From the NCBI GenBank assembly GCA_021802105.1, contig JAKAAW010000008.1, forward strand, positions 1 through 32,986: 32,986 bases of DNA, in the 5' to 3' direction. Positions 1 through 32,986 of the stretch are shown here, one piece after another. The position numbers and the translations under genes were made by a program. The DNA is from Nanobdellota archaeon (GTDB lineage Archaea; Nanobdellota; Nanobdellia; Parvarchaeales; Parvarchaeaceae). Under the pieces are notes generated by a model, which ran no database searches, was not told where the DNA came from, and was given only the letters and a program-made list of their open reading frames with translations. Each line of letters starts with the position of its first letter. Positions within the stretch are counted from its first letter, which is position 1.

Positions 1-35
1 AGCATTAAAAGCACCAGACTTATATTATTTGTTAC

Positions 36-108
36 AGCCCCGTTGTGTAGTGGTCAAGCATACAAGCCTCTGGAGCTTGGGACATCGGTTCAAATCCGAT
101 CGGGGCTA
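36..108 (+). tRNA. tRNA-Gln (anticodon CUG)
   Basis: Full cloverleaf. The acceptor stem AGCCCCG (36-42) pairs with CGGGGCT (101-107), with discriminator A108. The D stem is GTGT/GCAT (45-48/58-61). The anticodon stem CAAGC/GCTTG (63-67/75-79) holds loop CTCTGGA, so the anticodon is CTG at 70-72, reading the glutamine codon CAG. The T arm ATCGG/CCGAT (84-88/96-100) holds loop TTCAAAT. CCA is not encoded and no intron is present. A T run follows at 111-115 and can end transcription. The gene sits beside a truncated glycosyltransferase, so it may mark an integration boundary. Confidence 0.95.
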
Positions 109-171
109 CTTTTTGCAAGGGATAATGCTATCTCCCAAAAAGTGTACGGTCAGTTACCCTCATAATAGTAA

Positions 172-594
172 GGCAGAAAAAAGGTAAAATCCGAAAAATT
201 CGAGCTACATCTGTACGGGGCTAAGCTGCCATTTGATATATCAGATGACAAGAGAATAAAATATTTCGGTCATGCAAACGACATCGTAAAGATGTACAAC
301 TCATTTAATGTGTTCGTTTTCCCGTCTCTGTGGGAAGGGTTCGGCATGCCTATAATGGAAGCTAAACGTTGTAGAATACCTGTCATAACATACAAAAAAG
401 GAGAATTACCTGATATAGTGAAAAGAAACACACTGCAATTCGAAGATGAAAGTGATCTTATCAGCATTATAGAAAACACGAAATGGAAAAGAATTGATAC
501 AAACATGGCCTACAAAGATACAAAGGAATGCGAAGAAAACGTCATTATAAAAAAACTGGAAGAAATGTACAAAAAAGTACTTGAGGAAAGCTGA
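172..594 (+). pseudogene. 5'-truncated GT4-type glycosyltransferase remnant
   Basis: The frame is open from 172, just after three consecutive in-frame stops (163-171), to the TGA at 592-594. It encodes about 140 residues matching the C-terminal Rossmann half of GT4 glycosyltransferases. Visible features are a strand FELHLYG, the segment RIKYFGHANDIVKMYNS, and the donor-site motif FPSLWEGFGMPIMEA, which has the family's E-x7-E. Family members run about 350-400 residues, so roughly the first 220 are missing, including the acceptor-binding half. The first ATG (292) would leave only 100 residues without a complete fold, so I call it a remnant rather than a short gene. The break lies within 60 bases of the tRNA-Gln gene. 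Confidence 0.8.
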
Positions 595-596
595 TG

Positions 597-944
597 CTGA
601 CAGGGACCTCCATTTCCACGCACTAGGTAGAAGGAAACTATAGAAATATCGACTGGCGGACTTTCCAGCATGAAAGTGCCATATCTTTCCATAAGTTTTG
701 TATACAGCCTATAGGTAATGTCGACATCTTTCACATTGTAGTCTATACACTTTGGTGTTATCTTCCCGCTTCCTATGGATGTATTTTCTTAGAAACGCAG
801 CCGAAATCTCCCGCGGCGCTCTCCAGCGAGTAGCTTTTGCTGGTCAATGCGAATGTAAAAGTCCTGGGATATATTAGCCAGCCATGCAATGACTATATCT
901 CTGTATTTTTTAGTCCTTCCAATCCGAAGCGGCATTTTTTCCAT
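597..944 (-). pseudogene. frameshifted relic, possibly an RNase H-fold 3'-5' exonuclease-like protein
   Basis: Read on the minus strand from an ATG at 944, one frame gives a start MEKMPLRIGRTKKYRDIVIA and runs to a stop near 790. A neighbouring frame carries YSLESAAGDFG in the same stretch. The continuation after about 790 is CIDYNVKDVDITYRLYTKLM. The order 'YSLE.A...G', then 'Y...D...T..L...L', resembles the last part of DnaQ-like or family-B-polymerase exonuclease domains (Exo III-like YxxxD). At least one frameshift or stop separates the pieces and no intact frame exists. The family name is tentative; the decayed state is clear. Confidence 0.4.
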
Positions 945-1030
945 AAGCGCTGATGCCCTTTATGCTTATCTTAGAAAATACAAGATTTTCGGAGAAAATA
1001 AAAGAAAAACCCCTTTTAAATAGTAAAGTA

Positions 1031-1040
1031 TTTATATAAG
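1031..1040 (+). promoter_or_regulatory. archaeal TATA box for the 409-aa gene
   Basis: TTTATATAAG lies 43 nt before the ATG at 1083 in an AT-rich stretch. This predicts a start near 1062 and a leader of about 20 nt. No ribosome-binding site is evident. Confidence 0.5.
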
Positions 1041-1082
1041 CTACACTCTAAAAATACAATCAAAAGTAACAACGAATTTGAA

Positions 1083-2312
1083 ATGGAAAAACAGAGAAAA
1101 GCGTTGGATAAAAAAGGAACCAGCCGACTTAACATTGATGGAAAGCACATTGATGAAGAGTTATACAAAGGCGCGATGCTTCTTTTGGAAGACAGTTACA
1201 ACCAAAAGACCGGGCGCCTAAACCGCAGCTATGGATATACTACAATAGTAAAAGGGAGTAAATTTGCTTTTAAGATTGAATTTAATCCGGATTATCGTAG
1301 GAATCAGAATAGTATATGTACTGGCGAATATTACAACAGCCCTGAGGTGGATTGGCCGCAGGGTAGAACAAGATTTGGACATCCACATATAAATATTTAT
1401 ACAATAGGCAGGTTTGCTACATTACAAAGAGACAATTTAGTCAATGATTATGGATATAAAACCGTTTCTAAATGTTATTCTGCTATGCATTATAAACGCA
1501 AGAAATTAAATAGCTGGGAAGAGGATCTTTTAGAAACTGCAAAGAAAGTAAAAGATGGGTATTCAGTTAGAAACCAAGAAGCAGGCAATCCTGGTGACTA
1601 TCCCGCACAATCATCAGAAAAAGGTTTAACCGTCACAGACTTACAAAACATAAGTAATTTAGAGGAGCTACTACTAAATGATAGAGAAAAAGATATTGAG
1701 AATTTATATAAAATCTCAATGGATTTGCTGAAGGAGAGTTATCTTAAACATGAAGGTACGGTTGAGGAAGTGACTCAGTGGAATAAGATTTTAGGCCGTG
1801 TATACAAAGGTGAAAAACAAAATAGGATAAAAATTGTCAATTTACTTTGGTCTGACCAAGACAGAATAGAAGAATTAGTAATTTATGGTGCGGCTAAAAA
1901 AAATAGCGGCCTAAGAGCAGTGGGTAGGGGTCTCTCTGTATACTCTGTATATATAGAAAATGGAGAGCGCATGTTCACACCAAAACTTTTAGAAAATGGA
2001 GAGTACGTAATCGTACCGAAAACCTATTACTTACCAGGTAAATGGGAAGAAAATCTGATAAAAGATCCAGTTTATCTTAGGCAGCACGATATACTGCCCC
2101 TAAAACGGCCTATCTTAAACAAATTATTAACCTACGTTCCTAAGACTGCAGCCGTGTTGTCAACTGTAGTGGGAGGATTATATGGGCTGAATGTTTTAGG
2201 TACATATGATCCTTCTCTTGCTAGAAATGTAGTCGGAGTGTGTTTTCTTGGTTTAGTGTGGCTAGCATGTGCAGGTGCTATAACTAGCATGAACCTCCAC
2301 CCTGCCCCCTAA
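1083..2312 (+). CDS. unknown 409-aa protein with two C-terminal membrane helices, possible E2/RWD-like core
   Basis: I do not recognise the family. Residues 1-45 are charged. Residues about 50-150 read like a ubiquitin-conjugating (UBC/RWD-like) core: a strand FAFKIEFNPDYR (61-72), then PEVDWPQ (88-93), FGHPHINIYTIG (98-109), then a helix-like segment to about residue 155. In E2 enzymes HPN-I-N is followed about eight residues later by the catalytic cysteine; here that region reads IGRFATL with no cysteine, so an E2-like fold would be inactive or divergent. Residues 160-185 look like a linker. Residues 190-340 are mixed alpha/beta and include YYLPGKWEENL. Two hydrophobic helices at about 351-372 and 382-403 end the protein, so it is probably membrane-anchored facing the cytoplasm. 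It has its own TATA box. Confidence 0.75.
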   Translation: MEKQRKALDKKGTSRLNIDGKHIDEELYKGAMLLLEDSYNQKTGRLNRSYGYTTIVKGSKFAFKIEFNPDYRRNQNSICTGEYYNSPEVDWPQGRTRFGHPHINIYTIGRFATLQRDNLVNDYGYKTVSKCYSAMHYKRKKLNSWEEDLLETAKKVKDGYSVRNQEAGNPGDYPAQSSEKGLTVTDLQNISNLEELLLNDREKDIENLYKISMDLLKESYLKHEGTVEEVTQWNKILGRVYKGEKQNRIKIVNLLWSDQDRIEELVIYGAAKKNSGLRAVGRGLSVYSVYIENGERMFTPKLLENGEYVIVPKTYYLPGKWEENLIKDPVYLRQHDILPLKRPILNKLLTYVPKTAAVLSTVVGGLYGLNVLGTYDPSLARNVVGVCFLGLVWLACAGAITSMNLHPAP

Positions 2313-2368
2313 AAAGAATCAATCAAATTCCGATGACTATAGTTATTGCAGGTCATAATGAGTAGGAA

Positions 2369-2411
2369 GTATTTATATCAAGTCTTCTCTCGTTATTCCA
2401 ATATAAGGAGG
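2369..2411 (+). promoter_or_regulatory. TATA box and Shine-Dalgarno that fix the start of the pentapeptide protein
   Basis: A TATA element, GTATTTATAT, lies at about 2369-2378. A strong Shine-Dalgarno, AAGGAGG, lies at 2405-2411, six bases before the ATG at 2418. The frame is open from an earlier ATG (2346), but that would place the promoter inside the coding region, so 2418 is the likely start. Confidence 0.6.
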
Positions 2412-2417
2412 TTGACT

Positions 2418-3326
2418 ATGAGTCTTTTGGCTAAAAACAAGGTGGAACTGGATTATATGGAATCAAAAATGAAGGTAGACGGTAAGGAATCAGATACAAA
2501 GATGTATATTGTTCTAGGTGAAGGATTGAAGACATACAACGGATTTCAATGGAAGCCGGGACGATGGAATGAAGAACCGAATGATGTTGGGGCGTATGTG
2601 TGGAAGAACAGACCAAATTATGCCTTCATACCATATATGCCCAACCATACATATCTGGTAGAAGAAGTAGAACAATTACTTGGAGAAGACGCTGAGAAAG
2701 CACAATATAAGAGAGTTAAGATATCAGAACAGCCTTTGAGTTTGGATGATTTGCTCGGAGAAGACAAAAAAGGTTTTTTTCAAGCATATCTCCACAAAGC
2801 GAACTTTTCCGAAATAAATCTTGGCTTAATAGATTTTTCTAAAGCATACCTTCGCGAAGCAAACTTCTATAAGGCGAACCTTTCCCAGGCATACTTTTCC
2901 GAAGCATACCTTTCCCAGGCATGCCTCCGTGGAGCAAATCTTTACAAAGCATTTCTCTCTCTGGCAGATCTTTCCAGAGCAGACCTTTCCATAGCAGATC
3001 TACACAAAGCATATCTTTACGAAACAAATCTTTCTAAAGCAGACCTCCACGTAGCAGACCTCCATAACGCGAACCTTTCCCAGGCAAACCTTTTCAAAGC
3101 AAATCTTTCCAAAGCGAACCTTTCTGAAGCGGATCTTTTTCGAGCGAACCTTTCTGAAGCAAATCTCTACAAAGCTGATCTTTTCGAAGCAAATCTCTAC
3201 AAAGCAGACCTTTCCAGAGCAGACCTTTCTGAGGCAAATCTCTACAAAGCATACTTTTTGGGTGCTCATGGAGTCAAGAATAATCCAAATTTATCTATAA
3301 AACAACGAAGTGAAGCTCATTGCTGA
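2418..3326 (+). CDS. pentapeptide-repeat protein with an N-terminal globular domain
   Basis: About 302 residues. Residues 1-115 form a separate domain (YIVLGEGLKTYNGFQWKPGR, then a Tyr/Pro-rich patch) that I cannot name. Residues about 120-282 are roughly 32 tandem pentapeptides of the A(D/N)LSX type (SRADL, SEANL, YKADL), which fold as a right-handed quadrilateral beta helix. The tail is a short non-repeat segment. There is no signal peptide or membrane helix, so it should be cytosolic. Known pentapeptide proteins include DNA mimics that bind gyrase (Qnr, MfpA), but most have no known role, and none is assigned here. The start at 2418 is chosen from a Shine-Dalgarno at 2405-2411. Minus-strand open frames over the repeats are artefacts of the periodicity. 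Confidence 0.9.
   Translation: MSLLAKNKVELDYMESKMKVDGKESDTKMYIVLGEGLKTYNGFQWKPGRWNEEPNDVGAYVWKNRPNYAFIPYMPNHTYLVEEVEQLLGEDAEKAQYKRVKISEQPLSLDDLLGEDKKGFFQAYLHKANFSEINLGLIDFSKAYLREANFYKANLSQAYFSEAYLSQACLRGANLYKAFLSLADLSRADLSIADLHKAYLYETNLSKADLHVADLHNANLSQANLFKANLSKANLSEADLFRANLSEANLYKADLFEANLYKADLSRADLSEANLYKAYFLGAHGVKNNPNLSIKQRSEAHC
2779..3261 (+). repeat. degenerate 15-nt tandem repeat encoding pentapeptides
   Basis: About 32 copies of a 15-nt unit (consensus roughly GCAAACCTTTCCAAA). Some units are nearly identical: GAAGCAAATCTCTACAAAGC occurs at 3156-3175 and again 30 nt later at 3186-3205, with a close copy at 3233-3250. This suggests recent duplication of two-unit blocks towards the 3' end. 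Confidence 0.85.
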
Positions 3327-3762
3327 AGTAACACGCATCAATAGTAAATAGTCTGATAATGATGCCTCAGGAAATTTGACTGGCCCCAGCAAAAAGATTA
3401 AAGAATGATAGTTAAAAAGTAGAAGTCATAAATGAATTTCTTTGGGAAGATAACACTGTCAAGCCTGTTGCATGAATACTCAATATAAATCTAGCCATAA
3501 GCAAATCTCTGTGTGCTTCTAGCTTTATCGGCTTAAGATATGCCGGGACTATATCTAATTACTTATCTAAATGCCTTTTAACAGGCGAGCAGATGCATTA
3601 GAACGCAAAGTAAGACAGATCAAATCCAAATTTTTTTAAATTTATGGTCATATGATAAAAACGGATTCGTCATTGGAAATAAGAAAATAATTTTATCTGA
3701 GGGAAGAGCATCCTCTTTTTAATGATAAACTTTACGTTGGTGTCTACTCAAGAATGGTAAGA
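3327..3762. other. gene-free interval, probably decayed sequence
   Basis: No intact gene is recognised. On the plus strand a frame from about 3423 to 3596 is broken by one stop (EVINEFLWEDNTVKPV, then LAISKSLCASSFIGLRYAG) and may be a dead gene, but I cannot match it to a family. A 23-codon open frame at 3652-3720 is too short to support. Confidence 0.4.
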
Positions 3763-3773
3763 TTTATATATAC
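3763..3773 (+). promoter_or_regulatory. TATA box for the 550-aa gene
   Basis: TTTATATATAC lies about 25 nt before the ATG at 3794, the spacing expected for a leaderless transcript. Confidence 0.6.
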
Positions 3774-3793
3774 TTTATCTTCAATATAGATTT

Positions 3794-5446
3794 ATGAAGC
3801 TTGAAGATTTACTTGATAACAGAGATATCGCTTCTATAGATTCGCTTGGTAGCAATGTAAGAGATACCGTCGAAGAGGCAGCAAATGGATTTTATTATGA
3901 GGACTACAACTTCCCTGTTCGTAAGAACCCGATGAATACAGGCTTTGTTGTAGAAGCGGTAGCGTATAAATATTATGATCCGTACGACGCAAAGACCATC
4001 GCGGAGGGATTAGCACATGTTGCTGCTTACACAAAAGACAAAGAAGCTGTGATAGAATCAGCAAAGACGATAGGGAAATATAATAACAAAGAAAATGCTA
4101 TGTTGAGTATCATAAGAGGATTAGCACATGTTGCAGAGAGTACGAGAGACGGAGATACAATAATTGAATCAGCAAAGCTTATTAGTAAATATAGTGGAGA
4201 TACCGCGTCTGTTATCGCAGATAGATTAGTACGTGTCGCAGATAGTACAAAAGACAAACGTACTGTGCAATTAGCCTGCAGGATCATAAACTTGATAGGC
4301 AGGCACACGTTTGACCTGCTTGAAGCCAAACATTTCGAGACTATAAGGAGGGATGGGCTCAATGAGTTGATAAACGACAGGAAAAGCCTCGAGTCTGTAG
4401 CCATCTACGTCAAATCGGACCTAAAAATGCCTGCCCCGACAAAGACAAACATTGGCAGCTATACGGAGATAGCTTCGAAGTACATCTCTGAGATATATGG
4501 GATAAATAAGAGTTTAAATACAGACAAGATCCTCACGCTGGTCTCTGTCGATGACCGTAAAAGAAGAGAATTGGTCGGCTTGATCAACGATTCTGATGAA
4601 ACAGGACTGAAGACATACAGCATATCCGATGAAGGGACGAAGAAGCTGGAGATAGACAGAAGCAGACTTCCTTATCTTTCTCTTATAGCCGTGACTGGAT
4701 CAAGGGACAAAGCCTTGGACAGGGAGGCTTATGACTCCATATCTTATATAGTCGGAGAAAAAGCCATCAGAAATGCGAGAAATGCGTTCAATTCCAGCTG
4801 TAGATCAAAGATGTCCGAGATAGCATCCTACGTGAACAAAGGAAGATTGGACAAAGCCATAGATTCACTTAGAGCAGCTAAAAACGGGTCAATAGATGAC
4901 GTTTTAGGGTGTGTGAATCACAGTTACAGCGGGTTCATGATGAGTAGGGCGGTCCTCAGCGCCGTGGAGACCAACAATCCCCTAGACTATGATTCCAGGG
5001 TGCAGATCGCATGCGTGTATCTCCCTGGAAACTTTGATATGGGGATGCGCGATTATTGCAAAGATTATTACTCCAAGGACAAGAAGGAGGGCTTCATACT
5101 TGTAAGATATGATATAGGGGGGAAAAGCCTAGGAAGCGCCATATGTTACATGAAGGATGACACTTTTCTTGTCGATTCTGTCGAAGGGCATAGGACTTTC
5201 AGGAAACCACAGATATTCAAAGCGGTATATCAGGATCTGGTGGATAGGGCCGCTGAGAAAGGGGCGAAAAGAGTCATTTTCAGCGGTAGCGGCGCAAACG
5301 AGACACCTAAGAACTTCATAAAGTTTCTTGGAGACTTGGGGCTGGCTAATGGGAGCATAAAGATGGAACTGGATACTGAAGGTTATCTTGAAGCTGAGGT
5401 AGATGGAGTAAAGGGATACATAGTAGATTTGAACTTCAAGGTCTAG
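3794..5446 (+). CDS. unknown 550-aa protein: N-terminal helical repeats, C-terminal possible GNAT-like domain
   Basis: No family recognised with certainty. Residues about 65-170 hold three similar helical units of about 36 residues (GLAHVAAYTKDKEAVIESA, GLAHVAESTRDGDTIIESA, RLVRVADSTKDKRTVQLAC), HEAT-like in look. Residues 170-400 are mainly helical and charged. The last 150 residues have an acetyltransferase-like rhythm: a strand EGFILVRYDIGGKSLGSAIC, then DDTFLVDSVEG, then a helix IFKAVYQDLVDRAAEKGAKR followed by a strand VIFSG and FIKFLGDLGL. The GNAT acetyl-CoA loop (Q/RxxGxG/A) is not clearly present, so any catalysis is uncertain. There is no signal peptide or membrane helix. It has its own promoter and is the last gene of the accessory region. 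Confidence 0.75.
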   Translation: MKLEDLLDNRDIASIDSLGSNVRDTVEEAANGFYYEDYNFPVRKNPMNTGFVVEAVAYKYYDPYDAKTIAEGLAHVAAYTKDKEAVIESAKTIGKYNNKENAMLSIIRGLAHVAESTRDGDTIIESAKLISKYSGDTASVIADRLVRVADSTKDKRTVQLACRIINLIGRHTFDLLEAKHFETIRRDGLNELINDRKSLESVAIYVKSDLKMPAPTKTNIGSYTEIASKYISEIYGINKSLNTDKILTLVSVDDRKRRELVGLINDSDETGLKTYSISDEGTKKLEIDRSRLPYLSLIAVTGSRDKALDREAYDSISYIVGEKAIRNARNAFNSSCRSKMSEIASYVNKGRLDKAIDSLRAAKNGSIDDVLGCVNHSYSGFMMSRAVLSAVETNNPLDYDSRVQIACVYLPGNFDMGMRDYCKDYYSKDKKEGFILVRYDIGGKSLGSAICYMKDDTFLVDSVEGHRTFRKPQIFKAVYQDLVDRAAEKGAKRVIFSGSGANETPKNFIKFLGDLGLANGSIKMELDTEGYLEAEVDGVKGYIVDLNFKV

Positions 5447-5684
5447 TCTATAATAGAGCATCGCACCAGGTCTTGAATCTCTGGAGAGTTAATCCGTTCC
5501 TTGTCAATAGAATTGTCCCGTTGCTTTTTGTAAATGATTGAAGAGGTTTAAAGAGACACAATACGCGTTAATGACAGTTATAACATTACATAGAAATCGT
5601 AGAGAAAATGCAGTCCATAGAACCAGTTTCTTTAATTAGCCAGTGAATCTAAATAAATAAGAATAGTGACAGGCTAAAATAAGT

Positions 5685-6566
5685 ATGAAAAACAAGTCGT
5701 TAGAGGTTGCTATAGTCATCGTGATCTCTGTGTTGATGATAGGAATGGTTTATTTTTTTGTTAATGTGTCATCACCTTATGCTCCAATTATACTGTCGAT
5801 ACTTGTGGTAGCTCTAGGGTATATAATTGTCAAGGAAATTTCAAAAATATTGGAGACATCTTTTGTAGAGAAACAGCATAAGAATATTGTAGGGGTCATA
5901 AATTACCTAGTGCGCGTTGCCGCTTTTTTTGCAGTATTATTTGTGATACTTTCAGTTTTTAGGGTCAACCTGACAGGCATATTGGTAGCAGGAGGCTTTG
6001 CAGGTATAGTTGTTGGCCTTGCCGCTCAGACTGTCCTGTCAAACGTGTTTGCAGGTATAGCTATCACGGCAAGTGATATGGTAAAACCAGATGAAGAGGT
6101 AACAATACAGGGATGGCAATGGGGTTTCGGATTTCCATTCTTCAAGCCGAAAGGGCTTTCTGCAGATAGAGTCCCGTCCGGTTTCACTGGTAGAGTCATT
6201 GCTCTTAAGGCGTTCTACGTGGAGATAATGACCGACGATGGCAACATTGTTAAGCTCCCGAACAACGAGTTCATAGGTGCCGCGATAACCTCGCACACGA
6301 GAAATTCTGTTGTCAGGGACAGGCTGCAAATAGAAGTCCCGATAAAGACAAACATATTAAAATTCAAAAGTGTACTAGGTGTCGCGTTGGGTAAAGTTAA
6401 AAAAGCAAAGGATTTAGAGATTCATATCGAAGAGATGAGCATCGATGAATACCTTATAAAGATAACATGGGGCTGCAGGAATACCGCAGAGGAAAGAAAA
6501 CAGACAAGAGACAACATAATAACAACTGTTTCAAAAGTCATAAAAAATAGACCTAGACTTTACTGA
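5685..6566 (+). CDS. MscS-family small-conductance mechanosensitive channel
   Basis: 293 residues. Hydrophobic helices at about 8-27, 32-50 and 72-91 precede the Gly/Ala-rich pore helix GGFAGIVVGLAAQTVLSN (103-120). The beta domain follows with DEEVTIQG and a conserved NIVKLPNNEF segment (187-196), then the C-terminal alpha/beta domain. The channel opens under membrane tension to release solutes in hypo-osmotic shock. An unusual feature is an insertion of about 22 aromatic- and proline-rich residues at about 144-167, between the first beta strand and the usual GRV turn; most MscS proteins have only a short loop there. A TATA-like TAAATAAATAAG precedes the gene at about 5650. Confidence 0.9.
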   Translation: MKNKSLEVAIVIVISVLMIGMVYFFVNVSSPYAPIILSILVVALGYIIVKEISKILETSFVEKQHKNIVGVINYLVRVAAFFAVLFVILSVFRVNLTGILVAGGFAGIVVGLAAQTVLSNVFAGIAITASDMVKPDEEVTIQGWQWGFGFPFFKPKGLSADRVPSGFTGRVIALKAFYVEIMTDDGNIVKLPNNEFIGAAITSHTRNSVVRDRLQIEVPIKTNILKFKSVLGVALGKVKKAKDLEIHIEEMSIDEYLIKITWGCRNTAEERKQTRDNIITTVSKVIKNRPRLY

Positions 6567-6598
6567 TAGCCGATCATTACGTTATAATAATAGAATAT

Positions 6599-7129
6599 CT
6601 AAAGTCTAAAAAGACCTATTATAACCATCAAAACTCCGACTATATTGAGCACTGGAAATATTATCAGTATAGCACCTAACGATATAACATTAGTTTTATA
6701 CTTCTTACCGAGTCTCCATAGCCCAAGTATCATCCCGAATATAGACCCTATAATGCCAATAATCGCACCGATCGTCAGGATTATTAAACCTATTATTACA
6801 CCCCCTGTTATAAGAATCACGCTGCTGAATCCTGTCGCGCCAAGTGCGTAGAGTGAAGTGCCCATAATAAATGAGAGTCCTACAGTAATTATTATTGTGC
6901 CTGCAAGGGCTACTATCGAAAAAATGTAAGGCACTCTAAACCTTTCATCAGTTTTTGAAAATACCCTGAATGCTATTATCATAAGTATCAATGATGCTAT
7001 CCCTAGCAGAATGCTAACTAAAGATGTTATAGGAACAAAGTAGGCTATAAGCGCTGTCAGTAGCGCTATTAACAGTGTGAATGCGAATGCCTTGAGCATG
7101 TTTAGCGCTTTCTGCTCGTTTGTTTTCAT
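6599..7129 (-). CDS. small integral membrane protein, possibly DUF996-like
   Basis: 176 residues with a short charged N-terminus (KTNEQKALNMLKAF) and five or six hydrophobic stretches, at about 13-30, 34-54, 66-88, 98-118, 120-137 and 150-172. The later helices are rich in Gly/Ile (GAIIGIIGSIFGMILGLWRL) and are followed by the cytoplasmic turn GKKYKTN. The layout resembles archaeal DUF996 membrane proteins, but I see no decisive motif. It is convergent with the MscS channel (33-nt gap). No catalytic residues are evident and its function is unknown. Confidence 0.75.
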   Translation of the reverse strand: MKTNEQKALNMLKAFAFTLLIALLTALIAYFVPITSLVSILLGIASLILMIIAFRVFSKTDERFRVPYIFSIVALAGTIIITVGLSFIMGTSLYALGATGFSSVILITGGVIIGLIILTIGAIIGIIGSIFGMILGLWRLGKKYKTNVISLGAILIIFPVLNIVGVLMVIIGLFRL

Positions 7130-7150
7130 ATGATCTTAAATCAGGACTTA

Positions 7151-7320
7151 GTTATAAAGTTTATCAATGTGAGTGAGAAAACCCACACTCTTTATAGGTT
7201 GAACAAAAGGGAAGTCAAGCTCGTCGAGAATCCGCCTATACGCTGCAGGAAACCGCATGCAAGTCGTGTCTGTTAAGCAGGAACCGGAATCCCATGAGTT
7301 CATTTATGGGAGGATGTCAC
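7151..7320 (+). mobile_element. internally deleted IS200/IS605-type element: left end, tnpB tail relic, right end
   Basis: About 170 bp. The left end has hairpin GAGTG/CACTC (7171-7175/7186-7190) around AGAAAACCCA, followed by TTTATAGGTTGAAC. A tnpB C-terminal relic follows in two frames: REVKLVENPP, then after a +1 shift GNRMQVVSVKQEPESHEF; archaeal TnpB proteins commonly end in V(K/E)QE(A/P). The right end carries hairpin CCCATGA/TTATGGG (7291-7297/7304-7310) and ends GGATGTCAC, as expected for the omega-RNA 3' region of this family. No transposase remains, so it cannot move by itself. A second copy of the left end lies near 9969. Confidence 0.75.
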
Positions 7321-7836
7321 CGATACTTTCGTCACACGCATGTGGGATATTGAATCCTCAACGTCGAAAGTAAAATCATAGCTGTAAAGAGAATCTCTTA
7401 TATCTTCTACCAGATTTCCGAGCGAATACAATCTGTCATAGCCCTTTCCGCTGGTTTTCGGGACTCCTTTCTCCACAAGTAACGTTTCACGGGTCTCATA
7501 CAGGTATTCATCCTCTATGTCATCAAGTAGGTCCCACATTATTTCATAAAGAGCCTGGTCTATGTACGGTTTTACGGAATATTTTCTAACCTTTTCTTTT
7601 TTGCGTAATGTATCACCGAATGAAATGTAATCACACTCGTCCATGTATTTGCCTAGAACATACGAAATGTTTTTTAGCACGCTCTCAAGCCCGTATTTCC
7701 TCATATTTATGTCAAGGTTAGAGTCTATATTCTTTATGGCGTCTGCATAAACGAAGAAGTCCTCTCTGTTTAGAAGAAGGCAGTCTAGTGCGTCTTTGGC
7801 ATCCTGCCTAAGAAGCATCCTGTAGTCGTTTTTCAC
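7300..7836 (-). CDS. unknown 178-aa charged protein, C-terminus altered by an IS end
   Basis: No family recognised. It is acidic and apparently all-helical, with segments such as LRQDAKDALDCLLLNREDFF and ALYEIMWDLLDDIEDEYLYE, and no signal or membrane helix. It is convergent with the deleted IS element; its last codons (VTSSHK and the stop) lie inside the IS right-end hairpin, so the native C-terminus was probably replaced when the IS inserted. A TATA element at 7857-7867 is placed for a leaderless message from the ATG at 7836. Confidence 0.75.
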   Translation of the reverse strand: MKNDYRMLLRQDAKDALDCLLLNREDFFVYADAIKNIDSNLDINMRKYGLESVLKNISYVLGKYMDECDYISFGDTLRKKEKVRKYSVKPYIDQALYEIMWDLLDDIEDEYLYETRETLLVEKGVPKTSGKGYDRLYSLGNLVEDIRDSLYSYDFTFDVEDSISHMRVTKVSVTSSHK

Positions 7837-7856
7837 TAGAATATCTGAAGGTACTT

Positions 7857-7867
7857 ACTATATTAAG
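7857..7867 (-). promoter_or_regulatory. TATA box for the 178-aa gene
   Basis: On the minus strand CTTAATATAGT lies 21-31 nt before the ATG at 7836, the usual position for leaderless archaeal genes. Confidence 0.45.
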
Positions 7868-7927
7868 ATTACGCATGCGCACCAGTTACAGATAATGCAT
7901 TAATAACCGCGGCATTTTAATTACCAT

Positions 7928-8254
7928 ATGAGTATACGAAGTGAATATTCAATTGTTAAGATAACACTATTCGCAGTTCTAATAGCAGTTGTGATAGGCT
8001 CTTTGTTTTTTACGCTGAGACCGCATACGCACGGCGTGTTGGAAATTCCACTGAACGTTACTCTAGTTTGCAATTATCAGTCGCCAGGGGTCACTGTTTA
8101 CATGCATGAAAACTCATCTAAAAGTGTTCTCGATGCCTATTACACTAATGGTAGTCTGGCAGCAAACTCGACTTATAATGGGTCTGCTTTCAAAGCGTGT
8201 CCTATACTCATGTCAATAAAAGGGAACATAGAAGCCTTGGTTAACAACAGCTGA
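7928..8254 (+). CDS. small membrane-anchored surface protein
   Basis: 108 residues. A short charged N-terminus (SIRSEYSIVK) is followed by one hydrophobic helix at about 11-30 (ITLFAVLIAVVIGSLFFTL), then an outward domain of about 75 residues rich in Ser/Asn/Thr, with several N-x-S/T sites (NSSKS, NSTYN, NGSAF) and two cysteines (CNY, ACP) that could pair. This is the look of an archaeal pseudopilin-like or exported anchored protein. No enzyme motif is present. Similar small proteins lie at 19423-19773, 22994-23581 and 27336-27827. Confidence 0.7.
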   Translation: MSIRSEYSIVKITLFAVLIAVVIGSLFFTLRPHTHGVLEIPLNVTLVCNYQSPGVTVYMHENSSKSVLDAYYTNGSLAANSTYNGSAFKACPILMSIKGNIEALVNNS

Positions 8255-8271
8255 CCAAGTCTTTCTGTACA

Positions 8272-8403
8272 CTATGTAGGTATCTCTCTATCAACTATAT
8301 CGAATTTTGTAAGAACAGTTTTTGCCTTTCTTAGAGTGGCACTGTCACTTTTGGCGTAGAATATAAAAGTTAATATGGTTGGAATAGTAAGCGACAGGCT
8401 ACA
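8272..8403 (-). pseudogene. short relic, possibly thioredoxin/glutaredoxin-like
   Basis: A minus-strand frame of 43 codons with no ATG reads IPTILTFIFYAKSDSATLRK and ends KFDIVDREIPT. A strand followed by FYAxSD and a helix resembles the start of a thioredoxin-fold protein, without its CxxC. The lack of a start codon and the small size suggest a relic. The family name is weak. Confidence 0.25.
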
Positions 8404-8444
8404 CTACCAGTAACTTTAGTATATAGCCCCGCATCCCTCTGATT

Positions 8445-9884
8445 TTAATAAGCGCGTTTCACAGCGCGCTTGCCTAGAACTTCTTCAGCAAAGAATGCTA
8501 ATACAAAAATCACAAGGAACGCAGCGGCACCGGCATAGAAGGAATAGTTGAAGGCTTTCGCCAAAGGAAGCGCGGTGGGTATTCCATGTATTATATAAGT
8601 CGCCGTGAAAGTGGATATTAATGAACCAGCTATCGGTGCACCCATACCGCTTCCCATATTCCTAAAGACGGTATTTAGAGATGTGGCGAGCCCCATTTCG
8701 TGCGGGTCTACGGATAAGACCAGTAGGTTTTGTATTGCTACTTGTAGAATCGCTATGCCAACGGCGGCCAATATGAGATATTCTGCCAACCCTAAAGCAG
8801 TGGTGGCAGTGGGCATAAGCAGGAATCCCAATGCCCCTACTAGCGCGCCGAGCATTAGAAAACGCTTTATACCAAATCTGGACAAAAGTATACCTAGTGG
8901 ATAAGCAAGAACAAGTATCGTCACAGCCATAGGGAGAAGGTAAAGTCCGGTGGTAAGTATATCATATCCGAATCCCCCTGGTGCGGGTAACTCCATCTTG
9001 TATGATATAGCTTGGAACACAAGAAACATCGAAACCCCAGTTGCTAATATCATTATATTTGAGATTAGTACGTTCCTGTGCTTAAGCAGCTTTATATTTA
9101 GTATCGGCTGCGTGCGGTGTTTTTCCACAAAAGCCAGAGGTATTATGGCGAGCATACCACCTACTATTAGCCCTACAATAGCCAACGACGTCCATCCCCA
9201 TGTCTCACCTTCGGATAAGCCAAGCACTATCGCGGCCAGTGATATGCCCAACCAAGCTGCACCAAGATAATCAAGTTTGACGTTCGGGTCCCTATATCGC
9301 GATTCGCGTCCTATTAAGTATATCAATATCGTGAGCCCTATTATGAACGGAAAACCTATGTGATAATTTGCTTGCCATCCGAAATAGTTGGCGATATATG
9401 CTCCCCCTACTAGACCAATCGATAGGCCTGCGCCGAACATGCCTGCTATAAGGCCTTGAGCTCTGGGGACAAGCTCTCGAGGAAATTCTTCCCTGACAAG
9501 GCTGAACGCAAGAGGGAATATACTAAGGCCAATTCCCTGGAACATTCTTGATATTAGGAGAATATGATAAGAAGAAGCGAAAGACGTAACCCCTACCATA
9601 GAGACGTAGGCTATCAGCACATAGATCAGTATCCTCTTCTTACCGAACATGTCCCCTAGTTTTCCTATTATAGGGATTATGGCAGTACCAAAAACAAGGT
9701 AAAGTGATATTATAAGGCTAGCTTGCGCGCTGTTTATGTGGTATTGACTGCTTATTGATGGCAGAGACGGTGCCAGCATTATGTCTATATACATTACAAA
9801 AGCAGCTAGAACGGCAAAAAGCACAAGCATCTTGTATGAATAAGACTTATCATAACCTTTCCATGTATGACTTTGATATTTCAT
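8445..9884 (-). CDS. major facilitator superfamily transporter (DHA2-like, about 14 helices)
   Basis: 479 residues, mostly hydrophobic. MFS motif A is present after helix 2: GKLGDMFGKKR (74-84). Helix 1 carries YIDIMLAPSLPSIS, similar to motif D1 of DHA drug:H+ antiporters, and SRMFQGIG matches motif B. A second-half loop SRFGIKRF matches a degenerate motif A. The length and helix count (about 14) fit the DHA2 branch, which exports drugs, dyes or metabolites in exchange for protons. The substrate cannot be read from the sequence. A TATA element (9902-9911) lies within an inverted repeat upstream. The stop overlaps no neighbour. Confidence 0.9.
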   Translation of the reverse strand: MKYQSHTWKGYDKSYSYKMLVLFAVLAAFVMYIDIMLAPSLPSISSQYHINSAQASLIISLYLVFGTAIIPIIGKLGDMFGKKRILIYVLIAYVSMVGVTSFASSYHILLISRMFQGIGLSIFPLAFSLVREEFPRELVPRAQGLIAGMFGAGLSIGLVGGAYIANYFGWQANYHIGFPFIIGLTILIYLIGRESRYRDPNVKLDYLGAAWLGISLAAIVLGLSEGETWGWTSLAIVGLIVGGMLAIIPLAFVEKHRTQPILNIKLLKHRNVLISNIMILATGVSMFLVFQAISYKMELPAPGGFGYDILTTGLYLLPMAVTILVLAYPLGILLSRFGIKRFLMLGALVGALGFLLMPTATTALGLAEYLILAAVGIAILQVAIQNLLVLSVDPHEMGLATSLNTVFRNMGSGMGAPIAGSLISTFTATYIIHGIPTALPLAKAFNYSFYAGAAAFLVIFVLAFFAEEVLGKRAVKRAY

Positions 9885-9894
9885 CCGTCTACTA

Positions 9895-9926
9895 ATGGGT
9901 TTTTATATTTAAGTGTTGTTACCCAT
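9895..9926 (-). promoter_or_regulatory. possible operator around the MFS transporter promoter
   Basis: ATGGGT (9895-9900) and ACCCAT (9921-9926) form an inverted repeat with a 20-nt spacer. The TATA-like TTTTATATTTAAG of the transporter lies inside the spacer. A dimeric regulator bound here would block TBP. No regulator gene is adjacent. Confidence 0.35.
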
Positions 9927-9968
9927 AAATTTACGCTTCTCTATTACTTTACTGAATCGTCGAACCTT

Positions 9969-10230
9969 TCATAAAGTTTTTATAAAGTGCAAGCGTGAGA
10001 ACCCACGATTTTAATAGTTGTATGAAAGTGAACTCAGAAATGGAAAACATAAATAGCAAAAAAGTTAAAATAACGATATGCTGACGGTATACAGGTTCAA
10101 ACTGTATCCAAACGAGGAACAGGAAGAAACATTTTCCAAGTACTTCAGCTACAATAGAGTAGCGTGGAACAAAGCTCTAGAGTTGAGAGAAATCCATTAC
10201 CGTTCAACAACTATACTATTTGTAGGTTAC
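9969..10230 (+). mobile_element. IS200/IS605-type element, left end plus tnpB head only
   Basis: This left end matches the one at 7151: both read T(T/C)ATAAAGTTT, then a hairpin with loop AGAA..CC(CA), then TTTA(A)TAG.TTG. Here the stem is CGTG/CACG (9994-9997/10004-10007). About 75 nt on starts a tnpB open frame. The element lacks the rest of tnpB and the right end; the following epimerase gene begins where tnpB breaks off. Confidence 0.65.
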
Positions 10231-10245
10231 ATATGGCGAGCATGA
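10078..10245 (+). pseudogene. tnpB: 5' fragment of tnpB (IS200/IS605 RNA-guided nuclease family)
   Basis: The ATG at 10078 opens 55 codons ending in TGA at 10243-10245. The start, VYRFKLYPNEEQEETFSKYF followed by YNRVAWNKALELRE, matches the N-terminal domain of TnpB (LYP..EQ.......RFVYNWAL). The RuvC-like catalytic parts (D, E, D) are absent because only about 45 residues of a protein of about 400 remain. The stop overlaps the ATG (10242) of the downstream epimerase, so the fragment was probably joined to that gene by deletion or recombination. Confidence 0.8.
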
Positions 10246-11312
10246 GAATACTGGACTTAGTGTACAGACCGGTAAGAATATACCTTAAAGAGCCCTTTGT
10301 AATAGCCAACGAGAACTATTCATACTGCGATGTTATGGTAATTAAAATAAAGACCGATGGGTTTGAAGGTGTAGGCGAAGCGGCACCGGATGAGGTAGTG
10401 ACCGGGGAAAACATAAAGACGGTCTTCAGAGCGTTAGGAAAGTTAAAAAAAACACTTGTCAAAAGCCACGTTGATGATATAGGAGAGACCATGTACAAAC
10501 TGGGCGAAATCCTTCCTCTAAACAGAACTGCAAAAGCAGGCGTTGATATAGCACTTTACGACGCAATGGGAAAACACACTGGTAAGAGCGTCAGCAGGCT
10601 TCTCGGCGGCAGAAAGCTCAGGATGGAGACGTCTGTAACGATAGGTATAACCAGATTGGAAGACTCAGTTATGGAGGCGGTGCGCTATAAGAGAGACGGT
10701 TTCAAGGTGTTGAAAGTGAAGGTAGGACTGGATGCCTGTGAAGATGAGAGAAGACTCAGGCTGATAAGAGAAGCCGTTGGGGAACGAATAAGAATTATTG
10801 TCGACGCTAACCAAGGCTACAGCGTGAAAGAAGCGATTTCGTTTACTAAGAGAACCAGAGATATAGGGATAAATTTTGTCGAGCAGCCTGTGAGAGCAGA
10901 CGATCTGAAAGGCCTGAAGGCTGTCAGAGACGCAAGCGACATACCCATTATGGCTGACGAATCGCTTAATAGTCCCGAAGACCTTGCTAGGATAATAAAG
11001 ATAAAAGCAGCTGACATGATAAACATAAAATTAATGAAAGTAGGAGGAATATCAGCAGCATTGGAGATGGCAAGGACTGCAAAGGAGAACGGGATAATGG
11101 TAATGACCGGTTGTATGGACGAGACAAAGGTCGGAATAACTGCAGGGATGCATTTTTCCACCGCAAGTAGCGGAGTCGACCTAGTTGATTTGGACTCCTA
11201 CTTAAGCCATAGGAACGAGATAGCCGTTGGCGGTGTGGCAACAATTAAAGGCGTCAATAGAATCTACAATGAACCAGGGCTGGGTTTGATGCTGAAAGAA
11301 GGAGTTCTTTGA
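10233..11312 (+). CDS. dipeptide epimerase (L-Ala-D/L-Glu epimerase type), enolase superfamily
   Basis: 359 residues from the ATG at 10233; an ATG at 10242 is equally good. An N-terminal capping domain begins RILDLVYRPVRIYLKEPF. The barrel carries the catalytic lysine pair K161-V-K163, the metal ligands D191 (DANQGY), E217 (EQP) and D242 (ADES), and the second acid/base lysine K266 (INIKLMK). The motif GCMDET and the D319-L-D321 pair at the last barrel strand are signatures of dipeptide epimerases, where DxD binds the substrate amino group. The expected reaction is L-Ala-D-Glu to L-Ala-L-Glu, a step in murein-peptide salvage; other dipeptides are possible. An in-frame extension to 10164 reads tnpB sequence and is not native. 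An LD-carboxypeptidase lies 3 kb downstream. Confidence 0.88.
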   Translation: MASMRILDLVYRPVRIYLKEPFVIANENYSYCDVMVIKIKTDGFEGVGEAAPDEVVTGENIKTVFRALGKLKKTLVKSHVDDIGETMYKLGEILPLNRTAKAGVDIALYDAMGKHTGKSVSRLLGGRKLRMETSVTIGITRLEDSVMEAVRYKRDGFKVLKVKVGLDACEDERRLRLIREAVGERIRIIVDANQGYSVKEAISFTKRTRDIGINFVEQPVRADDLKGLKAVRDASDIPIMADESLNSPEDLARIIKIKAADMINIKLMKVGGISAALEMARTAKENGIMVMTGCMDETKVGITAGMHFSTASSGVDLVDLDSYLSHRNEIAVGGVATIKGVNRIYNEPGLGLMLKEGVL

Positions 11313-11378
11313 CACGTTTTATGAATTTTTAAAGCTTATAAACGAGCTGGCTCCTATATTATACTATATAATGATTGC

Positions 11379-11421
11379 TGTGAGCCTAGTAAGCTCGCAT
11401 TAATTGATAAAGTAGTATCAA
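11379..11421 (+). promoter_or_regulatory. two tandem hairpins upstream of dnaG
   Basis: TGTGAGC/GCTCGCA (11379-11385/11393-11399, loop CTAGTAA) and TTGATA/TATCAA (11404-11409/11416-11421, loop AAGTAG). AT-rich TATA-like sequence (TATATTATACTATATAATG, about 11354-11372) precedes them. They could be the 3' end of the upstream transcript, a leader, or a small RNA; the sequence does not decide. Confidence 0.35.
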
Positions 11422-11487
11422 AATATCACCATTTCAGTCATTGATAGGGCACAATAGCTCTTTTTTGGTAGATATTCTGGTAGAATT

Positions 11488-11493
11488 GGAGGT
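11488..11493 (+). promoter_or_regulatory. Shine-Dalgarno of dnaG
   Basis: GGAGGT lies seven bases before the ATG at 11501 and selects it over an in-frame ATG at 11441 whose 20 extra residues do not resemble DnaG. Confidence 0.65.
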
Positions 11494-11500
11494 TAAAAAT

Positions 11501-12691
11501 ATGGCAAAAATAGGACCAGCTTCGTTTAAGTATGTCCTCAGGGCAAAGTTCACAGTTGAAAGTCTCGTGGACAAGCCGGACGTTATAGGGGCAGTATTTG
11601 GTCAGACAGAAGGACTTTTAGGTGAGGAATTAGACCTTAGAGAAGCACAAAAGAACGGAAAAATCGGCAGGATAAACGTTGAGAGCACATCATCCGGCGG
11701 TAAAACAACAGGGGAGATCATAATTCCGACGTCTCTGGATATAGCAGAGACAGCTCTTGTGGGCGCAGCTATAGAGACGATCGACAGGATAGGCCCGTCA
11801 AAGGCCAAAGTGACGGTAAGTGGTATAGAGGACGTAAGGGTCTCAAAAAGGGAGTACATAATGAACAAGGCACTTCAGCTTCTCAATGAGGCGCTTAAAG
11901 CAAGCGCTGTAGACACAACCGAACTGCTGCAGAAACTCTATGATGAGGTTAGGCAGAAAGAACTTATAGAGTACGGGTCGGAGAAGCTGCCGGCCGGGCC
12001 GGAGATAAACGACTCTGATGAGATAATCGTAGTGGAGGGGCGTGCGGACGTAATGAACATGCTTAAGCACGGTTTCCCGAACGTGATAGGAATGAACGGC
12101 ACTAACATACCTAAATCTGTAATAGACCTTAGCAGAAAGAAGACTGTAACTCTGTTCGTTGACGGTGACAGAGGAGGGGATATGATAGTAAACGCATTCC
12201 TCCAGCTGGGTCACGCGGATTTTATAGCAAAAGCGCCTAGTGGCACGGAGGTAGAGGAACTTTCGAAGAAGGAGATTAATCAGTCCCTTAGGGCGAAAGT
12301 ACCTGTCGAAGATTACGAGCCGGGCGCGAGAAGAGGCGAGCCCTCGCATGAGAGGAGCCCTGCCCCTGTAAGCAGACAGGCTGTGAACGTTCCACAGGAT
12401 ATAAAAGACAAGTCCCTTGGTCTTGTAAATGAAATAATAGGAACAAGAGGCGCTTTTCTCGTCAATGATAAATTTGAAATAGTCGGCAAGATACCCTACA
12501 AAGAGGTAGAGGCCGCTATTCTCAACATAGAGAACATCTTCATGATAGTTCTTGATGGAGTCATAACCGACGAGATTGCCAAAGCGGCGGAACAGAATGA
12601 CATAAAATATGTCATCGGAAGCAGGGTGAGCGGTAACAGTGCCACCGTGCAGCTCGCATCTTACGAAGATATAGGCTATAGGTACAAGTAA
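11501..12691 (+). CDS. dnaG: archaeal DnaG-type primase
   Basis: 396 residues. The N-terminal archaeal DnaG domain starts AKIGPASFKYVLRAKF. The central TOPRIM domain has the glutamate motif IIVVEGRADV (E179) and the metal-binding FVDGDRGGD (D221, D223). The usual archaeal NVIGMNGTNIP segment lies between. The C-terminal region (about 310-396) ends ASYEDIGYRYK and follows a Pro/Arg-rich linker. Archaeal DnaG has primase activity in vitro and associates with the exosome in several archaea, so a role in RNA turnover is as likely as one in replication. The DHH phosphoesterase starts 8 nt downstream, indicating one transcript. Confidence 0.95.
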   Translation: MAKIGPASFKYVLRAKFTVESLVDKPDVIGAVFGQTEGLLGEELDLREAQKNGKIGRINVESTSSGGKTTGEIIIPTSLDIAETALVGAAIETIDRIGPSKAKVTVSGIEDVRVSKREYIMNKALQLLNEALKASAVDTTELLQKLYDEVRQKELIEYGSEKLPAGPEINDSDEIIVVEGRADVMNMLKHGFPNVIGMNGTNIPKSVIDLSRKKTVTLFVDGDRGGDMIVNAFLQLGHADFIAKAPSGTEVEELSKKEINQSLRAKVPVEDYEPGARRGEPSHERSPAPVSRQAVNVPQDIKDKSLGLVNEIIGTRGAFLVNDKFEIVGKIPYKEVEAAILNIENIFMIVLDGVITDEIAKAAEQNDIKYVIGSRVSGNSATVQLASYEDIGYRYK

Positions 12692-12699
12692 GAATAAAG

Positions 12700-13734
12700 A
12701 TGGCAACTTTCATATACACGCACAAGGCAGACTGTGACGGAGTCTGTTCAGCGGCCATACTTGAAAGGTATGTCGATCTGGAAAACGTAGATAGCCGTGT
12801 GGACTTCATAGATTATGGCGCACTAGCGCAGAAAGCTTTCTCAAGAATAGAAGGGCTTGCACATGGCTCAGAAGTGATAATAGCCGATTTTGGCTGTGAC
12901 ATATCGCTACTACCGGCTGCTGAGCGGGCCATCTCTTCTTTAAACAAGAGAGGAGGGAAGCTCGTGTGGCTCGATCATCATAAATGGGATGAAGAGTCAG
13001 TAAGACGTTTATCCCCTCTTGCAAAGGTAAGGTTGTCTAAATCCGATGAACTGTGTGGTGCAGAGTTGTCATATCTAGAATATATGGGCGATGACGAGCT
13101 TTCAAGGCGGCTCGCAGCGATAGGGAGAGATTCCGACATTGACATGTGGAAAACGAATCCTCCTTCCCCATCGTACGCGCTGACTAAGCCGCTCGCAGAT
13201 TTGATAACGTATTACAACTATCTGGCCAATGACGATGATGACAAGAGAAGGGGGCTTCTCCTCTCACTAGTACGCAAACTTTCAGATGCGCCTCTCGACA
13301 GGATAGTCGGCAAAGATTTCGACAATCCATTTTGGGACAATGAGATGCAAAAAGACTTTAGTGAATACAAGAAGCTCGAGACATCAAAACTTGAGGAATG
13401 CCTGGGCAGTGCGGAAACATTTAAGGCAGGAGATTACACTTTCGTCATAGGGATTTCCGATAGAGTCCTTTCTACAACAACTGTGGGAAACGCCCTTCTT
13501 AACAGATACAATGCTGATGCGTCGTTTGTCGTAAGGGAGACTGGTCTTATTTCGATAAGAAGAAGCACTGGCAGATACAGTATAAAGTGCGATGAGCTCG
13601 CAAAATTATTTTCTGGTGGAGGACACGAATACGCAGCAGGTGGAAAGTTAGGATACGAACTGAAGGACCTGGAAGCCGTAAAGCTGGCCAAAAGCGAGAT
13701 AATCAAAAATGTTTCCACCCATTACAACGCGTGA
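12700..13734 (+). CDS. DHH/DHHA1 family phosphoesterase (RecJ/NrnA/GAN-like)
   Basis: 344 residues. Motif I is HKADCDGVCSA (H8, D11, D13). Motif II is ADFGCD (D63). Motif III is the name-giving LDHHKWDE (D92-H93-H94). The DHHA1 substrate-binding motif GGGHEYAAGG is at 306-315. Family members use two metal ions to cleave phosphodiesters: RecJ-type 5'-3' DNA exonucleases, archaeal GAN nucleases bound to GINS, and NrnA/pAp-phosphatase or nanoRNase types. The short length and absence of an OB domain fit the archaeal GAN or nanoRNase side. Linkage to dnaG suggests nucleic-acid turnover; the substrate is not certain. Confidence 0.9.
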   Translation: MATFIYTHKADCDGVCSAAILERYVDLENVDSRVDFIDYGALAQKAFSRIEGLAHGSEVIIADFGCDISLLPAAERAISSLNKRGGKLVWLDHHKWDEESVRRLSPLAKVRLSKSDELCGAELSYLEYMGDDELSRRLAAIGRDSDIDMWKTNPPSPSYALTKPLADLITYYNYLANDDDDKRRGLLLSLVRKLSDAPLDRIVGKDFDNPFWDNEMQKDFSEYKKLETSKLEECLGSAETFKAGDYTFVIGISDRVLSTTTVGNALLNRYNADASFVVRETGLISIRRSTGRYSIKCDELAKLFSGGGHEYAAGGKLGYELKDLEAVKLAKSEIIKNVSTHYNA

Positions 13735-13814
13735 TTAGACCAGCCTGCAAAACAGAAAGAAATATAAAATACTACATTCATAACTGATTGATTAACGGAA
13801 AATTTCCTAGCAAT

Positions 13815-14432
13815 ATGGAAGAATTTATAGTTGTTGAACAGAGTAAGACACCGGACGGTAAGGCATTTATAAACGCCGCAGTGAACTTCGTAAGACCTAC
13901 TTATATAAAGGTGAATACAGACATACAGCTCAAATTTGATGACAGGATACAGGTAGACGAAGAGAAAAATGTGATAAAAGACGGACAAAAAATAGGGGCG
14001 TTGATGCAGACAAAGACTGACGCGGATATCATAATAAGCACGGAGTATGACATAAAGTATACAGGAGGTTACAGCGTAGACGGTAAGAAGATCTACATCG
14101 ATAGAGATTTCCCGAAGCAGCTATCCATAGGTGACAAGACGATAGACTGCCTCGCTTCCATAGGATTGCACCATGAACTTGTGGAGAAGTGGCTGATAGA
14201 TGATACTTACACGTATCCGTATGCTCATAAGATAGCTACTATGGTCGAGAGAGCCTATGTCGAGAGCCAGGGCGTAACATGGGATGAATATTCAAAGGAG
14301 GTCAACAAGAACCTGTCTATAGTATCCTCAAAGAAAGCAGAGAGAAGCCCGGTGGACCTTGATATGTCCCCTTACGTTTACGACAGAGACATAGGGGTGA
14401 TCAGCGAGATACGGAAAAGCCAGTTGGAATGA
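13815..14432 (+). CDS. unknown 205-aa protein with an HHExxE putative metal site
   Basis: Family not recognised. The first 110 residues look beta-rich (FIVVEQ, KVNTDIQLKFDDRIQV). A helix-like segment IGLHHELVEKWLID (H119, H120, E121, E124) and a second, AHKIATMVERAYVE (H138, E145), resemble the HExxE...H...E pattern of predicted metal-dependent proteases found in phage and archaeal proteins. I infer a metal site, not an activity. The start is set at the ATG 13815; an in-frame TTG at 13788 sits about 25 nt from the TATA box AATATAAAATAC (13761-13772) and is an alternative leaderless start. The gene is convergent with the LD-carboxypeptidase gene, with one base between the stops. Confidence 0.75.
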   Translation: MEEFIVVEQSKTPDGKAFINAAVNFVRPTYIKVNTDIQLKFDDRIQVDEEKNVIKDGQKIGALMQTKTDADIIISTEYDIKYTGGYSVDGKKIYIDRDFPKQLSIGDKTIDCLASIGLHHELVEKWLIDDTYTYPYAHKIATMVERAYVESQGVTWDEYSKEVNKNLSIVSSKKAERSPVDLDMSPYVYDRDIGVISEIRKSQLE

Positions 14433-14433
14433 T

Positions 14434-15366
14434 TTAGTCAACTACCTTTTCAAGGAGCTCAACATATGGTTCTTCTGATGAGAGCCTCATTCTTGCGTTA
14501 AGAGGGATAAGCATCTGCTCGCTACTGTGTCCAAAAGGAAGACCGAATATTGACGGTTTGTTCAGCTCATTCATATAATCCTCTATCACTTCTTCTATGG
14601 CCGGCATCGGCTCGTCTGTAAGTGGGATATCAGTGAAATCACCGAATGCGAAACCGTTGAATTTCTTAAGCATCTTTGACAGTTTTAACCCGAATAGATA
14701 CCTGTCTATGTCAGCCGCGGTAGTTCCCGTGTCCTCCATAAAAAGAATTTTTCCATCCGGTTCCGGCATGTATTCCGTCCCTATAAGGGAAGCAACTGGT
14801 GACATGCACGTTCCCATGCTGATACCTTCCGTTTTACCCGGCACGGCGTATTTTATGACGCTGTTTATAGTGCTGCTTATATCGAGCGAATCACCGCTCA
14901 GGACGCTTAGGAACTGCCTGAAGGAGTTCTTCTTCATCTCGTCGACATCTACGCTTGGCATAGGTCCGTGGAATGTTATCAGCCCTGTGAGCTTGTTTAT
15001 GGCAAGATGCAGTGCCGTTATATCGCTGTAACCAACAAATATCTTTGGATGGGTTTTTATCAAGTCATAATCAAGGTACTGCAGTACCCTTATGGAACCA
15101 TACCCTCCTCTCGCAGAGAATATTGCATCAACTGAATCGTCCTTGAAGGCGTCCATAAGCTCCTCTGCCCTGTCCTTATCAGGTGCCGCAAGATCCCCTT
15201 TCTGGGCGAGTCTTCTGATGTTCTTTCCCAGAGTCACGTTATACCCGAGGGTCTTAAGTATTGATATGCCTTTAGATAGCCCTTTTATATCAGCGGCGCT
15301 GGCAGGAGTGACTATCCTTATATTATCTCCCTGTTTAAGTCTCTGAGGTCTTATTACTGTTCTCAT
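14434..15366 (-). CDS. ldcA: LD-carboxypeptidase, peptidase family S66
   Basis: 310 residues, the family's normal length. Seen are RGGYGS (86-91), the nucleophile in GYSDITALH (S114), the glutamate in LFMEDTG (E211) and the histidine in LPFGHSSEQ (H280), giving the complete S66 Ser-Glu-His triad. LdcA-type enzymes remove the terminal D-Ala from murein tetrapeptides in the cytoplasm; a few S66 members act on other L,D bonds or on microcin C7. No signal peptide is present. An archaeon has no murein of its own, so the substrate would be bacterial peptides. A dipeptide epimerase lies nearby. TATA-like TTAAAATAG lies before the start. Confidence 0.92.
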   Translation of the reverse strand: MRTVIRPQRLKQGDNIRIVTPASAADIKGLSKGISILKTLGYNVTLGKNIRRLAQKGDLAAPDKDRAEELMDAFKDDSVDAIFSARGGYGSIRVLQYLDYDLIKTHPKIFVGYSDITALHLAINKLTGLITFHGPMPSVDVDEMKKNSFRQFLSVLSGDSLDISSTINSVIKYAVPGKTEGISMGTCMSPVASLIGTEYMPEPDGKILFMEDTGTTAADIDRYLFGLKLSKMLKKFNGFAFGDFTDIPLTDEPMPAIEEVIEDYMNELNKPSIFGLPFGHSSEQMLIPLNARMRLSSEEPYVELLEKVVD

Positions 15367-15404
15367 ACATAGTCTATGATAGACAGGTCTATTTTAACCT
15401 TTTT

Positions 15405-16166
15405 TTAGCCCCACACGTCGTGTTTTATATGGCCTCTATCAGCAGGTACGCCCATAGAGGTAAGCAGTTCCGTCATTGATACATTAAACTGGCTGGATCC
15501 GCATAGATAAACAGTCCTGTCCTTTATGTCCGGCGCATATCTTTTTATTTTGTCCTCGTTTATCCTGCCCTTTTCGCCTTCCCATTCCTGTCTAGTGAGC
15601 GTGACTACAACTTTAGCCACTCCATTCAAATCAAATCTTTTCAGCTCCCTAGCGCATATCACATCCTTGTCCGTCTTTACGCTGTAGATCAGTACTATAT
15701 CCTCGTCTATGCCGTTTTTCTCAATGTACTTAAGCATGGACATGAACGGCGCTATGCCAGTGGCAGCAGCAAGAAAAAGTGATTTCTTGTTATACCCCGG
15801 GACGTATTCAAAATTCTTACCTAGCGGCATGCTTATATTATAAATGTCCCCTGCTTTTGCTTTCTCAAGTATCGATGTCAGCTTGCCCCCTACCATACCT
15901 ATATAAAACTCCATAGTGTCTGAACCAGGAGCCGAGCCTATAGAATAAGGTCTTTGCACATCTATCTTGGAACCGTCTGAGCTGTATCCTATCTCGACGA
16001 ACTGTCCAGGTTTGAATGTCAATTTCTCCCCTATATCGGATTTAAACCTCATTTTTTTTACAGTTGGAGTCTCGTACACCGTCTCTACAAGCCGGTAGGG
16101 TCTTTTTATCCCTGCATTTATCTCAGACCCGTGGCCATTAAGAATGTCCTCGATGATTCTGTTCAT
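15405..16166 (-). CDS. FAD/NAD(P)-binding oxidoreductase (ferredoxin-NADP reductase-like)
   Basis: 253 residues from the ATG at 16166; an upstream in-frame ATG (16295) adds 43 residues that lie beyond the promoter-like GTGTATAATC and do not look native. The FAD-binding barrel has KPGQFVEIG and the RPYS motif (72-75). The NAD(P) domain has AAATGIAPFMSM (134-145) and, near the end, YLCGSSQF. No C-terminal 2Fe-2S ferredoxin domain is present, unlike PyrK or sulfhydrogenase gamma subunits, so it probably passes electrons between NAD(P)H and a separate ferredoxin or flavoprotein. The stop is 38 nt upstream of the LD-carboxypeptidase start on the same strand; co-transcription is possible. Confidence 0.88.
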   Translation of the reverse strand: MNRIIEDILNGHGSEINAGIKRPYRLVETVYETPTVKKMRFKSDIGEKLTFKPGQFVEIGYSSDGSKIDVQRPYSIGSAPGSDTMEFYIGMVGGKLTSILEKAKAGDIYNISMPLGKNFEYVPGYNKKSLFLAAATGIAPFMSMLKYIEKNGIDEDIVLIYSVKTDKDVICARELKRFDLNGVAKVVVTLTRQEWEGEKGRINEDKIKRYAPDIKDRTVYLCGSSQFNVSMTELLTSMGVPADRGHIKHDVWG

Positions 16167-16283
16167 AACACATTCACTGAATATTGGAATTATTACAATG
16201 ATTATACACGCACATCGAATATATAGGTGCGATTCGCTGCCGAAAAACGATTTTAAACACTCGTTGCCTATACTTCTTGATAT

Positions 16284-16697
16284 ATGGTCAGTCATAATAG
16301 GGCAAAAAGGCGTTCAGGTACGCATACACTATACGACGGTAAGCTGATACGTTCTAATAGAGTCATATGGTTCAGCCCTATAATGATAATATTTTTCCTG
16401 CTTTGGGTGGCTTTCATACTTCTAATTTTAGCCGAAACGTCGGTGCGCGGTCTGTTCTGGCCAGGTATCACAATGGGACAGGACATTCTGGCAGGGGTAT
16501 GGGCCGCGTGGGGAATAGCATGGGTCATACTGGCAGTAACGGCGTTCTCTTACTGGAAGATGAGAAAATGGCACGTCGGCAGCATAAGCTACGATGGAAA
16601 AGATGTGTTCTTATACAAGCTTAAAAAGAGGCTTGCCAGGGGTGAGATCTCTCTGAAAGAGTACAGGGAGATAGTTAGGGAACTACGCAGACGCTGA
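16284..16697 (+). CDS. two-helix membrane protein with SHOCT-like C-terminus
   Basis: 137 residues. A basic N-terminus is followed by two hydrophobic helices (about 29-49, IMIIFFLLWVAFILLILA, and about 66-88, ILAGVWAAWGIAWVILAVTA), then a basic turn KMRKWHVG. The last 25 residues, LKKRLARGEISLKEYREIVR, match the SHOCT short C-terminal domain (LxxLxxxGxIxxxEFxxxKxxLL), which usually aids oligomerisation or membrane association. No enzyme motif. A TATA element (GATTTTAAAC, about 16250) lies 25 nt before the start. It is divergent from the oxidoreductase. Confidence 0.75.
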   Translation: MVSHNRAKRRSGTHTLYDGKLIRSNRVIWFSPIMIIFFLLWVAFILLILAETSVRGLFWPGITMGQDILAGVWAAWGIAWVILAVTAFSYWKMRKWHVGSISYDGKDVFLYKLKKRLARGEISLKEYREIVRELRRR

Positions 16698-16760
16698 AAA
16701 ATAAAGAGCGTAGGTAACTATTTAAGCGAAGTTATCATTAACATATAGTCATAAAATCTT

Positions 16761-17153
16761 ATGGAATACAAACTTGTAGGCATAAATGAATTAAGGAAAG
16801 GCGACACTATACTTGTAGACGACCAGTTTATATGCAAGATAGCCGATATCGCACTCAGCGCTCCAGGTAAGCACGGTCACGCAAAAGCGAGAATAGAGGC
16901 AATAGGACTCTTGGACAGCAAGAAGAGAGTCTTTGTTATGTCAGCTGAAGACCGTGCAAAGATACCTATAATAGAGAAGAGAACAGCCCAGGTCATAAGC
17001 ATTGGCGGTGACAAAGTCCAGCTTATGGATATGGAATCTTATGAGGTTTTCGAAACGGATATTCCAGAGGAACTGAAGGCAAAGCTCGTCGAAGGAGTAC
17101 AGGTGACCTACTCAGACATGATGGGCCAGAAAGTGATTAAAAGCGTAAAGTAG
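16761..17153 (+). CDS. eif5A: translation factor aIF5A
   Basis: 130 residues, the normal archaeal length. The N-terminal SH3-like barrel carries the hypusination loop SAPGKHGHAKAR with K37 as the modified lysine. The C-terminal OB-fold domain holds VQLMDMESYEVFETDIP. aIF5A binds the ribosomal E site and helps stalled peptide-bond formation, especially at proline runs; it needs deoxyhypusine made by DHS, which is not in this window. It has its own promoter-like AT-rich stretch (TAACTATTTAAG, about 16713-16724). Confidence 0.96.
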   Translation: MEYKLVGINELRKGDTILVDDQFICKIADIALSAPGKHGHAKARIEAIGLLDSKKRVFVMSAEDRAKIPIIEKRTAQVISIGGDKVQLMDMESYEVFETDIPEELKAKLVEGVQVTYSDMMGQKVIKSVK

Positions 17154-17239
17154 ACAAACTTGTAAATATTACACAGTTCTTTGTATCTTGTTGGAGTTTT
17201 CTCTAATTATTTATACTAGAATCCTTCTATCATTAATGT

Positions 17240-18208
17240 ATGGCTTCTTCATCCAACGGTAAAAGATCCGAACTGGAGGAAACTCTTGCTAGGACGCATG
17301 ACCCAGTGTTTGTGAGGTTAATATCAAATCTTAAGAAGGAAGTTTCTAGATTAGAGGCTATAGGAGAGGGCATTGAATCCTCTGATGCACAAGCGATGAG
17401 AGAGACTTCTAATATTCGGGAGAACATCTCAAAACTGTCTGGAAAATTGGAGAGATACTCCCACAGAAAGCTGTTGGGAAAACTACTCTGCGAAGTTGCC
17501 GAGGAGACTGGGTTCCATTACAATGATGCATTTTCCATTAAACACTACCAAGTGAAAGAACTTGAGTTTGAGGATTCCCAAGCGGAATATGATAAGAAGA
17601 AGGACAAGATCATAATCAAGAAAGCCGTGATTGACAGTTTTGGAGGGGAGCTGGCAATGCCACTTTACTTCGAGCCACTGGAGGAGGATGAAGACAAGAG
17701 CGAAAAAGCAGGAGAACCAGATGAACTTTATTACAGTGAGATCGTAGACGAAAAATTCATAAAAAACCTTATCAGGCATGAGGAAACACACAGGCAGGTA
17801 GCGCACATGTCAATAGAATATGGACAGCCACAGATGGCAAGTGACGACCATGACGAGCTGTTTTTCCACATTTTTAAGATGTTAGGTGGAAATGTATCCG
17901 ACGCATACAGTATGGTCGGTGGTACGTCTGCCATGATAGCCTACAAAGAATTCGCAAGTGAACTAAAGGCGAGACTCACCAGCAGTAAGGACATCTTCTT
18001 GATAAACAAAGGAAGTCCCAACTACCCTAAATACAAATACTTAATGGATGGCATAGAGAGGTACAATCTCGCCAAGGGCACCAGAAAGCTAAGGATTCTG
18101 GACACTGATGGGAACCTTGAAGTTATAAAAGATGGCAAAAGGTATAGAGTAGATATAGACACGGATTTTCAGTCGCACCACGCTAAAGTAAATTACCTTC
18201 CGCTCTAA
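17240..18208 (+). CDS. unknown 322-aa protein with an HEETH zincin-type motif
   Basis: Family not recognised. Residues 10-80 are predicted coiled coil (NLKKEVSRLEAIGEG, NIRENISKLSGKLERY). A central region holds beta-like KIIIKKAVID. Then LIRHEETHRQVAHM contains HExxH (H180, E181, H184), the zinc and catalytic motif of zincins, and SDDHDELFFHIF (H204, E206) could supply the third ligand. The C-terminal part has RKLRILDTDGNLEVIKDGKR, probably beta strands. No signal peptide, so a cytosolic metallopeptidase is my inference. A TATA element (TTATTTATAC, about 17206) sits at leaderless distance from the ATG at 17240. Confidence 0.75.
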   Translation: MASSSNGKRSELEETLARTHDPVFVRLISNLKKEVSRLEAIGEGIESSDAQAMRETSNIRENISKLSGKLERYSHRKLLGKLLCEVAEETGFHYNDAFSIKHYQVKELEFEDSQAEYDKKKDKIIIKKAVIDSFGGELAMPLYFEPLEEDEDKSEKAGEPDELYYSEIVDEKFIKNLIRHEETHRQVAHMSIEYGQPQMASDDHDELFFHIFKMLGGNVSDAYSMVGGTSAMIAYKEFASELKARLTSSKDIFLINKGSPNYPKYKYLMDGIERYNLAKGTRKLRILDTDGNLEVIKDGKRYRVDIDTDFQSHHAKVNYLPL

Positions 18209-18225
18209 GAACGTGAATAAACCGA

Positions 18226-19098
18226 TCATCTTCTTTTGAGTAAATTGTACACGTGCAGAACTGGATGAATTTTCCTTTTAAGCGACTTTCTTTTGAACTT
18301 CTTGTTCAAATAATCTATCGCTGATACATCGGCTTGCTCAAGGCTAAAATCCGAAGACTGCACATCATCAACAGCATGTGCCGGAGTCGAGGCTTTTGGT
18401 ATAGCTACTACCTCATCTTTACTTATAAGCCAGTTAAGTGCTACCTGCGCAGCTGTTTTCCCGTACTTTTTACCTATGTTAGAAAGCACGTCTGTTAGCT
18501 TTTTGTATTTCGGCTTGAACAACACACCCTTGCCAAATGGGCTGTATGCTATCAACGTCACGTGTTCCTTCTGCAAGTAAGGGAGAAGCTCAGCCTCTGG
18601 ATCCCTAACAAGTACACTGTACTCAACCTGATTGGATACGATATCATATTTACTCAGAGAATTCTGCGCCTCTATGAACTGTTTTTTGTCGAAATTGCTT
18701 ACGCCTATATACCTCACCTTCCCATCATCGACCAGCTTTTCCATGGCGCGCATAGTCTCTTTTATGTCAACTGATTTGTTAGGCCAGTGTAGCTGGTACA
18801 ATCCTACCTGTTTTACCCCAAGTTTTTGGAGGCTGCCGTCACACGCTTTTATTACATCATCATAATGGAAGTGGTTCGTCCATACCTTTGTTGCGATGAA
18901 CGCATTCTCATTCTTTATAGCTTCTCCCACGAGAGGCTCTGTACCGTATATCTCCGCTGTGTCGATGAAGTTCACTCCTAAGGAAAGGGCTGTCTTAATC
19001 GCACTTATCTTATCGTCTGTCCTCTCCCCTAAGTCCCAGCTTCCGAGTCCTATAACAGATATCTTCTCCCCAGTTTTACCGAGTTCCTTGAAAATCAT
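18226..19098 (-). CDS. aldo/keto reductase
   Basis: 290 residues from the ATG at 19098; an ATG three codons earlier (19107) is the alternative, but the TATA-like run at about 19116-19128 favours 19098. The catalytic tetrad of the AKR superfamily is complete: D46 and Y51 in NFIDTAEIYG, K71 in IATKVW, H104 in YQLHWP. GVSNFD and the NADPH-binding segment IPKAST near the C-terminus are also present. These (alpha/beta)8 enzymes reduce aldehydes and ketones with NADPH; the physiological substrate cannot be inferred. It is convergent with the HEETH protein (17-nt gap). Confidence 0.92.
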   Translation of the reverse strand: MIFKELGKTGEKISVIGLGSWDLGERTDDKISAIKTALSLGVNFIDTAEIYGTEPLVGEAIKNENAFIATKVWTNHFHYDDVIKACDGSLQKLGVKQVGLYQLHWPNKSVDIKETMRAMEKLVDDGKVRYIGVSNFDKKQFIEAQNSLSKYDIVSNQVEYSVLVRDPEAELLPYLQKEHVTLIAYSPFGKGVLFKPKYKKLTDVLSNIGKKYGKTAAQVALNWLISKDEVVAIPKASTPAHAVDDVQSSDFSLEQADVSAIDYLNKKFKRKSLKRKIHPVLHVYNLLKRR

Positions 19099-19125
19099 AA
19101 TATACAATACAAATTATACATATTA

Positions 19126-19422
19126 ATTATTAAACAAGTCCGCCGGGATCCCCTTCTGGAGGATAGAGCTTGAATGCGGCAAAGTATATACATAAGAAAT
19201 AAAAAACACGCTTAAAAAGCAGGTCTAAGTAGGCTAGGTATAGTACTCCCAGTCCTAGAAAACCAGGTAAACTCTCTTTTGAACAAACGGGCTCAGTGCA
19301 ACATAAGACTTAATCGGAAATCAGTCAGTCAAAGGTCGGGCGGTATGCACGCAGAGGATGACAAATTTTTACGGAGAAGCGTAATCTGCATGCTGGATAG
19401 TGGTTTACTAGAAAATAGTATA
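19126..19422. other. gene-free interval with a possible membrane-protein relic
   Basis: On the minus strand a frame with no ATG runs to about 19136: FLGLGVLYLAYLDLLFKRVF, then CIYFAAFKLYPPEGDPGG. It is hydrophobic but lacks a start codon and I cannot assign a family. Plus-strand open frames here have no support. Confidence 0.3.
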
Positions 19423-19773
19423 CTAGCTGCAGGTCGCCGCGTCCAGATTGTTCCACACCGTGCCATTCTGTGAAGTGTAGCTGCATGTGGATATTGGTTT
19501 ACCACCGTAAGGATCATAACAGTGGTATATAGTACCGTTATAATCAAGTGTCTTCGTACAGAAATACGTGTTTGAAGGAATGTTGTTTAAGGAAGCTGGC
19601 TGTCCGCAATAAGTCGCGCAGTTGAAAACAAAGCTAGACATTGCCGTACTAGGAGGAGTTGGCGTTGAAGTGTGAAGTATAGGTATTATTATGAAGATTA
19701 TAGCGAATACCAGTATGACTATCGACATTATTATCAGAACCATTGTAGACGTCGGCAACCCTTGACCTTTCAT
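19423..19773 (-). CDS. Cys-rich exported protein with class III-like (pilin-type) signal
   Basis: 116 residues. The N-terminus MKGQGLPTST followed by a long hydrophobic helix (MVLIIMSIVILVFAIIFIII) resembles archaeal class III (archaellin/pilin) signals cut after KG, before Q, though the usual Glu at +5 is absent. A Pro/Thr linker (TSTPTPPST) leads to a domain of about 75 residues with six cysteines (NC, YC, FC, HC, TC, TC) that could form three disulfides. Its ATG overlaps the stop of sufU (ATGA, 19770-19773), so the two are translationally coupled. Function unknown. Confidence 0.75.
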   Translation of the reverse strand: MKGQGLPTSTMVLIIMSIVILVFAIIFIIIPILHTSTPTPPSTAMSSFVFNCATYCGQPASLNNIPSNTYFCTKTLDYNGTIYHCYDPYGGKPISTCSYTSQNGTVWNNLDAATCS

Positions 19774-20144
19774 ATCTTATATTTTGCAAGCGCCTTTTTT
19801 ATAGTTTCGAGCCCGACCATCGCACACCCTATTCTAGAAGTGCTTATATGTTCTATCCCTATGAGCTTCTTTATATCATCAAGACCCAGCTTTTTCACGT
19901 CTTCTATGTTTTTTCCCACTGCATATCCACAGAGTTTGGATATCGAGACTGTAGAGATTATACAGCCATTGCCTTCGAAGGAGACGTCTCTTATCCTGTC
20001 TCCATCCAGTTTTATGTATACATTGAATGAGTCGCCGCAGGATGTCGAATAGCCTTCTTCAGACAGGTCAAAAGCTTCCGGCTTACCCTTGTGTTCAGGA
20101 TCCTTATACAGGTCTATAAAGTCGTAATATTTCTCTTCATCCAT
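19770..20144 (-). CDS. sufU: Fe-S cluster scaffold SufU/IscU-like
   Basis: 124 residues. The three conserved cysteines of the NifU/IscU N-terminal family are present: C36 in STSCGDS (followed by D38), C61 in GNGCIIS and C107 in RIGCAMVGLETIKKAL. The scaffold (or sulfur-acceptor) takes sulfur from SufS and builds Fe-S clusters, or relays sulfur to a separate SufBC complex, which is not in this window. It overlaps the end of sufS by 8 nt and the start of the next gene by 4 nt, so all three are one operon. Confidence 0.93.
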   Translation of the reverse strand: MDEEKYYDFIDLYKDPEHKGKPEAFDLSEEGYSTSCGDSFNVYIKLDGDRIRDVSFEGNGCIISTVSISKLCGYAVGKNIEDVKKLGLDDIKKLIGIEHISTSRIGCAMVGLETIKKALAKYKI

Positions 20145-21351
20145 ACATCTTAGTTATATTCTTAAGCTCGGATAGAAATCTGTCAATCTCCTCTTGTGTG
20201 TTGTACAGGTAAAGACTGGCGCGCGCAGTCCCTCCAACAGCGTGTAGCTTATCCTCAACCAGCGGCTGAGCGCACTGGAATCCGGAGCGGACAGCTATCC
20301 CTTTCTTGTTGAGAAGGTACGCTACATCGTGTGAATGCGCGTTCTTTACTGTGAAAGAAAGTATCGGACCGCGTTCATGGCTCCTTCCACTGTAAATATG
20401 TACGCCATCGATTCCTTTAACGCCATCGTAAAGATAATCCGTAAGCTCTTTGTCGTGGGCCGCTATTCTGTCCATGCCTATAGAGTTGAGGTAATCGACT
20501 GCCAGTCCTAGTCCGTACGCCCCTTCTATATTTTGTGTGCCCGCTTCAAAGAAACCAGGCATATCAGCGTATTTTATAGAATCCATTTTCACGTTGGAGA
20601 TCATCTCCCCACCTGTCAAAAACGGCTTCTCTCTCCCGAACACTCTTCTGTTGACGTACAAAACTCCTATTCCAAACGGACCAAGCATCTTATGCCCAGA
20701 GAAGGCCAGAAAATCAGGATTTATCTTTTTTACGTCTATTTTCATGTGCGGAACCGTCTGCGCCGCATCTATTAAAACCATAGCGCCACTATCATGCGCA
20801 AGCTTGGATATCCTTTCCGCGTCGGTAATCGTGCCTGTGACGTTTGATCCGTGCGTGAACGCTACCAATTTAGTGCCCTCGCTTACGCTGTTAAATCCCC
20901 CCATATCCAGCTCGAAATTCTGGTCTATATCTACGAGGTCAACGCCAACTCCTTTATCTCTAAGCCTGAGCCAGGGTATCAGGTTAGAATGGTGCTCTAG
21001 ATACGTTGTGAGTATATGGTCTCCTTTGTCGAAAGGCAACGCGAAGGAAACAAGATTTATGGCTTCAGTGGCGTTTTTTACGAAAACTATCTCATCTGGA
21101 TAAGCGTTTATGAATTTTGCGATCTTCCCCCTTGCGGACTCGTACGCCTCATTTGCTTCTTCAGCAAGCCTGTGTATGCTCCTTATTGGATTTGCATTTA
21201 TGTTCTCGTAGAAGTATTTTATCCCGTCTATCACTTGTCTGGGCCTCTGTGAAGTGGCGGCGTTGTCAAAATACACTAACTGATTGCCTTCAATTTTCTT
21301 GGATAGAATTGGGAAATCCTCCCGCACTCCTCTTATATCAAAATCTGCCAT
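20137..21351 (-). CDS. sufS: cysteine desulfurase SufS (class V aminotransferase fold)
   Basis: 404 residues, the family's normal length. YFDNAATSQRP (28-38) starts the PLP fold; LEHHSN (119-124) has the ring-stacking histidine; LIDAAQTVPH and FSGHKMLGPFG carry the PLP lysine K221. The catalytic cysteine is C360 in RSGFQCAQPL, the short-loop group II (SufS) type. It frees sulfur from cysteine as an enzyme persulfide and passes it to SufU, encoded directly downstream with an 8-nt overlap. A TATA-like TCTTAAATAC at about 21375-21384 is placed for a leaderless message. Confidence 0.95.
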   Translation of the reverse strand: MADFDIRGVREDFPILSKKIEGNQLVYFDNAATSQRPRQVIDGIKYFYENINANPIRSIHRLAEEANEAYESARGKIAKFINAYPDEIVFVKNATEAINLVSFALPFDKGDHILTTYLEHHSNLIPWLRLRDKGVGVDLVDIDQNFELDMGGFNSVSEGTKLVAFTHGSNVTGTITDAERISKLAHDSGAMVLIDAAQTVPHMKIDVKKINPDFLAFSGHKMLGPFGIGVLYVNRRVFGREKPFLTGGEMISNVKMDSIKYADMPGFFEAGTQNIEGAYGLGLAVDYLNSIGMDRIAAHDKELTDYLYDGVKGIDGVHIYSGRSHERGPILSFTVKNAHSHDVAYLLNKKGIAVRSGFQCAQPLVEDKLHAVGGTARASLYLYNTQEEIDRFLSELKNITKMYG

Positions 21352-21405
21352 TTAACTATATATTGATACCAAGCAGTATTTAAGATTTAATTGTCTCCGC
21401 GGCGA

Positions 21406-22548
21406 TCAGATTGCAACGTGCAGATATAGGGACGCCCCATATCCGACGAAAAAGGTTACTGCGGCAGCAGCTAAGCTTAAACCTACCGATTGTGTTATGT
21501 ACTTGCCAACGTTCTCGTTCGAATTTATCGCAATAAGATCAGATATTATGGCTATAGCTATCCCTGCCAGTACAACCGAGATTATAAGGTTCATGTACGG
21601 ATTAACATTTGTCACTATGCCGACAAGGAAGCTTAGGAGAGGTATAACAGCCCCGAGTATATAGAAAGCCCCAACGTAAAATGCGTCCTTCATAGGATTT
21701 GCATCAACCGTTGACCTGCTGTATATCTTTCCACTACCTTTTAGAAATTTCATTAACGGGTTGTCCTTCTCTTTTTCAAGGACCTTATATACTGGATCCT
21801 TGAACATCTTAAGTTTGGATATCAGTTCGTTTATGCCTTTATTAAAGTTCCTGTAATTTTCCGAGTGTTTCTTCAAGTCCTCTACAAGACGTTCCTTTGC
21901 GACCTGCAACTCCAGTTCGAGCCTGTTAAGGTTATTTGTCTCGATGTCTCTCTCCGATTTTGACGACAGATAAGCCCCAACCGCCATCGATATGGTACCG
22001 GATATGCCGACGATAGAACCAGCTATAAATATCAGAAGATTGTTGTGGAGGACTCCAGTGAATCCCGCGACGGCGGCAAGCACTTCTACAAGACCGTCGT
22101 TCATCCCAAACACAACATCTCTTATGTTTGCGAGTATCCCATTTCCCCCTTCTTTCTTTAGAAGCCTCTCCTGATAAAGTTCCTCTACAAGATAGTTGAC
22201 TATCTGGGTCCTGTACTTGCTAGGGATACTCGAGAAAACCTTTGATAAATCAGATATTTTTCTATTCTCTATTGAGTTCACTATACTTATAGTCAGTCCT
22301 TTACCGAAAATTTTTCTCACAAATACCAAAGACGCTACGTTCAGAGCGTGGGTGTGTTTTGTAGCAGGTAATCTCATTTCTGATCCGAGCGTTTTCCAGA
22401 TCTTAAGGTGCTTCTTGTCGATTTCTATAAGCTCCTTAAGTTTGGCCTTAAGTTGCCTGTCTCTCTCTATTTTGTATAACTCAGAGTATATACTATAAGC
22501 CAGTATCTCTGAATCTAGAACTTTCAAAAGCAGTTTTTTTGTGTCCAT
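21406..22548 (-). CDS. ferritin-like domain fused to CCC1/VIT1 metal transporter
   Basis: 380 residues. Residues 1-130 are helical and ferritin/rubrerythrin-like (EILAYSIYSELYKIERD, with E14 and later EIDKKHLKIW supplying E/H ligands; EELYQERLL at about 126). The remainder is the CCC1 transporter: RDVVFGMNDGLVEVLAAVAG, GSIVGISGTISMAVGAYLSS, then a charged cytoplasmic metal-binding-like segment and three more helices. Such fused proteins move Fe2+ or Mn2+ across the membrane, with the ferritin-like part binding or oxidising iron. It sits directly upstream of sufS on the same strand (54-nt gap), consistent with iron handling. Confidence 0.88.
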   Translation of the reverse strand: MDTKKLLLKVLDSEILAYSIYSELYKIERDRQLKAKLKELIEIDKKHLKIWKTLGSEMRLPATKHTHALNVASLVFVRKIFGKGLTISIVNSIENRKISDLSKVFSSIPSKYRTQIVNYLVEELYQERLLKKEGGNGILANIRDVVFGMNDGLVEVLAAVAGFTGVLHNNLLIFIAGSIVGISGTISMAVGAYLSSKSERDIETNNLNRLELELQVAKERLVEDLKKHSENYRNFNKGINELISKLKMFKDPVYKVLEKEKDNPLMKFLKGSGKIYSRSTVDANPMKDAFYVGAFYILGAVIPLLSFLVGIVTNVNPYMNLIISVVLAGIAIAIISDLIAINSNENVGKYITQSVGLSLAAAAVTFFVGYGASLYLHVAI

Positions 22549-22575
22549 CGTCTACTCACAGTGAATGCGTAGGTA

Positions 22576-22911
22576 TTATCCGGTTAATGGATGTGTAGGT
22601 TTCGCTTTCTCATAGAAGCTCTTGTAGCTGCGCCATATCGTCTCGCCAGATTCCTTTGATACAACATCAGTTACTTGACTAGGGTTCATGAATATATTAT
22701 TGCTTGCGCCCTGTATTATACCATTGAATCTGACCACAACGAAATCGTCCTCCTTGACTGAAGCGTTACCAATCTCACAGGTTATTATATTGTTGTCCCA
22801 CATCTCTATTGCTGCCTTATTCTTGTGGTCGAAATTTTTACCATTCTTGGTGTTTATTATCTTTATTATCCTTCCTATATGATAGAACCTAAGCTCTTCG
22901 TTCTTTTCCAT
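22576..22911 (-). CDS. unknown small beta-rich protein
   Basis: 111 residues from the second in-frame ATG (22911). The first ATG (22932) overlaps the TATA box GAATTTATAGTG and is unlikely. Alternating strands (RFYHIGRIIKII, AAIEMWDNNIITCEI, DDFVVVRFNG) suggest an SH3- or OB-like barrel, then a short helix-prone tail (YKSFYEKAKP). No signal, membrane helix or metal site. It lies 27 nt before the ferritin/CCC1 gene on the same strand. Function unknown. Confidence 0.65.
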   Translation of the reverse strand: MEKNEELRFYHIGRIIKIINTKNGKNFDHKNKAAIEMWDNNIITCEIGNASVKEDDFVVVRFNGIIQGASNNIFMNPSQVTDVVSKESGETIWRSYKSFYEKAKPTHPLTG

Positions 22912-22930
22912 AGTATCTATTGTTCTGTAC

Positions 22931-22942
22931 ACTATAAATTCA
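22931..22942 (-). promoter_or_regulatory. TATA box setting the start of the small beta-rich protein
   Basis: On the minus strand GAATTTATAGTG lies 20-31 nt before the ATG at 22911, the distance for a leaderless transcript. It would fall inside the coding region if the ATG at 22932 were used. Confidence 0.5.
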
Positions 22943-22993
22943 TTTTACTTTGTGTTTGTTTTTAAACCTACAGGCAGTAAGATTACAGTAAGT

Positions 22994-23581
22994 ATGAGTA
23001 AGGAAGGACAGGATATAATTATCGAAGTGTTCTCGATTTTAGCGATAACGACACTGCTAGCGATACTGGCTTATTATATCGTTACAGCCGGATACGGCAC
23101 GGGAACGCCTTATGTTTCAGTCCTTAACTTTTCACAGCCTCTAGGTCCGTTAAAAGTAACTTCTATAAACTACAGTTTTGACCCCGGGACAGGGCAGCTG
23201 CAACTTGCCTTCCAGCTAAGAAACAATGGGAGTTCTCCGATAGAGTATCAAGGTGGCTGCACGTCCCCCTTTAGAGGGGTTGTGTTGCCAGTTTACACCG
23301 CTAATGTCACTGTCATAAAAGGAGTTGCTTCGTGCGATGTTATAACGCAGAATGTGTTGCTGCCTGGCGCAAACGGTGCGGCGGTATGGCCATATTCTCC
23401 CAGTATAATCACAGTGCTAGGCAGCGGAGAATTTAATGTTAATCTCACCCTTTATTTTGGTTATGCATCGAAGGTCCCTGGAATTTCGTGCGTGAGGGGT
23501 AATTGCTCCGGCCCAGTCTACGCAGCGAACGGAACGTATTCTAGAGAAAGAATCAACGTAGTTTTGTCGTCGTATCGCTAA
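22994..23581 (+). CDS. membrane-anchored surface protein with pilin-like N-terminus
   Basis: 195 residues from the ATG at 22994; an earlier in-frame ATG (22952) adds residues that look like leader. MSKEGQDIIIEVFSIL plus a hydrophobic helix (LAITTLLAILAYYIV) resembles a class III (type IV pilin-like) signal, with Gly-Gln and a Glu at +6. The exported part is beta-rich, Gly/Ser/Asn-rich, with about five cysteines and several N-x-S/T sites (NGSSP, NVTVI, NLTLY, NGTYS). No enzyme motif. It is divergent from the small beta-rich protein. A hairpin AGTGC/GCACT lies just after the stop. Confidence 0.7.
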   Translation: MSKEGQDIIIEVFSILAITTLLAILAYYIVTAGYGTGTPYVSVLNFSQPLGPLKVTSINYSFDPGTGQLQLAFQLRNNGSSPIEYQGGCTSPFRGVVLPVYTANVTVIKGVASCDVITQNVLLPGANGAAVWPYSPSIITVLGSGEFNVNLTLYFGYASKVPGISCVRGNCSGPVYAANGTYSRERINVVLSSYR

Positions 23582-23878
23582 GTGCTGTCTTTGCACTAAT
23601 CGGCACATTCGCGATGGTAAACAATGCACTTTATACTTAAGGATTGCGGAGAATAAACAAATAGGTTTAACAAATGAAATTTCGCCAGATATAGATAAAT
23701 TATTTTACAGTCGTTCAGATCAAAAATGACAAAATATAAACTGTTTCTGATGGCACAATCCTAAAAATCAGGCGATTTACTCTACAAGCTTGCTAGGCTT
23801 CCACTGTCGAATTATTGCAGCTCACCCCTTTCGATGCGCAACTACAGGAAACACTAAATATCTAAATATTATTAAGGA
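23582..23878. other. gene-free interval before the toxin-antitoxin operon
   Basis: No open frame of note on either strand. AT-rich near 23850-23878 (AAATATCTAAATATT), which probably holds the TATA box for the MntA/HepT operon. No tRNA, and no recognisable C/D-box pair. Confidence 0.4.
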
Positions 23879-23894
23879 AAGGTATTAATACCTT
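23879..23894 (+). promoter_or_regulatory. 16-bp perfect palindrome, probable operator of the MntA/HepT operon
   Basis: AAGGTATTAATACCTT is its own reverse complement and ends eight bases before the ATG at 23903. A smaller palindrome CCTTAAGG (23891-23898) overlaps it. The first gene carries an N-terminal ribbon-helix-helix-like domain, so autoregulation is likely. Confidence 0.55.
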
Positions 23895-23902
23895 AAGGGA
23901 TT

Positions 23903-24424
23903 ATGATATTTATGGAATTAAAAGCGTACATCGATGAAGATGTTGGTATTAAAATGAGAGAACAGGCGGCAAAACGTTTTGGTTATTTTAAGGGGTCTAT
24001 AAGCAAAGCAGTAGAAGAGGCACTCATTCAATGGCTAAGCAAAAACGAGCAACTAGAAAAAAGATTAAAAAGCCTACTGGAAAAAGCAACTGAAGATCCT
24101 AACGTTATCGCAGTTTTGTTGTTTGGAAGTTTTGCTACAGGTAAAACGAATTATAGAGACGTGGACCTATCCTTCCTATTGGCCCCGGGGAAAAATGAAC
24201 TTTCTACATTATCACGGTATGAAGATTTCAGAGAAGATCCAAAATTCGATATTTCATGTTTGAATTCTCTCGCAATAAACGTCAGAAAGGAAGTATTGGG
24301 TAGCGGCAAAGTACTTTTATGCAAGGACAAGTCAAAGCTCTATGACCTTATGATTAAGACGTTAAAAGAATATGAAGATTTTAGACATGTTTATGAGTTG
24401 ATGCTTTATGAAAGAAACAAGTAG
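23903..24424 (+). CDS. mntA: MntA-type nucleotidyltransferase antitoxin with N-terminal RHH-like DNA-binding domain
   Basis: 173 residues; an ATG at 23912 (MELKAY) is an alternative start. Residues about 4-45 (MELKAYIDEDVGIKMREQAA, then GYFKGSISKAVEEALIQWL) read as a ribbon-helix-helix: one strand, helix, G-S turn, helix. Residues 65-173 are a minimal nucleotidyltransferase with LLFGSFATGKTNYRDVDLS (G75-S76, D86-x-D88), the GS-x9-DxD active site. MntA proteins inactivate HepT toxin by adding AMP to its tyrosine. The stop overlaps the hepT start by 17 nt. The DNA-binding fusion and a palindrome just upstream suggest it also represses its own operon. Confidence 0.85.
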   Translation: MIFMELKAYIDEDVGIKMREQAAKRFGYFKGSISKAVEEALIQWLSKNEQLEKRLKSLLEKATEDPNVIAVLLFGSFATGKTNYRDVDLSFLLAPGKNELSTLSRYEDFREDPKFDISCLNSLAINVRKEVLGSGKVLLCKDKSKLYDLMIKTLKEYEDFRHVYELMLYERNK

Positions 24425-24830
24425 GATTGAAGAGAAATTGGCAGATATAAAGGAATATCTAAATGAACTCAATGGTAGGCTGCCGAGTACGTTCGAAGGC
24501 TACAAGCGCGCCGACTTGATGTTAAAAAGAACAGTCGAGAGGAACTTGCAGCTAATCAACGATAGCGAAATAGATGTTCTGGCTATTCTTGTAAAGTTAA
24601 AAGAACTCTCGATAGCGGTAAGCGAGGAGGCGCTTATAGACAGATTCAATAAGCTATTAAGCAAGAGAGTCGTGGCTCACTTGAAAGAGTTCAGAAGGCT
24701 CAGGAATATGCTGACGCACACGTATAAAAATGAAAATTATGACGAATTAGTTTTTGATTCCACGAAGAAATTGGATGAAGTGCGTGATTTTATAAGAGAC
24801 GTCAATAATCTGATAAAGGACCGCCATTAA
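24408..24830 (+). CDS. hepT: HepT-type HEPN RNase toxin
   Basis: 140 residues, all-helical. The signature R-x4-H-x-Y is exact: R99-NMLT-H104-T-Y106 within FRRLRNMLTHTYKN. R and H form the HEPN RNase site, and the tyrosine is the residue AMPylated by MntA in characterised pairs. Residues 28-60 carry the family's usual YKRADLMLKRTVERNLQLI helix. It overlaps mntA by 17 nt, so both are made from one message with the antitoxin first. An alternative role as a partner of a defence system is possible, but no other defence gene is adjacent. Confidence 0.88.
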   Translation: MKETSRIEEKLADIKEYLNELNGRLPSTFEGYKRADLMLKRTVERNLQLINDSEIDVLAILVKLKELSIAVSEEALIDRFNKLLSKRVVAHLKEFRRLRNMLTHTYKNENYDELVFDSTKKLDEVRDFIRDVNNLIKDRH

Positions 24831-24892
24831 AGGTTGCAGGCCTGGAATTGATATAACAAGGAATGCAATTCGAACTACTGTGTAGGGCAGTT

Positions 24893-24903
24893 AAGCTTTT
24901 AAA
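24893..24903 (+). promoter_or_regulatory. promoter of 5S rRNA
   Basis: AGCTTTTAAAG centred about 27 nt before the 5S start has the form of an archaeal TATA box. Confidence 0.5.
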
Positions 24904-24924
24904 GCTAAGCGTTCTTAGTAATAC

Positions 24925-25041
24925 GTGATAGCGTTAATAGGCCGGCGGCAAATCCCGTTCCCATTTCGAACACGGAAGATAATCACCGGCGCGTCTTACG
25001 ACTATTCCGTAAAAGGGAGAAAGTAAGTGGATGCTATCACT
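24925..25041 (+). rRNA. 5S ribosomal RNA, stand-alone
   Basis: Helix I closes perfectly: GTGATAGC (24925-24932) with GCTATCAC (25034-25041). The universal loop B/C region is present (CCCGTTCCCATTTCGAACAC, then GGAAGATAA), followed by the CCGGCG/CGCCGG pairing. Length about 117 nt. No 16S, 23S or tRNA lies next to it, so it is transcribed separately from other rRNAs. The ends are drawn from helix I and could shift by one or two bases. Confidence 0.92.
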
Positions 25042-25045
25042 TAAC

Positions 25046-25056
25046 ATTTAAATACA
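25046..25056 (+). promoter_or_regulatory. promoter of the uS13-uS4-uS11-rpoD operon
   Basis: CATTTAAATAC lies about 25-30 nt before the uS13 ATG (25079), placed for a leaderless transcript just after the 5S gene. Confidence 0.55.
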
Positions 25057-25078
25057 CCTAGGTTATTGATGAAGTAAT

Positions 25079-25627
25079 ATGCAGAATAACAAGCCAGTAC
25101 AAAAAGGTCCAGCAGTGCAGCAGAGCAGACCACAGCCAGAAGGCGAGAGAAGGATAATAAGGATCGCGGATACCGATATAGACGGCAGTAAAGAACTGAA
25201 GGATGCTCTCAGGCTTATAACAGGTATAGGATTCTCATTCGCAAACGCTATAGTAAAATCTATAGGAGTCAACGGTGAAAAGAAACTCCAGGATCTTAGC
25301 GGTGAAGAATTAGATAAGCTAAAGAACGCTATGAAGAATCCTCACTCAGCCGGTGTACCCGGGTGGATGTACAACTGGAGGCGGGATGAAACAACAGGTC
25401 TTGATGTCCATCTTATAGGCAATGAGTTGAAATCGAAGCACACACTGCACATACAAGAGATAAAGACAAGTCGCTCTTATCGCGGGTATAGGCACTCTTT
25501 CAATTATAAACTTAGGGGACAGAGAGTCAAATCGAGAGGGGCTAACTTTAAAGGTCGCGTCGGAAGCACGCTTGGAGTTACCAAGAAATCGGCTGCAGCT
25601 CCTGCTGCAAAATCGGCAGCGAAGTGA
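25079..25627 (+). CDS. rps13: 30S ribosomal protein uS13
   Basis: 182 residues. The archaeal uS13 core starts RIIRIADTDIDGSKELKDAL, continues with the helix-hairpin-helix ITGIGFSFANAI, and ends in the basic tail GYRHSFNYKLRGQRVKSRGA. A Gln/Pro-rich N-terminal extension of about 22 residues (NNKPVQKGPAVQQSRPQPEG) and an Ala/Lys tail (KKSAAAPAAKSAAK) are lineage additions. uS13 sits in the head of the small subunit and contacts the P-site tRNA and the large subunit. First gene of the archaeal uS13-uS4-uS11-rpoD operon. Confidence 0.97.
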   Translation: MQNNKPVQKGPAVQQSRPQPEGERRIIRIADTDIDGSKELKDALRLITGIGFSFANAIVKSIGVNGEKKLQDLSGEELDKLKNAMKNPHSAGVPGWMYNWRRDETTGLDVHLIGNELKSKHTLHIQEIKTSRSYRGYRHSFNYKLRGQRVKSRGANFKGRVGSTLGVTKKSAAAPAAKSAAK

Positions 25628-25633
25628 TAATAT

Positions 25634-26164
25634 ATGGGAACAAGTAAAAAACAATCAAAAAAGTACAAGTCTCCTCTTAGGATATGGGAGAGAGCAAGGA
25701 TAGATAGGGACGAGCAGCTTAGGAGAAAATACGGTTTTAAGAACAAGAAAGAGCTGTGGAAAGTCGAATCCAAACTTAGAAACATCAGAAAGAGAGCGAG
25801 AGACCTCGTAGGTCTTAAAGCGCTAAATCTTGGTGAGGAGGAAGAAAAGGAATTCATAAGAAAACTTCACTCGCTCGGTCTTGTAAATGAGAATGCGACA
25901 GTGGACGATGTTCTGGACCTTGCACTAGAGAACTTTTTGGACAGGAGACTTCAGACTTTTGTGCTTAAAAAAGATATGGCAAGAAGCATAAGGGAAGCGA
26001 GACAGATAATAACACACCGGCACATCGAGGTTGATGGAAAGATAGTAGACACCCCGAGTTATCTTGTGCAAAGAGACCAGGAGGAGAAGATATCATTCTC
26101 AAAGAAATCACCCATAGCATCATCTAGTCATCCTATAAGAAGTAGAGCTGATAAATCAGAGTAA
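25634..26164 (+). CDS. rps4: 30S ribosomal protein uS4
   Basis: 176 residues. The N-terminal half has the archaeal KYKSPLRIWERARIDRDEQL segment. The S4 RNA-binding domain (about 110-165) reads RRLQTFVLKKDMARSIREAR and HRHIEVDGKIVDTPSYLV. No N-terminal zinc cysteines, as usual in archaea. It binds 16S rRNA early in small-subunit assembly. Six bases after uS13 and one base before uS11. Confidence 0.97.
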   Translation: MGTSKKQSKKYKSPLRIWERARIDRDEQLRRKYGFKNKKELWKVESKLRNIRKRARDLVGLKALNLGEEEEKEFIRKLHSLGLVNENATVDDVLDLALENFLDRRLQTFVLKKDMARSIREARQIITHRHIEVDGKIVDTPSYLVQRDQEEKISFSKKSPIASSSHPIRSRADKSE

Positions 26165-26165
26165 T

Positions 26166-26555
26166 ATGGAAAGAGGAAAAGCGGGAGTAATTCACATCTA
26201 TTCTACGATGAATAATACTATAATACATGTTACAGATATAAGCAACGCGCATACTTTCGCGATAAGAAGCGGCGGTTCACAGGTAAAAGCAGACAGACTA
26301 GGATCGTCTCCTCGTGCCGCTATGGATGCTGCAAAAAGGATAGCAGAGGACATGTTTGCGAAGGGTGTATCCGCTGCTCACGTAAAGATACGTGCCGCTG
26401 GAGGGATAGGCTCAAAAACAACAGGACCTGGTGCTAGGTCTGCAGTCAAGGCCCTTGAAAGGGCGGGAGTGAGGATACTCAGCGTTGAGAACGTAACACC
26501 CGTGCCGCATGACGGCTGCAAGAGAAAAGGTGGAAGAAAGGGGAGGAGAATGTAA
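26166..26555 (+). CDS. rps11: 30S ribosomal protein uS11
   Basis: 129 residues, normal archaeal length. GVIHIYSTMNNTIIHVTDIS starts the fold, RSGGSQVKADR and the Ala-rich helix follow, and the end PVPHDGCKRKGGRKGRRM is the conserved basic tail. It forms part of the small-subunit platform near the E site. Its end carries GGGAGGAG, the Shine-Dalgarno for rpoD, whose ATG follows two bases after the uS11 stop codon. Confidence 0.98.
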   Translation: MERGKAGVIHIYSTMNNTIIHVTDISNAHTFAIRSGGSQVKADRLGSSPRAAMDAAKRIAEDMFAKGVSAAHVKIRAAGGIGSKTTGPGARSAVKALERAGVRILSVENVTPVPHDGCKRKGGRKGRRM

Positions 26556-26557
26556 GT

Positions 26558-27304
26558 ATGGAAGCATCTATAATAAAAGCTGACGGGAATTCTTCGTTTT
26601 TGCTTTCAGGGTTTAAATTGTCGCTTATAAATGCCTTAAGGCGTGCGATAATAAACAGCGTAGAAACTTTGGCTATTGAGGATATAACTATATTCAAGAA
26701 CACGAGTTCTATGTATGATGAAGTTCTTGCCTCTAGATTAGGTCTCGTGCCTATCAAAACCATACCTGAGCTGTCAAAAAGTAAAAAGGAGATATCATTC
26801 AAGTTAAAAGAGACCGGGCCAAAAGCAGTTCACGCATCGGATCTTATACCCTCTGATAAGGACTTAGTACCTGTATACCCAGATATGCTTTTGGTAAATC
26901 TAAGGGAAGGAGAGAGCCTCGAGCTAGAGGCAAAGGCAGTATTTGGCAGTGGTAAGGACCATGTTAAGTTTTCCCCAGCCCATGTATCCTATCATTTCTA
27001 TCCTATAATTGATATAAAAAAGGGAGGAGTAAAGGGAGCCGCGACGATAGCATCATTATGCCCAGTCAACATATTAGAAGGAAGCGGGGAAACTCTTTCT
27101 GTAAAGAAAGGAATGACACAGGAGTGTATATTATGCAAGGCATGTGAGGATTATGCAGGTGCCGAAAACATAAAAATATCATCCGATTCAGATAAGGTAG
27201 TGTTTGAACTAGATAACTGGGGCCAGTTGGGTAACGAAGAGATATTCAAACAGGCTTTTGACAATCTTAGCGACGAGCTTAATGACTTAGAGAAGAAAAT
27301 ATAA
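26558..27304 (+). CDS. rpoD: RNA polymerase subunit D (Rpo3) with Fe-S ligand cysteines
   Basis: 248 residues. The dimerisation domain reads FKLSLINALRRAIINSVETL, homologous to the N-terminus of bacterial alpha and eukaryotic Rpb3. A ferredoxin-like insert holds four cysteines: C168 (SLCPVN), C190, C193, C196 (ECILCKACEDYAG), the arrangement that binds a 4Fe-4S cluster in Sulfolobus subunit D. Many archaea have lost these cysteines, so their full retention is notable. RpoD pairs with RpoL and starts polymerase assembly. Preceded by a Shine-Dalgarno in uS11. Confidence 0.97.
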   Translation: MEASIIKADGNSSFLLSGFKLSLINALRRAIINSVETLAIEDITIFKNTSSMYDEVLASRLGLVPIKTIPELSKSKKEISFKLKETGPKAVHASDLIPSDKDLVPVYPDMLLVNLREGESLELEAKAVFGSGKDHVKFSPAHVSYHFYPIIDIKKGGVKGAATIASLCPVNILEGSGETLSVKKGMTQECILCKACEDYAGAENIKISSDSDKVVFELDNWGQLGNEEIFKQAFDNLSDELNDLEKKI

Positions 27305-27306
27305 GT

Positions 27307-27316
27307 TTTTTATATA
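27307..27316 (+). promoter_or_regulatory. TATA box for the membrane-anchored surface protein
   Basis: TTTTTTATATAC lies about 22-28 nt before the ATG at 27336, directly after the rpoD stop, so this gene is separate from the operon. Confidence 0.5.
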
Positions 27317-27335
27317 CGGCGTACTTCTTATAAGA

Positions 27336-27827
27336 ATGCACGGTAAAAACCACAGTACACAGAGCTTTTCTCACTTGGCTTCGATTGCTGTTTTGATGCT
27401 AATGTTCGGTCTTATAATTTCGACAGTCATATTTGTCACTTTCTTTGTTCTTGGAGTGAACTTAGCCAAGGGAGGACTCTCCAGCCCGTTAAGTGTTACC
27501 GCAGCCTACTGTAACAGCACAGGCGTTTTTGCAACAATAAGAAACAATCTCGATTCAAACATGAGCGTATCATACGTAAAGATGGGTAACTACAACAGCA
27601 CAATCCTTCTTTTAAGTCTTTCTAATTCTCCAGTGCTTATAGCTGCAGGTGGAGAGCACACTTTCTCATCGGACCTGTATGTATGCCCGACCTTTGAAAG
27701 TCTAAATGACATTAACATTTCTACTATATTTGCTTCAGAGGTAAATATCAAGCATTCATTTAATAATATGTATTTACTCAGCGGGAATGTAAGGGGCAAT
27801 ATGACCTCCAGCACTGTAATAGGCTAA
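27336..27827 (+). CDS. membrane-anchored surface protein of unknown function
   Basis: 163 residues. A basic/polar N-terminus (HGKNHSTQSFSHLAS) is followed by a long hydrophobic helix (about 17-42), then an outward domain rich in Ser/Asn/Thr with two cysteines (YCNST, VCPTF) and many N-x-S/T sites (NSTGV, NMSVS, NSTIL, NISTI, NMTSS). No known enzyme motif. It resembles the small anchored proteins at 7928-8254 and 22994-23581 in architecture but not in sequence. The gene is convergent with aIF1A (a few bases between stops). Confidence 0.7.
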   Translation: MHGKNHSTQSFSHLASIAVLMLMFGLIISTVIFVTFFVLGVNLAKGGLSSPLSVTAAYCNSTGVFATIRNNLDSNMSVSYVKMGNYNSTILLLSLSNSPVLIAAGGEHTFSSDLYVCPTFESLNDINISTIFASEVNIKHSFNNMYLLSGNVRGNMTSSTVIG

Positions 27828-27830
27828 AAT

Positions 27831-28127
27831 TTACTGTTGTATAAGCTCGTCTTTAAGTAGGCCTTTTGATCTAAGATCTCCCCAGGAGTTCTTGTCATAC
27901 TTGTACATTATATCTCCCTTCTTTTCGTGTTCGACCATCCATGGCTTTACTATAACGATATCCCCTTCTCCTACCCATAAGTATCTGCTGAGGCTGCCCT
28001 TTACCTGACAGAGTCTTATCTTCCGATCGGAACACTTAACATACATTCTGCCAAAACCCAGGAGCTGAGTAACGTATCCTATAACTTCGTCTTTTTTAGG
28101 GTATCTGAAATGTGGTGCTTCTGTCAT
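27831..28127 (-). CDS. eif1A: translation initiation factor aIF1A
   Basis: 98 residues. A single S1-like OB fold: DEVIGYVTQLLGFGRMYVKC, then the conserved RYLWVGEGDIVIVKPW. The acidic eukaryotic tail is absent, as in archaea. aIF1A occupies the A site of the small subunit and cooperates with aIF1 and aIF2 in initiation. It lies 60 nt after DUF424 on the same strand and may be the last gene of that operon. Confidence 0.95.
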   Translation of the reverse strand: MTEAPHFRYPKKDEVIGYVTQLLGFGRMYVKCSDRKIRLCQVKGSLSRYLWVGEGDIVIVKPWMVEHEKKGDIMYKYDKNSWGDLRSKGLLKDELIQQ

Positions 28128-28187
28128 ACCTTAATTAGTCCAGCAAGCTTTTAATAAGCATCGGTTTTTCTCTGAATCAAAGTGCGT

Positions 28188-28499
28188 TTAATTTATTCTA
28201 TATACCTGCGCATGTTTTACACCATTTATTGTTGTTACACTCTTAGAGTCAATAATTCTTTCTTCTATCATAGCATCCACTATCCTTGTTCCTATAACAT
28301 TCACATTGTCCGAAGCTCTTATCCTGTTTAACGCCTCTTCACGGCTGACCGATTCACCGCCATAAAATTCTTCAGAAATCTTTATGAAAAGACCAAGATC
28401 ACTGTCTTCAATTTCTTTTCCTAATATATCAGAATCACTTACAGCCAGTACCCTGTTACCTGCAAAGCTCTCGTGTAGTTTTACGTAGAATCCTGACAT
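28188..28499 (-). CDS. DUF424 family protein
   Basis: 103 residues. Matches the archaeal DUF424 pattern: FYVKLHESFAGNRVLAVSD start, DSDILGKEIEDSDLGLFI, FYGGESVSREEALNRI, NVIGTRIVDAMIEERIID, and the end GVKHAQVYRI. The function is not known, but it is widespread in archaea and often next to translation factors. Here its start is one base after the aIF2-beta stop, and aIF1A follows, supporting a translation-linked role. Confidence 0.9.
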   Translation of the reverse strand: MSGFYVKLHESFAGNRVLAVSDSDILGKEIEDSDLGLFIKISEEFYGGESVSREEALNRIRASDNVNVIGTRIVDAMIEERIIDSKSVTTINGVKHAQVYRIN

Positions 28500-28500
28500 A

Positions 28501-28905
28501 TCACTTTATTCTCCCGACAGGGTACTCAGCCCCACACCCTAGACAGGTAATTATATAATTGTTATCTACCTTTTTCATCTGCGTATCGGGAGATTTACAC
28601 TGTTTGCATATAACGTACTCTTTTACGTAAGCGTCTAGCTTATCCTGTACAAGGTGCCTTGAGAATTTACCTCCCATAATTATCTTACCGGTTGAATCTA
28701 TCTGCCCAGGCGCCGTGAGTTCATGCATAAGGTATTTTGCTATGTGTGCGACAGGTCTGTTTATGTATTTTGCTAGTATATCAGCACTTATGACAGTTTT
28801 CTGCCCAGATATCATAATATTTACCTGTGGAGGTGCAAATCTGTCACCCCTGCCGGTTTTCTTCTCTTTCATTATTTTACTTAGCAATTCGTCGTATTCC
28901 ATCAT
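28501..28905 (-). CDS. eif2b: translation initiation factor aIF2 subunit beta
   Basis: 134 residues. The N-terminal helix (EYDELLSKIMKEKK) that binds the gamma subunit is followed by the alpha/beta core (ISADILAKYINRPVAHIAKY, GGKFSRHLVQDKLDAYVKEY). The zinc ribbon has C100, C103 (CKQC), C121, C124 (CLGC). It aids delivery of initiator tRNA by aIF2. Overlaps the OB-protein gene by 4 nt upstream and is followed one base later by DUF424. Confidence 0.96.
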   Translation of the reverse strand: MMEYDELLSKIMKEKKTGRGDRFAPPQVNIMISGQKTVISADILAKYINRPVAHIAKYLMHELTAPGQIDSTGKIIMGGKFSRHLVQDKLDAYVKEYVICKQCKSPDTQMKKVDNNYIITCLGCGAEYPVGRIK

Positions 28906-29297
28906 TTAGATAGCTCAATCATGTTTTTTATGCTTTCAAGTTTATTGTACGAATATCTAGATAGGGATACTTTCTTTATATTGTTAAGGCCGAGAGTCAG
29001 GCTGTCCTTAAAGAGGTCTATAGTCCCTAATACCTCAACCATATTGCCCCTCGTTATATCTGAAAATAGGTGGAAAAATGGTCTTTGGAAGTGTACAAGT
29101 ATAGTTGAAAAAGTATCATCTATAACAAAATAACCGCTGCCGCTCTCTTCATTTGTCTCTAGCGCCGCAATAGTCCCTATAATATGAAGTCTGTATATTT
29201 TTTTACCCGAATACGTTATAAAATTCCCGTCATCACCTGAACCACTCTCAGCGTTTTCTAGCACCTTTAGCGGCAGCATGAAGAAAGTATAATCCAT
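28902..29297 (-). CDS. RPA32/Stn1-like OB-fold single-strand-binding protein
   Basis: 131 residues. The core reads YRLHIIGTIAALETNEESG, GYFVIDDTFSTILVHFQ, RGNMVEVLGTIDLFKDSLTL, the pattern of RPA32-type OB folds (V.I.G.V.......Y.IDD.T..I.V). It lacks a winged-helix domain. Its ATG is one base after the MCM stop, so the two are co-expressed. This suggests it binds ssDNA at replication forks as the small RPA subunit or an MCM-linked partner. Its end overlaps aIF2-beta by 4 nt. Confidence 0.75.
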   Translation of the reverse strand: MDYTFFMLPLKVLENAESGSGDDGNFITYSGKKIYRLHIIGTIAALETNEESGSGYFVIDDTFSTILVHFQRPFFHLFSDITRGNMVEVLGTIDLFKDSLTLGLNNIKKVSLSRYSYNKLESIKNMIELSK

Positions 29298-29298
29298 A

Positions 29299-31332
29299 TC
29301 ACCCTATTAGTTTAAGGAAGCCAGACTTAGGTTCGAATATCTCACCCTCCTTCTTTAGCACTGTTAGCGCCTGGTCCACATTGTCCACGCTGATACCGCT
29401 CTTCTCCGCATCTTCATAAACCTTTGTTATCGGCAGCATGCTCCCTTTAGGCATAGCCTCTATTTCTGACCTTATGAAAGATTTTATCGTTATAACCATA
29501 CTCCTCTGTGATGATGGTATACCGGTGATGACTCTATCTATATCCAGTTCTCCTGTTCCCTTATCTATACCAACCTCTCCGAGGTAAGCCATCATTAAGT
29601 CTATAGCCCTCTTTGCATCTTCTAGAGTTGCGTATTCAGACAATCTTATCTTTGCGCTGGCTTCAGTAAGTCTTATGACTGCCTCTAATTGTCTGGCTGA
29701 TATAGGAATCGGTTTAAGCTCCTCCCCTTCAGAGGAGTTCTGCTTCCTTAACTTGAGGTAAAATTCCTGTATCGCTTTCATAGCGTCGTTAGATAGTATA
29801 GGTTTACAATTCTGCTTTGCGTACGCCACGTATTTTTTAAGAAGGTCTGTCTTTATCGCCGGTTTGTTCTTGTTTATGTCTTTGTTCGCCTCGAGTATTC
29901 TTTCAGATATGAGTTTGTCAACGTCCTCATTGGGTTTGTCCCTAAGAATGAAGATTAGATCAAAACGGTTTATGAGAGTCGGTGGTAGCTCTATCTGTGA
30001 CGATATAACATCATATGGATTGAACCTTCCCATTTTTGGGTTTGCCGCTGCGAGTACGCTCGTCTGGGCCGCCAGAGTTGAGTGAATGTTCGCCTTACTG
30101 ATACTTATCGTCTGCTGCTCAAGCGCTTCGTGCATCGCGACTCTGTCATCCTTATTCATCTTGTCTATCTCATCTATCGCCAGAAGCCCCTTGTTTGTGA
30201 GCGGCAGCGCGCCTGCCTCTAAGATATAGCTTCTTGTAGCTTCGTCTTTCAATATCGTTGCCGTAAGTCCAGCGGCACTGGAACCCATACCCGTGACATA
30301 TCTCGCTTTTGGAGCTATACCACTCACATACTTCAACATCGCGCTTTTCGCTACTCCTGGGTCTCCAACTAGAAGTATGTGTGCGTCTCCCCTTATCACG
30401 CTATTGCCATCGGCACCTACTTTTCTAACACCGCCGAACAGTTGGAGTGTTATCGCGTCTTTTACGTGTTCGTAACCGAATATGTTAGGTGCTATTGATT
30501 CTCTAAATTTCTTATATATCAGCTTATCCTTAGCCATTTCCTTTATTGTCATCTCTTCTTCCCTGCTTATCTCCATATCCTCAAAACCCTGTTCGACAGA
30601 TTCTAGGTATGACGCGTCTATGAATATCTCGGAAGTCTTTGATTTTCTGCCACCGCTGTATATAACAGGGGTCTCGTTCACTATGCCGGAAACCAAGACC
30701 TTGTTACCTGGTATTATGCTCTTCTCAAATTTAGGATCTACTAAGTCTCCTTTGAGTATGACATCTATATGCTCAGGTTGTTCCCCACCCTCTAGGTCCT
30801 CCGGCGCTTCCTCAAGAGTTATCTTCTGTGTGTCGATTAGGTCTTTCTTAACAAGCTTGAATCTTCCTCTTCGCCCGCAGTTTGCGCATATAGAAGGGGA
30901 TTTTATAGTACGCTCTGTCTGCTCGACTTTTGTCACGTGCCCGCAGCTTGTACATTCAAAATCAATGCTCTTTGCGACAGGTCTTACACTAACAGCCAGC
31001 TTTATTAAGCCGGAAACCTGGAGAAGTTTCTCAAGATGCTTACTCCTTATTTCTCTTATCTTAAGCTGTGTGTTCTGCGGCAAGTTTCTTATCCTTACAT
31101 CAAGAGAAAGCCCAGCGTATACGGGACCTACGCTGCTTATGAAATCCTTAAGCTCGTCTATCGCTTCTGTCGGTTCCTTTAGAATGTAGTCACCAAGCTC
31201 CGGGGAAAAATCGTCTACGTCCTTGAAGTCTATAAGGATCGATGATCTGCTCGTGCCTATTATAGATTTCAGCTGTTCACTTAGTTTCTTGTTTACAAAA
31301 GATGCAATCGAGTCGCTAAAATCTGATTTCAT
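29299..31332 (-). CDS. mcm: replicative helicase MCM
   Basis: 677 residues, normal archaeal length, no intein. The N-terminal domain has the zinc site C127/C130 and C149/C152 (CTSC, CANC). The AAA+ domain has Walker A GDPGVAKSAMLKY (323-336), Walker B LLAIDEIDK (383-391), sensor 1 AAANP (428-432) and the arginine finger in LINRFDLIF (R456). The C-terminal winged helix begins at about 610. It unwinds DNA at the fork as a ring. An upstream TATA-like TTTTAAATAAG (about 31375) drives an operon that runs through the OB protein, aIF2-beta and DUF424. Confidence 0.98.
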   Translation of the reverse strand: MKSDFSDSIASFVNKKLSEQLKSIIGTSRSSILIDFKDVDDFSPELGDYILKEPTEAIDELKDFISSVGPVYAGLSLDVRIRNLPQNTQLKIREIRSKHLEKLLQVSGLIKLAVSVRPVAKSIDFECTSCGHVTKVEQTERTIKSPSICANCGRRGRFKLVKKDLIDTQKITLEEAPEDLEGGEQPEHIDVILKGDLVDPKFEKSIIPGNKVLVSGIVNETPVIYSGGRKSKTSEIFIDASYLESVEQGFEDMEISREEEMTIKEMAKDKLIYKKFRESIAPNIFGYEHVKDAITLQLFGGVRKVGADGNSVIRGDAHILLVGDPGVAKSAMLKYVSGIAPKARYVTGMGSSAAGLTATILKDEATRSYILEAGALPLTNKGLLAIDEIDKMNKDDRVAMHEALEQQTISISKANIHSTLAAQTSVLAAANPKMGRFNPYDVISSQIELPPTLINRFDLIFILRDKPNEDVDKLISERILEANKDINKNKPAIKTDLLKKYVAYAKQNCKPILSNDAMKAIQEFYLKLRKQNSSEGEELKPIPISARQLEAVIRLTEASAKIRLSEYATLEDAKRAIDLMMAYLGEVGIDKGTGELDIDRVITGIPSSQRSMVITIKSFIRSEIEAMPKGSMLPITKVYEDAEKSGISVDNVDQALTVLKKEGEIFEPKSGFLKLIG

Positions 31333-31425
31333 ATTATTAACTAACCTATAGATAGCAACAACGCATATTAAAATCTTATTTAAAACCAGAAACAGCCAAA
31401 TACTCCTTGTTCAGTAAATAAATCC

Positions 31426-31881
31426 TCAAAGTAAGAATGTCACGGAATATCCTATAAGTAACCCTATCATACCTCCTGCTAGGACATCTCTAAGATAATG
31501 CGATTTGATATACACACGGCTGTACATTATCACAACGGCAAATACAAAGAGGGGAATAAAAGCAGGCGTGTAATAGAAAGCCGCTGCAAAAGCCATCGCA
31601 ACAGAAGAGTGCGTCGATGGGAAACTCCTTATTTTAAGCCTAGATCCGCTTCTCTTGAAGTAGCTTCTCTCCATGGCAGTAGGCGGTCTGTTCTCCTTTA
31701 TGACAAGTTTCATCGCTTCCGACACGAATATAGCCAGAGGTATTGCAAGAGCCATATATTTTATGCTTGTTAGTGAGTGGAATGCAAGCACAAGCACCAG
31801 AGCCTCAAATATAAACAGCTCTATAGAATACTCTTCTATTAGGACAGAGAAGGTTCTAAAATAGCTTTTTCTCTTATTCAT
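31426..31881 (-). CDS. PAP2-family membrane phosphatase
   Basis: 151 residues with about five hydrophobic helices. The three PAP2 motifs are present: K-x6-RP (KLVIKENRPP), P-S-x-H as SFPSTHSSVA, and S-R-x5-H-x3-D as SRVYIKSHYLRD. The glycine of the classic PSGH is a threonine here. Such enzymes dephosphorylate isoprenyl diphosphates or phosphatidate-type lipids outside the membrane; in archaea they may recycle dolichyl- or isoprenyl-PP. The ATG overlaps the end of the RCK gene by 4 nt, so they are coupled. Confidence 0.9.
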   Translation of the reverse strand: MNKRKSYFRTFSVLIEEYSIELFIFEALVLVLAFHSLTSIKYMALAIPLAIFVSEAMKLVIKENRPPTAMERSYFKRSGSRLKIRSFPSTHSSVAMAFAAAFYYTPAFIPLFVFAVVIMYSRVYIKSHYLRDVLAGGMIGLLIGYSVTFLL

Positions 31882-32582
31882 CTTCTTTTTTCCGACAGAT
31901 AAAGCATCCTGTCCGCTCCCACTATCTCTGGGAGCACGACTTCACTAGCGCCAAGCTGTTTGAACTTGTTTACGTTTTTTATCGCGTTGCACCTAGTTAC
32001 TATCTTAACGTCTTTTTTCGCCTCGTGCGCGTTTAAAACGACAAGGAAATTGTCGACGTCCTGCCCAAGGCATGCGAATACTGCATCGGCGTATCTTATA
32101 TTCGCCATTTTCATTGTCTTTTCATCTATAGCGCTTTCCCTTATTACTTTGAACCTCGCTTTTTTTAGTTCCATAGCCCTTATCTCATCACTCTCTATTA
32201 TGATGACAGGCTTGTGCCTCTCCTTCAATAGGATTGCGATCCTCTCGCCGATCCTACCCCCTCCACAGATTATGCTGTGGTGCTTAAGTCTCACAGATTG
32301 AGCCATATAAACTACACCTCCAAATTCTTTTCTTATGCTAGCCACTAAAAACTCGAGAATATAGACGGCAAATACGCCAAGGAAAAGCGACAGAAAAAGA
32401 AGTAGTATTCCGAAGCTCGAATCAAAATTAAACGTTTCTAGCGCCACGAATATCGATACAAAAGCTGCCTTGAACGTCAAGCCCCGTTCCTCACTTATCA
32501 AAATGGTAAGCAAGACGACCATAATAATGATTATTATCGCCGCTACAAGAACCTTCTGCAGACTTTCATTTACACCATCCAT
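31878..32582 (-). CDS. two-helix membrane protein with RCK/TrkA-N domain, no K+ filter
   Basis: 234 residues. Two hydrophobic helices (about 12-30 and 57-81) surround a short pore-like segment (ALETFNFDSSFG) that has no TVGYGD selectivity filter. The RCK/TrkA-N Rossmann domain follows: SIICGGGRIGERIAILL (G107-x-G109-x-x-G112), with an acidic residue E130 closing beta-2, then ARFKVIRESAIDEKTMKMA, DAVFACLGQD and IVTRCNA. The fold is that of Kch/MthK-type channels. The missing filter suggests it no longer conducts K+ by itself, or regulates another protein. The following PAP2 gene is coupled by a 4-nt overlap. Confidence 0.85.
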   Translation of the reverse strand: MDGVNESLQKVLVAAIIIIIMVVLLTILISEERGLTFKAAFVSIFVALETFNFDSSFGILLLFLSLFLGVFAVYILEFLVASIRKEFGGVVYMAQSVRLKHHSIICGGGRIGERIAILLKERHKPVIIIESDEIRAMELKKARFKVIRESAIDEKTMKMANIRYADAVFACLGQDVDNFLVVLNAHEAKKDVKIVTRCNAIKNVNKFKQLGASEVVLPEIVGADRMLYLSEKRR

Positions 32583-32636
32583 CAGAATAAGTTAATTTTG
32601 TTATTAATATCCGTTTCTTTTTAACTGAGGAATAAC

Positions 32637-32948
32637 TTAGTAGCCTAAGAGTTCCATCTCTATGTTTACTTCTTTTGGCACGCTTGTTTTCATTATAAGG
32701 TGAAGGGCTTTCGGATCTGCCTGTATGTCTATTATCCTCTTGTGAAGTCTCATCTCCCACGTTTCATAGCTCTCTCTTCCAGAGCCTCCTGGAGCTCTTC
32801 TAGTAGTCACTTTTAGCTTCTTTGTAGGGGTCGGTATAGGTCCCGCAGTCGCTATACCTAACTTTTTAGAGATATCAAGTATACTATCACAGACTTCCTT
32901 CAACTTTACAGAGTCTGTAGCCGTCAGTTTTATTCTAGCTTTCTGCAT
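32637..32948 (-). CDS. rps10: 30S ribosomal protein uS10
   Basis: 103 residues, normal archaeal length. ARIKLTATDSVKLKEVCDSI, GPIPTPTKKLKVTTRRAPGG and RLHKRIIDIQADPKAL are the universal uS10 blocks. It sits in the head of the small subunit. In many archaea it follows EF-1 alpha; here a TATA-like ATTTAAATAG (about 32972-32981) lies 25 nt before the ATG, so it appears to be transcribed alone, with no gene immediately downstream on its strand before the RCK gene. Confidence 0.97.
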   Translation of the reverse strand: MQKARIKLTATDSVKLKEVCDSILDISKKLGIATAGPIPTPTKKLKVTTRRAPGGSGRESYETWEMRLHKRIIDIQADPKALHLIMKTSVPKEVNIEMELLGY

Positions 32949-32970
32949 ATCAGTTTTTAAGTAAGCCGTA

Positions 32971-32981
32971 ACTATTTAAAT
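32971..32981 (-). promoter_or_regulatory. TATA box for uS10
   Basis: On the minus strand GATTTAAATAG lies about 23-33 nt before the ATG at 32948, the leaderless spacing. Confidence 0.5.
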
Positions 32982-32986
32982 CTTTT

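Follow-up and report, generated by a model that had tools for sequence, protein, structure and literature searches.

A possible salvage set for D-residue peptides in a Nanobdellota archaeon: a dipeptide epimerase, an LdcA-type S66 carboxypeptidase and an M20 dipeptidase-like enzyme

Bacillus has a gene cluster, taken here to be ykfABC, that encodes a C40 peptidase together with an LD-carboxypeptidase and a dipeptide epimerase. Arg24 of the B. subtilis epimerase YkfB presumably binds the Glu side chain of the substrate, and the DxD motif presumably binds the amino group of the dipeptide. Archaea are not known to make murein. DPANN symbionts are thought to feed on compounds of their hosts, and few of the enzymes that handle these compounds are known. 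Members of the dipeptide epimerase family from archaea without peptidoglycan are already recorded in PMC3605383. For the Thermotoga maritima enzyme, PMC5808125 gives L-Ala-D/L-Phe, -Tyr and -His as substrates.

The stretch of DNA analysed here (the window, 32,986 nt) includes a dipeptide epimerase gene (10233..11312, + strand, 359 aa) and an S66 LD-carboxypeptidase-family gene of the LdcA type (14434..15366, - strand, 310 aa), both located where the original prediction had placed them. Judged by sequence, the genome encodes these two enzymes and an M20 dipeptidase-like enzyme. Together they may serve to salvage small peptides with D residues, probably cationic ones, as a set partly common to the presumed host lineage, a reading on which our judgement is evenly balanced.

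The gap between the epimerase and S66 genes is 3.1 kb, in line with the predicted 3 kb, and on a rough estimate random placement of two genes would give a gap this small ∼1% of the time. The two genes do not form an operon, as they are on opposite strands and separated by three genes (11441..14432, + strand; Pfam Toprim and DHH) for a DnaG primase, which is our reading of a Toprim-domain protein, a DHH phosphoesterase and an uncharacterised 214-aa product. A GTG upstream of the epimerase gene, at 10164, is a possible alternative start. Divergent from the epimerase gene is a gene for a DHA2 efflux-like MFS transporter (8445..9884, - strand; Pfam MFS_1, 2.6e-40), for which the top NCBIfam model is DHA2 efflux at a score under the model cut-off; it is at most a candidate member of the pathway. 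Elsewhere in the genus the epimerase has conserved neighbours that were suspected of encoding a transporter, but in the one case run through Pfam they proved to be an M13 peptidase and genes for NAD salvage. Contamination is excluded: the contig is archaeal in gene content (DnaG, MCM, eIF5A, ribosomal proteins, RNA polymerase genes) and shares long synteny with genus genome G021. No relative of the epimerase was found in the viral contigs searched.

Eight further genomes of the genus carry both genes. The arrangement in G021 is similar, without the DHH gene, and in G009 the two genes are ∼13 kb apart. In G002, G003, G005, G010, G011 and G018 they are on different contigs, which does not give a distance because the assemblies are fragmented. 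The window's own genome is 89.5% complete, and completeness of the 28 genus genomes ranges from 59 to 100%.

The epimerase matches Pfam MR_MLE_C (6.8e-51) and MR_MLE_N (2.1e-13), and a PDB sequence search ranks the L-Ala-D/L-Glu epimerase of B. subtilis first among its solved relatives (6.7e-64). The predicted fold (pLDDT 95.6) has 3jva as top structural match (Z 55.0). All acid/base and metal residues are kept, namely the KxK motif (K161 and K163, 10713..10721, + strand), D191, E217, D242 and the second acid/base lysine K266 (11028..11030, + strand); K163 aligns with the acid/base K162 of YkfB and K266 with K268. The DxD motif (D319 and D321, 11187..11195, + strand) is also found in 79/79 other loci; in 2p88, by title an N-succinyl Arg/Lys racemase, these positions are E and T. 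On these features the protein is assigned to the dipeptide epimerases of the enolase superfamily, MLE subgroup.

In an ungapped alignment, the place of YkfB Arg24 is taken by Glu27 (codon 10311..10313, + strand). Position 27 is E in 8/8 genus sequences and R in 61 of the 79 other loci and in 1jpm; Arg is also present in 3rit and 3r0k, and is thus not unique to Ala-Glu enzymes. Residue alignment identified a second acidic position, Asp53 (codon 10389..10391, + strand), which is D in all 8 genus sequences and in 1/79 other loci, and among 7 solved enzymes is acidic only in 3rit and 2p88 (Asp in the latter). The third, Asp296 (GCMDE; codon 11118..11120, + strand), is Ile in YkfB and Asp in 3rit, with D or E in 8/8 genus sequences and 1/79 other loci. 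The full set of Glu27, Asp53 and Asp or Glu296 is matched by one of the 79 other loci, that of an acidobacterium. The structure 3rit, titled as a complex with L-Arg-D-Lys, has acids at both 53 and 296. The pocket thus appears suited to dipeptides with a positive charge and not to the wall dipeptide, and we infer that the acids at 53 and 296 set specificity, a reading drawn from few characterised enzymes. E27 lies outside the known cationic signature since 3rit has Arg at 27.

A general route for recycling peptides that are racemised or contain D residues, its epimerase having a broad, mainly non-cationic specificity like that of T. maritima, is doubtful. The top-scoring NCBIfam model is A_G_epim_Thtga, by name a Thermotoga model (240 bits against a cut-off of 500), and the motif DLDS(Y/H)L resembles that of TM0006, but positions 27, 53 and 296, all acidic in the window epimerase, are Ser, Ser and Gly in that of T. 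maritima.

In the epimerase tree, from which 3rit is absent, grouping of the window epimerase with 16 Arg24-type rows was rejected (p-AU 0.000564, rounded 0.0006). The tree has 18 Arg rows, and all but G130 and 3r0k entered this constraint; the group was named after inspection of the tree, and alone the 16 rows form a weak group (support 73/40). Because of Glu27, the acids at 53 and 296 and this rejection, it looks likely from sequence that the enzyme would act only on dipeptides other than L-Ala-D/L-Glu, the substrate originally proposed. A common origin with the E27-D53 group of Thermoplasmatota and an acidobacterium was neither favoured nor rejected (p-AU 0.18). A position as sister to the Thermoplasmata record L033 (support 91/93, not starred) was not adopted. 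An aligned epimerase is present in five of the 18 Thermoplasmatota genomes with a short-type S66 (G157, G204, G215, G294 and G332), and E27 or D53 occurs in 0/5.

Both halves of the S66 protein are recognised by Pfam (2.3e-41 and 1.4e-29), and the genome search gave this one S66 gene. The nucleophile is predicted to be Ser114 in the GYSD elbow (codon 15025..15027, - strand), aligned with GHSD of E. coli LdcA and GYSD of MccF, and the alignments complete the triad with Glu211 (14734..14736, - strand) and His280 (14527..14529, - strand). All three residues are invariant in 15 sequences (14 from the genus and 1 from a sister genus). S91 was rejected as nucleophile, as this position varies among the bacterial S66 rows, nearly all of which have the GYSD-elbow serine. 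No signal peptide was seen by eye in the S66 protein, and the S66, epimerase and M20 enzymes are presumably cytosolic. The segment between the two domains is 44 residues long, compared with 36-47 in the short set and 63-73 in the set with MccF, and segment length and tree together rule out the microcin-immunity type of MccF; the short-segment bacterial rows L120 and L193 group among long-segment rows in this tree. The NCBIfam model PRK11253 scores 131.9 bits, under its cut-off of 378. The enzyme is classed as LdcA type with a complete triad; murein peptides are a possible substrate, and cleavage of the murein tetrapeptide is putative.

The S66 protein is 51-62% identical to S66 proteins found in 18/243 Thermoplasmatota genomes, and identity to bacterial S66 reaches 38% among the matches listed. 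In the S66 tree, the 18 Thermoplasmatota sequences and 10 sequences from the window's archaeal family form one clade (100/100), and no bacterial S66 of the set is close to that of the window. A constraint holding the 18 Thermoplasmatota sequences together was rejected (p-AU 0.009). Two separate acquisitions were considered and dropped; the 10 family rows are split in the unconstrained tree, but a constraint uniting them was not rejected (p-AU 0.068).

In 10 of the 12 Thermoplasmatota loci inspected (12 of 18 were fetched), the gene immediately upstream of S66 is an M20 dipeptidase-like one, which overlaps it or lies a few bases away. PDB matches of the Thermoplasmatota M20 are HmrA (8.8e-46) and an Xaa-Arg dipeptidase (1.4e-36); HmrA, the better match, is by name no cationic-dipeptide enzyme. 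The window genome's own M20 gene is on contig C1, outside the window. Its product is 46% identical to the Thermoplasmatota M20, groups with it against 4 bacterial rows, and keeps the motifs taken as the metal site. As far as their sequences show, S66 and M20 are archaeal forms, mostly side by side in Thermoplasmatota. No report of the S66-M20 pair in Thermoplasmatales, or of S66, M20 and epimerase in Parvarchaeota, was found among the open-licence papers listed.

Across the 28 genus genomes, S66 is present in 9/9 with the epimerase (one-sided p 0.0017) and in 7/7 with M20 (p 0.0097), and the epimerase is present in 6/7 with M20 (p 0.0014); all three values ignore shared descent and are perhaps too small for that reason. 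The exception is G025, with M20 and no epimerase. A weak partial M20 match in G020 (1.5e-9) was scored as absent.

The original prediction was of salvage of murein peptides taken from bacteria, the S66 enzyme trimming D-Ala off murein tetrapeptides and the epimerase handling L-Ala-D-Glu. This is unlikely. The LdcA type and complete triad of S66 would suit it, and the three Bacillus enzymes named above are encoded together in Bacillus velezensis, beside peptide ABC transporter genes; homologues of peptidoglycan hydrolases are reported to be prominent in Nanoarchaeota and Thermoplasmatota (PMC12352652). Against it stand the three pocket acids, the rejected Arg24-type grouping, the distance of the window S66 from every bacterial S66 in the set, and the outcome of a search for a murein amidase and a peptide importer, suggested with that prediction. 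PF00877 (NLPC_P60), PF01510 (Amidase_2), PF00496 (SBP_bac_5) and PF03169 (OPT) were each found in 0/28 genus genomes (59-100% complete), and control profiles gave matches in the same searches. For murein hydrolases the search covered NLPC_P60 and Amidase_2, out of a wider range that also includes Amidase_3 and M23. The enzyme families, the DxD signature, the S66 triad, the LdcA rather than microcin type, and scavenging as a general idea have held up, whereas a recent bacterial origin of S66, the Ala-Glu substrate and the murein route are not supported. That no importer (SBP_bac_5, OPT) was found in the 28 genomes also counts against the salvage set preferred here, as do the five Thermoplasmatota epimerases without E27 or D53 and the separation of M20 from the other two genes in the genus loci seen. 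It is quite improbable that the three enzymes act separately and co-occur only through inheritance by the same sub-lineages of the genus, with S66 perhaps targeting a toxic peptide conjugate. The fetched genus loci do show the three genes apart from one another, and the p values may be too small, but M20 and S66 adjoin in 10 of 12 Thermoplasmatota loci, the three genes have a nested distribution in the genus, and the MccF type is ruled out for S66.

In the proposed salvage of D-residue peptides, S66 would take off the C-terminal residue beside a D centre of short peptides. The epimerase would use a two-lysine, Mg-assisted route to invert dipeptides at the C-terminal alpha carbon, favouring cationic side chains such as those of Lys and Arg, and the M20 enzyme, kin of HmrA and Xaa-Arg dipeptidase, would then release free amino acids from the L,L-dipeptide. 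Likely sources of the peptides would be a Thermoplasmatota host, lysed neighbours or the cell's own aged proteins, with murein as a possible minor source and not the defined one. More tentatively, this may be a murein-independent archaeal pathway in which S66, M20 and a triple-acid epimerase turn host-derived or racemised cationic D-residue peptides into free Lys/Arg, with S66 and M20 common to a DPANN symbiont and the Thermoplasmatota lineage of its host. If true, this would name three testable enzymes, two of them also in the host lineage, and would caution against taking 'murein' annotations in archaea at face value.

Of the known systems, E. coli LdcA has the same triad and short segment, but identity is 27% (to a plasmid-borne copy) and the present enzyme is from an archaeon without murein. 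The Bacillus ykfABC module resembles the present set in its LdcA-type S66 and its dipeptide epimerase, which belong to the same families. However, the genes here form no operon, NLPC_P60 and SBP_bac_5 were found in 0/28 genus genomes, the window epimerase is without Arg24, and the co-occurring peptidase is M20, compared with C40 in Bacillus. The Methylococcus capsulatus enzyme 3rit shares the DxD motif and the acids at 53 and 296, with 35% identity over 350 columns and a Z of 50.8 to the model, but has Arg at 27 in place of Glu. In the S66-M20 pair of Thermoplasmatota, S66 falls in one clade and M20 in one group with the enzymes described here; S66 and M20 lie apart in the genus loci seen, where M20 is away from both the epimerase and S66, and the genus set adds the acid-pocket epimerase.

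The dipeptide epimerase gene (10233-11312, forward strand) predicts a 359-residue protein that matches the MR_MLE families and has the B. subtilis L-Ala-D/L-Glu epimerase YkfB (1jpm) as its best solved relative. The predicted structure (pLDDT 95.6) most closely resembles dipeptide epimerases and one close racemase, with Z scores of 55.0 (3jva), 54.3 (3q45), 53.5 (2p88), 51.8 (1jpm) and 50.8 (3rit). K163 and K266 align with K162 and K268, named as the acid/base lysines in one account of YkfB (PMC5808125). The S66 gene (14434-15366, reverse strand) predicts a protein with both S66 domains, and the triad S114/E211/H280 is invariant in 15 sequences. The DxD motif of the epimerase is also present. 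The original identification of both enzymes is confirmed. The segment between the S66 domains is 44 residues long, compared to 36-47 in LdcA-like sequences. An MccF-type assignment was rejected, as this length is outside the 63-73 range of sequences that include MccF.

The window is the whole of contig C7 (32,986 bases) in a 669 kb genome of 25 contigs and 89.5% completeness. Its archaeal genes include those for a Toprim protein read as DnaG, eIF5A, MCM, ribosomal proteins and an RNA polymerase subunit. The organism belongs to the DPANN archaea; its small genome and the genes it has in common with Thermoplasmatota suggest a Parvarchaeum-like archaeon of acid mines. A pentapeptide-repeat protein is encoded at 2346-3326 (forward strand), and at 23903-24830 (forward strand) a Polbeta nucleotidyltransferase gene overlaps a HepT-like gene, a pair that we take to be an MntA/HepT-type toxin-antitoxin system.

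In a 62-sequence S66 tree, 10 sequences from this archaeal family (9 from the genus) form one clade (100/100) with 18 short-type Thermoplasmatota sequences, among which they fall, and not with bacteria. Identity is 51-62% to these 18 and 22-38% to the bacterial matches listed (one list being the best 60 of 160 records). Some S66 match was found in 38 of 243 Thermoplasmatota genomes; the short type is represented by the 18 full-length sequences and one fragment (G291), with a second copy in G204. Two divergent relatives were also seen, at G023:C7:298065-299036 (38% identity, internal TAA) and G031:C3:3275-4198 (35%).

An M20 dipeptidase-like gene of 381-392 codons lies immediately upstream of S66 on the same strand in 10 of the 12 Thermoplasmatota loci examined (of 18), overlapping it or a few bases away judging by longest-ORF starts; it is absent from that place in G259 and G224. 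The G157 protein is a TIGR01891 amidohydrolase (above cut-off), its nearest solved relatives being HmrA (8.8e-46) and Xaa-Arg dipeptidase (1.4e-36). The genome studied here carries a 46% identical gene at C1:8739-9839. M20 sequences of the genus and Thermoplasmatota group together against four bacterial sequences (100/100), and motifs taken as the metal site are conserved. The M20-S66 pair of G204 is flanked by a set of six genes, each of 307-323 codons and related to one another (L204, 3453-6836 and 12134-15252). The best reading is that S66 and M20 are common to the genus and the Thermoplasmatota lineage. Phylogenies of several Parvarchaeota energy genes are reported to point to Thermoplasmatales (PMC5864196).

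For the epimerase, a 73-sequence tree places the eight genus sequences in a single clade (100/99), with Thermoplasmata record L033 adjacent (91/93, not starred) and the backbone largely open. Grouping them with 16 Arg24-type sequences, a set named after the tree was viewed and itself weak (73/40), was rejected (p-AU 0.0006). In G021, an OrfB_IS605/TnpB-like gene (L229, 3018-3905) directly adjoins the epimerase and is a possible vehicle for gene movement.

YkfB Arg24 presumably binds the Glu side chain. The aligned position 27 is Glu in all eight genus sequences in the alignment, from which a partial ninth (G002) was left out, and Arg in 61 of 79 other loci. All eight also have Asp at 53 and Asp or Glu at 296; of the 79 other loci a single one, L067 from an acidobacterium, has Asp at 53 and an acid at 296 (1/79 at each position). 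E27 and D53 also occur in 7 of 27 Thermoplasmatota sequences, which have Asn at 296. Among seven solved enzymes, an acid at 53 is found only in 3rit, a Methylococcus capsulatus dipeptide epimerase in complex with L-Arg-D-Lys according to the structure title, and 2p88, an N-succinyl Arg/Lys racemase; only 3rit is acidic at 296. However, 3rit has Arg at position 27 where the genus has Glu, which weakens a simple cationic-pocket reading.

Among the 28 genus genomes, S66 is in 16 (including divergent, stop-containing G023 and a fragment in G005), the epimerase in 9 (one partial) and M20 in 7 (omitting a weak partial match in G020). S66 is present in 9/9 epimerase and 7/7 M20 genomes, and six genomes have all three. 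One-sided p values, which ignore shared descent and incompleteness, are 0.0017 (epimerase-S66), 0.0097 (M20-S66) and 0.0014 (epimerase-M20). In five genus genomes an M13 (neprilysin-type) peptidase gene is the second to fourth gene downstream of the epimerase (L224, 10731-12716, and matching places in L222, L223, L227 and L228), and NAD-salvage genes lie on the opposite side of the epimerase in four of them, those whose contigs reach that far; these Pfam names were assigned from L224 alone. The favoured reading is that the epimerase, S66 and M20 form a salvage set for small and probably cationic D-residue peptides, with substrates predicted from sequence.

The original prediction of murein-peptide salvage is partly supported, for salvage in general. 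Against a murein route, NLPC_P60, Amidase_2 (murein amidase) and the peptide importer families SBP_bac_5 and OPT were found in 0/28 genus genomes (positive controls, 9, 6, 11 and 2 of 14, respectively). Peptidoglycan hydrolase homologues are described as prominent in Nanoarchaeota and Thermoplasmatota (PMC12352652), and contact with murein is therefore not impossible. Epimerase-family members in archaea lacking peptidoglycan have been remarked on previously (PMC3605383). The archaeal genomes of L033, L050, L060 and L094, which carry related epimerases, gave no S66 match in a search positive for 10 of 18 genomes. In Bacillus velezensis, S66, epimerase and C40 genes are side by side and adjoin peptide transporter genes.

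Follow-up and report, generated by a model that had tools for sequence, protein, structure and literature searches.

An archaeal HepT/MntA-type operon whose antitoxin carries a putative VapB-type DNA-binding domain downstream of a conserved candidate operator

Introduction

Can an antitoxin that disarms its toxin as an enzyme also control the transcription of its own operon? HEPN-MNT modules have been described without a DNA-binding component, one possibly being supplied in trans (PMC2701414), and MNT proteins are described as having no DNA-binding domain (PMC7641770). Shewanella SO_3165 binds its own promoter in gel shifts, and this promoter is 1.6-fold more active when the pair is missing (PMC4621449). 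The question returns at a two-gene locus in the window, the whole stretch of 32,986 nucleotides analysed here, which is contig C7 of a 669-kb genome whose gene content, with MCM and an S13-S4-S11-RpoD cluster, points to an archaeon. A first-pass annotation had interpreted the locus as a HepT/MntA system with built-in operon control, an interpretation that our analysis supports: the palindrome in front of the operon co-occurs with MntA proteins of the ribbon-helix-helix (RHH) type.

Results

The window encodes a divergent HepT/MntA pair

The antitoxin gene comes first and shares 17 nt with the toxin gene, the order and overlapping or adjacent arrangement of HepT/MntA type VII operons. In 21 other relatives the spacing between MntA and the toxin ORF ranges from -17 to +7 nt. 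The features of the locus are as follows.

23879..23894, no strand: palindrome AAGGTATTAATACCTT, putative main operator; half-sites 23879-23885 and 23888-23894; dyad centre at -25 from the start codon
23883..23890, plus strand: TATA-box-like core TATTAATA at -29 to -22, within the palindrome; putative promoter element
23895..23902, plus strand: third, imperfect half-site AAGGGATT, giving a second dyad 8 bp downstream, with ATACCTT
23912..24424, plus strand: mntA, RHH-MntA antitoxin, 170 aa counted from the second ATG
23912..24049, plus strand: N-terminal ribbon-helix-helix-type domain (aa 1-46), predicted to bind DNA, kin to VapB N-terminal domains
24125..24250, plus strand: MNT active site G72-S73-x9-D83-x-D85 and likely third carboxylate D113
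24408..24830, plus strand: hepT, HEPN RNase toxin, 140 aa, 17 nt shared with mntA
24702..24725, plus strand: HepT motif R99-N-M-L-T-H104-T-Y106, with RNase residues R/H and Tyr106 as predicted AMPylation site

Where does mntA begin? The first-pass annotation placed the palindrome eight bases before the start, counting from the ATG at 23903. This codon is not conserved as a start, and the orthologues L023 (GTG) and L024 (ATG) both begin where the window gene has its second ATG, at 23912, which we therefore take as the start of mntA. The gap is thus 17 nt instead of 8, and the centre of the dyad lies 25 nt upstream.

Both sequence motifs that had been claimed for the pair are exact: R-x4-H-x-Y occurs in HepT as RNMLTHTY (aa 99-106), and GS-x9-DxD in MntA as GS-x9-DVD. 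MntA matches the Pfam models Polbeta (E 3.8e-12) and NTP_transf_2, and HepT matches HepT-like (E 1.8e-10), all above cut-off. The NCBIfam models MntA_antitoxin (E 1.4e-14, 53.9 bits) and HepT_toxin (E 2.1e-11, 43.7 bits) match below their equivalog cut-off of 60 bits, which is a naming threshold of the database and not a biological feature. By sequence, the pair is thus related to the strict NCBIfam equivalogs and falls outside them, as a divergent variant of HepT/MntA. GSX9DXD, one residue shorter than the published antitoxin form GSX10DXD (PMC7641770), is present in 23/23 relatives examined.

The pair stands directly before a 5S rRNA gene (window 24927-25039), which starts 96 nt past hepT and is followed by the S13-S4-S11-RpoD cluster; L023 and L024, the orthologues, have different genes around them. 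Elsewhere in the window, at 21406-22548 on the minus strand, a weak N-terminal rubrerythrin-like stretch is fused to a VIT1-type transporter domain.

RHH-MntA genes form a family-level group

Relatives were found with a profile built from the three RHH-MntA copies of the source genome, and occur in the same genus and family. The window-type N-terminal domain is present in 18 genes: the window's own, one in each of the two paralogous pairs of the source genome, and 15 others in the family. The proteins of the paralogous RHH-MntA/HepT pairs are only 36–42% identical to those of the window, with 57% identity in the RHH domain, and both pairs have the same dyad at exactly -25. Five more relatives that we examined have a shorter N-terminal domain that aligns with the window type (profile-profile E 5.5e-5); where their start is clear, they are preceded by different, TATACTAGTATAACTAGTATAA-like repeats. 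A toxin ORF comes next in 22 of the 23 relatives examined, and 21 of these ORFs keep R-x4-H-x-Y, namely that of the window pair and 20 others. A sample of 371 genomes from the phylum was also searched; the MNT relatives that it yielded beyond the family have no such N-terminal domain, and a search for relatives in viral contigs found none. The HepT of L033 has no RNase histidine (RNKLIYEY), and the RHH-MntA gene of L042 has no HepT downstream.

The N-terminal domain is shared with VapB antitoxins

What kind of domain precedes the MNT enzyme? It is conserved above the catalytic domain in 102 of 105 pairwise comparisons, with a mean identity of 49% versus 36%. Pfam RHH_6 is matched by 7 of 16 relatives with a best E value of 6.9e-4, never above the cut-off, and no RHH model exceeded its Pfam cut-off for the domain, in the window or in the relatives. 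The window's own domain reaches RHH_6 at E 0.08, a score equalled by an unrelated model, PG_binding_2. AlphaFold gave a pLDDT of 37 for full-length MntA alone and of 62 for the N-terminal domain modelled with L068, in which low-confidence helices at 9-23 and 32-45 follow an extended start. Foldseek against the PDB, run with the poor-confidence model of the domain, returned nothing useful; phmmer and hmmsearch against the PDB returned only the 51-residue entry 2k6l, which we take to be an RHH protein, at E 0.45–0.9, too weak to count. Weak RHH_6 matches and kinship with VapB proteins that have 8-bp-phased operators speak for the earlier description of this N-terminus as ribbon-helix-helix-like; the structure models are of low confidence. 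The sequence evidence favours an RHH fold.

The same domain stands at the N-terminus of proteins found throughout the phylum, most of them 80–110 residues long. The gene after these VapB-like proteins is as a rule a PIN-like ORF in the cases inspected, and all four that were scanned are PIN by Pfam; the arrangement of domain and PIN recurs in a Thermoprotei genome. The DNA upstream of these VapB genes has an 8-bp period, with 67% identity at lag 8. For the MntA set, identity is 46% at lag 8 and rises to 62% at lag 16, the pattern expected since the half-sites alternate in direction every 8 bp. The met-boxes of MetJ are likewise phased at 8 bp. Because the domain is the DNA-binding half of phylum-wide VapB antitoxins that stand beside PIN toxins, the simplest reading of the sequences is that a VapB-type RHH domain appears to have been fused to an AMPylating MNT antitoxin. 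RHH-MntA is not itself a VapB: the N-terminus is shared, yet an MNT domain and HepT follow.

Stand-alone copies of the domain also occur. Those of L039 and L099 have a DNA methyltransferase and a transposase as neighbours, and that of L101 a gene of unknown function. At L039:1501-2599 and L099:570-1698, a lone RHH protein of this type directly precedes an N6/N4 DNA methyltransferase beside a DDE transposase, and is possibly a controller of the methylase.

A perfect palindrome overlaps the putative promoter

The 16-bp perfect palindrome reported earlier is indeed present at 23879-23894. TATA-like motifs in the source genome peak at -30 to -27, which suggests that mRNAs are leaderless, as the mntA-hepT mRNA probably is. 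The putative promoter has inverted or tandem half-sites, the layout of an RHH operator, with dyads at -25 and -17 and phasing of 8 and 16 bp.

How unusual is such a site? Among 111 sampled genes of the source genome with a clear 70-nt upstream stretch, there was no other perfect 8+8 dyad, and one other gene had a dyad match of at least 7 of 8 at -35 to -15. With up to two mismatches allowed, the 16-mer occurs at two places in 669 kb, the second of which precedes a paralogous RHH-MntA; AGRTATWWATAYCT occurs at four places in the source genome, three of them before the three RHH-MntA genes. A scan of 32 genomes (~22 Mb) gave exactly five occurrences of AGGTATWWATACCT, all of them 25 nt upstream of the start codon of an RHH-MntA gene, and one occurrence of the reversed control pattern. 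In the source genome, a single one of 145 sampled upstream regions contains AGG-N8-CCT. RHH-less MNT genes are preceded by no such dyad at -25, at most by scattered A/T-rich symmetry.

Absence of the palindrome from relatives had been named as grounds for abandoning the idea. Instead, a related dyad near -25 is present in 17 of the 18 genes, at a fixed distance from RHH-type MntA: its centre precedes the start by 25 nt in the window gene, both paralogues and most relatives, and by 26 nt in a few. At dyad position 5, A:T replaces G:C on both arms in L016, L025 and L032, which fall into two distinct regions of the tree; L022 has this replacement in its right arm alone. For the most part, the third half-site follows suit. 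When the 3' arms were shuffled between sequences, 56 of 70 cells at positions 4–8 were symmetric versus 49.5 expected (p 0.007, relatedness not removed). Covariation at the second dyad was not significant. Path lengths between the window clade and the more distant copies are about 2 changes per site, and such long branches between the RHH-MntA proteins make shared descent of neutral DNA unlikely for the operator.

Several relatives (L022, L026-L033, L042) have imperfect or different dyads. The SQIKIYS subfamily (L026-L033) carries a GTATTTATAC-type dyad at -26/-25, another operator layout, to which L028, L030 and L031 add a perfect AGAACTATAGTTCT at -10. In the source genome, an operator-like AGGTATTTATATCT at L110:1482-1514 (C14:20188) stands 25 nt upstream of the gene for an APC-type permease; it may be a TATA box or else a site that an RHH-MntA targets in trans.

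Several kinds of DNA-binding domain are joined to MNT

The source genome has 12 NTP_transf_2 hits, and within its 0.67 Mb several kinds of DNA-binding domain are joined to MNT. A VapB/DUF7557-MNT fusion (L014:1258-2030, C17) sits a few kb from a paralogous RHH-MntA/HepT pair. L015:1506-1934 and 2317-2841 (C19) hold a possible zinc-ribbon-MNT beside a HepT-like gene, and a winged-helix-MNT. The presence of these three kinds in one genome suggests that fusions of a DNA-binding domain to MNT are not rare among uncharacterised proteins.

Discussion

The pair is probably a real and functional HepT/MntA system, whose MntA by its sequence has an integrated, putative repressor domain. We consider it likely that it forms a type VII toxin-antitoxin operon with built-in autoregulation, in which MntA both disarms HepT and represses its own genes. 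HepT would act as an RNase toxin, which the MNT domain, to judge from its family, would neutralise by transferring AMP onto Tyr106, beside the RNase residues. The VapB-type RHH domain of MntA would dimerise and bind the palindrome together with the third half-site 8 bp further on. The dyad covers the site where TATA-like motifs peak, so that a bound repressor would block TBP: MntA sitting on the TATA-box palindrome would exclude TBP/TFB and repress mntA-hepT. A fall in the level of MntA would then derepress the operon, and HepT may tune the repression.

Could the palindrome be no more than the TATA box and BRE region that a strong promoter has, with a symmetry that follows from the A/T core and with the RHH domain acting elsewhere or not on DNA? 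The core does coincide with the TATA position, a TATA box is itself nearly symmetric, and one gene unrelated to toxin-antitoxin systems, the APC-type permease on C14, has its AGGTATTTATATCT at equal distance. The AGG...CCT arms, however, lie outside the TATA box and co-vary, and RHH-less MNT genes do without the dyad. A mere TATA box is disfavoured by the distribution of the exact site, which precedes RHH-MntA genes in 5 of 5 cases in 32 genomes, and by the rarity of AGG-N8-CCT (1/145); we hold it to be quite improbable. An operator that is real might still be used by another repressor, namely the HepT/MntA complex or a paralogous RHH-MntA, the three loci being one cross-regulated set instead of three circuits that are each self-contained. 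Regulation by the toxin-antitoxin complex is usual in type II systems, the three loci of the source genome have nearly identical operators and RHH domains with 57% identity to that of the window. The A:T variant at the C2 locus (GATAT/ATATC) suggests separate specificities instead, and many relatives are single-copy genes with an operator of their own, which leaves this alternative unlikely.

It is hardly credible, finally, that the pair has ceased to be an addiction module, with MntA retained chiefly for regulation by DNA binding and with HepT or AMPylation decayed in some copies. L033 and L042, without the catalytic histidine and without HepT, respectively, would fit such decay, as would the RHH domain being the most conserved part of the protein; against it, R-x4-H-x-Y is retained in the window pair and 20 others, and GS-x9-DxD in all 23. 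Returning to autoregulation by MntA, a bolder version is that the three RHH-MntA systems of the 0.67-Mb genome share operators as a cross-regulated toxin network, with a transplanted VapB domain and with repression set by the HepT:MntA ratio or the AMPylation state. This version is speculative, and we would rather doubt it.

What is new here? Autorepression by an MntA is already known in kind from Shewanella (PMC4621449), and the design is less unprecedented than the first-pass annotation assumed, since that MntA represses its own promoter without a fused domain. New are the dedicated fused domain, its kinship with VapB and the conserved putative operator; no RHH-MntA fusion was found in the open-licence papers searched. 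The DNA-binding partner is here fused in cis and held in common with VapB antitoxins, and the operator is conserved enough for direct testing. If the interpretation is true, DNA-binding modules move between type II and type VII systems, and the locus offers an uncomplicated system in which to ask whether an enzymatic antitoxin controls its own expression as well.

One of the closest known relatives in design is Shewanella oneidensis HepT/MntA (SO_3166/SO_3165; type VII; PMC7641770, PMC4621449), which likewise has a HEPN toxin with RX4HXY, an MNT antitoxin with GS...DxD, and overlapping genes with the antitoxin first. SO_3165 is reported to bind and repress its own promoter, as the window MntA may do to judge from its sequence; it has GSX10DXD where the window has GSX9DXD, and has no DNA-binding domain, unlike the window MntA with its dedicated RHH-type domain. 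Its locus has two palindromes unlike each other and a weak, 1.6-fold repression, whereas the window has one conserved dyad on the TATA box. With RHH-type VapBC (L068, and phylum-wide loci among L111-L130), the window pair shares the N-terminal domain, for instance at 50% identity to L068, and phased palindromic repeats beside the TATA box. In VapB this domain is followed by a short tail and a PIN RNase, in the window by an MNT enzyme domain and HepT. The HEPN-RHH fusions of Pyrobaculum (paREP1; PMC2701414) also join RHH to one half of a HEPN-MNT system, but on the HEPN protein and without an MNT partner in the operon, whereas here RHH is on the MNT antitoxin. The VapB/DUF7557-MNT protein on C17, like the window MntA, has an N-terminal VapB-like domain fused to MNT, with HepT next. 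It uses a VapB-like family (PF24434/PF02697) other than that of the window, and is apparently an independent fusion.
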